From positions 1 through 41,443 of the IMG/VR virus record IMGVR_UViG_3300049912_000004: a stretch of DNA of 41,443 nucleotides; one strand, 5' to 3'. This DNA comes from a virus. Each line of letters begins with the position of its first letter. Positions within the stretch are counted from its first letter, which is position 1. Under the pieces are notes generated by a model. It saw only the letters and a list, made by a program, of their open reading frames with translations, made no database searches and was not told where the DNA came from. This document shows, piece after piece, positions 1 through 41,443 of this stretch. The position numbers and the translations under genes are program-made.

Positions 1-127
1 TCGCCAGTACCTTGTCCACCTCATCATGGGTTGCCATGCTCTGCCTCCATTCGTTCGCGCTTGTGCTGTTCCGCCAATGCCAACATGCCCTCAACCGCTG
101 TCTGCCCGCCGTTACTGCCCGGCGGGC
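1..127. repeat. 127-bp terminal direct repeat, left copy
   Basis: Bases 1-127 are identical to 41317-41443. A perfect overlap of exactly 127 bases at the two ends of a contig is what a de Bruijn assembler run at k=127 leaves on a circular or circularly permuted genome, so the true unit is 41,316 bp. The repeat lies inside two overlapping reading frames: the end of the replisome organiser and the start of the helicase loader, whose first codons are duplicated here at 37 downwards. Confidence 0.95.
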
Positions 128-860
128 CGCGCTTGTCACCAGGGATCTCCTTGCGCTTGAAGCATTCCAACATTCCTTGCACATTCGTTGGCTTCCAACC
201 CATGCCCACCCAGGCATAACACGTCCGATACCACTGATCCAGGTTCTCAGGCAACTCACCCACAAGAAAGGCGATCTTGTCGTACCATGATTTGGCTGGA
301 TACAGGGAGCATGCCCTTCGGTATTCCTTAACGGCCGCCGGAATAGGTATGGGTTGCGCTTTGGGTTCCTTCTTGGGCGCAGGTGCGGGCTCGGTCGGTT
401 GCGCGCTAGCGTTCTCCTCTCCCTCTCCTCTACTCTGATCTCTCTCTCCCTCTCTCTCTAGGGGCGGGACACTCGCGGGAGTCACGGGTGATTCACGCGT
501 GACATTTTCGCTGTCCCGCTGTCGTCTCTTCCTCTCTCGCCACATTTCCCGCTTCTCACTTTGGGAACGGTCCTGGCGCTTCTGAAAGTTGACGACGAGG
601 ATCATGTCACCGTCTTGCACAAGACCGGCGCGCTCGAGTTCGGAGAGAGATTCGCGGAAGGAGGGGAGAGGCATTCGCAGACGCCAGGCGACTTGGGCAG
701 AGGTAAGGCCAGTTTCGCCGTTCGCAATGTAGCCCTCGGCGTCACATTCCCCGGCCAGTAGGACCAACTTGACAAACAAAAGCTGTGCCGCGTCGCTGAG
801 AAAGCCGACCTTGGGGTCGTCCAGGAAGTCAGAGTAGAGCTTGATCCAAGGCATACCCAT
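24..860 (-). CDS. Replisome organiser (replication initiation protein)
   Basis: 278 aa. The first ~90 residues (PWIKLYSDF...) read like the winged-helix N-terminal domain of phage replisome organisers (DnaD/Rep_N type), which bind the phage origin and recruit the helicase loader. Then comes a basic charged stretch (~105-125, rich in R, K, E), a Pro/Ala/Glu-rich linker, and a C-terminal helical part. The chosen ATG at 860 has GGAG seven bases upstream and overlaps the end of the methyltransferase gene; an ATG two codons later is possible. The stop overlaps the start of the helicase loader across the circle junction (a partial second copy of the 3' end lies at 41340-41443). Organiser plus loader next to each other supports both calls. 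The family is recognised from pattern only. Confidence 0.8.
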   Translation of the reverse strand: MGMPWIKLYSDFLDDPKVGFLSDAAQLLFVKLVLLAGECDAEGYIANGETGLTSAQVAWRLRMPLPSFRESLSELERAGLVQDGDMILVVNFQKRQDRSQSEKREMWRERKRRQRDSENVTRESPVTPASVPPLEREGERDQSRGEGEENASAQPTEPAPAPKKEPKAQPIPIPAAVKEYRRACSLYPAKSWYDKIAFLVGELPENLDQWYRTCYAWVGMGWKPTNVQGMLECFKRKEIPGDKRGPPGSNGGQTAVEGMLALAEQHKRERMEAEHGNP

Positions 861-1515
861 TCTGTGTCTCCATCCCCGCAAACAGCGGCAGTGCGTTCAT
901 CTCCGACCCATCGTCGTACAACCGTCGCTGCATCGTCTGGCAGGCTGCCGGGTCCAAGTCCCCGATAATCCACCGGCGACCGAGGATCTCGCAGGCTACG
1001 GCCGTCGTACCGCCGCCTCCGAACGGGTCCAGCACCAGGTCGCCCGGCTTGCTGAAGCAGTCGATGTAGTAGCGATGGGAGTTGACGCACTGGCCCCAGA
1101 AGTGCCAACGCTTGTCACCTTGATCCGACCAGAACAGATCGGACGTAGCAACACGAGCCTGCGACCTGCCCTTGCTGTACACCACGATCTCTTTCAGGCG
1201 AACCGTGATCGGGATGTTGCGGTTGCGATGTATCCAGACGATGCCACTAGGAGCTCCGCCCATGCCGAGTTTATACAGCCAGTAGTAATCCAGTCCCGCA
1301 TCGTCCAACATGCGCATGACGCGATTGAGTCGCAGTCCCCCGCACATCAGCGCCACGAAACCGCCCGGCTTGAGCAGGCGCATGGCCTCTCGTGCCACCA
1401 ACTCACACCAGTGGGCATCGCCGCCATAGGGTGGGTCAGAGAAGATCATGTCCACGCTGCCCGAGCGCAATGGCAGATGATCGCAGTCCCATTGAACGAT
1501 ACGCTCCAAGTTCAC
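829..1515 (-). CDS. DNA methyltransferase, beta-class N4/N6
   Basis: 228 aa. Motif IV is SDPPYGG (D27-Y30) and the SAM-binding motif I is DPFGGGGTT (from D163). This IV-then-I order with the target region between is the beta class of amino-methyltransferases, which modify adenine or cytosine amino groups in DNA. The start is the GTG at 1515, seven bases after a full GGAGGT; the frame stays open far upstream but that part only shadows the next gene. It shares blocks (LDYYW, a FV/FW-SD segment, WGQ, DPF-GGG) with the methyltransferase half of the gene at 6666-7904, so the two look paralogous. There is no restriction enzyme beside it. Likely role: protection against host restriction, or marking of phage DNA. 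Confidence 0.85.
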   Translation of the reverse strand: MNLERIVQWDCDHLPLRSGSVDMIFSDPPYGGDAHWCELVAREAMRLLKPGGFVALMCGGLRLNRVMRMLDDAGLDYYWLYKLGMGGAPSGIVWIHRNRNIPITVRLKEIVVYSKGRSQARVATSDLFWSDQGDKRWHFWGQCVNSHRYYIDCFSKPGDLVLDPFGGGGTTAVACEILGRRWIIGDLDPAACQTMQRRLYDDGSEMNALPLFAGMETQNGYALDQALL

Positions 1516-1868
1516 TGTACAAACCTCCGCCTGCACTCCGCCGTCAGGTTCCTGACGCCGACCACCGCGGCTCTGCCCTTGACCGGCCACAGGTGCGCTG
1601 GCACATCGACGCCGATGGTGCCCAGGCCCTGCACCTGGTACTGTGACAGCGGCCCCGCGTCCAGTGCGTAGGCGCGCAAGGTGCGGCCCGGGAACGTCAC
1701 CTCCAGCAGATCGCCACACCTCACGCGCCCGGTCTCGTACCAGCGCACGTCCACCGCAACCCACGGCATACCGGCGGCCTGCAGCTCGCGCGTTGTCGCG
1801 TCTCGACAGTACACGTCGCCGGTGTACCCGGCATACCACGTGGCGACGACGAGGGCGAAGGTCATCAT
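1512..1868 (-). CDS. Small exported protein, possible double-psi beta-barrel
   Basis: 118 aa. It starts with a hydrophobic stretch (MMTFALVVATWYAG) that looks like a signal peptide or anchor. The rest has short strand-like blocks: GDLLEV, ALDAGPLSQY and IGVDVPAHLWP. The ALDAG...G-VD-P pattern recalls the 3D/RlpA-type double-psi barrel of wall-acting proteins; this is a resemblance, not a firm match. The start overlaps the upstream stop as ATGA; a second ATG at 1865 has better spacing from GGAAGG. Sitting in the early operon, it could act on the host envelope. Confidence 0.6.
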   Translation of the reverse strand: MMTFALVVATWYAGYTGDVYCRDATTRELQAAGMPWVAVDVRWYETGRVRCGDLLEVTFPGRTLRAYALDAGPLSQYQVQGLGTIGVDVPAHLWPVKGRAAVVGVRNLTAECRRRFVQ

Positions 1869-2083
1869 ATGCCTTCCAATGGTAACTGTCCATGCGGACA
1901 AGCCATGAAAGTCGGCTCAGCCATGATAGTTGCCAACTGCTCGCGTGGAACACGCTCGATGGTCAGGCCGGCACGGATCGCACCCGCTATATCATGGGCA
2001 CACTCAGGTCCCAAGTCGGAAATAAGCGTAACACAGCAGCCACATACCTTGCGCCCTACATAATCATGGGTTGGCTTGTTCAC
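1865..2083 (-). CDS. Hypothetical small Cys-containing protein
   Basis: 72 aa, not recognised. It contains a CGCC cluster near residue 13 and further Cys/His (ECAHD, ACPHG), so it may bind a metal. The GTG at 2083 follows AAGGAG by four bases; the ORF extends further upstream but only over the neighbouring gene. It overlaps both flanking genes by a few bases, as throughout this early operon, which suggests translational coupling. Confidence 0.6.
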   Translation of the reverse strand: MNKPTHDYVGRKVCGCCVTLISDLGPECAHDIAGAIRAGLTIERVPREQLATIMAEPTFMACPHGQLPLEGI

Positions 2084-2282
2084 ATTGCTCCTTCCGTCTC
2101 TGTCGCCCTGCACGCTGCGACTCATTGACGCGAGCGGCGTTCACTCGGTGCCAGGTCTGGTAGAACGGGCACCGTGGATCGTGATCCTCGTCGCACTGGG
2201 GCAGGGCGCATTCGAGACACACGGCTGCCCGTGCCTTGTCAGGGTTGCCGGGCTGGTTGACTTGGTGCCAGTGGAGGGTCAC
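2064..2282 (-). CDS. Hypothetical Cys-rich (Zn-binding-like) small protein
   Basis: 72 aa. The central segment CLECALPQC...RCPF has four regularly placed Cys, as in small zinc or iron-sulphur binding domains, followed by a basic C-terminus (RAGRQRRKE). The start is the GTG at 2282, overlapping the upstream stop (GTGA) with AAGGAG five bases before it. The open frame further upstream is a shadow of the preceding gene. A role in DNA or RNA binding is only a guess. Confidence 0.6.
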   Translation of the reverse strand: MTLHWHQVNQPGNPDKARAAVCLECALPQCDEDHDPRCPFYQTWHRVNAARVNESQRAGRQRRKEQCEQANP

Positions 2283-2461
2283 GGCAACTCCTTCACGGAC
2301 ACGGCGTCGCGCCGTGCCAGTTCCGCCTCGATCATATCGTCCACGGCGCACCTGGCGGTGTCCGCCATGCTGCATGTCGCCCGGCATGTTTCCGCATGGT
2401 TTCTTGTGGCAGATAGAATGCGCTGCAATTCCTCGATGGGGATCGTTGTGATGTCTATCAT
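2279..2461 (-). CDS. Hypothetical 60-aa acidic helical protein
   Basis: 60 aa, not recognised. It starts at the ATG at 2461, six bases after GGGAGGT and in ATGA overlap with the lipoprotein gene. The sequence looks mostly helical (IEELQRIL, DDMIEAELARRDA) with three Cys in the middle. Strong ribosome site and tight packing between two other genes support it as real. Confidence 0.6.
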   Translation of the reverse strand: MIDITTIPIEELQRILSATRNHAETCRATCSMADTARCAVDDMIEAELARRDAVSVKELP

Positions 2462-2697
2462 GGACACACCTCCCATACCGCGTACTTGGAGCAGTCCGGT
2501 TGCAGGCCCTCAGCACGTTGGGCATTGATCGCCTCGTTGCCGGTCCTCGCCGCCGGTGGCACTGGCGTTGACGTGCCGTCGCCGCCGTTGCCCAACTCGC
2601 AGGCCAGGGTCAGGACCATCAGGAGCAGGATGCAGGTCAGGAGCAGGCTACAGTGTCTGTGTTTCATCTGCTGCATCCGGCGTGTGAATGTCTTCAT
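2458..2697 (-). CDS. Predicted lipoprotein
   Basis: 79 aa. It has a basic N-region (KTFTRRMQQMKHRH), a hydrophobic core (SLLLTCILLLMVL) and a lipobox LTLAC just before ELGNGGDG, so it should be lipidated at that Cys and anchored in the outer face of the host membrane. The mature part is short, Gly/Ser/Thr/Pro-rich and then carries a conserved-looking CSKYAVWEVC. The start at 2697 has GGAGGT five bases upstream and overlaps the previous gene by 50 bases. Phage lipoproteins in early operons are often superinfection-exclusion factors; that role is inferred from localisation only. Confidence 0.7.
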   Translation of the reverse strand: MKTFTRRMQQMKHRHCSLLLTCILLLMVLTLACELGNGGDGTSTPVPPAARTGNEAINAQRAEGLQPDCSKYAVWEVCP

Positions 2698-3145
2698 CGG
2701 GCACCTCCGCCACGTCTACGTATACGCTCAGGTCCGTGGCGATCTGGGCACGAGGCTCGACATGCTCCGTGACAAACTCAGGCCGTGCAATCTTGCTGAT
2801 CTTCTCAAAAGCCGTGGTGTTGAGTTTGAGGGCGGCCGGCCAGTGTGTCACGCAGTACTCCAGTGCGAGCTTCGGGTCATAGTCCAGCACCGTGAACTCC
2901 TTGACGCTGACAGCGGCGTGCGGCTTCTTGTTGCCATCGGCGGCGTAGACCGCCAGGGCCTCTGCCCGGATCTGAGACTCCAAGACATCGGCGTCTGACT
3001 GATACATTTTGAGTATTGCCTCCGTGCTCTGCAAGAGCATTCCCAGATTAGATGCGTTCAGTTGAGACCGGAGATCGTCGCGCTCGGTGCGTATCTCCTC
3101 AATGCTCATCCTCTGTCTGCCCAACTTCTGGATCAACTCGTTCAC
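2648..3145 (-). CDS. Conserved phage protein with N-terminal coiled coil
   Basis: 165 aa. Residues ~1-60 are a charged coiled coil (ELIQKLGRQR, RTERDDLRSQL, ADVLESQIRAE). The second half has a motif I have seen in many siphophage proteins of unknown function: AADGNKKPHAAVSVKEF, then YDPKLALEYCVTHWPAALKL and FEKISK. The GTG at 3145 sits five bases after AAGGAGG; another GTG is five codons upstream. It follows the Gp3-like gene after a 96-base gap in which I see nothing else. Its place next to replication and recombination genes suggests a DNA-metabolism role, unproven. Confidence 0.7.
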   Translation of the reverse strand: MNELIQKLGRQRMSIEEIRTERDDLRSQLNASNLGMLLQSTEAILKMYQSDADVLESQIRAEALAVYAADGNKKPHAAVSVKEFTVLDYDPKLALEYCVTHWPAALKLNTTAFEKISKIARPEFVTEHVEPRAQIATDLSVYVDVAEVPDEDIHTPDAADETQTL

Positions 3146-3241
3146 GTCATCCTCCTTCACGACTGCCCGCCCGCCGCCAAGTCGCCGAGGACCCCAGCCA
3201 TGTGGCGATTGCCGCGAGATCGGGCGAGCAGTGGTGTCGCG

Positions 3242-4411
3242 TTAGGCCGGCACGGTCTCCTGGACCGGCTCAGGCGGGGGCGGTTCGGCCTGTTCAAGTT
3301 GCTGATTGATCCATGCCTGAATCGCGTTCATCGCGTCCTCGGCATTCTTCTGATAGTCCGTGAGCTGTTTGACTTGGAGCGCCATCAGGATCTGGTCAGT
3401 GGTCAAGGTCAAGTCGTGTCCCCACTTCCAGAACTTAGCCACACGTTCTGGTACTGTCGTCCAGTGAGGTTGCACGGCCTGTTCCGGTTCGTGGTTTTCC
3501 GACGTCGCCGGTTCGTCTGGCTCCTGGTCCTGCGCCAGTGGGGGAGGCGCGGCAGGTTCGGCGTCGTCGTAATCCTCCCAGTTGGGGCCGGCCTGTGCAG
3601 GAAGCGCGGGTAGCGGCGCTGGGGCCTGCAACATCGCTGCTGCCGCACGGTCGTATAGTTGACGTGTGAAGCCGGGGTCCGGCTCCAGTTGTAGGAATTG
3701 CTTTTGTACCGCCTTGCGCTGGCCATTCGGGTCCTTGTACGTGGTCTGTTCTTCGACCATCCGCAACTTGAACGGGATACCGTTCAGCCGCTCGGCGGGT
3801 AGCGTCTCCAAGATGCCCATGAGCGTGTCGTAGTTGCGCTTGCTGCCCGTGCTGACCTGGTAGTATCCCAGACGAAACAGGCGAGGGTCGGCCATCATGA
3901 CCTTGAGCAGGCCGTGCAACTTGCACGCCCCGCAGTGTGGGTACATGTCGCGCGCTTCGCCAGGGCAGGGTACGGTGTCTCCGGGGTCAAAGTGTGTGCC
4001 GTTCCAATCGAACGCCGCTGCCGCGACACCGTTACTCACGCAGGTGTCACCCGGCGCGTTGTAGACACGAACCGTCGTGCTGTCCAGGTTCACGGTGAAT
4101 GGCGTCGCGTACTGCACAAACTCACCATCACCTTGACACACCAGGACTCCGCCCGCCCAAACTTGGTAGTTGGCATCGAAGTTTCTGAGAAGGTCCGGGA
4201 AGGGTAACAGCACGTCCAGCTCCCGTGGCGTCTCCCCGTAGACCTCGATCAACTCTGGCGCATCGACCAGGACAAAGTGATTGTCCTGCACCGGGATCTC
4301 GATCTCCTTGGTCTGCCCGCTCTTGTACCGGATGGTCTTCTTTTCCTTGTGCCCGAGCCTAATCACTCCGAGCCTGGGCAATCGTCTCCTTGTCCGATCC
4401 TTAATAGGCAT
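3242..4411 (-). CDS. Gp3-like protein (recombination directionality factor family)
   Basis: 389 aa. The N-terminus (PIKDRTRRRLPRLGVIRLG), the LLPFPDLLRNFD...YQVWAGG region and a central Cys cluster (VPCPGEARDMYPHCGACKLHG) followed by GYYQVSTGSKRN match the layout I know from the phiC31 Gp3-like family. The founding member switches serine integrase to excision, but many relatives occur in phages without integrases and may be ssDNA-binding or replication proteins. The last ~120 residues are Pro/Glu-rich and acidic. ATG at 4411 has GGAGG six bases before it and overlaps the previous gene. No integrase is encoded in this genome, so directionality control is unlikely here. Confidence 0.65.
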   Translation of the reverse strand: MPIKDRTRRRLPRLGVIRLGHKEKKTIRYKSGQTKEIEIPVQDNHFVLVDAPELIEVYGETPRELDVLLPFPDLLRNFDANYQVWAGGVLVCQGDGEFVQYATPFTVNLDSTTVRVYNAPGDTCVSNGVAAAAFDWNGTHFDPGDTVPCPGEARDMYPHCGACKLHGLLKVMMADPRLFRLGYYQVSTGSKRNYDTLMGILETLPAERLNGIPFKLRMVEEQTTYKDPNGQRKAVQKQFLQLEPDPGFTRQLYDRAAAAMLQAPAPLPALPAQAGPNWEDYDDAEPAAPPPLAQDQEPDEPATSENHEPEQAVQPHWTTVPERVAKFWKWGHDLTLTTDQILMALQVKQLTDYQKNAEDAMNAIQAWINQQLEQAEPPPPEPVQETVPA

Positions 4412-4694
4412 ACCGTGCCTCCTTTGCTAATTCCCGAAGGATCTCGCATGCCCGCTCGCGCTGGGATGTGCCCTGTTCGATCTCCTCCAGGTTGCGCTGC
4501 TGCCATGCTACAAATACCGCCCTGCTGTCCGCTATGGCCTGCTGGCGATAGGGTTCCGGCAACCCGTCGATGACCTCAAAGTTGTCCAGTAGCTCCAGAC
4601 CAATCTGGCAGCAACCTGAGTAGTGGACTTCGCCCGCCCCGCTTGCCGACAGATCAACCCGGACCACTTGGCCGCCACAGACTGGACAGATCAT
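4401..4694 (-). CDS. Zn-finger-like small protein
   Basis: 97 aa. It opens with ICPVCGGQV, a CxxC knuckle, followed by SGCC about 20 residues later, making a small zinc ribbon; the rest is helical and charged (RERACEILRELAKEA). The ATG at 4694 has AAGGAG with six-base spacing. An in-frame ATG at 4787 also has an AAGGAG but with eleven-base spacing, so a 31-residue extension is possible. Function unknown. Confidence 0.65.
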   Translation of the reverse strand: MICPVCGGQVVRVDLSASGAGEVHYSGCCQIGLELLDNFEVIDGLPEPYRQQAIADSRAVFVAWQQRNLEEIEQGTSQRERACEILRELAKEARYAY

Positions 4695-4813
4695 GGGATT
4701 CTCCTTTTGTTGGTGTGAAACGGCCTCGGGGTTGCCGGCCCGTCGGCCTGTGATCGTTTGTGGTCCACCTCGATTGTGGGATGACATCGGCTGTCGGTCT
4801 CCTTTGACGTGCG

Positions 4814-5242
4814 CTAGACCAGGCTGTCGGCTTGCGTGTCGCGCAGATCGCGGATGTCGGCCTCGACCTCAGCGGGGGCACGGTGCTCGCCCCAGAAGGC
4901 CAGGGGCCGCGTCTCGATGCTGTGATGCGTGCCGTTCTCGCCGCGTGAGTACAGGATGCGGAAGGCGCGGTTAGTATCCAGGACCATCCATACACCGGTA
5001 GGCAACTCGGCTGCATCGTGGGCCAGGTTGTTGAGGCGCTTCTGCTGCCAGCGCAGGAGGGTGTCGGCCTCGTCGCATTCGACATATAGGTTGTCCAGCC
5101 ATGTCTTGTAGGCGATGGCCTCGGCCACGGTCAGCGGGGCGTCCGGGGCATGCGCGGCTTCGGCGTGCAGACTTTCCGCATACTTGGTGGCCTTGTCCAG
5201 GTTCACCAGCGCCTCGATGATTCGATTCTCCCAAGTTTCCAT
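4814..5242 (-). CDS. Hypothetical protein, helical, early operon
   Basis: 142 aa. The first ~85 residues are helical (NRIIEALVNLDKATKYAESLHAE..., WQQKRLNNLAHDA) and the end reads as a small mixed domain (TGVWMVLDTNRAFRILYSRG). I do not recognise it. The ATG at 5242 lies four bases after AAGGAGG. The frame stays open to a GTG at 5353, directly after the previous stop, which would add 37 residues, but no ribosome site is seen there. Confidence 0.6.
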   Translation of the reverse strand: METWENRIIEALVNLDKATKYAESLHAEAAHAPDAPLTVAEAIAYKTWLDNLYVECDEADTLLRWQQKRLNNLAHDAAELPTGVWMVLDTNRAFRILYSRGENGTHHSIETRPLAFWGEHRAPAEVEADIRDLRDTQADSLV

Positions 5243-5353
5243 CGGTCCTCCTTTTCCATAGAGTTGCTGCCATTCCTGGTAGCTTATGAGCTGATCGCGT
5301 GCCTCGAACCGCGTCGAGGGTTGAATGAGTGGGGCAAAGAAGCGGTCGCTCAC

Positions 5354-5554
5354 CTAGATGTCATCCGGCGAGTTGCTGGTCTCAGCGAACTCGTCAGCCG
5401 AGCCGGTGGCGTCGCCGTCCGGTCTGGCGTACCCACCCCGGATCTCGGTGCCGTGGTGGGCATTGGCCCACAGGACCGCGTAGGATCCACGGACCAACTC
5501 GGCGGCTTCGTCACGGGTCAGGTTGTGCTGGCTGTTGTTCGACTTGGGGGTCAT
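5354..5554 (-). CDS. Hypothetical 66-aa protein
   Basis: 66 aa, not recognised. The ATG overlaps the stop of the RHH regulator gene (ATGA), so it is probably translated by coupling; no good ribosome site precedes it. The sequence is hydrophilic and acidic towards the C-terminus (DGDATGSADEF). Confidence 0.5.
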   Translation of the reverse strand: MTPKSNNSQHNLTRDEAAELVRGSYAVLWANAHHGTEIRGGYARPDGDATGSADEFAETSNSPDDI

Positions 5555-5994
5555 GACGTCACCGTCTCAGTTGCCAGCCTTCGGTCGCCCCGTAGAATGA
5601 TCGCGATCTCCTGATTGGTGAGAGGAAATGTGTCCGGCTCGTTGACCCGCATGCACGCGATCACCTGCGCCAATTGCAGCTCCGAATACGTGAGCACTTG
5701 TTCATCCGTCAACGTGGGGCCAAACCATTTGCGCAATATGTCCGCGTATGTTATTATCGGCTCGGTCTCGGCTTTCTGCCACGGCGTGTACCCGCTGGCG
5801 GGGCCGAAGACGGGCGCTTCGTAACGTCCGGTTGTGTCCACGAGGGTTCGCTTCTGAAAGGCCAGACCGTCGGCCAGCAGAAGTCGGACCATGTCGGTAA
5901 AGGTGCGCCGCTGAGCTACTGCCTCACGGTCGATTCGGGAAAACATGTCGGGTGTGACTTTCACCCGGATGACCTTGCTTTTCTTGTCTGCCAT
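5551..5994 (-). CDS. Ribbon-helix-helix DNA-binding regulator
   Basis: 147 aa. Residues ~6-45 (KVIRVKVTPDMFSRIDREAVAQ, RTFTDMVRLLLADGL) have the strand-helix-helix pattern of Arc/CopG/MetJ-like repressors, which bind palindromic operators as dimers through paired strands. The longer C-terminal part is not recognised. The ATG at 5994 has AAGGAG upstream. It is the second gene after the promoter at 6257-6285, whose -10 region sits inside a palindrome (6245-6265), so autorepression is an attractive inference. Two alternative hairpins lie just ahead of its ribosome site. Confidence 0.65.
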   Translation of the reverse strand: MADKKSKVIRVKVTPDMFSRIDREAVAQRRTFTDMVRLLLADGLAFQKRTLVDTTGRYEAPVFGPASGYTPWQKAETEPIITYADILRKWFGPTLTDEQVLTYSELQLAQVIACMRVNEPDTFPLTNQEIAIILRGDRRLATETVTS

Positions 5995-6006
5995 AGGTCT
6001 CCTTCT

Positions 6007-6036
6007 GCCCGGCTTGGGTCGGGTGCCGGGCGACCC
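6007..6036 (-). promoter_or_regulatory. Overlapping inverted repeats before the RHH gene ribosome site
   Basis: GCCCGGC (6007-6013) is complementary to 6025-6031, and GGGTCG (6016-6021) to 6031-6036. The two pairings interleave, so only one hairpin can form fully. On the minus-strand transcript the promoter-distal stem ends two bases before AAGGAG, so it could control initiation of the regulator gene. Seen directly; function inferred. Confidence 0.4.
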
Positions 6037-6044
6037 GTGGTGGT

Positions 6045-6224
6045 CTAGTTCCTGGCCGCCGCCAGGGCGTTGGCGTAATGCCGTTTGTTGTAGGCGATCC
6101 ATTCCTGAGTCGTAATCGCCCCGATGTTGACCAGAACCAGGCTGGCGGCCTCAGGGTCAATGCTCAATCCCAGGCCCCTCAGTTGACTTATCATCTTCAT
6201 CACCATTTCGCTTGTGCGGTCCAT
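6045..6224 (-). CDS. Hypothetical 59-aa protein, first gene of early operon
   Basis: 59 aa. It is the first gene after a strong promoter, with AAGGAGGG ahead; the ATG at 6224 has the better spacing, and another ATG is directly before it. The sequence is mainly helical (SEMVMKMISQLRGLGL, ASLVLVNIGAITTQEW, NKRHYANALAAARN). No family recognised. First genes of phage early operons are often small host-takeover proteins, which is a general expectation only. Confidence 0.6.
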   Translation of the reverse strand: MDRTSEMVMKMISQLRGLGLSIDPEAASLVLVNIGAITTQEWIAYNKRHYANALAAARN

Positions 6225-6244
6225 CATATCCCTCCTTGCACTCA

Positions 6245-6265
6245 GTGTATGCTACCAGTATACAC
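6245..6265. promoter_or_regulatory. Operator-like palindrome over the -10 box
   Basis: GTGTATGCT (6245-6253) and AGTATACAC (6257-6265) are inverted repeats matching at 8 of 9 positions around a three-base centre. The right arm contains the -10 hexamer of the minus-strand promoter at 6257-6285, so a bound repressor would block polymerase. The RHH gene two positions downstream is a natural candidate ligand. No binding data exist. Confidence 0.55.
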
Positions 6266-6285
6266 GATATGGCACCAAATGTCAA
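6257..6285 (-). promoter_or_regulatory. Strong sigma70-type promoter for the early operon
   Basis: On the minus strand: TTGACA (6280-6285), a 17-base spacer, then TATACT (6257-6262). This is a perfect -35 and a 5/6 -10 with ideal spacing. It sits in the gap between the nuclease-like gene and the run of small genes leading to replication, with the start of transcription expected near 6250. Confidence 0.8.
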
Positions 6286-6309
6286 TGGGTTTTGCCACCA
6301 GTTTCGTTG

Positions 6310-6347
6310 CCAGTTTGGTAAGGGGGAGTTACCGTGTGGCAAACTGG
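6310..6347. repeat. Nested inverted repeat upstream of the early promoter
   Basis: CCAGTTT-GGTAA (6310-6321) pairs with TTACC (6329-6333) and AAACTGG (6341-6347), with a seven-base loop and a seven-base bulge. CCAGTTT also occurs at 6298-6304, giving a direct repeat 12 bases apart. The element overlaps the stop of the gene at 6329-6685 and ends about 25 bases upstream of the -35 box. It may be a second regulator site; it lacks a T-tract and so is not a canonical terminator. Confidence 0.4.
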
Positions 6348-6685
6348 AGAAATGACAGCAGTTCATCTTTGTCGATCTGTTTACTGTCCAGCCACATCAG
6401 GCCGTCATCTGGCGATGTGTTCTCGAATACCAGAACGTGGAAGCCATGGTAGTGCGGGTTGGCCTTGCACAGTGCATCAAGTTGCTGGAATATGCAAGAC
6501 TGCCAGTGCTTGGGCTGGCTGCCATGCCGCTTCTCTTCGATGATCATCCAATCCAGAGTATCATAGTTCTTCCAGATATAGTCCACGTTCGTGGCGAGAT
6601 AGCCGCGTTTCGAGTCGATCTCCGGTTGCTCTCTGAGCCACAGGCCGAACTCAGTGGAATGCGCGTCAAATCGTTGCTTGGTCAT
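6329..6685 (-). CDS. Phage protein with PD-(D/E)XK nuclease-like motif
   Basis: 118 aa. The middle reads TNVDYIWKNY...LDWMIIEEKRHG, i.e. an Asp followed ~15 residues later by E-x-K, the core of PD-(D/E)XK nucleases; the C-terminal YHGFHVLVFENTSPDDG is a block I have seen in similar phage proteins. It starts at the ATG at 6685 inside the end of the ParB-methyltransferase gene (20-base overlap), with AGGAG eleven bases upstream. A nuclease partner for that methyltransferase is conceivable but not shown. Confidence 0.55.
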   Translation of the reverse strand: MTKQRFDAHSTEFGLWLREQPEIDSKRGYLATNVDYIWKNYDTLDWMIIEEKRHGSQPKHWQSCIFQQLDALCKANPHYHGFHVLVFENTSPDDGLMWLDSKQIDKDELLSFLQFATR

Positions 6686-7904
6686 GTTCGCTCAATCTCC
6701 TTCTGGAAATGTTCACGTTGGCCTCGTCAATCTCCACACCGTGAAACAGACAACTGTGCATCAGCGATGCGATGCCAGTTGAGCCGCCGCCACAGAATGG
6801 ATCGAGTATCCACTGTCCCGGCAGGCAGACTTGGGTTACCACCGCTGCCATACCGCTGACAGACTGGCCCCAGTCGTGCGGGCCCTTCTCTGGCGCGTCA
6901 CTCACAAACACGTCTCCAAATATCTTTCCGCGATAGGCGTCGCCTTTGCGCGTGAACATGAGCAGTGGCTTCCATGTGGTGTTGACTTGGCGTTGTCGTA
7001 GTGGCGTTGGCTGTCCTGGCGTCAGGTAGGCCGCTGTCCAGTAGTAGTCCAGATGCGCCGTCATCATGGTCATGATCTCGTCTAGGTAGGACTGGCCACA
7101 CATCGCCACGAGTAGGCCACCAGGCCGTAACCACTCAAGGGCCCGGTGCGCCAATGTCTCATACAGTGGCAGGTATTCGCGGGGATAGGGCGGATCGGTG
7201 ATGATGAAGTCGTACTGGCGTGGTGCCGTCCAGGTGGTCATGTCGTCGTGGTAGACTTGCCAGCGGTCGGATGGTTGGATGTTCTGTACCGCCTGAGCCA
7301 TTGCAGCGCGTTCCTCTTTGCGTTTGCGCTCTTTCAGCACCTTCTTGGCCTTTGCCATTGTGAGTTTTCCAGACTCGATCTGTTCTGCCAAGTCGGGGGC
7401 TTCCATCCTCAGTCTCTTCATATCGCGGATATAATGGGCATTGGTTCCGGCGGCTTTTGCAGCCTTCTGCGCTGATTCCTGCTCGGTTTTAGACGGCGGA
7501 ACTTTTTCCGCCGTCTGCCCTGTCGTCTGGTATTCGCTGATCTTCCGCCGCCGTTCCTCTTCTGCCTCCGCCGCATATATCGGCTCTAACTTTTCGCCAA
7601 GCAAGATCTTCTGCTCAGTAGTCAAGTGTCGCCTGTGCAGATTCATTGACAACACAAAGTCAGTTGGCGATCCGTCTGCGTTCCAAGTGTGGAAGTATGG
7701 CTGTATGCCAGCCGCCACACATGCGCGGTGTCGGTTGCGCCCGTCCAGTATACTGCCGTCCGGGTGTAACGTGATCGGCTCCAGAAGACCATGCTCTGCT
7801 ATATCGGCCTTGAGTTGGTCAAAGTCAGCGCCTTCCAGCAGCGGGAACAGTTGCGCCGCTGCGTGGTATGGGCGGTCAAGTTCTGTCTGTAGCCAGTCGG
7901 TCAT
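6666..7904 (-). CDS. ParB-like nuclease domain fused to DNA methyltransferase
   Basis: 412 aa. Residues ~20-110 form a ParB/Srx-like domain (LEPITLHPDG, DGRNRHRA at 54-61, LHRRHLT). A charged helical middle (~110-210) follows, then a beta-class amino-methyltransferase with TDPPYP (D237-Y240) and SAM motif DPFCGGGSTG (from D368). Such fusions occur on phages and conjugative elements and modify DNA, commonly adenine. The ATG at 7904 has GGAG six bases upstream. It is the first gene behind its own promoter (8025-8053) and a structured leader. Paralogous in its second half to the gene at 829-1515. Confidence 0.85.
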   Translation of the reverse strand: MTDWLQTELDRPYHAAAQLFPLLEGADFDQLKADIAEHGLLEPITLHPDGSILDGRNRHRACVAAGIQPYFHTWNADGSPTDFVLSMNLHRRHLTTEQKILLGEKLEPIYAAEAEEERRRKISEYQTTGQTAEKVPPSKTEQESAQKAAKAAGTNAHYIRDMKRLRMEAPDLAEQIESGKLTMAKAKKVLKERKRKEERAAMAQAVQNIQPSDRWQVYHDDMTTWTAPRQYDFIITDPPYPREYLPLYETLAHRALEWLRPGGLLVAMCGQSYLDEIMTMMTAHLDYYWTAAYLTPGQPTPLRQRQVNTTWKPLLMFTRKGDAYRGKIFGDVFVSDAPEKGPHDWGQSVSGMAAVVTQVCLPGQWILDPFCGGGSTGIASLMHSCLFHGVEIDEANVNISRRRLSEHDQATI

Positions 7905-7924
7905 GTTGATCTCCACAAATGCAA

Positions 7925-8019
7925 AGCCCCGGTTGCTCGGCGGTTCCACTTGTCTAGGGTGGAGGTTGTGCCAAACAACCGGGGCTGATTGCCAATGTAT
8001 GAACCTCCGACCCTAGACA
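7925..8019 (-). promoter_or_regulatory. Structured 5' leader with two interleaved inverted repeats
   Basis: AGCCCCGGTTG (7925-7935) is perfectly complementary to 7976-7986. A 17-base arm at 7951-7967 (TGTCTAGGG...GGAGGTT) is complementary to 8002-8019 with one extra base. The arms alternate, so the RNA can form either of two hairpins or an H-type pseudoknot with loops of about 15, 8 and 15 bases. The promoter at 8025-8053 would start transcription at about 8018, right at the first arm, and the last arm ends ten bases before the GGAG of the ParB-methyltransferase gene. Layout fits a translational or attenuation switch. Confidence 0.65.
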
Positions 8020-8024
8020 CCTAC

Positions 8025-8053
8025 ATGGTATCACGGATCAAGGGGTCTGTCAA
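8025..8053 (-). promoter_or_regulatory. Sigma70-type promoter for the ParB-methyltransferase gene
   Basis: Minus strand: TTGACA (8048-8053), 17-base spacer, TACCAT (8025-8030). Perfect -35, a 4/6 -10, ideal spacing. The predicted start coincides with the first arm of the structured leader. It lies directly after the stop of the upstream gene. Confidence 0.65.
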
Positions 8054-8055
8054 GT

Positions 8056-8901
8056 CTACTGCACCTTGCACGAGCAACTGCACAGCACCGTCCCGCCTGC
8101 GCCTGGTGTCGGGCATGGTGCGCAGGCCGTCGGCGTTGGCTGTGGTGTGTACGTCGGATACGGTGTATACGTTGGCTGTGGCGTTGGGGCAGTGGCCCCG
8201 CCTGGAACGAGCACCATCTGCGCATCGTCCACGTACATGTCATTGTGCTTACCAGAATACTTGGTGCTACTCCAGATGGACACGCACGCCCAGGGCTTGA
8301 TCATCTGGACGGGCTGTGAGGTGTATTGCTTGTAGGTCGCACCGACATATTCCCAGTTGGAGAACACCGTGTCCTTGGCGAACCGAGAGCAGTCGCCGCG
8401 CGGGTTAATGCCAATGGTCAGGTAGATCTCAATCTCGCTCTTGCGCGGATCGTCGGTAGCACTTGCCCACGCCTGTGCCCACACCGATACCTGATAGACC
8501 TGGCCAACCTGCACCGGAATCGCCCCTTGCTGGACGCCAGCGTAATGGTTGCGATAGAACGAAAACCACATCTGGCTCTGCTGGCCGCTATGGACGCGGA
8601 TCGGGTCAATTGCCAAGGTCGCCGGTCTGTACTCAGGCCGAGCCGTGGGCACGCTGCCCAGGTTGCCGTCGTGAATAGCAGGATAGCCGGTCAAGCCATC
8701 CCAGTGAAACGGCTCCCACTGCGGTGCGATCTTGACTTCGCCCGCGCTCTCCCAGATGATAGGGTCGCCCTCAAAACTGGGATTCCTCAGCAGGTTCGCG
8801 CCCTGCGCCTGCACCTCTGTCCGTGGCGCGATGATCCACGCCGTGGCTGCAATCGGTATGAAGATCCCGACCAGGATGAATACGGCCGTCAATCGCCTCA
8901 T
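8056..8901 (-). CDS. Secreted carbohydrate-binding-like protein with Thr/Pro/Tyr linker
   Basis: 281 aa. A signal peptide (MRRLTAVFILVGIFIPIAATAW) is followed by NLLRNPSFEG (from residue 36), the hallmark opening of CBM4/9-like jelly-roll domains, ending near 235 with a typical VDDAQMVLV strand. Then comes a repetitive TPQPTYTPYP-like linker and a Cys-rich tail (CAPCP, CSCSCK). It should be exported and bind glycans. Linkers of this kind are common in Chloroflexota secreted proteins. ATG at 8901 has GGAGGTGG upstream. The plus-strand promoter at 8923 fires away from its start. Role could be surface masking or a host-derived moron. Confidence 0.75.
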   Translation of the reverse strand: MRRLTAVFILVGIFIPIAATAWIIAPRTEVQAQGANLLRNPSFEGDPIIWESAGEVKIAPQWEPFHWDGLTGYPAIHDGNLGSVPTARPEYRPATLAIDPIRVHSGQQSQMWFSFYRNHYAGVQQGAIPVQVGQVYQVSVWAQAWASATDDPRKSEIEIYLTIGINPRGDCSRFAKDTVFSNWEYVGATYKQYTSQPVQMIKPWACVSIWSSTKYSGKHNDMYVDDAQMVLVPGGATAPTPQPTYTPYPTYTPQPTPTACAPCPTPGAGGTVLCSCSCKVQ

Positions 8902-8922
8902 GCTCCACCTCCACAGTATGAC

Positions 8923-8951
8923 TTGACAAAGTCCGGTCTACATGATAGAAT
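8923..8951 (+). promoter_or_regulatory. Plus-strand sigma70-type promoter
   Basis: TTGACA (8923-8928), 17-base spacer, TAGAAT (8946-8951): perfect -35, 5/6 -10. It is the only plus-strand promoter recognised and faces against the direction of all genes. An intrinsic terminator for the same strand lies about 95 bases downstream. Confidence 0.8.
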
Positions 8952-8957
8952 ACAATC

Positions 8958-9066
8958 AGAACATCGTGGTATGGCTTGGCATGGCGGGGCTTGGTGCGAC
9001 GTGGCTGGGCCCGGCTTGGCTGGGTAAGGTATGGCAAGGCGAGGCTCCTTAACAGGAGCCTTTTGC
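8958..9066 (+). ncRNA. Candidate ~110-nt small RNA, antisense to the genome's coding direction
   Basis: Bounded by the promoter at 8923-8951 and the terminator at 9042-9068. The body consists of degenerate GGCNN-type pentamers (ATGGCTTGGC, ATGGCGGGGC, CCGGCTTGGC, ATGGCAAGGC). It lies in a gap between two minus-strand genes and would be antisense to any readthrough message covering the leader of the secreted protein gene. It could also code for an 18-residue peptide (ATG at 8971, M-A-W-H-G-G-A-W...) though no ribosome site precedes it; a second short frame starts at 9031 and runs through the terminator. RNA function is the simpler reading. Confidence 0.6.
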
Positions 9067-9068
9067 TT
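9042..9068 (+). terminator. Rho-independent terminator of the plus-strand RNA
   Basis: AGGCTCCT (9042-9049), loop TAAC, AGGAGCCT (9054-9061): a perfect 8-bp stem directly followed by a T-rich tract (TTTTGCTTT) on the plus strand. The minus strand has no T-tract after the stem, so it terminates plus-strand transcription only. Confidence 0.85.
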
Positions 9069-9097
9069 TGGCCGACATGCCATCATTGGTTAAGGAA

Positions 9098-9670
9098 CTA
9101 GGGCAACTTCAGCAGATCCCTCGCAAACGGTGAGGGATCTTGCGTGAAGGCATAAGTGCAAAGTTCCAGTTGCTTACTGGCAGACCACACGCGGGCAAAC
9201 CCAGACACCTTGAGTAGTTTGACCAACGATCCTTCGGAGAAGCCCGTTTTGTGTGCCATAAACTCGCTTCTCTGTCGGTAGGGTGCGAAACCGAAAATGA
9301 TGTCATCGACGTGGATATTGCCTCCCGGTGACGAATAGACAAAGCTGTCCACGTCTAGTTTGTCAGTAGCCACCAACCTAATCAGCGCCAGCAAATCAGG
9401 CACGCGCGTTTCAATCCACCCCTCTGGCTTGATTATATGCCTCATCCCCTTCAGGATTTCCGCCAATTCCCACGGTGGCATATGCTCCAAGAAGTGATTT
9501 GAGTATGCTGCGTCAAACTGTTCCGCTGGTAGCGTAGCCAGTTGCCGCGCGTCCAGCAGGATATCCGGCTCGGCTTCCGGCGCAATGTCCAACCGCACGA
9601 TATCCCAGCCCTGGTAATGTGGCGGGATCGGGATGCCCTTGCCACCCGCGCCAATGTTGAGAACTTTCAT
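9098..9670 (-). CDS. SAM-dependent methyltransferase (class I, type 11-like)
   Basis: 190 aa. N-terminal LNIGAGGKG is the glycine-rich SAM loop; RLDIAPEAEPDI gives the acidic residue after strand 2; SNHFLEHMPPWE and the IIKPEGWIETRVPDL segment are the usual features of small Rossmann methyltransferases that act on sugars, lipids or small molecules rather than DNA. ATG at 9670 has GAGGAA upstream. It follows the tail genes and precedes the secreted protein, so it may modify a surface glycan together with the glycosyltransferase at 17048-17845; substrate unknown. Confidence 0.8.
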   Translation of the reverse strand: MKVLNIGAGGKGIPIPPHYQGWDIVRLDIAPEAEPDILLDARQLATLPAEQFDAAYSNHFLEHMPPWELAEILKGMRHIIKPEGWIETRVPDLLALIRLVATDKLDVDSFVYSSPGGNIHVDDIIFGFAPYRQRSEFMAHKTGFSEGSLVKLLKVSGFARVWSASKQLELCTYAFTQDPSPFARDLLKLP

Positions 9671-9680
9671 GATTCGTTCC

Positions 9681-9908
9681 TCATGATGGTTGGCAGCAGT
9701 AGATCAGGCACCAGCCCGTGTCGCCGTCATAGTTGATGTAGAGGCAATCGCCGAGCGTGTCCCAATAGAATACCGATTCCGCCGCTGCGTGAACAGGCGC
9801 GCCGATGTTCCCCGACTGCATGATGGCATACTCCTTGCATTCGAGTGCGGCCACTCGGCGCTGTAGGTCGGCAACCTGGCGCACCAGTTCAGCGATGACA
9901 GGATCCAT
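9681..9908 (-). CDS. Small tail-region protein with short coiled coil
   Basis: 75 aa. Residues 1-25 (IAELVRQVADLQRRVAALE) form a heptad coiled coil, likely an oligomerisation stem; the rest (VFYWDTLGDCLYINYDGDTGW) looks like a small strand-rich cap ending in CC. It follows the hub protein by one base. Possibly a short tail-tip or chaperone component; not assigned to a family. Confidence 0.6.
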   Translation of the reverse strand: MDPVIAELVRQVADLQRRVAALECKEYAIMQSGNIGAPVHAAAESVFYWDTLGDCLYINYDGDTGWCLIYCCQPS

Positions 9909-9909
9909 T

Positions 9910-11001
9910 TTATACGCTCCTGTACTCTGGCTGTACGTCGATCGTCTCCTGACCTTCGGCGTCCAGACTGATGGTCACGGCTCGTACAATGCAGTCGAAC
10001 ACGAAGTCGCGATAGGTCGCCCGCACCCGGTCGCCCCAGTTCCAATCTCGACCAAACTGACATCCATCGGTATCGACCAGGTTGGCCGTCAATCGCTCCT
10101 TGGGCCGGCCCTCTGCCAACCGCGCGCGCGCGGCCTCGCGCACACAGTTGTCCGTCTGGCAATTGCGCGCGTCAGCGATGTCCTCGCGGCGGTTCCACGG
10201 CGCTTGTCCGACCCGGTCCAGGTCCTGCACCTCGACGGTGGTCCGCAGATCGTTGACGCCCTGGCCCAACCCATAGACGTAGTTGGCCTCCTCCGAGTAG
10301 TCGAATGTCAGCGTCGGGTTGGCCAGGTTTCCCTGGTATTGCGCGAACAGGACCCCCAAGCCAGTCAGGTCTTGCCGTGGCTGGCGAATGTAGGTGTGGA
10401 ACTCAGCGGCGATAGTCGTAGCACTGACATCCTCTGTCACGTCAAAGAAGACCTCATGACCCTCCTCTCGGCTGGACTGGTTGATCTCCTGGAGGATCTT
10501 GAGCACATTGCGCCAGGCGAACGCCTTTTCGAGTATCGGGCCAGCGCTGTCCGTTGTGGCTACAGAGAACCGACTCATCCGGCGTGGCCCAATGCCGCCC
10601 GCGCCCATGTTGAGATCCACCACGGCGGCCATCATGTCATCGGCTTCGTCCGTCATCACCGTCTCGGCCTCGTTGGCGTAGTAGCCATTGATGCGCCGCT
10701 GCAGCAGGTCGTTGAAATCCGGTCCGGCGATCTCCAGGATCTGCCGGTTCTCGTAGGTGCTATAGGTCCACTTGCGCACAAAGTATGTCCGATACAGCGA
10801 CAATCGCCCGCCGGTCGGCGCCCGCCACACCTGCACCATGCGATCCAACTTGATCAGGTCGGTATCGAATGACTCCGGCAGGCGCATGGACAGCCAACCG
10901 ACCTCGTTTGCCACGCGGGTGAACGTGCATCCGAGATGGCTGTCCAGCAGCGTGTGGCGCGTGCCGTTCTCAGTGGTGAACCAGAACTCGTAGCTTGCCA
11001 T
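9910..11001 (-). CDS. Tail hub/baseplate protein (ReqiPepy6 Gp37-like)
   Basis: 363 aa. The N-terminal pattern (SYEFWFTTENGT..., GWLSMRLPESFDTDLIKLDRMVQVWRAP, RTYFVRKWTYS, LEIAGPDFNDLLQRR) fits the siphovirus Gp37-like family that follows Dit and forms the tail hub, and the end carries a WNWGDRVRATY...IDVQPEYRS segment typical of the family's last domain. The ATG at 11001 follows the Dit-like gene's stop by a single base; no clear ribosome site, suggesting coupling. Context after tape measure and Dit supports the role. Confidence 0.75.
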   Translation of the reverse strand: MASYEFWFTTENGTRHTLLDSHLGCTFTRVANEVGWLSMRLPESFDTDLIKLDRMVQVWRAPTGGRLSLYRTYFVRKWTYSTYENRQILEIAGPDFNDLLQRRINGYYANEAETVMTDEADDMMAAVVDLNMGAGGIGPRRMSRFSVATTDSAGPILEKAFAWRNVLKILQEINQSSREEGHEVFFDVTEDVSATTIAAEFHTYIRQPRQDLTGLGVLFAQYQGNLANPTLTFDYSEEANYVYGLGQGVNDLRTTVEVQDLDRVGQAPWNRREDIADARNCQTDNCVREAARARLAEGRPKERLTANLVDTDGCQFGRDWNWGDRVRATYRDFVFDCIVRAVTISLDAEGQETIDVQPEYRSV

Positions 11002-11002
11002 A

Positions 11003-13477
11003 TCAATCCAGCGACCAGTAGCTATCTGCCCAGGTGGCCGTGACCGAGATGACCGGCCCGGCGGCGCACCAGACATACGCCGTAATCACATTCGTCCCCG
11101 GCTGCAGGCAGAACGTGCCCAGGTCAGAGCTAGGCAGGATGGCCGATGCGCGTCGTCCGAAGAACGACGACCAGACCTTCTTGCGGCTGGGCGTTGTATC
11201 CACGGTCAGCACCTCGCCCCCGAGCAGCGGGTAGTTGAAATGCAGCGTCTTGCCGGTCGTCTCGTTGCGAATCTGGTAGAGCGTAGCCAGCGGACCGCCC
11301 TTGTACACCGCCTCCAGGACGCGCTCGATCTTGAGCACCGGATAAGCGTTCTCGGTGCCGTCATTGGTGATAGTCACGCTACCGGCCATCTGTTCAGCCC
11401 CGGTCGAATCGTTGGCAACCCACACGTCATAGTTCTGGTCGATGACCGGATCGGGCACCCCAGTGTCAATGGCGTTGACCGCTGAACCAGCCCCCCAATA
11501 GAGATCGGGCAGGACCCACGAGGAGCCGTTCCAGATGGCAAAGTGCCGAGCTGCCATCCCTCCGATAACCACAAAGTCGCCGCCGACCCAGATCAATCCG
11601 TCCTCTGCAATATGGATCGAGTACACGGTATCATCTGCACCGGTAGACAGGGCAAACGGGACATGACCTTCCCAGCCGCGATAGCCGAGAATGTAGTCAG
11701 CATTGGCGATGCCCGCCGCGTTGGTGAACGCACCGCCAACGTAAAGGATATCATCGTGCGAGTGATTCATTGCGTACACGACGCCGTTCAGTGCGATGTC
11801 ATTGATCGCCGTCCATACCGCGCCGTACCCGTTGCAGGTAGCCCAATAGTCGGCGTCTCCATCACCGACCAGATTGGTGAAGTTGCCACCAATGGCGATG
11901 TAGTCCCGACTATCGATACTGATGGCATAGACGCATACCAGTGTCGTCGTGGCTGTCACGATGTCACCGACCGCTGTCCAGTTTGCGCCGTCCCAGCGAG
12001 CCAGGCAATGGGCCAGAGCCACGCCCTGTACATCAGTAAACGTGCCGCCCATGTACAGGTTCCCGGAATGGTCAAACTCCAGACAGCGCACGGAAGTGAA
12101 TGCCGCGCCGCCGGAGTTGGGGTTGCCGACTACCCCCCAGGCTGCACCGTCCCAAACGGCCACGTAGTCGGCGTTAGGGATCGCCGCCACGTCGGTGAAT
12201 GCCCCGCCGACGTAGATCTTGCCGTCCGGCCCCTCAGCAATGGCATACACGATGCCGTTCACGTCATGGTCTGCACCGACGTGCGCCCAGCCGGTGCCAG
12301 GGATATAGCGGGCTACGTAGTCGCGCCCATGGACGTTACCCCAGCCGGTAAAGTCACCGCCAATCCAGACTGACTTGTCGCTGGCAATACAGATGGCATT
12401 GATCGTGCCACCTGTAATTGGGTTGGCGGCCAGTCCCGTGGCACTCCATAACCCAGTGGTCATGAACCGTGCCGCGATGTAGCGCAGAGTTGCCGTGTCG
12501 TAAGAGTCCAGTACCGCCGCCGACTGGCCGATCTCGTACCAGTAGGGATCGGCTGCCAGGAAGCGCAAGGCCACGTTCTCCCAGGTGCAGTCACGGGCAT
12601 CGACCGCGTACTCCAGTCCGCCCTCGTAGTACGCCGAGATCTGCTTGTGGACCGTGGCCCCGGTGTAGCGGAATATGATCGGCTGATCGTCGGGCACCGC
12701 GTCTGGCTTGAGCACGTTGAGCAGCGCCTGACGCTTGGCGTGTAGGTTGGCAAAGCTGGTGCCCTGAATGAGACCGGTCATGGTGAATGGGCGACTTTGC
12801 GTCTTGTAGCCTTGCATCTCGCCGCCGGGAATGATGGCATAGGAGTCCAGCAGGTTGGCAATCGGCCCCATGCCCTCGCCCGAGACGCTACCCATCTTGA
12901 GGCCATACTGCGTGTCCAGATCGTACACGCGCCCGCCCGCGCGCGAGTAGGCGCTGCGCGTGCTTGTACTGGCGTGCGGTGCATTGTCCCAGGAACACCC
13001 CGGTTGATCACCGTCGCAGTAGGTGGTCCAGCCAGTCTTGGCCTCGACCTGCACGCCATCAACGTAAAAGTCGCCTGCGCCCGCGCCGTTCTGGTGGATG
13101 TAGAGTAGAGTGCCGGCGCAGTTTGCCGCCGCAACCTGTAGACCGTACACCGTCCAGTTGGCGTCCAGTACCTCGATCACAGCAGGTGCTGCATAGGCAA
13201 CGTTATTGAGCGACCAATCCCACGCTGCCGGGAGCGTGCCGCGTACTACCATTGACACGTAATGGTCTGCAGCTGCCAGGGTTGCCAGCGTCAACGTCAT
13301 GCCCTCGTTGTCGGCATTGCACTGGACGCGGTAGCTGTAGACGCCGTACTTGCTGTACGTCGTCTCGCGGGTGACGGTAGTACCCGCCTCCGCTGTGAAG
13401 TTTAGCGCGACCTCGGCTGACGGGTTGAGCACTCGGTTGTTGGTTGTCTCGGGTACGACGATCTTCCAATCGCTCAT
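11003..13477 (-). CDS. Distal tail protein (Dit-like) with inserted beta-propeller and N-terminal glycan-binding-like domain
   Basis: 824 aa, well above a plain Dit (~250-300). Residues ~15-150 look like a CBM4/9-type jelly roll (NRVLNPSAE..., DFYVDGVQVEA). ~185-335 is the Dit N-half (FTMTGLIQGTSFANLHAKRQALLNVLKPD, ALRFLAADPYWYE). ~340-665 holds six repeats of the form V-W/Y-V-GG-x-FT followed by an A-x-WDG-x-W unit, at about residues 372, 423, 476, 529, 580 and 630, i.e. a probable six-bladed propeller. ~695-824 is the Dit C-half (SVTITNDGTENAYPVLKI, LLGGEVLTVDTTPSRK). Start overlaps the tape measure stop as ATGA. Likely binds a host surface glycan during adsorption. Confidence 0.8.
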   Translation of the reverse strand: MSDWKIVVPETTNNRVLNPSAEVALNFTAEAGTTVTRETTYSKYGVYSYRVQCNADNEGMTLTLATLAAADHYVSMVVRGTLPAAWDWSLNNVAYAAPAVIEVLDANWTVYGLQVAAANCAGTLLYIHQNGAGAGDFYVDGVQVEAKTGWTTYCDGDQPGCSWDNAPHASTSTRSAYSRAGGRVYDLDTQYGLKMGSVSGEGMGPIANLLDSYAIIPGGEMQGYKTQSRPFTMTGLIQGTSFANLHAKRQALLNVLKPDAVPDDQPIIFRYTGATVHKQISAYYEGGLEYAVDARDCTWENVALRFLAADPYWYEIGQSAAVLDSYDTATLRYIAARFMTTGLWSATGLAANPITGGTINAICIASDKSVWIGGDFTGWGNVHGRDYVARYIPGTGWAHVGADHDVNGIVYAIAEGPDGKIYVGGAFTDVAAIPNADYVAVWDGAAWGVVGNPNSGGAAFTSVRCLEFDHSGNLYMGGTFTDVQGVALAHCLARWDGANWTAVGDIVTATTTLVCVYAISIDSRDYIAIGGNFTNLVGDGDADYWATCNGYGAVWTAINDIALNGVVYAMNHSHDDILYVGGAFTNAAGIANADYILGYRGWEGHVPFALSTGADDTVYSIHIAEDGLIWVGGDFVVIGGMAARHFAIWNGSSWVLPDLYWGAGSAVNAIDTGVPDPVIDQNYDVWVANDSTGAEQMAGSVTITNDGTENAYPVLKIERVLEAVYKGGPLATLYQIRNETTGKTLHFNYPLLGGEVLTVDTTPSRKKVWSSFFGRRASAILPSSDLGTFCLQPGTNVITAYVWCAAGPVISVTATWADSYWSLD

Positions 13478-15843
13478 GTGGCTAATGACCTCAACATCTG
13501 GAAGTCCATAGCGACGGTCCCCGATGAGGCCCGCGTATTGACCGTCTGATTGAAGGTCTGATTGATCGTAGTGCTCTGCTCGTGGCTGTAGACGCGGCTG
13601 CCCACGGGCAGTTGCACCAGTTCGGTGCCACGTTCGCCGACCTTGACCAGACCGGAGGCAATGCCGCCCTCCTGAAGACCAAGGAGTCGTTTGCCCGTTG
13701 CCGTAACCTTCTCGATGATCCGTAAAACGACAGACTTTTCGGCTGGTATTCTGCCGATGGACGCATTGAAGGCATCCGTCTTGGCAATAGCAGAGGCAAC
13801 GGCTCTATCAGAATAAATGCCCAGGGAGGTGATGTATTCCAGAATGGTACTTTTCCCCGTCACATAAGCATTCGTATTCGTGACGAGGCTACTGTAGAGT
13901 AGTCCATTGCCAGTAGTCAGATAGTCGGATCGCAACTTCGCCTGTCCGAGCGCCTTGTTGTATTCATCCTGGTTTATCGTGCCTGCAGCGAGTGCCTTCT
14001 TGAGCTCCACGGTGATCGAGAGTACCAGGTCATCTTGTGACCGCTTCAGAAAGCCTGTGGCACGTTCCACGGCAAGAACATCGGGTACGGTTTTTTCCAT
14101 CGTATTCCGATAGTATTGGTAGGCGTCACCCGCCACCCGGACAGAGTTAGCACTTGTGGCGATCTCAGTTGTGGCAGCGGCCATCTTGGGCGGGGCTGCC
14201 ACAACTGCCGTCGTCAATGCGTTGACTTGTGCTGTAGCCGTGCCCGCAGCGACACCGACCCGCTCCAGGTTGGCAATCGTAGTAGTAGTCGTCTCGTCTC
14301 CGATTGTCGTGGTGACAGTCCTTGTCGTTGCGCCCCCGGCTGGCTTGACAACCAACTCTGTGGTCTCTATGACGACAGCTTTCTTGGCAGGGATCTTGTC
14401 GATGGATTCGGTAAGCCCATCAGTCTTCTCGGTTGCTGCTGTCGCTACGCCAGCGAGCTTGCTCAATTCCTCGTTGGTCTGCATCTCGGCAGGCAGTGCC
14501 TTGTACATTGCCAGGCGAAGAGTATCATTCGTCGCTGCCCACCGTCCTATCCAAGTGATCACCGTCGCCCCGGCTTTGATCACCCATTCCAGGATGTCCC
14601 TCACAGCCCGGAGCGATAGGATCACCGGATTGATAGCCAGGGCAAACTTGCCCATTGCTGATACCAGAGGAATCGAGGCGAATATCTTGGATAGGGTGTT
14701 GATCTGCGAGATGGTATCTGGCAACTTTGGCAGTCGCTCCATGAGCCAGTCCAGGATGCCAGACGTTTCGAGCAGTTTCGATGCCATCACCGCTAGACTA
14801 TCCTTGAGATTCGCAACCGTAGCGGCCAGGAAGTCGAGTTTGTCATCGGCAGACATGCCAGCAGTACCCAGCTTCTCAAGTTGAATACGTCCCTCTGCCA
14901 TTACCGCCAACTTGAACGCGTCGTCCTTACTCAATCCTTGTTGCGTCTTCTGGAGTTCCTTTATCCGTGTTTCGACGTTGGCGATATTGATGCCATACTC
15001 ATATAATCTACGAGTACTACCCGTTGCCAGCAATTGGGCAAAGTCCATGACGCGATCCCCTGCCTCTTTCATAGGATCGCCTAACCCAACGGCCATCTTC
15101 GCTACTTCACCCATCTGAGCAGCGTTGTCCACCAGACCCATTCCCATGAGTTTGGAGATCGCCAGCATAGCCTCTGTGTCTGGTACTGTCCCCCTGGTCG
15201 CCGCCCGGAATATCTCTAGGTTCTGAGCCGCCGCTGTCGCGCTGCCAGAAAACGCAATGTAGCGATCTCTGATCTCCTGAACAAGCGCACCCTGCTTGAC
15301 AAACTCCAGCCCCTCTTGTGCAAGCTTGATCACTGCCATTGCAATGGCGGCAGTCTTGACAGCCTGTTCTAATTCTGAGATTTCTTTCTTGGCAGTCTTC
15401 GCGCCTTCGCCCGTCTTTTTCAGTCCTTCGGCTGCCTTCTCTGCCTCTGTACCTGTGCCCTGCAGTTCCACACCGGCATCCTGTGCTGCCACGGCAGTAT
15501 CTTCGAGTCCATCGACAGTGTCATAGGCCACCGCGAACATGTCTTTGATTTCACTGGTAGCGGTAGCGACCGGGTCGGCCATAGCGTCAATGCCGGAACC
15601 GGCGTCGGCGCTTGCATCTGCCAAGTCGCCGACGCCATCAACTGCTTCCGCTGTGGAAGCACCCAAGTCCTCTAGGCTCTGTTCAATATCCTTGTTCAGG
15701 TCTGCGAACTTTTCCAGGGCTTCGCTGGCATCGTTTGTGCTGTCATCTAGTAACCCCATGGCACGCGCGGCACTCTCGGCCGCTCGGCTGATGGTGTCGC
15801 GCATGTTCATCAGGATATTGACAGTGTAAGCAGTTGACCCCAT
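13474..15843 (-). CDS. Tail tape measure protein
   Basis: 789 aa. The Ala/Thr/Lys-rich helical composition, several hydrophobic segments in the middle (~370-430) and a C-terminal GLQEGGIASGLVKVGERGTELVQLPVGSRV block are typical of siphovirus tape measures, which set tail length and are ejected into the cell. At about 0.15 nm per residue the tail would be near 120 nm. Position right after the G/GT chaperone genes and before Dit is canonical. ATG at 15843 shares bases with the preceding stop (TAATG). Confidence 0.9.
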   Translation of the reverse strand: MGSTAYTVNILMNMRDTISRAAESAARAMGLLDDSTNDASEALEKFADLNKDIEQSLEDLGASTAEAVDGVGDLADASADAGSGIDAMADPVATATSEIKDMFAVAYDTVDGLEDTAVAAQDAGVELQGTGTEAEKAAEGLKKTGEGAKTAKKEISELEQAVKTAAIAMAVIKLAQEGLEFVKQGALVQEIRDRYIAFSGSATAAAQNLEIFRAATRGTVPDTEAMLAISKLMGMGLVDNAAQMGEVAKMAVGLGDPMKEAGDRVMDFAQLLATGSTRRLYEYGINIANVETRIKELQKTQQGLSKDDAFKLAVMAEGRIQLEKLGTAGMSADDKLDFLAATVANLKDSLAVMASKLLETSGILDWLMERLPKLPDTISQINTLSKIFASIPLVSAMGKFALAINPVILSLRAVRDILEWVIKAGATVITWIGRWAATNDTLRLAMYKALPAEMQTNEELSKLAGVATAATEKTDGLTESIDKIPAKKAVVIETTELVVKPAGGATTRTVTTTIGDETTTTTIANLERVGVAAGTATAQVNALTTAVVAAPPKMAAATTEIATSANSVRVAGDAYQYYRNTMEKTVPDVLAVERATGFLKRSQDDLVLSITVELKKALAAGTINQDEYNKALGQAKLRSDYLTTGNGLLYSSLVTNTNAYVTGKSTILEYITSLGIYSDRAVASAIAKTDAFNASIGRIPAEKSVVLRIIEKVTATGKRLLGLQEGGIASGLVKVGERGTELVQLPVGSRVYSHEQSTTINQTFNQTVNTRASSGTVAMDFQMLRSLAT

Positions 15844-16390
15844 TAGCGCCGTCCCTTCGCCCTCTTGGCTGCACTATCCGCTTCCATCTCGCGCCAGCGT
15901 TCTATCGCCCGGTCGATGTGCCAGTGGCGCATCACGCGGCTCGCATCCTCACGATCCAACTGACTCGGCGTGCAGTGGTACATCCGGCAGAGCTCCAGGT
16001 CTCGGTAGTCCTCAGATACGGCAGGCGGTAGTATACCTCGTGGGCGTGACATCCACAGCGCCTTCACGAGGTCATCAGTCAGTTTTTTGCTTGCTCCACC
16101 TCAAAGATTGCCGAGATCAGGAAGCCCTTTTCCTGGACGGTCAGATCATCGACCACCGATGACTGGACACTGGGCAAAGGTAGCTCTTGATCGGCGTCGT
16201 CCACCCAGTTCCACGCCGCGACGTGATCGCGGATGATCTGATCGTCCAGTTCCTCACCGCCCTTGCCTTCGGCGGCGATCCGACGGGCGGCTTTGTACTC
16301 GCCCCACTTGATCTCCTTAACCTCGACCCATGACCCTTCGCCCTGCACCACGTCGGATGCCACGCGCCGGATTGATCGTCGTCTGCCCAT
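15843..16390 (-). CDS. Tail assembly chaperone GT, -1 frameshift product
   Basis: Predicted 182-aa fusion made when ribosomes slip back one base at 16082-16088. The first 103 residues are the G protein; after the slip the frame reads LTDDLVKALWMSRPRG... to the stop at 15843. The T part (79 codons; ELCRMYHCTPSQLDRED, HWHIDRAIERWREMEAD) resembles the second half of tail chaperones. In lambda-like phages the G:GT ratio sets tape measure packing. The T part alone has only a GTG at 16067 without a ribosome site, which supports production by frameshifting. Confidence 0.8.
16079..16390 (-). CDS. Tail assembly chaperone G
   Basis: 103 aa between the tail tube and tape measure genes, the usual place for the chaperone. 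It starts at the ATG three bases after the tube gene's stop and ends with EVEQAKN just past an A-AAA-AAC heptamer. Content is acidic in the middle (GGEELDDQIIRDHVAAWNWVDDADQEL), as is usual for this family. It folds on the tape measure during tail assembly and is absent from the virion. Confidence 0.8.
   Translation of the reverse strand: MGRRRSIRRVASDVVQGEGSWVEVKEIKWGEYKAARRIAAEGKGGEELDDQIIRDHVAAWNWVDDADQELPLPSVQSSVVDDLTVQEKGFLISAIFEVEQAKN
16082..16088 (-). promoter_or_regulatory. Programmed -1 ribosomal frameshift site
   Basis: A AAA AAC on the minus strand, in frame with GCA AAA AAC TGA of gene G, i.e. a canonical X-XXY-YYZ slippery heptamer one codon before the stop. An SD-like GAGGTGGAG lies a few bases upstream, the spacing at which internal SDs stimulate slippage in dnaX. 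The -1 frame is open directly into the T reading frame. Confidence 0.85.
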
Positions 16391-16393
16391 CGG

Positions 16394-16855
16394 CTACGCC
16401 CACGCCGCGATGGTGACGTCTGGCGAGTGGATGACCGCCTCCCAAACCAACGCATCGGCTGATGCCGCATCGCCGCCCGGATAGGTCATGCTGGCCACGG
16501 GCGAGACTGTGGCATGACTGGTGAACGCCAAGTGACTGGTCGCGCAGCCTGCCGGTGCCCAGCGCACTTGAGCGAAGCCACCGCAGGCCGTGGTGTATTC
16601 GGTCCACAGTTTGTACCAGTAGCCCGCCGTACTGTCAATCCAGACGCCGCGCAAGGTGATGTCTACCGCGCCGTTTTTCCCAACCAGCGTCAACGGCGAA
16701 GTCTCACCGAAAACATAGGTCTCCGATGTCGCCTTCGCCACGTCGCTCGGCGTGAGTACCATCACCTCGTCGGATGCGTCCAGCCATGTGGTGACCGTCC
16801 CGAACTTCAGTTGAACACAGAACGCGCATGAACTCATACCCGCAGGAAGTGCCAT
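16394..16855 (-). CDS. Major tail (tube) protein
   Basis: 153 aa. Strand-rich sequence with GTVTTWLDASDEVMVLTP, YVFGETSPLTLVGKNGAVDITLRGVWIDS and a C-terminal AVIHSPDVTIAAW. Gene order (before the G/GT chaperones and tape measure) and size fit the tube subunit that stacks as hexameric rings. Start at 16855 has GAGGATGAG upstream, after a GC-rich stem-loop in the intergenic gap. Assignment rests mostly on context. Confidence 0.75.
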   Translation of the reverse strand: MALPAGMSSCAFCVQLKFGTVTTWLDASDEVMVLTPSDVAKATSETYVFGETSPLTLVGKNGAVDITLRGVWIDSTAGYWYKLWTEYTTACGGFAQVRWAPAGCATSHLAFTSHATVSPVASMTYPGGDAASADALVWEAVIHSPDVTIAAWA

Positions 16856-16877
16856 CGTCTCATCCTCTCTATCTATG

Positions 16878-16895
16878 CGGCGGCCCGCGCCGCCG
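16878..16895 (-). other. GC-rich stem-loop before the tail tube gene
   Basis: CGGCGGC-CCGC-GCCGCCG, a perfect 7-bp stem in the gap between the 69-aa protein gene and the tube gene. No T-tract on either side, so not a standard terminator; it may protect or separate messages. Confidence 0.5.
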
Positions 16896-16905
16896 ACCGA
16901 TCACC

Positions 16906-17115
16906 TCACCGATGTTTCTTGGTGCCGTCTGGCGCAACCCCGGCCACGTTGACCGGCTCGCCCTCTGCCGTCTCGATGTAGCCGAGCTTGAGTAGTCCTT
17001 GGATCTCCTGGTCTGGCTTGTCGCTCAGGTCGATGATGTCGCCCGGCTTAACCTCTTGACTCGTGGAGATCAGTATCAGAGGAAACAATACCCGGAAGCA
17101 TTGAACCTGTGCCAT
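16906..17115 (-). CDS. Hypothetical small protein in tail operon
   Basis: 69 aa. The central KPGDIIDLSDKPDQEIQGLLKLGYIETA reads like the small beta domain found in short phage proteins near the tail tube gene, where a new residue position follows a flexible basic tail. The ATG at 17115 has AAGGAG ten bases upstream and lies inside the end of the glycosyltransferase gene. Role in head-tail joining is possible from position only. Confidence 0.6.
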   Translation of the reverse strand: MAQVQCFRVLFPLILISTSQEVKPGDIIDLSDKPDQEIQGLLKLGYIETAEGEPVNVAGVAPDGTKKHR

Positions 17116-17845
17116 GCTTTTCTTTCTCCTTGGCAGCCTCCACTTCACTCTGGAAGCGGAAGCCGGCCATAAAATCGAAAGCCCCGATACTGCGATCCGC
17201 CCCTGCCCCGTGCCCGGCCAGCACGCTCAGGTCCACATATACCGGAATATCCATGCTTGCTGCCTTGGTGCAAAAGTACCAGTCCTCCTGCCCAGGGTTG
17301 CCCTGAAACCACGGCTCACGCAGTTTGTACAGCACCCACGGCTCGATCAGCAGGTTGTGACAGCCGGTGACTTGCACCTCGAGCAAACTGTTGTCTGGCA
17401 CCGGATCGAGTATCTGTGGTGCATTCGTCTCGCAGTCATAGTGTGCAGCGATGTACTCGTAAACCTCAGCGGCGGCAACCCGCCGCTCTTTGCCGATGCC
17501 ATTGGCCTCCATGAAGGCCATCGGTAGGGCGCACTCGGTGGACCGGATCATCGTCAGGCAACCGACCACCGGTTTGTGCCAGGACATAAGCCGTTCGAGC
17601 GTCCGTGGCAGGAAGGCGCAATCCTGGTCTATGAACCAAAGATAATCATAGTCGCCCATCACCAGCACTTTCCGGGCCAGGTAGTTTCTTGCCACGTCCA
17701 CAGGCAGCGGGCGCGGCGGCCGCACCTGCGTCACCGTGACATCGGGATGGTTGGCGCAGTGCCATGCCTGCCACTGCATCATGCTGTCAAAGAACAGCCA
17801 CGACGGCGGCCCATTGATCGGAACGCACAGGGCGACTTTGGTCAT
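17048..17845 (-). CDS. Glycosyltransferase (GT-A fold, GT2-like)
   Basis: 265 aa. VALCVPINGPPSWLFFDSM at the start, RPLPVDVARNYLARKVL, then DYDYLWFIDQDCAFLP with D73-Q-D75 as the DxD metal/nucleotide-sugar motif, and later EVQVTGCHNLLI and QEDWYFC, all as in GT-A enzymes. It would transfer a sugar from an NDP donor. It lies inside the head-tail connector genes and overlaps both neighbours, so it is expressed with virion proteins and may decorate them, or change the host surface. ATG at 17845 with GGGAG four bases upstream and TGATG overlap. Confidence 0.8.
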   Translation of the reverse strand: MTKVALCVPINGPPSWLFFDSMMQWQAWHCANHPDVTVTQVRPPRPLPVDVARNYLARKVLVMGDYDYLWFIDQDCAFLPRTLERLMSWHKPVVGCLTMIRSTECALPMAFMEANGIGKERRVAAAEVYEYIAAHYDCETNAPQILDPVPDNSLLEVQVTGCHNLLIEPWVLYKLREPWFQGNPGQEDWYFCTKAASMDIPVYVDLSVLAGHGAGADRSIGAFDFMAGFRFQSEVEAAKEKEKHGTGSMLPGIVSSDTDLHESRG

Positions 17846-18057
17846 CAGTCTCCCTGGTTCACCACAATTGCCGCGACTGGCGGTAACTCCAAGTTGATGA
17901 GTTTGCTGTCTGCGTACTTTTCCACATATACATGGATGGGTTCATCGACCTCGCAGTCAACGACGATGCGCTTGACCATGTGCGAATCTTCGCCCAGCGT
18001 CTCACACAGCCTCTCGATCCACTTCTGCCCTAGAGCGATTGCAATTGTTGCTGCCAT
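17845..18057 (-). CDS. Hypothetical 70-aa protein
   Basis: 70 aa. KWIERLCETLGEDSHMVKRIVVDCEVDEPIHVYVEKYADSKL suggests a helix followed by a small antiparallel sheet. A strong AAGGAGG precedes the ATG at 18057. Same strand and tight overlap with the glycosyltransferase gene. Not recognised. Confidence 0.6.
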   Translation of the reverse strand: MAATIAIALGQKWIERLCETLGEDSHMVKRIVVDCEVDEPIHVYVEKYADSKLINLELPPVAAIVVNQGD

Positions 18058-18065
18058 ATCCCTCC

Positions 18066-18476
18066 TTACCTTCCCGCAATCGTCGTCACAACGCACCAGA
18101 ACGCGATACCCGCAATAGGAATGATCTCCATGCGACTGGCCCAGGTGCACTTGCTCGCGCCTGGCCAACAGTTTGCTTGTGCCGTGATCGCTGTCGTCAC
18201 CGCGTCCATCATGGCAATGCAGGCATCGAAGTTACAGTAACCGATGTCCTGGCCGACCGGCTCCACGACCACGACCAACTCGCACCGCAGGCTTGGGTTG
18301 ATCTTACCCTGCTCGCCAAACACCTGCGGCCCATTCTCGCCCGTGATCAGCATGCTCACGTAGGAGCACGGAATGTCGCCCGGCTCACCCTCAGGCCGTC
18401 CGGACTTCCATTGGTGTGTCACGCCGGCGATCTTCAGATCCTCTACTGCGTCAACGAAGGCAACAAGAGTGGTCAT
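18066..18476 (-). CDS. Putative tail terminator / minor tail protein
   Basis: 136 aa. It begins TTLVAFVDAVEDLKIAGV and has alternating strand and loop segments (SYVSMLITGENGPQ, LRCELVVVVEPVGQ, DACIAMMDAVTTAI) as in the tail terminator or completion proteins that close the tail tube next to the connector. Start at 18476 has GAGGT seven bases upstream. The call rests on size, position between adaptor and tube protein, and general pattern. Confidence 0.55.
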   Translation of the reverse strand: MTTLVAFVDAVEDLKIAGVTHQWKSGRPEGEPGDIPCSYVSMLITGENGPQVFGEQGKINPSLRCELVVVVEPVGQDIGYCNFDACIAMMDAVTTAITAQANCWPGASKCTWASRMEIIPIAGIAFWCVVTTIAGR

Positions 18477-18676
18477 GAACCAAACCTCACATCTATGACC
18501 TTCATGCCGTCGCAACTATCGGGTACTTTGTAGAGCCGGCCCGTTAGGCGCTTGAACTGTGCCACAAGAAAGAGAATCGGCACGTACCACCATGCGATGT
18601 GTAGCCGAACCGTATACAGATTCGGGTATCGCTCATCAGGAACATGCTCAAGTTTCATCCACTTCGGTGGTTTCAT
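18473..18676 (-). CDS. Small protein with one hydrophobic segment
   Basis: 67 aa. A single hydrophobic stretch (IAWWYVPILFLVAQF, ~30-45) flanked by basic residues might be a membrane helix. ATGA overlap with the adaptor gene and overlap with the next gene. Not recognised; could be a head-closure protein fragment with a buried segment instead. Confidence 0.55.
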   Translation of the reverse strand: MKPPKWMKLEHVPDERYPNLYTVRLHIAWWYVPILFLVAQFKRLTGRLYKVPDSCDGMKVIDVRFGS

Positions 18677-19554
18677 CGTGGCAAACTCCACTTGTACTTC
18701 TTGATGACATCAGTCACGTAGCGCGGTATCCCCTCCGGGATGGTGATCACGCCCGCGCCCGGGATGGCCGTGGTCACGAACACACTCGAATCTTTGGCCC
18801 GGTAGTTGTAGGCTCCCATCACCAGCACCGCCTGCTTGACATCCGCTGGGCACGTCGCCGACCAGCCCCACGTGCCCGCCACGCTCACCCACATATCCGT
18901 GTCAAACTCCCAGTAAGCCGTCACCAATGGCGGTGCCGGATTCGTCAACTCGATGTAGTGGTAGGGCGGCGCGTCGTTGCGCGGGAGCAGGACATAGCTT
19001 GCCGCCGCGATGACCGTCGCCGCCGTGTCGCCGTTGATCAGACCACCTGCGGCGATGGTCAACAGGTCATCGTCCAGGCGCAGCGTCCGGCTGTTAGGCC
19101 ACAGTGCATCGCTGCGGTAGTAGCGCGTCGCCGTCGTACTCTCGAAGTGGCGGTGCGTCTCACTCTCGATGTACTCCTCTGCTGCGTCCAGGGCCTGCTG
19201 GCACACAGTGTCATCGGCCAGCGCCTTTTTGATGTAGCATGGCGCGGTACTGGCTGCGGTCAGGTCAAGGTCAGTGCCTGCAATGGCAAAGGCTGCTGTC
19301 GTCGCCAGTTGGATCTGTGGGTCAGTGCCCAGAATGACAAAGTACACGGTCCCGGCTACCAAGGGCACAGGCAGCACGCCACCCGTGCCCACGGACACGA
19401 GCACCTTGTCGGCGACGTGCAGCGTAGACCACAACTTGTTCGTGGCCGATAGGTTCAGCGTGTCGCCGGCCAGGTCGCCCGCGCCGACGATGAAGGTATC
19501 GCTGTTTGACAGGTCCAGGTACTGCTTGAACTCAGCCAGTGTTACCAGACTCAT
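18673..19554 (-). CDS. Head-tail connector/adaptor protein (gp6-like)
   Basis: 293 aa. It starts LVTLAEFKQYLDLSN and later has CQQALDAAEEYIESETHRHFESTT...RYYRSD, then DVKQAVLVMGAYNYR and PRYVTDVIKKYKW, the helical core of gp6/gp15-type adaptors that sit under the portal. Between residues ~20 and 110 an extra strand-rich domain (TLNLSATNKLWSTL, GTVYFVILGTDPQIQLAT) interrupts the adaptor, about 90 residues longer than usual. ATG at 19554 with GGGAGG six bases upstream, overlapping the glycosidase gene. Confidence 0.7.
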   Translation of the reverse strand: MSLVTLAEFKQYLDLSNSDTFIVGAGDLAGDTLNLSATNKLWSTLHVADKVLVSVGTGGVLPVPLVAGTVYFVILGTDPQIQLATTAAFAIAGTDLDLTAASTAPCYIKKALADDTVCQQALDAAEEYIESETHRHFESTTATRYYRSDALWPNSRTLRLDDDLLTIAAGGLINGDTAATVIAAASYVLLPRNDAPPYHYIELTNPAPPLVTAYWEFDTDMWVSVAGTWGWSATCPADVKQAVLVMGAYNYRAKDSSVFVTTAIPGAGVITIPEGIPRYVTDVIKKYKWSLPR

Positions 19555-20531
19555 GCAGCGCCTCCCTTGCCAAAGTTCGCGCCGACCAGGGCCAGGTCCA
19601 AGATGTCAACCCGGCCGTCCGGCTGTCCAGTTGGCCCGGTGATGTCCGCACGATGATCCCATGATACTGAGCCGTTCAGTCCCTTGAACGCGCGCCCAAT
19701 GTCCGTCAGGCTGCCGTCTGCGTTGCCGAGCGAGCTGTTGCAGGCCGGCCCCGGTGCCCACGACTCCGAGCCGGTCATGTACGCCTGAAACCAGAATGCC
19801 CGTGTGACTCGCGGCTGCGTGTCCAGCCAGGCGAAAGCGGCTTTCAGGAATACAGCGCTGTCCAGGCCCCAGCACGGATAGAGGGCGAACTCTGTGACCC
19901 AGACCTCTGACACTCCCCATACTTGCGCTAGTGCTATGGCCCGACTCACCTGCTCTTTGAACGTAGTCAGCGGATCGCCGCCGCCCTTGTAGTACCAATG
20001 CACAGCCAGGGCATCCACTTGAGGAGGCGTGCCATACAACTGCTGATACTTGCTCCACCACAGACTGAGCCAGGTCAGATCCATGACGCCGGGCGATACG
20101 AGTTTCCGCCCGGGGTACGCCGTCTCCACGAGCGCCCACGCACGCGCGCCTGCGTCCGGGGTCATGTTCGCCTGCGCCGGTTCGTCCGGCTCGTTGAAAC
20201 CCATCAGCCATTGGCCGTCACCGATCAGGACGGCGCCGATCTGCGAAGCATTCCACAACATCGGGATGCCCGCCCCGCCTGGCGTCGGCCCCCAGTTATA
20301 CCAGGTCTCCACACCAGCGGCTGTGCGAATATCAGCCCGCTTGTACGTGTCGCCCGCGCCCCTCATGCACTTGCTCACATTAACCCTCGGCAGATAGACG
20401 ATGTACTCGCCGCTTGTCCTGGAGGGCTGCGCTGTGAGAGCCATTCCTAGCGTCAGAACCGCCAGAATTGCGGCCAGTTTCACAATTCGCGCTGTAGGAA
20501 CGCCTCCTAGAGGCACAGTCCACCTACCCAC
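19551..20531 (-). CDS. Secreted glycoside hydrolase (GH128-like) with dockerin-like tail
   Basis: 326 aa. A signal peptide (VKLAAILAVLTLGMALTA, ~17-34) is followed by YIVYLPRV, then a TIM-barrel-like domain with GFNEPDE (acid E114), DALAVHWYY and WVTEFALY (nucleophile E214), the pattern of the GH128/glycosyl hydrolase catalytic-core family acting on beta-1,3-glucans. The end (DITGPTGQPDGRVDILDLALVGANFG) is a Ca-binding dockerin-like repeat. Not a usual virion gene, yet it overlaps the adaptor gene. The start is uncertain: GTG at 20531, with other GTGs downstream and no good ribosome site. Likely degrades host or biofilm polysaccharide. Confidence 0.75.
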   Translation of the reverse strand: MGRWTVPLGGVPTARIVKLAAILAVLTLGMALTAQPSRTSGEYIVYLPRVNVSKCMRGAGDTYKRADIRTAAGVETWYNWGPTPGGAGIPMLWNASQIGAVLIGDGQWLMGFNEPDEPAQANMTPDAGARAWALVETAYPGRKLVSPGVMDLTWLSLWWSKYQQLYGTPPQVDALAVHWYYKGGGDPLTTFKEQVSRAIALAQVWGVSEVWVTEFALYPCWGLDSAVFLKAAFAWLDTQPRVTRAFWFQAYMTGSESWAPGPACNSSLGNADGSLTDIGRAFKGLNGSVSWDHRADITGPTGQPDGRVDILDLALVGANFGKGGAA

Positions 20532-20532
20532 C

Positions 20533-20940
20533 TCACATGCTGAACGTGATCGGGTACACCTGGGCCAGCGTCACGCGAAGGTAAGAATCCACCCGCGTGG
20601 CTTCCAGCGTTGCCCCGTCGTTGGCGTCCAGCAGGGCTTGCAGATCCGCCACTGCCCAGCCCCGGACAGGCACACCCACCGTCGCCAGGTTATTGGCCAG
20701 TGCGTTCTTGAGTGCCGTGGTCTTGGCCGTCTTCTGACTTGCGTTTGAGTGCGGCATGTCGTTGACGATCTTGAGTTCAGACCACGGGACTTGAACATCC
20801 TGATGCCGACCGGGCACCGGCGTCCATGGATCAGTGACCAGGGCGCGGTAGACTGCCCAGATGTCAAACAGGACCACCCCGCCGCCGTCCGTGTTGATGC
20901 GCGGCGCTGCTGCCAATTGGTAACGGAACTCGTATGCCAT
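20533..20940 (-). CDS. Hypothetical structural-region protein
   Basis: 135 aa. It begins AYEFRYQLAAAPRINTDGGGVVLFDIWAVYRAL, with a strand-rich N-half and a helical C-half (ALKNALANNLATVGV, VADLQALLDANDG). ATG at 20940 lies seven bases after GGAGG; in-frame ATGs upstream are less well placed. Possibly a small head or fibre accessory protein; not recognised. Confidence 0.6.
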   Translation of the reverse strand: MAYEFRYQLAAAPRINTDGGGVVLFDIWAVYRALVTDPWTPVPGRHQDVQVPWSELKIVNDMPHSNASQKTAKTTALKNALANNLATVGVPVRGWAVADLQALLDANDGATLEATRVDSYLRVTLAQVYPITFSM

Positions 20941-20995
20941 ACTCAACCCTCCAATGTCTGATGTAGCCATGATCGTGGCCGCTGCTTTTCGCTTC

Positions 20996-23900
20996 CTACT
21001 TGATGACGCCATCAAAGGCATTCTCCGCGACATAACTGGATCCCCACCGGATAGGCTGCGTGAACGCCGTCGCGAATGTCGCCCCGGCCAGTGTCACGAC
21101 CGCCACTCCGTTGAATGTCAGAGTTGCCGCACCGGGGTTCATCACCACCTGTACCGTATTCTCGACGTTGGCAGCCCACAGGCCCGCGATGTTGCCCACG
21201 GCTGTGACGAGGCCCCCGCCGTTCGCATTGTAGCTCAGGCGCAGTACGTTGGCTTCCCGCCTTGCTCGGATGTAGTTGTTGGCGTCCTCGCGCAGATCGA
21301 ACAGGTATTCCGACGCATCGCCGAACCCCGCCGCCAGTGCGATCTCGTGGCGCGGGATGTAGCGTGCCCGGATGTGGATACTTGATGCTGTTTGGAACAC
21401 CGCCGCTGGGTTAGTGAGCAGGTCAAATCCATCGACGCGGATGCCGTCAGCCTCCGCGCTGTTCACCGCACTCGCCGGGGTGACGGTGAGGGTGATTGGG
21501 GTCAGGGCGAAGGCGTAGATGTCGTCGGTGTAACGTTCGGCGACGGCACCGGCCCCAGCAGCCATTGTGAATACAGTATTAGCAAGAACTACTCTCCAGG
21601 CACCTCCAGAATGCTTCCAGATGCTCGTTACTGGTGGAACGACGTAGGTTGCTGCTAGAGTGTATTGCAGCGGTAGATTTCCAGCAGCGTTACCACCAAA
21701 TCGCACGTATGCCGTTCCATCCCCGTAGTACCACATGCCACCACCAATGTATACATTTGCGGCGATGGTCATGGCGTAGGTCATCGACTCTACGGACGCC
21801 CCAGTATTCCACTGCACACTTTGAACACCAGCGTGAACGATAGCCGCTTCCGCTTCTGTGTCCCCAGCATCCAGGGTGGCTGTTGCCCATGCTGTCAGCA
21901 AGAATGGGTTGCCAGCACCTGCCTCGTGATCGCCTCCGCTGAGCAAGCTCGGCTGCACCTCAAACTGATGCAGCCCGATCTCGCCGGTGGAGTTGTTGTT
22001 GATGCGACACTCCATCGACGTGCAGCCCACGGGTGTCCTGATGACGTGGATCGTCTCGGTGGCGTAGGGATACTGTGACTCGTGCTTGCCGACTGGGGGC
22101 ATCAGCATGTACCAGTCGCCCACGTCCCAGTCGTTATCGGTACCGCCAGCGAGAACACCAGTGCAAGTTGTCCTGTCGCCACTCACAGCTGTGAGGGTTG
22201 TCGCGCTTCCATCGGTGATATTGTACGCTCGCCAACCAATCAACTGTTGCCAAAAGTAGCCAGTGCTACAAATCAGGGTCGGAGAGTTGGCGGCACCATC
22301 GTGCTGCCCGTAGCGTCGGGGCAGGTAGTAGTTGACCCCGACCTGGACGCCGCCAATCATGTCCCAGAACTGCAGATACGGCTGAGAGCGTGGATCGGCA
22401 TGCGTGACCACTCGTACCACGTAGTCCTGTGATGCGGTGACGCCAATGTCGCGGATAGTCAGCCCGTCACCAGCGGCAGATGAGCCGAACTTGTAGCCCC
22501 AGTTGAACACCCTCTCACCTGGTGCATCTTGGGCCATGTCAGGGGTGTTGAGCCACTTGCCAGCGCCCATGGTGATGACACCGTTATTGTTTACATCTAC
22601 CACTGCGAGTGCGACCAGTCCAGCACCATCAGTAAACGGCCATTGTTCTACCGTGTTACCATCAGCAGCAGGCAGGTTTGCGCGGTCAGGTGGACAAAAA
22701 GCAGAACCCGCAGGGGCGGTTGCAGCGCTATAACGGTCATTATTGGAGTATCGTTGCCAGCCAAACGCACCATTCCAATAGACAGCACCAGTCGTGCTGC
22801 GTCCCATGTTCAGGTTACTACCAGCATCAGACTGATAAGCGCCTGTTCCTGCTGCCCCTAATGTTCCCCAGAGTCCATCAAGAGCAACACGACATTTCCT
22901 TGTGGTATCATCATAATATCCAACTACATGATGACATCTGTTGTCACGTGGCATTGCCAGTGTAGCCGTAGCATCTGTGGTAGCAAGTTGTACCAACATC
23001 GTCAACACATCAGCGGCACTGACATACAATACCCAACCTGTATTAGCTCCTGCATCGCCCTTTTCAGCTATCGTCCTAGCATTTGCAGTTGTCGCTGCAT
23101 TCCTTATCCACCCATCCCAAGTTATCGTGCCGCCACTTGGAATGTCGTCTATCGTATGGTCACTGCCACAGTTGATTACCGTCGCCACCCCATCGCACTG
23201 CAACGATGTCGGCACTATCGGTGTGGCTACCGGTGCCCAGACGCCAGACCAGGTGCAGTTGGTCAGGGTACCAGCATTGTTCACGTCTACCGTAGGCGTA
23301 AGAACTGCAAGCGTGCCCTCATTGGCTGCCCAACACTCTACGGTGTTTGCATCTGCACCCGGAAAGACACGGGGCGGAATGAAACCAGTCAGTGGCGTAT
23401 AGTGGGCGTTGTTGTGAAGTCGGGGCCAACCGAGAGCACCCAGAAGATAGGATGCTGCTGAGTCAGAGCGCCTACCCATGTAGAGCGACTGCCCAACGTC
23501 AGACTGGTAGTTTCCATTGCCTGTGCTGACTGCGCCCCATACACCATCCAAGCAAACATAGCCAGCCTTGGTTGTATCATTGTAGGATAGAACGCCATGA
23601 TGCCACTTGCCATCTTGGACAGATACCGCCAGAGTTGGCGTGCTGTCAGTTGTCACCAAGTCAACGACGCCAGTCAGATACCCAGACGAGTTGATGTAAA
23701 GCGCCCAGCCCGTGAGTGCAGTCCAGCCCTTGCTGAGTAGAACGTAGGTGCCAGCAGTTGCGGTATCAAGGCGAAACCAACACTCTGCCTGGAAGGTCAG
23801 CCCGCCCGCACCCAAGTCGTCTAGTGTATGGTCATGCCCACAGTCGATGCGGCTACTCGTCCCATTGAACTCCACCGCGAACGGACTGCCCAGGTAGCCA

Positions 23901-24763
23901 CCGTCCCTGCACATCGTCACGTCGGGGACTGAACTTGCGTGTGGGTGTGACCACATCTGTGTGGCAGAGGTCACGAGGGCACCGACGGTACTGTCAGTAG
24001 GCAAAGAGGCCATCGTGTCCCAAGAGCCGTTGACGAGTGCCCAGTCCTTCCCGGCTCCGGCTGCGTACACCTGCCCGATCTCGTCAGCCCCGTTGCCTAC
24101 GGAATCCCCGTAGCCGTTGCTATCGGTCCAGACTCGACGGGAGATGACGAGACCTTGGATGAGGGCGTCAACTTGTGGAGAACCTCCCAAGTCGGTTCCC
24201 AGATAACCAGTCCCTGGAGCCGCTGGTGTAGGTACTGTAGTAATGCCATAGGTGTGCGCATTGTTCACTGAAACGCACACATAATCCGTACCATCTATCG
24301 TCCTGATTGCACTCCATCGAAATACTAGATGGTACAGAGTTCCAGCAGTCCACGCAACTGTGCTTACGGTAAAAAGACTCTGGCCGCCAACAGTAAAACG
24401 TAGATTATTGCCATTAGTCTTATCTAAGGAGATGTAGCCATTGCGGAATATATAATGACCCTTGTTATCATTCCCCGCCCACTCCGGCGTGATCCAAAAG
24501 CTGATCGACCCCTGGTACGGGTCGAAGTTGGCGTAGCAGAACCCCGTCAAGTTCCCGATCTGGTTGCCACGAGGGTACGTCACCGAGTCTGGCGTGCCCG
24601 TGCCATCCCACTTGCCCTGGATGATGGGGGCAGCGGCGAAGGGGCCGGCGGGAGGGAGGCGCTTAGCCATGCCAGGCGTCATCGTCGCGCCGGCCAGATC
24701 TGGCGTCTGCCATTTCGTTTGCGCACCCAGCAGCACGCGCCGGGTTGACAGCATCATGGTCAT
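20996..24763 (-). CDS. Giant multi-LamG (lectin-like) surface protein
   Basis: 1255 aa, the largest gene. Three concanavalin-like LamG modules can be read: ~82-215 (SISFWITPEWAG), ~295-450 (LTFQAECWFRLD, WALYINSSG, KWHHGVLSYNDTTK) and ~520-675 (ITWDGWIRNA, WVLYVSAAD, CHHVVGYYDDTTRK). The last two with their linkers form a clear ~225-residue tandem duplication. A C-terminal half (~745-1255) has further jelly-roll-like parts (LTIRDIGVTASQDYVVRVVTHAD; DNNYIRARREANVLRL). It probably binds glycans on the host or forms head or tail appendages. Start at 24763 with AGGGG five bases upstream. Stretches around 22.7-23.7 and 24.2-24.5 kb look more AT-rich than the rest. Confidence 0.7.
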   Translation of the reverse strand: MTMMLSTRRVLLGAQTKWQTPDLAGATMTPGMAKRLPPAGPFAAAPIIQGKWDGTGTPDSVTYPRGNQIGNLTGFCYANFDPYQGSISFWITPEWAGNDNKGHYIFRNGYISLDKTNGNNLRFTVGGQSLFTVSTVAWTAGTLYHLVFRWSAIRTIDGTDYVCVSVNNAHTYGITTVPTPAAPGTGYLGTDLGGSPQVDALIQGLVISRRVWTDSNGYGDSVGNGADEIGQVYAAGAGKDWALVNGSWDTMASLPTDSTVGALVTSATQMWSHPHASSVPDVTMCRDGGYLGSPFAVEFNGTSSRIDCGHDHTLDDLGAGGLTFQAECWFRLDTATAGTYVLLSKGWTALTGWALYINSSGYLTGVVDLVTTDSTPTLAVSVQDGKWHHGVLSYNDTTKAGYVCLDGVWGAVSTGNGNYQSDVGQSLYMGRRSDSAASYLLGALGWPRLHNNAHYTPLTGFIPPRVFPGADANTVECWAANEGTLAVLTPTVDVNNAGTLTNCTWSGVWAPVATPIVPTSLQCDGVATVINCGSDHTIDDIPSGGTITWDGWIRNAATTANARTIAEKGDAGANTGWVLYVSAADVLTMLVQLATTDATATLAMPRDNRCHHVVGYYDDTTRKCRVALDGLWGTLGAAGTGAYQSDAGSNLNMGRSTTGAVYWNGAFGWQRYSNNDRYSAATAPAGSAFCPPDRANLPAADGNTVEQWPFTDGAGLVALAVVDVNNNGVITMGAGKWLNTPDMAQDAPGERVFNWGYKFGSSAAGDGLTIRDIGVTASQDYVVRVVTHADPRSQPYLQFWDMIGGVQVGVNYYLPRRYGQHDGAANSPTLICSTGYFWQQLIGWRAYNITDGSATTLTAVSGDRTTCTGVLAGGTDNDWDVGDWYMLMPPVGKHESQYPYATETIHVIRTPVGCTSMECRINNNSTGEIGLHQFEVQPSLLSGGDHEAGAGNPFLLTAWATATLDAGDTEAEAAIVHAGVQSVQWNTGASVESMTYAMTIAANVYIGGGMWYYGDGTAYVRFGGNAAGNLPLQYTLAATYVVPPVTSIWKHSGGAWRVVLANTVFTMAAGAGAVAERYTDDIYAFALTPITLTVTPASAVNSAEADGIRVDGFDLLTNPAAVFQTASSIHIRARYIPRHEIALAAGFGDASEYLFDLREDANNYIRARREANVLRLSYNANGGGLVTAVGNIAGLWAANVENTVQVVMNPGAATLTFNGVAVVTLAGATFATAFTQPIRWGSSYVAENAFDGVIK

Positions 24764-24764
24764 G

Positions 24765-25247
24765 TTAGCCCCTCATGAAGCCGAACAGAAGCCGCATTCG
24801 TCCAGTCGTGTAGGTCGGCGTCCCACGGCACACGCCCGCCACCCAGATGCTCGTGCTGTTGGTCGGGTGGACCTGCAGGCCGACCGTGCGCACGCAACCC
24901 ACGCGCCGCGTCCCCAAGTCGGTATAGTCCGCCGCACCCACGGGGATGTAGCCGATGCACTCATCTACTGCGGCGGCGGTGATCGCAATGGGCAGGTTGA
25001 GCACGCCCATGCTGCCCGGATTCGAGCGGAACACCAGCACGTCGAACGCCGCACCCTGATCGTCGTAGTCCGTCACAACCAGGCTGACGATGATCGACGT
25101 GCCGTTCTCCATGACCGCGTAAGGCACTTCTTGCGTGTCGAACAGGACATCGCCCGCTGCATAGATGGCCGTGTCTACGCCCTCCTGAACCTCTTGTGAC
25201 CAGTCGCCCACGCGCACGTTGCCCTTGTAGGGTTGTGGAAATCCCAT
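24765..25247 (-). CDS. Putative virion structural protein
   Basis: 160 aa. Strand-rich (DTAIYAAGDVLFDTQEV, TSIIVSLVVTDYDDQGAAFDVLVFRSN, GCVRTVGLQVHPTNSTSIWVAGVCRG) with small-residue turns, as in small phage decoration or fibre-base proteins. ATG at 25247 has a full GGAGGT five bases upstream. Between two LamG-like genes; function assigned from context only. Confidence 0.65.
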   Translation of the reverse strand: MGFPQPYKGNVRVGDWSQEVQEGVDTAIYAAGDVLFDTQEVPYAVMENGTSIIVSLVVTDYDDQGAAFDVLVFRSNPGSMGVLNLPIAITAAAVDECIGYIPVGAADYTDLGTRRVGCVRTVGLQVHPTNSTSIWVAGVCRGTPTYTTGRMRLLFGFMRG

Positions 25248-25265
25248 GTCTACCTCCAGGCGGTG

Positions 25266-26015
25266 TTATCCACCACCAGCATCGCGTACCGAGATCGCAC
25301 GGACCCAGTCCACTGTCATCGTCCGCGAGTCAGCACTTCCTGTCAGGAACTCGATGGTCAGGCGCAGGTACTCGTTATTCGGCACCTCTGGACGATCTCG
25401 ATGGAGAAACCCGGTGAAGTTGCCGTCCACATAGTGCTGAAAGCAGTCTCCATCGTAATAGATCTCGTAGGTGTGGAACTGGTCGCCCAGGATCGTGGCC
25501 GCCGCTGTCGCCGATTCGAGTGAGTCCTTCTCCGCGACAAAGTAGACGTTGGTGTCCCCATCCACTTTGCGGAAGTACAGACCGTCCGTCACCCCGCCCA
25601 GAGCCGACGTATTGGTTATCGCCAGGCCGACCAAGAAGTCGCACTCGATGGCGTTCCAAACTTTGAGGTTGATGCCAAAGTAAAACGGATACTGCGCATC
25701 GAAGCCAAAGTTCTCGCCAGCCCCGGTGCTGCCATGGCCCAACTGCATCTTGAATCCATCGTTCTCGTTGGTGCCCGATGTGATGAGCAGCGCACCGCCT
25801 GCAAAGTCCATGACCTCTGCCGTGCTGTTGCCCGCGCCCTCGACGATGGTACACACAAAGTCGCTCGGGTCGTGGGTAGTCGGGTCCACGGCCAGCGTAA
25901 CGAACTCCTGCAGATACTTGTTCACGCCAGAGCCAAATGCCTCGTACCATCGCCACGGGTAGACGGAGTCGTAGTATACGGTTGCGTTTCGGACCTGTTT
26001 TGTCAGGACGCTCAT
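25266..26015 (-). CDS. LamG-like structural protein, paralogue A
   Basis: 249 aa. A single concanavalin-like sandwich can be read from KMQLGHGSTGAGE, YFGINLKVWNAIECDFLVGLAIT, DGLYFRKVDGD, TYEIYYDGD and the closing LRLTIEFLTG...VDWVRAISVRD. It aligns along its full length with the next gene (26026-26772), so the pair arose by tandem duplication. Likely a virion surface protein with glycan affinity. Start at 26015 has GGAGG upstream. Confidence 0.7.
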   Translation of the reverse strand: MSVLTKQVRNATVYYDSVYPWRWYEAFGSGVNKYLQEFVTLAVDPTTHDPSDFVCTIVEGAGNSTAEVMDFAGGALLITSGTNENDGFKMQLGHGSTGAGENFGFDAQYPFYFGINLKVWNAIECDFLVGLAITNTSALGGVTDGLYFRKVDGDTNVYFVAEKDSLESATAAATILGDQFHTYEIYYDGDCFQHYVDGNFTGFLHRDRPEVPNNEYLRLTIEFLTGSADSRTMTVDWVRAISVRDAGGG

Positions 26016-26025
26016 GACTCCCTCC

Positions 26026-26772
26026 TCAATCCCGGATGTGGATGAATCTGATCCAATCCACTTGTAGCGTATGGACCACGTTCTCGCCGGTCAGAAACTC
26101 CAGCGTCAAGCGCAATTCGGTTGCGCCCGGAAACGTGGCGTCTGTCCTGGCTGTGCTCGATGCCAGCACGCCGTTGAGATAGGCAGATACCACGGACCCA
26201 TCATACAGAAACTCCAGGGTCTGGTATACGCCGTCCAGCAGCGTGGAGACCGTGGTCGAGCCCTCGACGGTCGCACTCTCGGTGACGAACTGGACAGTAG
26301 CCAGTCCATCCGTCTTGCGGAAGTAGATCCCGCCGTCGGCGATCCCATCCAGGCAGGTCGTATCTGTCGTGCAGAGTCCGACCAGGATGTCACACTGAGC
26401 CACGCTCGCAATGGCAAACCGAATGCCAAAGTAGCATGGGTGCCCGTAGTCCAGCAACACGCACTCGCCCGCGCCCGTGCTCGCGTGTCCGAGTTGCAGT
26501 TTGTAACCATCGTTGTCCAGGTCAGACGTGCTGATGAGCAGCGCTCCGCTCGCGTAGTCGGTCAGGTTCGCCAGTGAGTCAGGCGCGGCACCGGTCTCGA
26601 CGATGGTGTTGGTCCACTCAGTTGGGTCATGTGTCGTGTCATCGACCGGCCAGTGGACAAAGTGGTTGTGATACTTGATGACCCCCGAGCCGATAGCATC
26701 GTACCATCGATGGGGGAGGCTTTGATCGCGGAACACCAGTGCGTTCCGGACTTCAGTCGTTTCGATAGGCAT
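26026..26772 (-). CDS. LamG-like structural protein, paralogue B
   Basis: 248 aa. Shares with paralogue A the blocks VRNA-V, WYxAxGSGVxKY, VDxTTHDP, GALLI, NDGxKxQLGHxSTGAGE, YFGI, CDxLVGL, YFRKxDG and LRLTxEFLTG...VDWxRxIxxRD, in the same order. ATG at 26772 follows GAAAGGAA, with a 10-bp stem-loop just upstream. Two nearly equal copies suggest a heteromeric or diversifying surface protein. Confidence 0.7.
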   Translation of the reverse strand: MPIETTEVRNALVFRDQSLPHRWYDAIGSGVIKYHNHFVHWPVDDTTHDPTEWTNTIVETGAAPDSLANLTDYASGALLISTSDLDNDGYKLQLGHASTGAGECVLLDYGHPCYFGIRFAIASVAQCDILVGLCTTDTTCLDGIADGGIYFRKTDGLATVQFVTESATVEGSTTVSTLLDGVYQTLEFLYDGSVVSAYLNGVLASSTARTDATFPGATELRLTLEFLTGENVVHTLQVDWIRFIHIRD

Positions 26773-26787
26773 GGTAGGTTCCTTTCA

Positions 26788-26812
26788 GGGGAGGGCGGAT
26801 CGCGCCCTCCCC
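26788..26812 (-). other. GC-rich stem-loop between beta-helix and LamG genes
   Basis: GGGGAGGGCG (26788-26797), loop of five, CGCCCTCCCC (26803-26812): a perfect 10-bp stem. On the transcript it ends a few bases before the ribosome site of paralogue B. No T-tract, so message stabilisation or processing is more likely than termination. Confidence 0.6.
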
Positions 26813-26838
26813 ACATCTGTACAGATAGCCTCGCCGGT

Positions 26839-27771
26839 CTAGGTGATAACCGGGTCGAGGATGCCTTGCACGTCGCCACCCGGCAGGTCGGCGTAGTAGT
26901 TTTCCAGTTTGACACACGCCGTCGCCGTGATGCCGTTGGCTACTGCCGCCGTGCCGCCCGTGTAGTTGCGCGTCACGAGGCCGGTTGCCGTGGCTGCCAG
27001 GTTGATGATGGCGTCGTTGCTGTTGCTGAAGTTGTAGATCAGGTTGCCGTCGATCAGCGCGTTGGTAATGACGCCCGCTCCACCAACTGCCACCGTGCCC
27101 CAGTCACCGAGTAAGACGTTGTTGACGATCTTGTGGCTATCGCCCGTTCCCGAGAAGTTGATGAAATGCGTGTTTGCCGCGTCCAGGTCACGCGCATAGC
27201 AATCCCGCACCGTGATGCGATCCGATGCGGCTGCGAGAGCGTCCTGAATCCAGATCACGGCGTTCAGGTTTGCACCTGCCTGAAGGAACCGGCAGCCAAT
27301 GAACGAGATGTCGCACGCGTTCACATCCACAGCTGCGGTAACGTCGGCAAAGTTCGCCACAAAGTCCACGTTCTCAAACGTGATGTTTGCCGCGTCAACG
27401 TTGATGTCAGCGCCGATGGCCACGTCAAAGCGGATCATGGCCCGGTTCGCGCCATGGCCCAGACCACGGATGGTGATGCCCGCAACGGAGAGAGTCACCG
27501 GAGCTGCCGCAGTGCATATCTCGATGTGCCCAGGCATCAGGTAGACCACGTCGCCCACGTTGGCCTGTGGGCCAAGGTTGGCCGCCCGTACCGTGGCCGC
27601 ATAAGCGAGCGTCGCGTATGGCGCATCAGGATCGCGCCCGTGGCCGCTGTCGTCCACGGCGAGCGCGTTGGTGCTGCTCACAAACCACACGTCGTTCGGG
27701 TGCCGCTCGATACTCTCAAAGTCGTAGACGCCACCCGGACGTGACCGTGCAAACAATGCTGTCCTTGCCAT
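26839..27771 (-). CDS. Right-handed beta-helix structural protein
   Basis: 310 aa. After an N-terminal segment with DSGHGRDPDAPYATLAYA, the typical entry of phage pectin-lyase-like proteins, it shows short repeated strands: ITIRGLGHG, ITFENVDFVANF, ISFIGCRFLQAG, ITVRDCYARDL, KIVNNVLLG, ALIDGNLIYNFS. This is a parallel beta-helix, common in tail spikes and capsid-associated fibres, and often polysaccharide-binding. Start at 27771 has GGAG nine bases upstream. No catalytic motif was identified. Confidence 0.75.
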   Translation of the reverse strand: MARTALFARSRPGGVYDFESIERHPNDVWFVSSTNALAVDDSGHGRDPDAPYATLAYAATVRAANLGPQANVGDVVYLMPGHIEICTAAAPVTLSVAGITIRGLGHGANRAMIRFDVAIGADINVDAANITFENVDFVANFADVTAAVDVNACDISFIGCRFLQAGANLNAVIWIQDALAAASDRITVRDCYARDLDAANTHFINFSGTGDSHKIVNNVLLGDWGTVAVGGAGVITNALIDGNLIYNFSNSNDAIINLAATATGLVTRNYTGGTAAVANGITATACVKLENYYADLPGGDVQGILDPVIT

Positions 27772-27813
27772 TTCGTCTTGCTCCTATCCCGGGTTTCAAC
27801 CGTTGTTAGGTGG

Positions 27814-27836
27814 GGGGCCGGCAGGTCGCCGGCCCC
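27814..27836 (-). other. GC-rich stem-loop after the post-capsid gene
   Basis: GGGGCCGGC-AGGTC-GCCGGCCCC, a perfect 9-bp stem in the gap between the genes at 27857 and 27771. No T-tract on either strand. It may set 3' ends or stabilise the capsid message. Confidence 0.6.
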
Positions 27837-27856
27837 TGGCTGATACGCTTAGTCAA

Positions 27857-28351
27857 CTAGTCCACAATCGCACTTGGCGGCGTACTCTGCGCGTACCGCT
27901 CCTGGATGAAGTAGTTGACGCTCACAAAGTTGGCCGCGGTCGCCGATGAGCTGATGGTTGCGCCCAGGCAATCCAGCGTCACGCCCTGTGCGGCTGCGTC
28001 TGCCGGGTCGATCTCGACGATCATCAACTGCCCGGTGACGGCCACGGTGAAGGCGGGTGCGGTTGCGTCCGCCTGCCGGACCAGGATGTCGTTGGTCGCG
28101 GTTGCGGCGTTCAGCCACCAGGGGGTGGTGAACGTGATCGCGGTCGCGCAGGCGGCGACGCTCGTGCCCAGCAGCGGCTGCAAGATCTCTGCCGCGCCGG
28201 CAGTGTGGATCAGTTGTGCCACGATCCACACTTTGACGGCGTTCTTCATCGAGATGTTGTCCAGCGTGACGACGCCGTTTGTGGTCACGGGTCCGGCGTT
28301 GGTGCCGGACACGATCTTGAAGTGCTCAGGAAGGGTCAGGTTGTATGCCAT
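27857..28351 (-). CDS. Putative head decoration / capsid-associated protein
   Basis: 164 aa. It follows the capsid gene by 16 bases and is strand-rich with many small residues (VTTNGVVTLDNISMKNAVKVWIVAQLIHTAGAAEI, FTVAVTGQLMIVEIDPADAA). This size and position fit a head decoration or stabiliser protein, which is inference. ATG at 28351 has AGGTG upstream; a longer frame to 28393 overlaps the capsid gene and is less likely. Confidence 0.65.
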   Translation of the reverse strand: MAYNLTLPEHFKIVSGTNAGPVTTNGVVTLDNISMKNAVKVWIVAQLIHTAGAAEILQPLLGTSVAACATAITFTTPWWLNAATATNDILVRQADATAPAFTVAVTGQLMIVEIDPADAAAQGVTLDCLGATISSSATAANFVSVNYFIQERYAQSTPPSAIVD

Positions 28352-28367
28352 TGTCTCATCACCTCGT

Positions 28368-29666
28368 CTACGGCCTACCCGCCAGTACGACATACGGGCT
28401 GGTGGTGATCCCGCCGTGTGCAGGAGTCAGGGCAGAGTTCCACTTCGGCATGCCCTGGACCCGGTACACGAACCTAAAGATGGTCTCATCTGTGAGAAAA
28501 GCCAGGTGAATCGAACTGGCGGACTGCATCCCGCCCTTTTCAATCATCTGGTACTCTCGCAACGAGACCAGGATCACGTCACCCACTGTGCCCAACGTCT
28601 GGCAGTATTCGGATTCGATCACGGGTGCGCCAAAGAGCGTCCCGTATGGTACCCCGCTCAGCCCGCCCGGTGGCATGTAGGTCAGCATTCCGCCGACGCC
28701 CACGGCCAGGCCCATCTGCATCAACTGCGGTACCACAGTCTGGTGGACCAGCCACACGTAGTCGCGTGCGCCCAGCCACCTGCGGGACCACATGTTGATC
28801 GCGTTCTGGCTAACGAACGTGGTGTTGAGCTGCCCGACCTCGATGGCCTGCGTTACCAGCCCCGGTCCGCCCAGAATGCCCAGCGGCTGGCCCGCGCCCG
28901 TGCCGTTGATGATGGCGTCCTCGACGGTGAACCGGATTTCCTCTGGCAGGTTCGCCATGATCCACGACTCTAGCGCCGTGGCATCTTGCAGCAGTTCATC
29001 GGTCGAGTAGATCAACGCTACGCACTTGATCAGGCGCATGGCCACCTGCCGGAACTCAGGATGGCTGTGTGTCTTGCCTCCACCCTCTGCTACCCAGTAG
29101 GCCCGGATGCCACCGCGCCGCGCGCCGGTCGCCCGGCTCACTTCGTTCTCGAAGTTGAGCGTGGTGCCGTTGCTGCCAGCGCTGATCTGCATCATGTCCA
29201 CGCGCTGGAGCAACTGCCCGACGTTGTAGACACGCGCCAGAATGCCCAGGTTCTGGTCAGTGCCAACCAGGAAGCCGCCGTGAGAGCCAAGGCCCTCCGA
29301 CAAGTCAGTTTGCTTCGTGGCCCAGCCTTTGCGAGCTGCCCCGTACAGGCTGCCCACAAAACCGTCGCCCATGGCCGCGCCTACGTCGAATCCGTCTTCG
29401 CTGCGCACGGGAAGCAGGCGCTTGTCAACCTGGCTCGGGTTGATGGCCGCGTCCTTGGCTGCCATCAGCAGCTCGCCAAACGACTTGAACCGGTTGCCCT
29501 TGAGCGCCCGGTCCGCCTCGTCACCCATCACGACCAACCCACTGTTGATCGCCGGTTCCTTTGCCAATTCCAGTCGATATGCCTTGACCGCATCTGCCGC
29601 AGCCTTGTCAGCAGCTTCCTTGACGATGGCTGCCACGTCCACGATAGGCGTTTCTTTCTCAGACAT
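28368..29666 (-). CDS. Major capsid protein from internal start
   Basis: 432 aa in the same frame as the fusion. The internal ATG (M-S-E-K-E-T-P) is preceded by GGAGGT four bases upstream, a better ribosome site than most genes here. The product would consist of the delta/scaffold-like segment plus the complete HK97 capsid domain, a normal length for such capsid precursors. It solves the stoichiometry problem of a protease-capsid fusion (hundreds of capsids, few proteases), as nested genes do for lambda C/Nu3. Predicted, not proven. Confidence 0.65.
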   Translation of the reverse strand: MSEKETPIVDVAAIVKEAADKAAADAVKAYRLELAKEPAINSGLVVMGDEADRALKGNRFKSFGELLMAAKDAAINPSQVDKRLLPVRSEDGFDVGAAMGDGFVGSLYGAARKGWATKQTDLSEGLGSHGGFLVGTDQNLGILARVYNVGQLLQRVDMMQISAGSNGTTLNFENEVSRATGARRGGIRAYWVAEGGGKTHSHPEFRQVAMRLIKCVALIYSTDELLQDATALESWIMANLPEEIRFTVEDAIINGTGAGQPLGILGGPGLVTQAIEVGQLNTTFVSQNAINMWSRRWLGARDYVWLVHQTVVPQLMQMGLAVGVGGMLTYMPPGGLSGVPYGTLFGAPVIESEYCQTLGTVGDVILVSLREYQMIEKGGMQSASSIHLAFLTDETIFRFVYRVQGMPKWNSALTPAHGGITTSPYVVLAGRP

Positions 29667-30482
29667 TTTGACCTCCATAACTCTGATGACGGGTTCGCCT
29701 TCTATGGTGATATTGCCCGTCGCCTTATCCAGTGTTATCGTCATTCCAACTGGCTCCTTCGCCGCAGTCACCGCCGGTTGCCCGGCCTCTGGCGCTGCCT
29801 CTGGCTCGGGTGTCGCCAGGTGTAACGCTTTGTATGCCTGGAGCACGTTCTCTGTCAGCATTCGCGGTTCCATCGGCGTGACGGTCAGTGTGTCGCGTTT
29901 CAGCGGCCAGCGGGTAATCTTGCCGTCCGCCGCCTTCTGAACCTGCTCACCGATGGCCTCTGAGCTGTTGCCAACTTGGCCCGCCTCGATCAGCGTCTCC
30001 AGGTACTGCATGTACTGGTTGCGCCTACTCAGGGCACGCTCAACCCATACGCCGCGCTCGTCCGTCTTGGCTGTGCTCCAGTCCACGATGCCCAAGATGT
30101 CATCGGTCCCTGGTGCACCCTTGGTGCCGTCCTGACCATGCTCCCAGTCCACGTACAGCACGCCGGCTTTGGTGTAGGCGCTGTCCAGTGCTGTCTCGGG
30201 CGTGAAGTATTCGCCCGCTGAGCCGTCCGGGTTCTTGCGGTTGCTCAACGTCCCTTCCATGTCGCGCCCACCAAAGAGCACGATGTAGTTGCCTACGCGC
30301 AGAGTGTCCTCTGTCTTGCTGATGGCCTTCAGCGCGTTGCTTGCCTTCGTCTTGTCCTTGTCGCGCCACATCTGCATACACACGGCCACGGCCTGCGGCT
30401 GCTCGTCGCCCTCGTCTATGCGCACGGGCACGCACGCGCCCATCCAATCTTTCTCGTTGTCGTATTCGCCTATGTTCGGCAT
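28368..30482 (-). CDS. Prohead protease-major capsid protein fusion
   Basis: 704 aa. Residues ~1-215 match the HK97 S78 prohead protease: VDWEHGQD with H115, GVWVERALSRRNQYMQYL, and GNSSEA with S173/S174. A linker with a helical delta/scaffold-like part (~270-310, VAAIVKEAADKAAADAVKAY) leads to an HK97-fold capsid domain (SEGLGSHGGFLVGTD, VYNVGQLLQRV, AYWVAEGG, NGTGAGQPLGILG, FGAPVIESEYC, C-terminal RFVYRVQGMPKWNSAL). The start at 30482 has GGAGG five bases upstream, directly after a terminator-like T-tract. It contains a second well-formed start at 29666, so free capsid is probably also made. Confidence 0.85.
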   Translation of the reverse strand: MPNIGEYDNEKDWMGACVPVRIDEGDEQPQAVAVCMQMWRDKDKTKASNALKAISKTEDTLRVGNYIVLFGGRDMEGTLSNRKNPDGSAGEYFTPETALDSAYTKAGVLYVDWEHGQDGTKGAPGTDDILGIVDWSTAKTDERGVWVERALSRRNQYMQYLETLIEAGQVGNSSEAIGEQVQKAADGKITRWPLKRDTLTVTPMEPRMLTENVLQAYKALHLATPEPEAAPEAGQPAVTAAKEPVGMTITLDKATGNITIEGEPVIRVMEVKMSEKETPIVDVAAIVKEAADKAAADAVKAYRLELAKEPAINSGLVVMGDEADRALKGNRFKSFGELLMAAKDAAINPSQVDKRLLPVRSEDGFDVGAAMGDGFVGSLYGAARKGWATKQTDLSEGLGSHGGFLVGTDQNLGILARVYNVGQLLQRVDMMQISAGSNGTTLNFENEVSRATGARRGGIRAYWVAEGGGKTHSHPEFRQVAMRLIKCVALIYSTDELLQDATALESWIMANLPEEIRFTVEDAIINGTGAGQPLGILGGPGLVTQAIEVGQLNTTFVSQNAINMWSRRWLGARDYVWLVHQTVVPQLMQMGLAVGVGGMLTYMPPGGLSGVPYGTLFGAPVIESEYCQTLGTVGDVILVSLREYQMIEKGGMQSASSIHLAFLTDETIFRFVYRVQGMPKWNSALTPAHGGITTSPYVVLAGRP

Positions 30483-30499
30483 AGTCACCTCCAAACAAA

Positions 30500-30547
30500 A
30501 ACGCCGCTGCCCGCGTGGTCTTGCGACTCACGCAGAGTAGCGGCGTT
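30500..30547 (-). terminator. Intrinsic terminator directly before the capsid gene ribosome site
   Basis: AACGCCGCT (on minus, 30547-30539) pairs with 30508-30500 in a 9-bp stem with an inner 5-bp stem (30513-30517 with 30529-30533), then TTTTTGTTT on the minus strand. The T-tract runs straight into GGAGGTGAC of the protease-capsid gene, so it can act as a partial terminator or attenuator rather than as an operon end. Confidence 0.7.
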
Positions 30548-30575
30548 CTGTTGTCAGACTGCCAGTGTTAGGTTG

Positions 30576-30980
30576 TTAGGTCAGCGTATCATCGTCAGCG
30601 CTAAAGTCAGGTAGATCGCTTTTGGTGATCACCACGACCGGCTTCCGACCAGGCAATGACACCTTTGGATAGAGTTCCATTGCCGTGAGTACGATCTTTC
30701 TGTACTTTACCGGCCATCGTTTCTTGGCCCAGGCTGGCATCCATCTCTCTTTCACCGCTTGCCACCAATTGGCCGGATAGGTGGCCTCCTCCCGTTCCAT
30801 CTCTCGGCCCAAGACGGCAACCTTGATCCGCACTACGACGTCTTGCGCCATGCCTTCAAGGAAGCAGTTTACCTCTGGCGATATACCTACCTCAGCAGCC
30901 AACTCCTTCGAGATGTATTGCAGTATCACCAGTTCCATCCGCTTAAGCTGGACTTCCGTCAGTTCCATCCGCTCGTTCAT
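30576..30980 (-). CDS. Hypothetical protein upstream of capsid gene
   Basis: 134 aa. N-half helical (ELTEVQLKRMELVILQYISKEL), then MAQDVVVRIKVAVLGREMEREEATYPANWWQAVKERWMPAW, a pattern seen in small phage proteins of unknown role; C-terminus acidic. ATG at 30980 has AAAGGAG five bases upstream and shares a base with the stop of the 47-aa gene. Not a recognised scaffold. Confidence 0.65.
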   Translation of the reverse strand: MNERMELTEVQLKRMELVILQYISKELAAEVGISPEVNCFLEGMAQDVVVRIKVAVLGREMEREEATYPANWWQAVKERWMPAWAKKRWPVKYRKIVLTAMELYPKVSLPGRKPVVVITKSDLPDFSADDDTLT

Positions 30981-31123
30981 CAGCACTCCTTTCGGGTTGC
31001 CTTCCTCAACTCTGCCGTGCGTGGCCCACTTAGCCACCCACGGCCCATCATCCACCGCTCGAATGCGTCCAGTGCCATCAGCACCGCTTGCCGTAGCGCA
31101 AGGCACAAGTCCTGCTCACTCAC
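30980..31123 (-). CDS. Small helical phage protein (47 aa)
   Basis: 47 aa, found by reading the gap. Sequence starts (GTG) M-S-E-Q-D-L-C-L-A-L-R-Q-A-V and continues with a helix (LMALDAFERWMMGRG) and a basic end. GTGA overlap with the gp10-like gene and TGATG overlap with the next one make it an exact fit between two genes. I have seen similar short proteins in other phages; function unknown. Confidence 0.6.
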   Translation of the reverse strand: MSEQDLCLALRQAVLMALDAFERWMMGRGWLSGPRTAELRKATRKEC

Positions 31124-31611
31124 GGTTTCAGCCCCTTGATGTAATCGTCCAACTCAGCCACGGCGATGCGCTCGACCACGTTGCGGCTCTTCAGGTCATC
31201 TACCACGTCGGCTTCTGTGGTCCACCCCGTGGCCTTGTGCTGTGGCTGCTGATTGTCTTTACTCATCACATAGGGTGCATAAGGCACTTTTGTCCCAACG
31301 ATGGCACCGCTATCGCCCCACGGTACAGCTACCCAAGACTGCTCTAGTTTCTCGCTCCACGGATCACTGATGCGTGCGTACTTCGGATCAAGATGTTTCT
31401 CGCCACGCTTGGCAAAGTAAGCTCTGCGTTGTGCGTCCGATGCCCAGATGACGGGCGAGTTGGATGGCCCCGGAGGCGTAGTCAGTTTCACCTTGGCTTC
31501 CCTGGCAATGCCCAGCGCCGCTTTCTGCAACGTCCTATCCAGCCCTGGGCCACTCAGTCCAGCCAAGAGCCTCTGCACTGCATCCAATCCCTCAATCGTT
31601 AGCTCTGCCAT
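31120..31611 (-). CDS. HK97 gp10-like head-tail protein
   Basis: 163 aa. The start (LTIEGLDAVQRLLAGLSG...LQKAALGIAREAKVKLTTPP) and VGTKVPYAPYVM in the second half are the family's pattern; members act in head-tail joining or tail completion. Here it lies between portal-MuF and the capsid gene rather than after the capsid, so it may be a minor head protein. TGATG overlap with the portal gene. Confidence 0.75.
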   Translation of the reverse strand: MAELTIEGLDAVQRLLAGLSGPGLDRTLQKAALGIAREAKVKLTTPPGPSNSPVIWASDAQRRAYFAKRGEKHLDPKYARISDPWSEKLEQSWVAVPWGDSGAIVGTKVPYAPYVMSKDNQQPQHKATGWTTEADVVDDLKSRNVVERIAVAELDDYIKGLKP

Positions 31612-33734
31612 CAGTCAATCGTCAATTCTGTATGGCACCGGCAGTTCACATGCCCCGGTGGTCCATCTGGAAAGCGATTCGCCCATTCGTCTTCCGTCTT
31701 CAGATGTAGCGGCCCGCAGATATCGCATACCAGCTCATCAGCTTCCGTGATCCATATCCGGTGCATCGGCAGGCCACTCTCATTGACCAGTTTCTGCGTC
31801 TCATTCGTCGCCGCCGAGTATGCCCGTGTCGTCTCCGTCGTGGCGATCATCTCGGCGCGCACCGCCCCGAATGCTGGCTCCAGTAGCAACTCCATGTCAC
31901 CCTGCGTCATGCCCGGCGTCTCGATGAACGTGGCGATCACCTCACTCACCAAACTGCGTGTCGTCTCCACAATGCCCTTGACCAACTCGTAGGTGTAGGC
32001 ACGCGCCCATCTGGCCACGTCCAGGTTGATGATCGCTGGGTCAAACCCGACGCCGATCCCCCCACTCGTGCGCAGCGCCTGCTGTGTCATGAGCGCCGTC
32101 AACTCTGGCTGGATTGCCTTGCGCAACTCTGCCATGAACGCGCCCCAGTCGATGGTCTCCCCACGCATGATGGCCTGCTGCACCTTCTTGCGGTAGGCGG
32201 CCAACGCAGCAGCTACCTTGGCTTTCAGCGCCCGCTCTGCTGCAAGTCGCGCCGCCGGGATGGCCTTCAGGAAATCGAAGGCGCGTTCCACCCCCACCTC
32301 AACCATCGCAGCCTTGACCGTCACAGTCAGCCAGTCAGGAATACTCGAATTGTTAAAGTCACAGGACCGCCCCCGCTTCTGTGCTTTGGCTTTCCAGCGG
32401 GCGAGGTCGGACCACAACTCCGAAGTGGCCCCACTGGGGGCCAACGCTTTTGGGATCGTCTCCTCAGTCGGCGGCGTCTCACCTGTCGGCTCCTCTGCTA
32501 CAGGTACTTCCTCTGGCGCAGGCGGGGGCACGTTGACAATGACCGGTGCCGGTTCTGGCTCAGGCTCCCACTCGTCATCCAACTTCGGCAGACTCATCCA
32601 CTCCAGGATCGTGCTGATCGTGCGCCGCGTCTCGTCCAAGTTAACCACCTTCGCCTGGTATGACGCTACCATCTCTTGCATCACGGGCACGGTGGACAGC
32701 GCCTTGTCGATCTCGACGCGCTGTATCGCCTCGATCACGTTGAACCGGAAGCCAATCCTCAGCCCCAGCGGATTCAGCAATTGCTTGTCCAGTATCGGGA
32801 TGATGTGGACGCGCATCTCGGGTAACACGCACTGCGTCCAAAACTCGAATTGCAACCACTCCTGTGTCGCCCGGTTGCTACTCGGTTCGCCCATGCCCTG
32901 TGGGATCTTGTGCGCCACGAGGATCTGCTGCCGCTTGGTCGTCTCTAGTTCCGGCATGGTCATGTCTTTGAGTGGCGGCGAAATGACCGTCGGCGTTAGC
33001 CCGTGCTCAAGGACCACAGTGGAGAATGCTTTCTTGACGCCCTGCACCAGTTTTGTCCAGGTGTTTCGGATCTCCGCCTTGGTGTTCTCTGGTACCGCGC
33101 CCTCTGTCGTCAGCAGAACGAGCGGGACCGCTCCGTTGGCAAAGAACGATGACGCATACTGATTGGCATTGCGAATCAGCCCGGCAGGTTCGGCGCTCAC
33201 GTTGCCCGATGCAGTACCCGGCCCCAGGTCGCGCGTTGGGCTGAACGTGTGAAAGTAGACCACATCCTCTGCGGGGTAGTCCTGCGTCTTGCCACCTACA
33301 GTCTGACGGAACGTGACCGGCCCCTCCGCGTCATAGGTCAGGATCTTCATGGTCGTCGCGTTGAGCACTTGCAAGTCCTTGATGACCACGCGGTTGCGGC
33401 GCTTGAGCCAATACGCCGCGCCCTCGAGCTGCAGCCACGCTTCAGTCAGCCACAGCAGCGGCGAAAGCTCGATGGGCCACTTCACCTCGTTCTCTTCGGT
33501 GTCCTCGTCGCTGTCCATCGTGTAGATGCTGTAGGGAATGGCCGCTGCGCTGTCGCACCTCAGGTTGATCGCCCAGAACGTCCAGGCCACGGCTGCGTAC
33601 AGCTCGCGTGGGTTCTCGATGCGCTCCTGCTGGCCCATCTGCCAGTCCATAAAGTTGTCGATGTCCAGCATGGACACAGACTTCATGCCCAGAGGACCGC
33701 CCATCAGCCGAGGTGTCTGTTGTCGTCGTGTCAT
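31611..33734 (-). CDS. Portal protein fused to Mu gpF-like head morphogenesis domain
   Basis: 707 aa. Residues ~1-390 are an HK97-type portal (AAVAWTFWAINLRCDSAAAIPYSIY, WLQLEGAAYWLKRR, VVYFHTFSP, QILVAHKIPQGMGEPS). A Pro/Glu-rich linker (~395-440) leads to a helical region and a MuF domain with IATTETTRAYSAATNE and the closing WITEADELVCDICGP...GPPGHVNCRC, whose Cys/His cluster may bind zinc. The portal forms the DNA entry ring; MuF proteins are minor head proteins that may be injected. ATG at 33734 overlaps the terminase stop (ATGA); a TTG five codons upstream is less likely. Confidence 0.9.
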   Translation of the reverse strand: MTRRQQTPRLMGGPLGMKSVSMLDIDNFMDWQMGQQERIENPRELYAAVAWTFWAINLRCDSAAAIPYSIYTMDSDEDTEENEVKWPIELSPLLWLTEAWLQLEGAAYWLKRRNRVVIKDLQVLNATTMKILTYDAEGPVTFRQTVGGKTQDYPAEDVVYFHTFSPTRDLGPGTASGNVSAEPAGLIRNANQYASSFFANGAVPLVLLTTEGAVPENTKAEIRNTWTKLVQGVKKAFSTVVLEHGLTPTVISPPLKDMTMPELETTKRQQILVAHKIPQGMGEPSSNRATQEWLQFEFWTQCVLPEMRVHIIPILDKQLLNPLGLRIGFRFNVIEAIQRVEIDKALSTVPVMQEMVASYQAKVVNLDETRRTISTILEWMSLPKLDDEWEPEPEPAPVIVNVPPPAPEEVPVAEEPTGETPPTEETIPKALAPSGATSELWSDLARWKAKAQKRGRSCDFNNSSIPDWLTVTVKAAMVEVGVERAFDFLKAIPAARLAAERALKAKVAAALAAYRKKVQQAIMRGETIDWGAFMAELRKAIQPELTALMTQQALRTSGGIGVGFDPAIINLDVARWARAYTYELVKGIVETTRSLVSEVIATFIETPGMTQGDMELLLEPAFGAVRAEMIATTETTRAYSAATNETQKLVNESGLPMHRIWITEADELVCDICGPLHLKTEDEWANRFPDGPPGHVNCRCHTELTID

Positions 33735-34843
33735 ATCAGTGTGATCCAAGAGCCACTATAGCCAAGGCCCTGATACGCCAGGGCGAGACTCATCACCGTG
33801 TCGTCGTGCATCCCCTCGGGTGCGTTGTAGCGCATCAGCCCAGAGGGAAGCCGCTCCATCTCATAGGCTTGCAGTTCGCCGATCAGGATCGGGTCATTCA
33901 GTATCTTGATGTCGCCCTGCTCGAAGGCCAGGGCCAGGGCGTCAATGGCTGCCGTCTTGGTTGCGTTCGTCGTCACGAATGGTTGCACGGGCAGGCCCAT
34001 CCGCGTGCATTGCTCGATCAACGGCTCCCCCATGCTGTTGGCCTCTGCGATGATGGTGCCTGGACAGTATCGCTCATATAGTGCCTTGAGTCGCCCAAGT
34101 TGCACCTGGTAGTCAATCTGCGCGAACCGGTCCATGTAGACCATGGCGTGTGTACCAGTATCCAGAACTGCCAGCACCGTGAAATCATCATGCTTTCCCC
34201 AGTCCACGCCCATCACGTACTCATGCCCAGGCTGCATCCCGATCTCTGTCGCCGTCGCCGCTTCGGTCACTCGGCGGAACAAGGCCCCGCTGTCTTCCAG
34301 GAACTGAGCCATAAACTCCTGTTGAAAGATCCGCTCTGGCAGCAACTTGCGCGCCGCCTCAATCTCGGTCGGTACGATGTATGGGTTGTCAGATGTAGGC
34401 AGTTGCCACGCTGCCCAGCCTGGTTCTCCACCAATGGCCGCTTGGTACATTCGCCAGAACCAGTTACGGCCAAGAGGTGTGCTGATGAATACTGCCGAGC
34501 CCTGCCGGTCAGCCAATGCTGGCCTGAGTGATGCAGTCCAGGCCTCTTCTCTTGTAAAGGCGCACTCATCCATTGCCACAAAGTCAAGACCCTCACCGCG
34601 TAAACTGTCCGGGTTGTCAGCAGACCGTACACCGATGGTCCCCTTGCCCGGTAGCGTGATCGTGCGCTCGCTCTCGCGCACCTGGGCACCTGGTATCTGT
34701 CGCGCCAACTCTTTGAGTAGTCGCCAACCCACGTTGCTCATGGGGTAGGTCGGCGCTACCCACCAGGCCCGGCCACCGAGAACGGCAGAGCGCAAAGTCA
34801 GCAGGGTTGCAAGGCGCGTCTTGCCCCACCTACCGGCGACCAC
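33731..34843 (-). CDS. Terminase large subunit, main reading frame
   Basis: 370 aa. Walker A GRWGKT at the very start, WWVAPTYPMSNV, Walker B LDFVAMDECA, STPLG coupling motif, then the RNaseH-like nuclease with GVDWGKHDDF, IIAEANSMG and GMHDDTVM. This motor packages DNA through the portal. The frame begins without the N-terminal ~35 residues expected before Walker A; these are in another frame at 34830-34931, so the gene needs a +1 shift (or correction of an insertion) to give a full enzyme. The GTG at 34843 has no ribosome site. Confidence 0.85.
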   Translation of the reverse strand: MVAGRWGKTRLATLLTLRSAVLGGRAWWVAPTYPMSNVGWRLLKELARQIPGAQVRESERTITLPGKGTIGVRSADNPDSLRGEGLDFVAMDECAFTREEAWTASLRPALADRQGSAVFISTPLGRNWFWRMYQAAIGGEPGWAAWQLPTSDNPYIVPTEIEAARKLLPERIFQQEFMAQFLEDSGALFRRVTEAATATEIGMQPGHEYVMGVDWGKHDDFTVLAVLDTGTHAMVYMDRFAQIDYQVQLGRLKALYERYCPGTIIAEANSMGEPLIEQCTRMGLPVQPFVTTNATKTAAIDALALAFEQGDIKILNDPILIGELQAYEMERLPSGLMRYNAPEGMHDDTVMSLALAYQGLGYSGSWITLI

Positions 34844-34931
34844 ACGCTAGGACTTTGAACCTAGCGGGGTCGCCTGCTATCTCCTTCTGCCTAGCGTGTA
34901 GGCTTGGCATGTTCAGGGTTATACTTGGCAT
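34830..34931 (-). CDS. N-terminal piece of terminase large subunit, out of frame
   Basis: 33 codons from the ATG at 34931 (three bases after the TerS stop) reading MPSITLNMPSLHARQKEIAG, then DPARFKVLACGRR and a TAG. This is exactly a TerL N-terminus up to the middle of Walker A (expected GRRWGKT). The next bases in the +1 frame continue WGKT. Relative to an intact gene there is one extra base giving GRRR-WGKT, or four extra bases giving GRRWGKT. Real mutation, programmed +1 shift at CGG-UAG, or an assembly error are all possible. Confidence 0.65.
   Translation of the reverse strand: MPSITLNMPSLHARQKEIAGDPARFKVLACGRR
34842..34899 (-). repeat. Competing inverted repeats at the terminase 5' end
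   Basis: ACACGCTAGG (34842-34851) is perfectly complementary to CCTAGCGTGT (34890-34899). It can instead pair by seven bases with 34860-34866 around an 8-base loop. On the transcript the shared arm ends nine bases before the UAG that breaks the terminase frame. Either stem would sit at the rear or entry of a ribosome on that codon. Confidence 0.6.
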
Positions 34932-34934
34932 ATT

Positions 34935-35258
34935 TCACTTTGGTTCCGGCGAGTAGCCATCATCCTGTCCATCCGCCCACTTGAGCGAGATGGTCAAGTC
35001 GCCGCCCTCCGCACCGGTGATCTCCTGGCGCTGCACGGGTGGTCCAATGAGATAATCGGACAGCCACTTACGGGCGACAGAATCGCCGCGCTTGGCTTGC
35101 TCCTTGGCCTTGCCGACAATCTGCGCCCAATCCTCAAACGTGACAGTTTGCAGGGTGATCTCAAGAAACCGCGCCTCCCTGGTTTTGGAAGGTCGACCTT
35201 TTGGGTTTCCGCTCTCGCCGCCCTTGACAAACCGTCCGTTTGCATCTCTGTCAGTCAC
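34935..35258 (-). CDS. Terminase small subunit-like protein
   Basis: 107 aa. The opening NGRFVKGGESGNPKGRPSKTRE is the basic segment of DUF5681-like proteins that commonly precede TerL and act as small terminase or DNA-recognition subunits; helices follow (FEDWAQIVGKAKEQAKRGDSVARKWLSDYL). Start is the GTG at 35258 with AGGA four bases upstream. Position immediately before TerL supports the call. Confidence 0.75.
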   Translation of the reverse strand: MTDRDANGRFVKGGESGNPKGRPSKTREARFLEITLQTVTFEDWAQIVGKAKEQAKRGDSVARKWLSDYLIGPPVQRQEITGAEGGDLTISLKWADGQDDGYSPEPK

Positions 35259-35271
35259 CAGATCCTACCGG

Positions 35272-35448
35272 CTAGCCGGAATCGTCCAGCTTGCACTCAA
35301 TCAGCAAAGGCACGCCTTCGCGCTTGCAGACCATCAAATCAGCCACGGCCTCAATCGCCGTTTCGGGCAGGTCAAAACTGACGCGCAATCCGCCGTCTGC
35401 CAAAGTCGAGATTCGTTGCACTGCTGCCACAAAGCGAATCGGGTCCAT
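35272..35448 (-). CDS. Small conserved phage protein (58 aa)
   Basis: 58 aa, found by reading the gap before TerS. It runs MDPIRFVAAVQRISTLADGG, then a strand-helix-strand (LRVSFDLPETAIEAVADLMV, CKREGVPLLIECKLD). This matches short phage proteins I know from memory as conserved but uncharacterised. The start lies inside the 3' end of the next gene upstream; stop is 13 bases before TerS. Weak ribosome site. Confidence 0.7.
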   Translation of the reverse strand: MDPIRFVAAVQRISTLADGGLRVSFDLPETAIEAVADLMVCKREGVPLLIECKLDDSG

Positions 35449-35662
35449 ACTCAGCTAGCTGTTCTCGCATCTGCAAATCCGCACGCAACTCGTGTATCGT
35501 ACGGTGACCAAAGTGCCTACGCAGATTGCCGCACATGACACACGAACACGGCGTGCGGTTGTCCGCATATTTTTGCGGCAGAGCACACCAAGGATAAAGT
35601 CGCGCCGCTCGCCTGATATATCGTTGTCGTTGTGCCCGTCGCCAATCTCTCGTTCTGTCCAT
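35372..35662 (-). CDS. Small basic protein with CSCVMCGNLRRHFG motif
   Basis: 96 aa. N-half very basic (RTRDWRRAQRQRYIRRAARLY), then TPCSCVMCGNLRRHFGHRTIHELRAD. This Cys-Cys-Met-Cys-Gly-Asn segment recurs in small phage and bacterial proteins of unknown role and is likely a nucleic-acid-binding zinc knuckle. ATG at 35662; a GTG at 35710 would add 16 residues. No strong ribosome site. Confidence 0.65.
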   Translation of the reverse strand: MDRTRDWRRAQRQRYIRRAARLYPWCALPQKYADNRTPCSCVMCGNLRRHFGHRTIHELRADLQMREQLAEYGPDSLCGSSATNLDFGRRRIARQF

Positions 35663-35681
35663 CTCTGTTTTCAGTGGGGCC

Positions 35682-35927
35682 TCAGCTGCCCCGGGCCTCG
35701 GCCCCACCATCCGATTGTCTGTTCGCCCGGTCCGGGAAAGGAGGTGAACCGGTGCCGGGCGCGACAGTCAATTGCTCGACGCCACCCTGTTCACATGCTT
35801 CGAGAAACCGCCAGATGTTGGCAACTGGTGCCAGGGTGGCATAAGCACCGCCAGACTGTGCCAAGTTTACATGTGGATTGGCTCGGTTGTCAGTTGGCTC
35901 CTGACTACTGACAATCCTCACATTCAT
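35682..35927 (-). CDS. Hypothetical 81-aa protein
   Basis: 81 aa. Starts at the ATG at 35927, eleven bases after GATAGG; middle segment ANIWRFLEACEQGGVEQLTV could be a helix-strand pair, the C-terminus is Gly/Pro-rich. No family recognised. Supported by position between two real genes; otherwise weak. Confidence 0.45.
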   Translation of the reverse strand: MNVRIVSSQEPTDNRANPHVNLAQSGGAYATLAPVANIWRFLEACEQGGVEQLTVAPGTGSPPFPDRANRQSDGGAEARGS

Positions 35928-35932
35928 GATGT

Positions 35933-36325
35933 CTACAACCTATCGCGTTCCTTGCGCAGCTCAGCCGCGATCGCGGGAGCTGTGCAGGGCCGCTCGGCCA
36001 GCAACGTTCTCATGTCCGTGATCATGCTCCGGTTGCCGTCCACTTGGGTACAGAGTTTCGTCATAGTTTGCGTCACGGCGTCTGAGGCCTTGATCTGCGT
36101 GATCCACGCCTCAGTGTTGCGGTTCAGGGCAGAGATGAGCTCAGCACGGTCCACTCGATCATGCTCCAGCAGGCTACTGGTCCGCGCGCGCTCCTGTTCG
36201 ATTGCCGCCTTGAGTTCCTCTGCCCGCTGAACGTGCGCCTTGTTGAGCATCCAAATGGAAAAGACGGCCAGGCCCAGGAGGCCCCCACTCTGTGCGATGA
36301 GTTGAATGAGTTCGCCGACTGGCAT
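35933..36325 (-). CDS. Membrane-anchored coiled-coil protein (holin or spanin-like)
   Basis: 130 aa. One N-terminal hydrophobic segment (LIQLIAQSGGLLGLAVFSIWML, ~6-27) followed by a long charged coiled coil (AEELKAAIEQERARTSSLLEHDRVDRAEL...). This one-TM-plus-coil layout is found in phage lysis accessory proteins (type holin/antiholin or inner spanin). Directly after the two-TM holin-like gene. Start 36325 with CGAGG seven bases upstream. Confidence 0.6.
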   Translation of the reverse strand: MPVGELIQLIAQSGGLLGLAVFSIWMLNKAHVQRAEELKAAIEQERARTSSLLEHDRVDRAELISALNRNTEAWITQIKASDAVTQTMTKLCTQVDGNRSMITDMRTLLAERPCTAPAIAAELRKERDRL

Positions 36326-36340
36326 AGTGAAGCCTCGGGG

Positions 36341-36646
36341 TTACAGTGCTTGTGCGACCTTGACGATCTGGCGTCCGATGTCCTGCCCCGTATATGCCAA
36401 CGCCACAGCCGCAAAGAAGTCCCAGCTCAGGAAGCCGACCAGCGCACCCGGCACCGTCACGAACGCCACGCCGAAACCCAGACAAGCGACCAGGAAGGCG
36501 ATCAGATAGGACGGCTTGAACGGGGGCCAGGCCGACCACGACTCAGCATCACGGACGGCCTCGAATGCGGCGACAACGTAGGGAAGAAACGTGCGAAGTG
36601 CGGCACCGATGAGCAGACCGAGGAAAGGCCAGAACCAGACGGGCAT
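36341..36646 (-). CDS. Putative holin
   Basis: 101 aa. Two to three hydrophobic helices: WFWPFLGLLIGAALRTFLPYVV, YLIAFLVACLGFGVAFVTV and ALVGFLSWDFFAAVALAY, with charged short ends, the layout of phage holins that permeabilise the membrane to time lysis. GGAGG five bases before the ATG at 36646. It is the first gene after an intrinsic terminator. No endolysin gene was found beside it. Confidence 0.65.
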   Translation of the reverse strand: MPVWFWPFLGLLIGAALRTFLPYVVAAFEAVRDAESWSAWPPFKPSYLIAFLVACLGFGVAFVTVPGALVGFLSWDFFAAVALAYTGQDIGRQIVKVAQAL

Positions 36647-36664
36647 GGAGACCTCCTAGCTGAC

Positions 36665-36696
36665 AAACGAAAAGAGCACGGGTTACTCCGTGCTCT
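36665..36696 (-). terminator. Intrinsic terminator before the holin gene
   Basis: On the minus strand AGAGCACGG, loop AGTAAC, CCGTGCTCT (36673-36696): a perfect 9-bp stem running into TTTTCGTTTG. It closes the transcript of the genes upstream (41-36.7 kb). The next genes then need readthrough, antitermination or a promoter I do not see; a palindrome ATGGTACCAT sits at its upstream edge. Confidence 0.85.
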
Positions 36697-36729
36697 ATGG
36701 TACCATAGGGCTGTTGCGTCAGAGTGGAA

Positions 36730-37077
36730 TCAGGGCGAGGAAGTGCCGCGAACCTTGGCTAATGCTGCCCTGAAAGGGCAATCAGGGTCGTGACCATATG
36801 GCTGCTCTCCTTGACACCATGGACAGATTCGTATTGACGCGCCGAACCAGCCCCCTGATGACACAATCCACTCCACCTTCTCCACCAGTGCCAGTAGTTC
36901 GGGAGCGGCGGCCATCAGGCGCAAGTCATCTTCCTCTGCCCGCAGCCATTCGCTAACCCCCAAGACCTCTCGCGGATCTCCGGCCCCAATACCATCCGGA
37001 ATGGGCACGGTAGCAATCGCAGGCCCATCCTGCGGGTTGTCATCGACGAGATACCACGGCCCCGGTGTATGTCCCAT
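36730..37077 (-). CDS. Conserved phage protein with Zn knuckle
   Basis: 115 aa. It begins GHTPGPWYLVDD and contains RLMAAAPELLALVEKVEWIV, the two signatures of a small protein family spread among phages, plus a C-terminal CPWCQGEQPYGHDPDCPF that looks like a zinc-binding CxxC...C knuckle. Function unknown. ATG at 37077 after GGAGG, sharing a base with the previous stop (TGATG). Confidence 0.7.
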   Translation of the reverse strand: MGHTPGPWYLVDDNPQDGPAIATVPIPDGIGAGDPREVLGVSEWLRAEEDDLRLMAAAPELLALVEKVEWIVSSGGWFGASIRICPWCQGEQPYGHDPDCPFRAALAKVRGTSSP

Positions 37078-37334
37078 CACTCCACCTCCTTCATCACGCA
37101 TAGTTGCCACACCCCGTTTTCATTATACACCGGCAGGTGGTAGCAGACAATGGTCATCAGCCGGTAGGCACCGCTGCGAGACAACCCGGTGAGCGTCATC
37201 ACGTTGTCGATGGTCAGACCGTCGCCGTGGAGTAGCCAGAAGGTGACGATCATTGCCCGGCCCTGCGCTGTGTACTCGCGCTCCTGTGCAAATGTCAACG
37301 AGGCCGGACCACCCGTGACCACGCTAGCCGCCAT
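37077..37334 (-). CDS. Helix-turn-helix DNA-binding protein
   Basis: 85 aa. FAQEREYTAQGRAMIVTFWLLHGDGLTIDNVMTLTGLSRSGAYRLMTIVCYHLPVY: the segment LTIDNVMTLTGLSRSGAYRLM has the spacing of a helix-turn-helix (winged) domain. Small regulator, possibly of late genes. ATG at 37334 close after GGAGG (spacing short); an upstream in-frame extension overlaps the preceding gene. Confidence 0.6.
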   Translation of the reverse strand: MAASVVTGGPASLTFAQEREYTAQGRAMIVTFWLLHGDGLTIDNVMTLTGLSRSGAYRLMTIVCYHLPVYNENGVWQLCVMKEVE

Positions 37335-37698
37335 TACCTCCACATCTCCGCATAAACTCCTCATCAGCCGCCTTCCCGACGAAGCGCCACACGCGCACCT
37401 CCTGCCCATCTCGCCACTCCAGCGAATCATAGATCGCAACCGAACCTGACATGCACCTCAGTATAGCACTGGCCCTGGCAATGAACTGTGATCGGCGCTT
37501 CTTTTCCAGTGCCCGCCACTCATCTGGACTTCGCCCGGACATGAGGAAGCCCGCCTCGTGCGCCGTGAGTTCCGCCCCGCTGAACAGCCGCGCCACTAGC
37601 ACCCCTGCAGCCGTCACCCGATCCAGGGCCAGTGTCACGCGGGAGGCTCGAAACCGGGGCGCGTTGCGGAGGTTGGGCATCGGCATGAGACCCGTCAC
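37324..37698 (-). CDS. Hypothetical 124-aa protein
   Basis: 124 aa. Basic N-terminus (PNLRNAPRFRASRVTLALDRV), a segment LFSGAELTAHEAGFLMSGRSPDEWRALEKKRRSQFIARASAIL and a C-terminal acidic tail with EEFMRRCGGNGG. GTGA overlap with the previous stop; ATGs five and seven codons in are alternatives. Not recognised. Confidence 0.6.
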   Translation of the reverse strand: MTGLMPMPNLRNAPRFRASRVTLALDRVTAAGVLVARLFSGAELTAHEAGFLMSGRSPDEWRALEKKRRSQFIARASAILRCMSGSVAIYDSLEWRDGQEVRVWRFVGKAADEEFMRRCGGNGG

Positions 37699-38000
37699 TC
37701 ATGCCCCGCTGGTGTCAGCGTCGCATCGTCCGCCACGCGCCGGGCGCACTCGTCGGCCAGGGCCACGTCGTTTTCGAGTAGGGCCATGTGCACGAGGTGA
37801 GCCTGCTGTCGCTGCCAGACTGTCAACTTGGCGTACTCCTCGACGCTGTACGAGAGGCGGTTGATCTGGTCTACCATCGCCCGCACGTCAGACGTTGAGA
37901 GCGTCATGCCCGCGCGCTTGTCGTCCTCACGCTGCTGAAGGATGCGCACTACGGGTCCAAGGTCCAGGTTAGCCGCCGTTACCTGCGCTGACTCTTGCAC
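37695..38000 (-). CDS. Hypothetical 101-aa helical protein
   Basis: 101 aa. Helical throughout (LGPVVRILQQREDDKRAG, SDVRAMVDQINRLSYSVEEYAKLTVWQRQQAHLVHMALLE). GTG at 38000 follows GAGGTGG; another GTG is four codons upstream. It overlaps the zinc-ribbon gene by 32 bases. Not recognised. Confidence 0.6.
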   Translation of the reverse strand: MQESAQVTAANLDLGPVVRILQQREDDKRAGMTLSTSDVRAMVDQINRLSYSVEEYAKLTVWQRQQAHLVHMALLENDVALADECARRVADDATLTPAGHE

Positions 38001-38295
38001 GTTCCACCTCACATTCTAGGCACCGAGTGCTGATCCACCCTTCCGCGTCCCGGTCATAACGAATCGAGTTGCGAGAATGTCCGCACGACAGACGCGGCTC
38101 GGCAACGATGGTCACGGGTACATCCCGCATTGAGACCACATGCGCCGGCGTAATCTGCTGCACGTCACCAAGGCCACAGCCGACCAACGCATAGGCTGCC
38201 GCTTCCAGGCATTCGCGCCAGTCGTCGCGGGCCATCAGCAGTCCACGGAGTATCGCCATGGTCCGCTCGTCGTAGCCGATAGGGTGTGCGTTCAT
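37969..38295 (-). CDS. Hypothetical protein with C-terminal zinc ribbon
   Basis: 108 aa. N-half helical (DERTMAILRGLLMARDDWRECLEAAAYAL); the end SCGHSRNSIRYDRDAEGWISTRCLECE carries Cys-His...CxxC, i.e. a plausible zinc ribbon. ATG at 38295 has AAGGAGG four bases upstream. The iteron-like repeats lie directly upstream of it. Confidence 0.65.
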   Translation of the reverse strand: MNAHPIGYDERTMAILRGLLMARDDWRECLEAAAYALVGCGLGDVQQITPAHVVSMRDVPVTIVAEPRLSCGHSRNSIRYDRDAEGWISTRCLECEVERARVSAGNGG

Positions 38296-38321
38296 CAGAC
38301 CTCCTTTTCCAAAGTCGCCTT

Positions 38322-38360
38322 CGTGCATTTTCGTGCATTGCGTGCATTCAGGCGTGCATT
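38322..38360. repeat. Four phased iterons (CGTGCATT)
   Basis: CGTGCATT occurs at 38322, 38332, 38341 and 38353, spaced 10, 9 and 12 bases, i.e. about one helical turn apart. It lies in the ~108-base gap between two genes, next to a run of eight G (38389-38396). Such arrays bind regulators or initiators cooperatively; an origin or operator is inferred. Confidence 0.55.
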
Positions 38361-38403
38361 TGTGCTCCTGGCAGGCACGACGGCCAGCGGGGGGGGTCCG
38401 GTG

Positions 38404-38901
38404 CTAGACTTCATTCAATCTGGCAAACTCGCCGAACAACTCGACCGCCTTGGCATTGTATGCACGCGCCGCATCTTGTTCGCTCTCGAAGCTCCCAATA
38501 TGGTATGACCGTTGACGATACTTTATTCTGGCATACCAACAATCTCTATCCTTCCGAAAGTGGACACCCTTGTAATGTGAAGTAGTGCCCAGTCGTTTTC
38601 GACTGTTCCATTGATTCTGGCCATTCGTAGCCAGTCTAATGTTGACCCGACGATTATCAAGGCCGTCCCCGTTGATATGATCGACATATCTATCTTCAGG
38701 CGCATCAAGGAGCAATCGATGCAGGTACAGTGTCGGATGTGCATGTGAGGCAACGGACCAATAAGCCCCGTCAAAGTGAGCATGCCATCGGCGGGTAATC
38801 ACTGCCGCCAAATCGGCCTTGTCAATCAGGGCAACCTTTCCGCGTGTAAGAGTCATTTCGATTACTTCGTCTTCCCTCAGTTTCCATTCGTTCACTTTCA
38901 C
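38404..38901 (-). CDS. HNH homing endonuclease with AP2 DNA-binding domain
   Basis: 165 aa. The N-half includes LTRGKVALIDKADLAAVITRRW and then LHRLLLDAPEDRYVDHINGDGLDNRRVNIRLATNGQNQWNSRK, the HNH catalytic site (DHINGDGLDN...N) with its upstream LHR. The last ~50 residues (YKGVHFRKDRDCWYARI, YHIGSFESEQDAARAYNAKAVELFGEFARLN) form an AP2 domain. Free-standing mobile endonuclease. GTG at 38901 lies six bases after AGGAGG. No intron or intein beside it was recognised. Confidence 0.85.
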   Translation of the reverse strand: MKVNEWKLREDEVIEMTLTRGKVALIDKADLAAVITRRWHAHFDGAYWSVASHAHPTLYLHRLLLDAPEDRYVDHINGDGLDNRRVNIRLATNGQNQWNSRKRLGTTSHYKGVHFRKDRDCWYARIKYRQRSYHIGSFESEQDAARAYNAKAVELFGEFARLNEV

Positions 38902-38928
38902 TGTGTTCCTCCTATTCCAAGAGAGTGG

Positions 38929-39654
38929 TCATTGCGTCCCCGCCACATATCGCAACACGGCCCGCCCAACGTGCGTGAGTTCCAGTCCCTGCCGCTTCTC
39001 TCGCGGGTCCTTCCAAGTGGCCCACCCCCGCTCCTGAAAGGCGCCGCGGGTCTGCTTCCAATCGTCCAGGCTCATCTTGGCGCGCTTGATCGCTGTCCGT
39101 TCACTGAAGGACTGCCCGTTTGCCGCCATTCGCGCGAACGTGCGCACCTCTGGCGCGTCTGGCAGAAACGCGATCCGCTGCTGCTGGCCGTTCTCCGAGT
39201 TGACCTCGACGCGAACGGTGCGCTGGGCCTGCTGTGACACCGGCTCCTGTTTCGCGGGTTCCCAGTGTTCCCGATGCCACGGCATGATCGGTCCCAGCGG
39301 CTGATCCTCTGGCGGTATGCTGATGCGCGGCGTCGGGTAGGACGGGTCCACGATCTCCACAAAGAACCGCCAACCGACCACGGAGCACGGCACCAACCAC
39401 CAAAGCACCATGAACATGGCCGGCCAGCGCCAGGCCAGCGAGAACCACGGCCAGAACCCATGCCAATGTGTCAGCGCCCGACCGACGAAAACCACCAGGA
39501 CGCCCGTCAGCGCTCCAATGTCGCCGACGATGCCCAGCCACAAGCCCTGGAGCAGGACCAACTTGAGGTCAACGGGTATGCCCGCTGTCCGCGTCTCTGA
39601 CTGTGGTGGACGGATGCCAAAGCCACCAAAGCCGCCGCCGTTACCCTGAGACAT
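38929..39654 (-). CDS. Membrane protein with helix-turn-helix-like tail
   Basis: 241 aa. Two hydrophobic hairpins (LVLLQGLWLGIVGDIGALTGVLVVF, WPAMFMVLWWLVPCSVVGWRFFVEI) precede a soluble part (PSYPTPRISIPPED... ) and a C-terminal basic segment (SERTAIKRAKMSLDDWKQTRGAFQERGWATWKD) resembling a winged-helix domain. No function assigned; replication-linked membrane anchoring is conceivable. ATG at 39654 overlaps the Lar-like gene. Confidence 0.6.
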   Translation of the reverse strand: MSQGNGGGFGGFGIRPPQSETRTAGIPVDLKLVLLQGLWLGIVGDIGALTGVLVVFVGRALTHWHGFWPWFSLAWRWPAMFMVLWWLVPCSVVGWRFFVEIVDPSYPTPRISIPPEDQPLGPIMPWHREHWEPAKQEPVSQQAQRTVRVEVNSENGQQQRIAFLPDAPEVRTFARMAANGQSFSERTAIKRAKMSLDDWKQTRGAFQERGWATWKDPREKRQGLELTHVGRAVLRYVAGTQ

Positions 39655-39841
39655 TTGCCGCCTGCTTGGGCAAAGAACGACGATTCCATGCCACAATTGC
39701 GCGAGCGTCATCGGTCTGGAGTGGCCCTTGTGCAGCACATTCCATGCACCAGACCATTGACCAGAACGGCGCAGGAACGGCATGGTTTACTTCCACACCA
39801 GAACCGCCACAAAATGGGCAGGGCTTCAATTCATCTTCCAC
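39641..39841 (-). CDS. Lar-like restriction alleviation protein (zinc ribbon)
   Basis: 66 aa. DELKPCPFCGGSGVEV, then VWCMECAAQGPLQTDDARAIVAWNRR is the signature of the Lar/DUF-type zinc ribbon family. E. coli rac Lar weakens type I restriction; most phage relatives are untested. GTG at 39841 has GGAGG six bases upstream and overlaps the nuclease gene. Confidence 0.75.
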   Translation of the reverse strand: MEDELKPCPFCGGSGVEVNHAVPAPFWSMVWCMECAAQGPLQTDDARAIVAWNRRSLPKQAANVSG

Positions 39842-40100
39842 TGATCACCTCCACCAGCTCCTCAACGCTGCGTACCACCGCCACCTGGCCGGGCCACCAC
39901 AGGTGAAACTGCGCTTCTTGTGGCGTCAGGTCAGCACCAGGCATCTTGATCTCGATCAGGTAGTTGATGCCCCGGGCCCCCAACAGCAGATCCGGGCACC
40001 CCTGGCCGACCTGGTGCAGGTGCAGCACGCCCGCGCCAAGTTTGCGCGCCGCGGCGACGATCTCGGTCTGGTTCGTGTCCACGCGCGCGATCTGCCTCAT
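39831..40100 (-). CDS. VRR-NUC-like PD-(D/E)XK nuclease
   Basis: 89 aa. RVDTNQTEIVAAARKLGAGVLHLHQVGQGCPDLLLGARGINYLIEIKMPGADLTPQEAQFHLWWPGQVAVVRS follows the VRR-NUC pattern: Q/E near the start, PD (catalytic Asp), then E-x-K. Such phage proteins are thought to be structure-specific nucleases or resolvases. ATGA overlap with the upstream small membrane protein. Confidence 0.75.
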   Translation of the reverse strand: MRQIARVDTNQTEIVAAARKLGAGVLHLHQVGQGCPDLLLGARGINYLIEIKMPGADLTPQEAQFHLWWPGQVAVVRSVEELVEVISGR

Positions 40101-40315
40101 CCCGACCACCATCCCTGGTCTTTCAGGCACTTCGCCGCCTCGTAGCAGGCCGCCATAGCCGTGCCACTCTGAAAGGCATAGCAGGACAACTCGCGCCTGC
40201 ACCTGTCCAGCACGTCGCCCATCTCGTTGACGCGGTGAATCGAGACGACGCACATGATCCCGACGCCCGCGCAGATGCCGACCAGAAGACCGACGAGTCC
40301 GCCTAGCCAGAACAT
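40097..40315 (-). CDS. Small membrane protein (DUF3789-like)
   Basis: 72 aa. One hydrophobic helix at the N-terminus (FWLGGLVGLLVGICAGVGIMCVV) with Gly-rich spacing, followed by a charged Cys-containing tail. Short one-helix proteins of this kind are common in phages. GGAGG five bases before the ATG at 40315. Confidence 0.65.
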   Translation of the reverse strand: MFWLGGLVGLLVGICAGVGIMCVVSIHRVNEMGDVLDRCRRELSCYAFQSGTAMAACYEAAKCLKDQGWWSG

Positions 40316-40461
40316 GATCGCCTCCTTGCCAGCGCCTTGAGCCAGTCGGCTATGGCGGCATGCACAGGCGAACGGTATGCCTGCCCATCACCGAAAAGAC
40401 GCCAGTACAATCGCGACCACACTTCACGTCTCCAGTACAGCCACCACTCTATTGCGCTCAT
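40303..40461 (-). CDS. Small Trp/Arg-rich protein (52 aa)
   Basis: 52 aa, found by reading the gap. M-S-A-I-E-W-W-L-Y-W-R-R-E-V-W-S-R-L-Y-W then a helical basic end. GGAGG lies six bases before the ATG at 40461 and the stop overlaps the next gene's start, giving typical phage packing. Unknown function; amphipathic Trp-rich helix could bind membrane. Confidence 0.6.
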   Translation of the reverse strand: MSAIEWWLYWRREVWSRLYWRLFGDGQAYRSPVHAAIADWLKALARRRSCSG

Positions 40462-40462
40462 C

Positions 40463-40597
40463 TCACGCCTCCAGTTTCTTGAGCACGATCTCGATCAGCT
40501 TCCCGCACCACGGGCACACCGTCACGCCCAGGACGTGGACCGTGAAGCGGCCGTGGCAGTGCGGGCATTCGGTGGACGCCTCACACGGGTTGAGCAT
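40463..40597 (-). CDS. 44-aa zinc ribbon protein
   Basis: 44 aa, found by reading the gap. STECPHCHGRFTVHVLGVTVCPWCGK contains two CPxC knuckles 15 residues apart, a complete minimal zinc ribbon. GGGGGAGG precedes the ATG at 40597. It begins inside the end of the gene above and ends one base before the next start. Confidence 0.65.
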   Translation of the reverse strand: MLNPCEASTECPHCHGRFTVHVLGVTVCPWCGKLIEIVLKKLEA

Positions 40598-40802
40598 CGA
40601 CCTCCCCCGTCACCCAATGCAGCAGCTCGGCTCGCACACGCTTGAGCCAGTCCACGCGCCACTGTTCATACTCATCCCAATATCGGGGCATATCGTCGTG
40701 ATCGACGTACTCGATCAGCAGCCGGCGCATGGTGGCCGACTGGCGGACGACAGTATCGAGCAACCGCTTGTGGAGTTTCGCCTTCTTCTTCCAGTTGGTC
40801 AT
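40581..40802 (-). CDS. Hypothetical 73-aa basic helical protein
   Basis: 73 aa. Very basic start (TNWKKKAKLHKRLLDTVVRQSATMRRLL) followed by an acidic, aromatic helix (DDMPRYWDEYEQWRVDWLKRVRAEL). ATGA overlap with the helicase loader gene. Not recognised. Confidence 0.6.
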   Translation of the reverse strand: MTNWKKKAKLHKRLLDTVVRQSATMRRLLIEYVDHDDMPRYWDEYEQWRVDWLKRVRAELLHWVTGEVDAQPV

Positions 40803-41353
40803 CGGTTCACCCCCGGCCCCAACTGTGCCCGGTCCTTCATCTGCGCCGCCAGCTGTTCGATGTACTCGCGCACCTGGGGCAGCATCCGCTCACGATCTCT
40901 CTCGCGGCCCAGCAGCACGTTGTACGCCTCGATGAACCGCGCCCGGTCTGCCGCGTCATTTTCGCTGTCGCACAACGCATACCAGCCGCCGATGCAGTCC
41001 AAAGCGCGATGCACAAGCGGATGCGTCCAGGTCTCTTCCGTCGGCGCGTGCCAACGAGAGAAGCCCCGGCGAAATGCGCGTTTGACCTCGGCCCATGCTT
41101 CCTGAGCTGCCGGTATCCCGTTAGCCGTCTCGCCCAACTCGAAATAGGCTTTCCTCAACTCGGCCACACACGGGAAGAAGGTCGCAGTCGTGATCACCTG
41201 TTGGACAGCCTGCATGAGTCCGTCTGGCTCCAGATCCGCTAGACCCATATACCACGCAGAGGAAATGGCCTCCAGGGGCTGCTGGACTCTCAGCGCTGGC
41301 CAGTTTGCCAGCAGTATCGCCAGTACCTTGTCCACCTCATCATGGGTTGCCAT
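40799..41353 (-). CDS. Replicative helicase loader / G39P-like
   Basis: 184 aa. DEVDKVLAILLANWPAL, AWYMGLADLEPDGLMQAVQQVITTATFFPCVAELRKAYFEL resembles the helical N-terminal domain of G39P-type proteins that load and hold phage or host DnaB helicase. The rest is helical (AWAEVKRAFRRGF, RERMLPQVREYIEQLA). ATG at 41353 has GGAGG six bases upstream and lies inside the end of the replisome organiser gene across the junction (same start seen at 37). No phage helicase was found, so the partner is probably host DnaB. Confidence 0.7.
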   Translation of the reverse strand: MATHDEVDKVLAILLANWPALRVQQPLEAISSAWYMGLADLEPDGLMQAVQQVITTATFFPCVAELRKAYFELGETANGIPAAQEAWAEVKRAFRRGFSRWHAPTEETWTHPLVHRALDCIGGWYALCDSENDAADRARFIEAYNVLLGRERDRERMLPQVREYIEQLAAQMKDRAQLGPGVNR

Positions 41354-41443
41354 GCTCTGCCTCCATTCGTTCGCGCTTGTGCTGTTCCGCCAATGCCAAC
41401 ATGCCCTCAACCGCTGTCTGCCCGCCGTTACTGCCCGGCGGGC
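41317..41443. repeat. 127-bp terminal direct repeat, right copy
   Basis: Exact copy of bases 1-127. It includes the last codons of the replisome organiser (stop at 41340-41342) and the start of the helicase loader, showing that the two genes are continuous across the circle junction. Confidence 0.95.

Follow-up and report, generated by a model that had tools for sequence, protein, structure and literature searches.

A small plus-strand unit in a phage genome probably encodes an orphan guide RNA, a vrRNA which would borrow the Vipr protein of a rival or resident element to silence vipr and so act as a targeting RNA anti-VIPR. VIPR systems, reported in 2026, are RNA-guided, are proposed to predate CRISPR and to serve phage-phage conflicts, and consist of a small RAMP protein, Vipr, together with vrRNAs of 9–16 YNNGG repeats (PMC13142463). 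Each unit of the vrRNA pairs its NN letters with DNA and passes over one base, which is usually the wobble base of a codon (PMC13142463). The unit was found in a viral record of 41,443 nucleotides, the whole of which was analysed and is referred to as the window.

The unit occupies a gap between two minus-strand genes and consists, on the plus strand, of a promoter followed by 16 pentamers and a hairpin terminator. Its features and neighbours are as follows.

8056–8901, minus strand: neighbouring gene, outside the unit, for a secreted protein with weak carbohydrate-binding similarity
8923–8951, plus strand: sigma70-type promoter, TTGACA-17-TAGAAT (11/12 consensus bases), extended by a -10 TG
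8958–9066, plus strand: predicted vrRNA-like transcript of ~109 nt, bounds taken from the promoter and terminator
8965–9044, plus strand: guide of 16 YNNGG repeats (array scanner score 64.1)
9041–9069, plus strand: intrinsic terminator, a 3' hairpin overlapping the last repeat and followed by TTTTGCTTT (sequence and folding)
9098–9670, minus strand: neighbouring gene, outside the unit, for a methyltransferase-like protein (Pfam Methyltransf_23/11)

The promoter confirms an earlier note on this DNA, which had described a near-consensus sigma70 promoter with a 17-base spacer. It is one of two sites with 11/12 consensus bases in 40 kb, and transcription is predicted to start near 8958. The predicted RNA folds with -48.4 kcal/mol (z -2.8) and is close in length to the SUSP1 vrRNAs of ~100 nt (PMC13142463). 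Its terminator hairpin at 9041–9062, GAGGCTCCT-TAAC-AGGAGCCTT, has a local fold of -18.4 kcal/mol (z -3.6) which was equalled by no shuffle. The perfect 8-bp stem of the earlier note holds as eight perfect pairs plus one G-T, but the T-tract it had described is interrupted by GC, and the terminator is of moderate grade for this reason. All genes with assigned families in the window are on the minus strand, and the unit does run against the direction of the genes as had been claimed. The sequence likewise supports the claim of a small RNA extending from promoter to terminator.

Possession of its own promoter appears to be unusual for an array. A promoter with at least 10/12 consensus bases no more than 65 nt upstream was found for five of the 478 arrays examined, with two found for random controls. 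This arrangement fits a stand-alone gene, comparable to the solitary CRISPR repeat units of viruses. In another contig, L275, an array at 4192–4228 lies just downstream of a perfect TTGACA-16-TATAAT promoter, and the same contig has an HNG-type vipr gene.

From its sequence, the identity of the array as a vrRNA guide is near certain. The GGYNN scanner detected one array in the whole window, at 8965–9044, and its score compares with a maximum of 24.5 among 100 first-order Markov sequences of window length and the same dinucleotide make-up. In a control, the same scanner recovered four vrRNAs in phage SUSP1, where two neighbouring genes are preceded by one of them and followed by the other three, in agreement with the published description (PMC13142463). 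The NN series of the guide is GT AT TT AT GG TT GC GT TG CC TT TG AA AT AA GA, with unit 7 degenerate (TGCGA, or YNNGA). With 16 units, the array lies in the vrRNA range of 9–16 tandem YNNGG repeats, in which GGY is conserved and NN varies. The repeats are followed by a structured 3' tail, the hairpin at 9041–9062, and the decoded letters match DNA with a 1-nt skip at the wobble position, though imperfectly. In SUSP1 the vrRNA tail is a pseudoknot (PMC13142463), and the 3' tails of arrays differ from locus to locus. GGYNN arrays are common across viral contigs. The earlier note had described the array as GGCNN pentamers, resembling arrays in other phages without an assigned function. The array itself is real; its conserved triplet is GGY (GGC or GGT), not GGC alone, and the pentamers correspond to a published guide-RNA code (PMC13142463).

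That the array is a functionless relic, or that the unit is a transcribed tiny peptide gene or an antisense leader, is highly improbable. One repeat is degenerate and small open frames are present, but 15 of the 16 repeats, the promoter, and the terminator are intact. The tiny peptide gene suggested by the earlier note would lack a ribosome-binding site, and its longest frame begins upstream of the predicted transcription start. An RNA antisense to the adjacent leader, also suggested, is unsupported, as the decoded guide instead matches vipr in other phages. The earlier note had proposed looking for homologous arrays in related phages; 18 longer TerL relatives gave only chance-like 3-mismatch matches, so the unit lacks conservation within its lineage. 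No relatives of the locus were found among named phages, nor any of the adjacent tail protein, and a search for the same guide letters in other phages found none.

The guide was decoded by the published 1-nt-skip rule (PMC13142463); its 16 NN give 32 bases, and the resulting target pattern is CANAANGGNCANACNGCNAANCC. Over an initial 2.5 Mb of fetched loci, skip-1 matching peaked at 24/32, at sites inside vipr genes, compared with 21–22 for three shuffled guides. This collection is rich in VIPR loci because it was fetched by array patterns; the vipr motif was not used in fetching. The reverse complement of the guide encodes S[LF][IM][LF][HQ][NK]G[HQ]TA[NK]P[IM][NK][IM]T, which falls at the HNGQTA.P.N motif of vipr, invariant in one large Vipr group. 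Among 61 vipr genes fetched without the guide, 2 out of 5000 shuffled guides attained a match of 24. Enlargement of the set by 80 further HNG-type loci gave 126 distinct vipr genes with 63 sites of at least 22/32 and up to 26/32, and none of 1500 shuffles yielded as many. Every vipr site of at least 22/32 reads in frame 0 of the coding strand, and the base passed over falls at codon wobble; skips of 0, 2, and 3 gave only 19–20, which is background level. Of 396 guides, none matches vipr as well as that of the window (z 7.0, with the next at 4.1). Weaker candidate guides against vipr (z 3.3–4.1) are found at L042:524–581, L109:3769–3826, and L298:1382–1449, and the predicted target of the L042 guide is the codons directly past the HNG motif.

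An exact search with the eight central NN, a pattern picked after the motif had already been seen, gave 16 matches in 2.9 million viral contigs. Seven of these were in array-adjacent vipr genes, with a best vipr match of 26/32, and the positions outside the pattern agree at 8–10 of 16 versus a random expectation of 4. A perfect target was sought in viral contigs via the two guide halves, which gave 16 and 43 matches with a best of 23/32. An exact 12-NN search across 84,980 genomes gave no match, and no perfect or near-perfect target was found in them. The real target is therefore either unsampled or mismatches are tolerated. Known guides do not match the window itself above the level of a reversed-sequence control. 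That the guide is aimed at the vipr genes of other phages is well supported by these sequence matches.

Two other readings of the decoded letters must be weighed here. It is very unlikely that the guide has a different target, such as a satellite or prophage, with the likeness to vipr arising by chance or indirectly, for example through a gene sharing HNGQTANP-like codons. Most of the natural targets described are satellites and prophages (PMC13142463), and even the best vipr match is imperfect. Against this, non-vipr matches never exceed 24 and consist of isolated, unrelated sites, many of them in stop-containing frames, while every vipr site of at least 22 is in frame. It is also distinctly unlikely that the RNA merely titrates foreign Vipr as a sponge, in the manner of a Racr decoy, with the NN content being irrelevant. 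The autonomous promoter and the lack of a protein partner recall the solitary repeat units which act as RNA anti-CRISPRs (PMC10651486). However, the order of the NN letters matches vipr far above shuffles and in codon frame, which counts against a sponge because a sponge needs no such information. An unspecified decoy, as the earlier note had put forward, is similarly unsupported given the match of the guide code to vipr, although a Vipr-titrating effect may exist alongside targeting.

The protein partner was approached through the arrays. A family of ~200-aa proteins is found near arrays, is common to 62 array-bearing loci, and includes SUSP1 vipr as a member. Its profile matches PDB 36pp_D, 'SUSP1 Vipr protein', with an E of 1.7e-49. 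A structure model built from alignment A3 with the SUSP1 row left out (pLDDT 96) matches CRISPR RAMP subunits, e.g. Csm3. This array-adjacent family is Vipr. PADLOC and Pfam contain no model matching Vipr or the window candidates. Near the vipr genes of L017 (3464–4052) and L069 (8456–9132) there are uninterrupted GGYNN tracts of about 40–100 units, which perhaps provide several guides from one transcript.

No Vipr was detected in the window. Vipr-family HMMs gave no match in six frames, and neither did a separate genome-wide alignment-profile search. Comparison of every window ORF of at least 90 aa with Vipr by hhalign gave a probability of at most 2.6%, where single members of one Vipr half compared with the other half, as a positive control, gave 82–100%. 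No plausible gene with a glycine-loop motif was found, and a second array-adjacent family, the only one covered for the question of vap accessory genes, is also absent from the window. As far as these profiles reach, the phage appears from its sequence to have no recognisable vipr, with HMM, hhalign, and alignment searches all failing to find one in the same locus or genome as a complete VIPR system would have.

It is unlikely that the window nonetheless carries a complete VIPR system, in which an own Vipr, unrecognised as very diverged or differently built, silences competitors' vipr with the single vrRNA. Some of the seven described VIPR types have a single vrRNA, and certain vrRNAs target other VIPR systems (PMC13142463). 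Several window proteins of 120–200 aa have no assigned family, and the evidence from vipr matches is the same as for an orphan guide. This reading is opposed by the low hhalign probabilities beside such high cross-subfamily controls, by the missing glycine-loop motif, and by the position of the array, with its own promoter, apart from any candidate gene.

The completeness of the record also bears on the orphan reading. The end genes of the window are a replication organiser (24–881) and a replication-type gene (40799–41410), and homologues of both lie next to each other, separated by about 35 bases, in a relative whose terminase is 66% identical. Judged by gene adjacency in this one relative, the window appears to be a near-complete genome that is circularly permuted. 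As the contig ends meet on the relative's map, a missing piece is unlikely. Elsewhere in the window, the minus-strand gene at 3242–4411 encodes a Gp3-like recombination directionality factor domain, and family scans of the window revealed no integrase. The minus-strand gene at 6666–7949 joins a ParB-like domain to an N6/N4 DNA methyltransferase, and a second such methyltransferase is encoded at 829–1953.

Seven other long records of 32–55 kb (L011, L022, L029, L051, L059, L067, and L095) have strong GGYNN arrays and no match to the Vipr profile. These are either further orphan guides or undescribed Vipr types. The existence of long contigs with arrays but no recognised Vipr means that orphan guides may be a class.

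The vrRNAs of Escherichia phage SUSP1 and a Pseudomonas fulva prophage are among the closest comparisons for the window RNA. They share with it 9–16 YNNGG repeats in an RNA of ~100 nt (a length predicted in the case of the window), a structured 3' end, a phage-encoded origin, and an NN code with one base skipped at wobble, and some published ones aim at other VIPR systems (PMC13142463). The window differs in that no vipr was found, in having one unit only, served by a strong promoter and a terminator of its own, and in a guide directed against the coding sequence of vipr itself. Racrs, the solitary CRISPR repeat units of phages, are also lone guide-like RNAs with their own promoter and no gene for a cognate protein partner, and are presumed to use the protein of a rival (PMC10651486). 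Unlike the window RNA with its 32-base target code, they act through aberrant complexes without target information (PMC10651486). The window unit also shows no CRISPR-repeat mimicry, as its repeats are YNNGG and Rfam gave no family at threshold over the window, CRISPR repeat families included. The CRISPR mini-arrays of the Saccharolobus viruses SPV1 and SPV2 similarly provide only a guide, borrow the effector, and target a competitor (PMC11656645). They use another effector family and code, whereas the window guide targets the gene for the very effector that it would borrow. The window unit is like Racrs and mini-arrays in carrying only RNA, yet is neither.

We infer a mechanism in which the unit is transcribed on infection, the RNA is loaded by Vipr in trans, and vipr is repressed. 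The plus-strand guide RNA would be made upon infection and loaded by Vipr which a rival phage, a prophage, or a resident element supplies. The loaded complex would then be directed to the vipr gene itself, which would shut down the rival's supply of Vipr while also occupying the protein. Within the HNGQTA codons, positions one and two are almost fixed, and therefore synonymous change would give no escape and one guide could reach many vipr genes. The broader proposition, that phages carry orphan, self-expressed guides which steer a competitor's Vipr to the most conserved motif of its own vipr, is somewhat more plausible than its negation. To our knowledge, no earlier counter-measure against VIPR has been described. 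Orphan guides are not mentioned in the main text of PMC13142463, whose supplements may list them, and no other paper within the literature searched names vrRNAs.

If true, an orphan guide against vipr would mean that counter-weapons exist in VIPR conflicts and that guides can act in trans on the protein of a rival. The wobble-skipping code would let a single guide cover many rivals. The orphan guide would be the counterpart, in an independent system, of Racrs and viral CRISPR mini-arrays, and it offers a concrete guide-target pair for testing.

Follow-up and report, generated by a model that had tools for sequence, protein, structure and literature searches.

The question raised by this locus is whether a phage distal tail protein (Dit) can carry a complete beta-propeller within its fold and, if so, what such a propeller might contribute at the tip of a tail. 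The window, i.e., the whole stretch of viral DNA analysed here (41,443 nt; IMG/VR virus record IMGVR_UViG_3300049912_000004), contains on its minus strand an open reading frame (ORF; 11003-13477) for a protein of 824 amino acids, in which a sequence-only reading had seen two Dit halves separated by a six-repeat, Kelch-like propeller. In our view, it is well supported that this protein consists, from its N- to its C-terminus, of a jelly roll resembling carbohydrate-binding modules (CBMs), a motif region, a Dit ring half, a seven-bladed propeller, and the Dit C-terminal half; by analogy with known decorated Dits, it likely functions as a surface-binding collar.

Domain architecture and genomic setting

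The ATG of the Dit-propeller gene overlaps the stop codon of the tape-measure-like gene that precedes it (ATGA), and a gene for a Gp37-type baseplate hub follows, whose listed ORF likely contains the true start internally, near position 11001 (Table 1). The window also encodes, on the same strand, a terminase, a portal, and an HK97-type capsid protein. The placement of the gene between tape measure and hub (Tal) recurs in relatives of the protein: a comparable large ORF is found just upstream in 55 of 59 Dit loci, the remaining four being truncated by the contig start, and a Gp37-like hub gene is located downstream in 54 of them, within about 3.3 kb and mostly adjacent, with the remaining five truncated by the contig end. 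These 59 loci are the 65 of the family minus L048 and L050-L054, in which no Dit half is visible. Also encoded on the minus strand of the window are, amid the structural genes, a protein with a glycosyl hydrolase catalytic core (19551-20531; PF11790, E 8.1e-34) and a weakly matching GH16-like ORF (25266-26015; E 8e-4, below the cut-off); a 1255-amino-acid ORF between the capsid and connector genes (20996-24763) that has neither a PHROG match at 0.001 nor a Pfam match at 0.01; downstream of the hub gene, a 281-amino-acid protein (8056-8901) that begins with a hydrophobic, signal-like stretch and matches CBM_4_9 weakly (E 0.025); and a ParB-like N-terminus fused to a DNA methyltransferase (6666-7949).

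Table 1. Features of the Dit-propeller gene and of its two neighbours, in window coordinates.
Feature	Coordinates	Strand	Evidence
Tape-measure-like gene, 789 aa, directly upstream of Dit	13474..15843	(-)	Weak PHROG tape-measure match (E 0.0042) and position
Dit-propeller gene, 824 aa	11003..13477	(-)	ORF, PHROG profiles, AlphaFold2 model
N-terminal CBM-like jelly roll, residues 1-150	13028..13477	(-)	CBM22 4xup profile E 4.1e-9; Foldseek 4xup TMt 0.56-0.59; pLDDT about 90
TTYCDGDxxGCxW..H.S.S.R motif, residues 151-177, most conserved stretch of the family	12947..13027	(-)	15 columns with at least 80% identity, 34 dereplicated members
Dit N-terminal ring domain, residues 178-333, ADPYWYE near its end	12479..12946	(-)	hhalign TP901-1 ORF46 Dit E 5e-4; AlphaFold2 model
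Split blade 7, outer strands, residues 334-352	12422..12478	(-)	AlphaFold2 strands 334-337, 344-345; R337, G342, W344 conserved in 30-33 of 34
Propeller blade 1	12272..12421	(-)	AlphaFold2 model, family blade HMM
Propeller blade 2	12116..12271	(-)	AlphaFold2 model, family blade HMM, single-blade search
Propeller blade 3	11954..12115	(-)	AlphaFold2 model, family blade HMM
Propeller blade 4	11792..11953	(-)	AlphaFold2 model, family blade HMM
Propeller blade 5	11639..11791	(-)	AlphaFold2 model, family blade HMM
Propeller blade 6	11489..11638	(-)	AlphaFold2 model, family blade HMM
Split blade 7, inner strands, residues 664-692	11402..11488	(-)	AlphaFold2 strands 669-672, 685-688
Dit C-terminal (galectin-like) domain, residues 693-824	11006..11401	(-)	PF22768 SPP1_Dit 732-800 E 0.0023, below curated cut-off; hhalign Attoomi Dit E 1.9e-8
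Gp37-type baseplate hub gene, directly downstream of Dit	9910..11076	(-)	Sipho_Gp37 E 3.1e-17 (Pfam), phrog_538 E 3.3e-22

The profile of a minor tail protein (phrog_106) spans residues 136-770 of the window protein (E 8.5e-10) with only 254 profile positions and hence crosses the large insert, while phrog_5577 matches the C-terminal part and the Dit profile phrog_202 matches weakly. In hhalign comparisons, the ring half aligns with the Dit of TP901-1 (at a probability of only 31.6), whose CSDPF corresponds to AADPYW of the window protein in a second match that is not significant alone; the ring domain gave no significant match to p2 ORF15 (0.074), and the C domain gave none to the C domains of TP901-1 and p2. 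The C domain is recognised by the Pfam SPP1_Dit model, albeit below the curated cut-off, and that of the Streptomyces phage Attoomi, to which it aligns, itself scores above this cut-off. No match was obtained with the single protein by phmmer against the PDB up to E 1, or by tblastn against 50,697 phage records at 1e-5; when residues 320-824 were used at E values up to 1, tblastn returned only six weak records, five from Streptomyces phages (C domain) and one from a Leptospira phage. A plasmid search matched only two Hymenobacter propeller-type proteins.

An AlphaFold2 monomer prediction, based on an alignment of 38 sequences, yielded a model with a mean pLDDT of 88.5, a pTM of 0.85, and no segment below 50. 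Seven four-stranded blades are present in this model: blades 1-6 are whole, and blade 7 is assembled from residues 334-346 and 664-692, contributed from both sides of the insertion, so that the ring is closed in a velcro fashion. Among the top rows of the realigned Foldseek matches, the propeller (residues 342-692) superimposes on seven-bladed WD40 proteins with a Z of about 26 and an rmsd of 2.6-2.8 over about 270-282 residues. The matches also include the Dit chains of SPP1 (2x8k; TMt 0.42-0.43), monocin (9j1k_K; TMt 0.66), Bxb1, and Douge, as well as CBM22 chains; since long, multi-domain alignments with high rmsd are among them, the domain assignments rest on the summed evidence. Both the propeller and the Dit fold anticipated by the sequence-only reading are thus present in the predicted structure and its matches, and the family HMMs place the Dit halves, which had been put at about residues 185-335 and 695-824, at 178-333 and 693-824. 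The predicted model supports a seven-bladed Kelch/WD40-like propeller inserted between two Dit-fold halves. The domain ahead of the Dit, which had been described as CBM4/9-like, is likewise borne out: the AlphaFold2 model, Foldseek, and profile matches agree on the jelly-roll fold of CBM4/9/22, and besides CBM22 other xylanase and laminarinase CBM structures are matched, with no match of the single protein sequence to Pfam CBM_4_9 itself.

The insertion site is empty in plain Dits of about 320 amino acids from Anaerolineae-order genomes (e.g., L100, L102, L105; 313-331 amino acids, stop to stop), whose halves lie 10-18 residues apart with no blades. About 170 residues of another kind occupy the same site in gp16 of phage Attoomi, encoded right after the tape measure, in which a ring-like part extends to about residue 150 (weak, E 0.033) and the C domain begins at residue 319. 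The empty site, together with the different insert of Attoomi, makes this look like an established modular site that has received a new kind of module, with an extra domain at the C-terminal-domain junction as in evolved Dits. We consider the Dit-propeller to be an evolved Dit variant whose architecture is real and well supported.

A family of propeller-bearing Dits

The sequence-only reading knew of no other Dit with a Kelch-like propeller and proposed a search for homologues with the same insertion; such homologues were found, and scans of IMG/VR and of genomes together returned 65 distinct related loci. The IMG/VR scan with a two-sequence alignment contributed 53 loci (including L001) and the genome collection two, while a scan with the C domain only gave 16 loci, ten of them on new contigs. 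All ten carry the propeller (in L090, the gene is broken into two ORFs), the remaining six are contigs already seen with a propeller, and no propeller-less Dit was returned among the 16. The insertion is hence the rule in a large family from uncultured phages and not a unique trait of the window protein. Within the aligned set, identities to the window protein are 24-49%, and the loci are mostly derived from different metagenomes. Both Dit halves are present in 56 of the 73 family ORFs (window included; six pairs are near identical), and the other 17 are truncated at a contig end, split or frameshifted, without a C-half match (L046), or represent the N-terminal module only (L050-L054). Six whole repeats are found in 47 of the 56 two-half ORFs, seven in four (the extra match being weak, 6-8 bits), five in three, and two and thirteen in one each. 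The jelly roll and the TxYCDGDQ module occur in L050-L054 in other, non-Dit tail-region proteins, and this pair hence appears to be mobile between tail genes. Two propeller-Dit-like genes per locus are found in L004 (5641-10944) and L041 (1553-6909), where they are adjacent, and in L049 (1233-7737), where they lie about 2.2 kb apart, hinting at mixed or stacked rings.

The six repeats of the sequence-only reading stand, inasmuch as the family blade HMM detects exactly six whole repeats (residues 351-679), but the blades number seven, the seventh being split across the insertion site in the AlphaFold2 model. A single blade (residues 403-454) used as a query recovers the five others in the same protein with 10.2, 24.7, 7.8, 29.8, and 15.2 bits. 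As the best single-blade score among 500 shuffled proteins was 8.7, the 7.8-bit repeat alone is not significant; with the family HMM it scores 29 bits. When the insert was shuffled 500 times, this model, trained on an alignment (A2) that does not include L001, L042, L044, or the new loci of the C-domain scan, gave one match in 25 shuffles and two in none. As a profile, the repeats match Kelch structures (designed SAKe6, 6.6e-19; KLHL12, 7.3e-10), but the Pfam models matched in the insert by the single sequence are Reg_prop and the propeller model Rax2, the latter below its cut-off, with no Kelch model among them. The orthology of blade positions is weak across the family: the best match is at the same position in 33% versus 17% by chance, and blade identities are 0.335 for the same position across the family and 0.327 within a protein.

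The longest arrays contain 13 whole repeats (L001, L044), and L042 has 12 scored repeats plus a degenerate one visible in its sequence. Both 6 and 13 are 7n-1 (13 being 2x7 minus one split blade), as is expected if seven-blade rings close by one split blade. In the AlphaFold2 model of L044 (mean pLDDT 71.2, with values below 50 in mid-propeller), VIA-align recognises one closed seven-blade ring that begins at residue 361, ends at about residue 1054, and has only about 275 aligned residues, so that a second ring may be nested within it. In L001 and L042, the Dit gene is cut precisely between the propeller and the C domain (L001:9139-9492, L042:9133-9492), the latter residing on an ORF of about 115 amino acids; the two loci are 50% identical in the first ORF and 67.5% in the C domain. 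The split consists of stop codons followed by an ATG, and because the stops differ (TAG versus TAA and TGA) and an AAAGG or AGGGTGA stretch is found upstream of each C-domain ATG, a single sequencing error cannot explain both cases. A cut at this border marks the propeller as a self-contained unit, and the repeat numbers (6 or 13 whole plus a split blade) and the natural split together offer a clean view of the insertion, doubling, and detachment of a ring fold. The three genes between the split Dit and the hub of L001 (9550-12196) resemble, as judged by eye, glycosyltransferases and a methyltransferase.

Several propeller-Dit phages can be tied to Chloroflexota genomes, a phylum whose phage receptors are, to our knowledge, poorly known. 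L056, located in a metagenome-assembled genome titled Anaerolineae, phylum Chloroflexota, is a contig of phage origin (TerL, serine recombinase, and DnaB in two end pieces), and the Dit C domain was found in nine of 154 genomes of the order to which that genome belongs. Eight propeller-Dits, each with both halves, six to seven repeats, and a position beside the hub, were verified in 82 genomes of the order of genome G221, whose own propeller-Dit contig continues into DsbA-like, kinase, and TPR/cyclase genes. At E 1e-20, 38 genomes out of 400 from Chloroflexota gave matches, almost all of which fall on propeller columns, and in the phylum to which G001 belongs the only match in 195 genomes was the Dit locus itself. 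The Chloroflexota matches are suggestive of a shared use of the propeller and are not proof of its capture from a host. An archaeal host was considered for L055, a contig binned as Lokiarchaeota, and was set aside as a case of uncertain binning.

Possible functions of the inserted propeller

We consider it probable that the protein is an evolved Dit whose propellers and jelly rolls form a collar about the tail tip for adhesion to the host surface. The Dit core would form the ring connecting the tail tube to the hub; the propeller is inserted as one closed velcro unit where the ring domain meets the peripheral C-terminal domain, and the CBM-like jelly roll is fused at the N-terminus. Six copies would thus surround the tail tip with six propellers and six jelly rolls, and this collar might bind host surface polymers, either glycans or glycoproteins, and position the hub for ejection. 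What the data show are the anatomy, by prediction and homology, the gene context, the conservation, and the empty or otherwise filled site; the hexamer is taken over from known Dits, and the peripheral placement of the propellers, surface binding, and the ligand are inferred as well.

The tail tip might then be a glycan-recognition platform, a reading whose sole support at the level of sequence is the lack of conserved residues of catalytic appearance in the propeller, together with the high variability of the strands that line its channel. When 34 dereplicated members are compared, strand B proves to be the conserved scaffold (1.50 bits) and the inner, channel-lining strand A variable (2.42 bits); 29 propeller columns are conserved in at least 80% of these members and are nearly all Gly or aromatic, the only charged ones being R337, which sits in the closing blade, and D658. 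No catalytic set is conserved in the propeller of these 34 members, and the pattern is easier to reconcile with a binding scaffold than with an enzyme. Three points count against the collar: the top loops of the propeller are not more variable than the bottom AB loops (2.33-2.35 versus 2.39 bits), so that there is no clear hypervariable binding face as a simple receptor-face reading would have it; overall, the divergence of the propeller does not exceed that of the Dit core; and a comparably inserted seven-bladed propeller serves in podoviral nozzles as a part of the channel and not as an adhesin (PMC9509320).

Alternatively, the propeller might pack on neighbouring subunits, the hub, or fibres, and build or gate the channel or dock fibres rather than contact host polymers, a structural role that we regard as unlikely. 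It would follow the precedent of the SU10 and T7 nozzles, in which, according to the description in PMC9509320, the propeller lines the channel, and the Sf6 entry 7sg7 is indeed among the Foldseek matches (rank 11); moreover, propeller-Dits are retained beside the connector in compact gene clusters with no recognisable tape measure. Against it stand the flanking of the window Dit by a tape-measure-like and a hub gene, the existence of plain Dits with no propeller, the variability of the channel-lining strand A, and the location of the C-terminal domains of known Dits, which lie at the periphery of the ring and carry CBM inserts there (as described in PMC7291167).

The compact clusters just mentioned combine a propeller-Dit that lacks the jelly roll with capsid, portal, connector, and hub genes (L077, L132, L133, and L136 from genomes; L139 and L140 from IMG/VR) or, in the genome fragment L138, with connector and hub only. 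A tape-measure-like ORF between connector and Dit was recognised in none of these seven, of which L132 and L138 to L140 are short contigs whose further genes may lie outside the view. The start of the Dit directly adjoins the end of the connector in L077 and L133, between which the identity of matched genes is about 31-51%, and in L133 the hub is followed by a gene for a tail spike; a 503-amino-acid fibre-like ORF (L136) or a 261-amino-acid ORF (L139) intervenes between connector and Dit, and in L140 the portal lies ahead of the Dit. L134, L135, and L137 possess a large ORF upstream of the Dit, as in ordinary siphoviruses. It is possible that the compact clusters represent tail-tube-less particles. 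Together with the podoviral nozzle propeller (as presented in PMC9509320), they give rise to a speculative reading, to which we assign a rather low probability, in which the propeller-Dit would be the whole tail of a conserved compact set (terminase, portal, capsid, connector, propeller-Dit, hub, and in some cases a spike) with neither a tail tube nor a tape measure that can be recognised. Its ring would dock on the head connector in a nozzle-like manner, and siphoviral Dits would be linked to podoviral nozzles or have converged with them. Provided that these clusters correspond to real particles, a Dit is able to stand in for the tail.

An enzymatic role, in which the propeller or the jelly roll would break down or alter a surface polymer, seems to us highly improbable: sialidase, GH43, GH74, and CylK propellers are among the Foldseek matches, and the structural region of the window contains two other genes that resemble glycoside hydrolases, but the near absence of charged residues from the conserved propeller columns, with R337 in the closing blade, speaks against catalysis. 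A chance or assembly artefact, in which two genes were fused by misassembly, has a negligible probability: nothing was found in its favour, and the family refutes it, since 47 of 73 ORFs have both Dit halves around six whole repeats, come for the most part from separate metagenomes, and share, in the aligned set, 24-49% identity with the window protein.

Comparison with known systems

The best structural match of the window protein is the uncharacterized uncultured-phage protein BFVD A0A6J5MW16 (E 8.8e-35, 23% identity over 663 columns), which is shorter (596 amino acids) and unannotated. In the open-licence PMC literature, no propeller-bearing Dit was found; 'evolved Dit' and 'propeller' do not co-occur there, and Dit, propeller, adhesion device, and phage are never mentioned together.

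The podoviral nozzle (SU10, T7) resembles the Dit-propeller in that a tail-ring platform, hexameric in the nozzle, is split by a velcro-closed seven-bladed propeller; as far as described in PMC9509320, however, the nozzle is bound to the short-tail adaptor, whereas the window gene has a tape-measure-like gene on one side and a hub gene on the other. A ring seated straight on an adaptor, with neither tube nor tape measure, is not what the window displays, since the tape-measure-like gene is adjacent. Gp45 of the Staphylococcus phage phi11 is likewise a siphophage host-recognition protein with a beta-propeller, thought to hold cell-wall GlcNAc, but its propeller, by the account in PMC4901313, is five-bladed and part of a separate trimeric receptor-binding protein, while that of the window protein is seven-bladed and part of the Dit. 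The distal tail protein of the mycobacteriophage Bxb1 (9d93; Foldseek rank 2) is a large decorated Dit as well; its extras are, by the description in PMC13252515, three CTE-like domains instead of a propeller. The evolved Dits of Lactobacillus phage J-1, the lactococcal 936 and P335 phages, and streptococcal phages also carry an extra domain in the peripheral C-terminal domain (PMC7291167, as described there), but their inserts are CBMs (BppA-like), in contrast to the closed seven-bladed propeller and the N-terminal jelly roll found here. The standard insert of a Dit lineage that is represented in dozens of uncultured phages is, then, an entire seven-bladed propeller, whose fold offers large binding faces.

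Follow-up and report, generated by a model that had tools for sequence, protein, structure and literature searches.

Recurrent short inserts at one site in the Walker A motif of phage terminase genes and their possible bypass by the ribosome

How could a phage make the large subunit of its terminase from a gene (terL) that is broken inside its own Walker A motif? The question is raised by a 41,443-base virus record, the whole of which we call the window, with the genes for the portal and the major head protein on its minus strand. On the same strand, terL starts with an ATG at 34931-34929 and is translated for 33 codons (34833..34931; MPSITLNMPSLHARQKEIAGDPARFKVLACGRR, where gap-free homologues read ARFKVLACGRRWGKT) that end in ..ACGRR. 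The last of these codons, CGG (34833..34835), encodes the second Arg of GRR and, by comparison of the 17 lineages described below, is the putative take-off codon. It is followed by TAG at 34832-34830 and a single G at 34829, and then, in the +1 frame, by TGG GGC AAG ACG (W G K T) from 34828. From this Trp the remainder of the gene (WGKTRLATLL..., 33731..34828, 365 codons) is open to a stop at 33731. In profile searches this long part matched Pfam Terminase_6N and 6C above the cut-off as well as PHROG 2, which identifies it as a TerL with the ATPase and RNase-H-like nuclease domains of a Terminase_6-type large subunit; it was the sole TerL match, and no second TerL was found in the whole record. 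The break that the initial annotation had placed inside Walker A is real. A DUF5681 gene (34935..35258, minus strand; Pfam E 1.2e-8) adjoins terL in the small-terminase position, from which such a function may be presumed, and a portal protein gene with a head-morphogenesis-like end (31611..33749, minus strand; PHROG 2662, E 2.5e-49) lies directly downstream.

Homologues join the residues that flank the break as ACGRRWGKT with no gap, and therefore the extra stretch in the window is 4 nt (TAGG, 34829..34832, minus strand). Intact homologues are without these bases, which open with an in-frame stop codon and change the frame by +1. At 4 nt in the window (1-11 nt among all carriers, as we call genes with an insert here), the insert is too short to be an intein or a self-splicing intron. 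Two homologue searches yielded 160 loci, 144 of which passed a motif test with an ungapped GRR[WF]GK[TS] or near variant. Two outside these passes (L063 and L078, CARRWGK[ST]) are intact too, six have a terL that starts downstream of the P-loop, and eight (L004, L066, L326, L327, L336, L340, L342 and L343) bear an insert at the GRR^W boundary. In L004, six extra bases with two stops stand precisely at the boundary used in the window. The homologue sample chosen without the insert pattern held 2 inserts among 76 P-loop loci (80 loci in total), both at the GRR^W boundary, and the search queried with a carrier held 6 among 78. A break elsewhere in terL was seen in none of 154 complete C-terminal parts among the relatives. 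Separately, the P-loop of two loci (L021 at ~1642 and L052 at ~1516) reads GRRWRKT, with Arg replacing the Gly before Lys; these motifs are possibly inactive or a sequencing error.

The break is not peculiar to the window. Five pattern scans of IMG/VR returned 48, 30, 56, 27 and 41 stretches, and all 202 were read codon by codon. In 30 of them, a short insert separates the second Arg codon of GRR^WGKT from the Trp codon in a terL whose two flanks are intact. With the window this makes 31 records and 15 insert sequences, grouped as 17 lineages, a number that is an upper estimate of independence because the two lineages with a single extra G could share an ancestor, and likewise the two with AAACGC. 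The inserts are 1, 4, 5, 6, 8 or 11 nt long, always at the same boundary, and their length modulo 3 is 1 in five lineages, 2 in six and 0 in six. Besides TAGG they read G (L101/L102 and L131), TAGC (L107), AGGT (L125), ATAGC (L111), TAGGT (L141/142/144/157), TGAGC (L223/L235), ATATGA (L133/138/148/152), TGATGA (L140/L153), AAACGC (L143 and L150), TAACGA (L166/182/202/209/225/234), TGACGA (L180), AGACAGGC (L089), TGACTGGC (L112) and CAATCCGCCGC (L104). The scan patterns admitted up to 31 nt for AGRR types and up to 16 nt for CGRR types, and within these bounds no insert in terL exceeded 11 nt. One scan for inserts before Phe (GRR^FGKT) gave no genuine case among 41 stretches, and one scan of cellular genome contigs gave no terL carrier among the 80 loci listed (L243-L322) of 83 stretches. 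As far as open-access literature searches show, this recurrent class of tiny terL inserts is new.

Pattern scans also return false carriers. Intact VVAGRR genes appear as such because TGTGGTCGCCGG can be read both as CGRR and as VVAG, and eight candidates (L103, L137, L095, L418, L423, L427, and L441 with its twin L447) were rejected because their Walker A motif is intact in the other frame. The same double reading exists in the window at 34843-34827 (minus strand), as CGRR or, one frame further, as VVAG; the chance reading VVAGRWGKT is present there too, but it is open for six codons only.

The initial annotation had also considered that the consensus contains an erroneous insertion. The window is one record without reads, which leaves room for an assembly or sequencing artefact. 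We nevertheless find this explanation scarcely credible, because 15 different inserts occupy one codon boundary, the relatives' genes are unbroken elsewhere, and the same insert recurs in separate assemblies that differ by synonymous changes.

Such differences reveal purifying selection on the rest of terL in several lineages. Over 402 codons, the six pairs formed by four assemblies with the TAGGT insert (L141/142/144/157) show 2-11 synonymous changes each and 0-1 that are non-synonymous. Among carriers of TAACGA, dN/dS is 0.06 for L225/L234 (dS 0.25), 0.03 for L182/L209 (dS 0.10) and 0.055 for L166/L225 (dS 1.5), and across all informative pairs of diverged records that share an insert it ranges from 0 to 0.06. 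The pairs L223/L235 and L101/L102 are identical over the part compared, as is the L133 group. One pair, L140/L153 (81.5% identity; dN/dS 0.40), was dropped as evidence of a conserved insert: the two genes are identical for ~400 nt after the insert and then diverge, a mosaic joint inside terL that makes the pair uninformative on selection.

For the TAACGA clade the argument is weaker. Among L166, L182 and L225, a stretch of ~65 bp that ends with the insert is near-identical (93-100% over the last 45 bp), but the flanks drop to about 25-60% identity in two diverged pairs. This near-identical block amid diverged flanks weakens the selection argument for this clade and not for the TAGGT group; the clade may have acquired its inserts recently, in which case part of the selection signal would predate them. 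The shared block (about -65 to +12 relative to the insert) looks like a copy passed among phages; it has either moved in this way or is conserved at the nucleotide level.

Could the inserts be scars left where a nuclease (a homing endonuclease, CRISPR or another defence) cut Walker A, in carriers that are defective or live on a helper TerL? The fixed position, the near-duplication of GN(T) beside the insert, the random length modulo 3 and the HNH genes described below all suit such scars. We consider this unlikely, since an insert is kept unchanged across several assemblies whose differences are almost all synonymous, the C-terminal parts of the carriers are open across 364-403 codons (complete contigs), and none of the 154 complete C-terminal parts among relatives is broken elsewhere. 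The defective genomes proposed in the initial annotation are accordingly improbable for lineages with several diverged members, but may account for the window, a single record. No relative shares its TAGG insert, and we therefore argue the function of this insert by analogy with the other carriers. At least in some carriers, terL looks functional from its pattern of substitution. That a broken gene should still look functional suggests that the ribosome jumps over the insert; that the C-terminal part is under selection in genes which carry an insert would indirectly support the making of one protein from the two disjoined frames.

A common reading rule is consistent with such a jump. In all 17 lineages, TGG is directly preceded by an NGN triplet that the tRNA-Arg of the preceding CGN codon could read at positions 2 and 3; the take-off codon of L104 was taken as the first Arg (CGA), a choice made after viewing the sequence. 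The middle G is present in all 15 lineages with inserts of at least 4 nt (0.3^15 = 1e-8) and is trivial in the two +G lineages. In the window the predicted landing triplet is AGG (34829..34831, minus strand). By hand count, take-off codon and landing triplet end in the same base in 10 lineages, and in the remaining 7 the changes all stay within U, C and A and never cross to G. The bacterial tRNA-Arg(ICG) reads U, C and A as third bases. One Arg tRNA fits both triplets at all three positions in 5 of the 17 lineages; in the other 12, the window included, pairing is confined to positions 2 and 3, a point against the hop. In bypassing, the A site after take-off is expected to hold a stop or a slow codon, and such codons are present. 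A stop stands straight after CGN in 8 of the 17 lineages (P 4e-7 against random codons), TAG in the window; the others have AGA, AGG or AUA (five), AAA (two) or GUG (two), of which AGA, AGG and AUA are slow or rare by the standard of E. coli and may not be so in the carriers' hosts. A hop from CGN to NGN would give GRRWGKT in every lineage.

The alternatives that act in translation explain fewer of the carriers. Since inserts fall into all three length classes modulo 3, no single frameshift can repair them all. A simple +1 shift at CGG-UAG, as the initial annotation had suggested, would turn the window's CGG-U and following AGG into GRRRWGKT with one extra Arg, but it is of no use to carriers with 5, 6, 8 or 11 nt, re-pairing from CGG to GGU is poor, and the extra residue alters Walker A. 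We regard it as very improbable: of that earlier claim, recoding stands as the best reading, whereas the specific shift at CGG-UAG does not, given inserts of 1-11 nt elsewhere. It could also be supposed that the 6-nt carriers gain two residues by stop read-through or by plain translation and that re-initiation downstream serves the others. In six of the 17 lineages the frame is kept, and the two with AAACGC lack a stop; in the window, a GTG stands five codons ahead of TGG in the C-terminal frame. Yet 11 of the 17 are out of frame and a start codon shortly upstream in the C-terminal frame is missing from several carriers, which makes this proposal extremely improbable. The two AAACGC genes (L143 and L150), which stay in frame, may simply carry two extra residues.

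A GN repeat before TGG is also expected from a filled-in break with a short duplication, and both may be true, with duplication at a repaired DNA break and hopping as the filter. Scar and hop would then be one history, in which breaks at Walker A give scars of many kinds, those with NGN before TGG alone survive through hopping, and a benefit against the nuclease is unneeded. Such a history accounts for inserts of mixed length that obey the landing rule and lack a conserved stimulator. On its own it leaves unexplained the enrichment of HNH genes and the block shared between diverged terL genes, and we hold it to be rather improbable.

HNH genes are found close to many carriers. Of the 15 lineages that could be tested, 8 have a gene with an HNH or HNH_3 domain no more than about 1 kb upstream, whereas none of 27 intact controls does (P 5.5e-5), with lineages counted as independent and gene positions matched to locus ranges by hand; the controls were dereplicated (28 before) and searched with both Pfam models, and L107 and L089 were left out of the count because they have less than 700 bp of upstream sequence. 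For HNH_3 alone the figures are 7 of 15 against 0 of 67 (105 before dereplication; P 1.7e-6), and with terL restricted to the window type they are 3 of 9 as opposed to 0 of 51 (P 0.0025). The HNH gene is directly or a few genes upstream in L153, L111, L133, L102, L131 and the L142 group, where it ends ~700 bp and has its HNH domain ~0.9-1.0 kb upstream. In L150 and L223 it lies on the opposite strand between a DUF5681-like gene and terL. These last two genes, at about -725 to -20 from the insert, are related, and that of L111 is similar by eye. No nearby HNH gene was found in 7 of the 15 testable lineages, the window among these. Its HNH gene (38404..38901, minus strand, 165 aa; Pfam HNH_3; PHROG 99 HNH endonuclease, E 7.9e-37) is of the free-standing homing type and lies ~3.6 kb upstream of terL; its C-terminal part is AP2-like by eye. 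GIY-YIG nucleases were found in none of 27 carrier records. One of the intact records, L075, contains an HNH_3 gene that follows terL closely on the downstream side. Among cultured relatives of the L133/L141 type, a small-terminase or unnamed gene adjoins terL, and none of the four viewed with upstream sequence has an annotated HNH gene between terL and its neighbour; the P-loop of H61 is intact. Since HNH genes beside terL can also function in packaging, as one report indicates (PMC12724721), the HNH neighbourhood alone is no proof of homing.

Overall, we consider it reasonably probable that the recurrent 1-11 nt inserts in terL are passed by short translational bypassing and have spread by destroying the sites of HNH homing endonucleases. 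The ribosome would translate to CGN, where the next codon is a stop or else, as in several lineages, one that E. coli reads slowly. The peptidyl-tRNA-Arg would then release, slide 1-11 nt and re-pair through positions 2 and 3 with the NGN before TGG, so that TerL would be full-length and its Walker A motif normal. Free-standing HNH homing endonucleases would attack the conserved Walker A DNA, and the inserts probably arose and spread by destroying their recognition site, so that phages with an insert may escape cutting by a selfish enzyme. That the ribosome hops, how efficiently it does so, which DNA the nuclease targets and in what order the events took place are inferred from the sequences. 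The arrangement would be like that of T4 MobA and the bypass of gene 60, a system on which Bonocora and others reportedly published and for which loss of the homing-endonuclease site through the insert has likewise been proposed. More tentatively, such inserts may be widespread homing-linked micro-bypass elements that protect against HNH enzymes, rely on two-of-three re-pairing of tRNA-Arg and dispense with stem-loops, with the conserved nascent chain ..ARFKVLACGRR perhaps enabling the hop.

If this is true, 17 lineages with differing gaps at one site, together with intact controls, would allow direct tests of how ribosomes take off and land, and would show a phage excluding a selfish nuclease from a motif that is unchangeable at the protein level. 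For annotators, such terL genes are not to be discarded as broken.

How does this class compare with known systems? Very few examples of natural bypassing are known in bacteria and phages. Short-distance counterparts of gene 60 are described in a review as long presumed (PMC5009743). In T4 gene 60 the ribosome hops an insert near the gene of the HNH homing endonuclease MobA (PMC5009743, PMC3014915, PMC2988022). Shared with the terL inserts are a non-coding insert, an essential ATPase-subunit gene, a stop following the take-off codon (in 8 of the 17 terL lineages), a nearby HNH gene in those 8 of the 15 testable terL lineages that have one, and a full-length protein by hopping, which in terL is conjectural. 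Gene 60 has a 50-nt gap, matched GGA codons, stem-loops and a nascent-peptide signal. The terL inserts, in contrast, are 1-11 nt long, pair mostly at two of three positions, and occur in another gene and in many lineages; no conserved RNA fold was found at the insert site (21 sequences against shuffles, z -1.2 to 1.2), and the window's element is therefore not classed as gene 60 type.

Phage phiHau3 (JX182369), on which Smith and others are said to have written a paper, has a terL broken inside its own Walker A: KGWG, then TTA, then YSGKD in the +1 frame. It is unlike the window's class in having one extra base, UUA at the A site, another terL family and another point within Walker A. An apparent second frame change was also noticed ~100-120 codons past the KGWG break (L413, 2329-3995). 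Terminase bypass has been suggested for this Streptomyces phage and for prophage StrepC.1, and in the review it is tied to UUA decoding, not to an insert (PMC5009743). The phiHau3 case nonetheless counts in favour of a hop in the window's class.

The byp elements of the yeast Magnusiomyces capitatus, as outlined in the same review (PMC5009743), are mitochondrial, lie in 12/15 genes and go with relaxed decoding, whereas the inserts described here occupy one fixed site in one phage gene. The synthetic 'stop-hops' of E. coli, with matched codons flanking a stop and a short gap, are resembled by the TAACGA carriers (CGA UAA CGA); they are laboratory constructs, however, and the review treats natural in-frame stop hopping as not known (PMC5009743). 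Inteins in the Walker A motif of mycobacteriophage terL, for example between Lys and Thr, are mobile elements aimed at the same active-site DNA, but they are whole protein-splicing elements (PMC5050341), whereas the inserts in terL here are a few bases without an intein. The class of terL inserts differs from the known bypasses in its site, its gap length, its number of lineages and its link to HNH genes.
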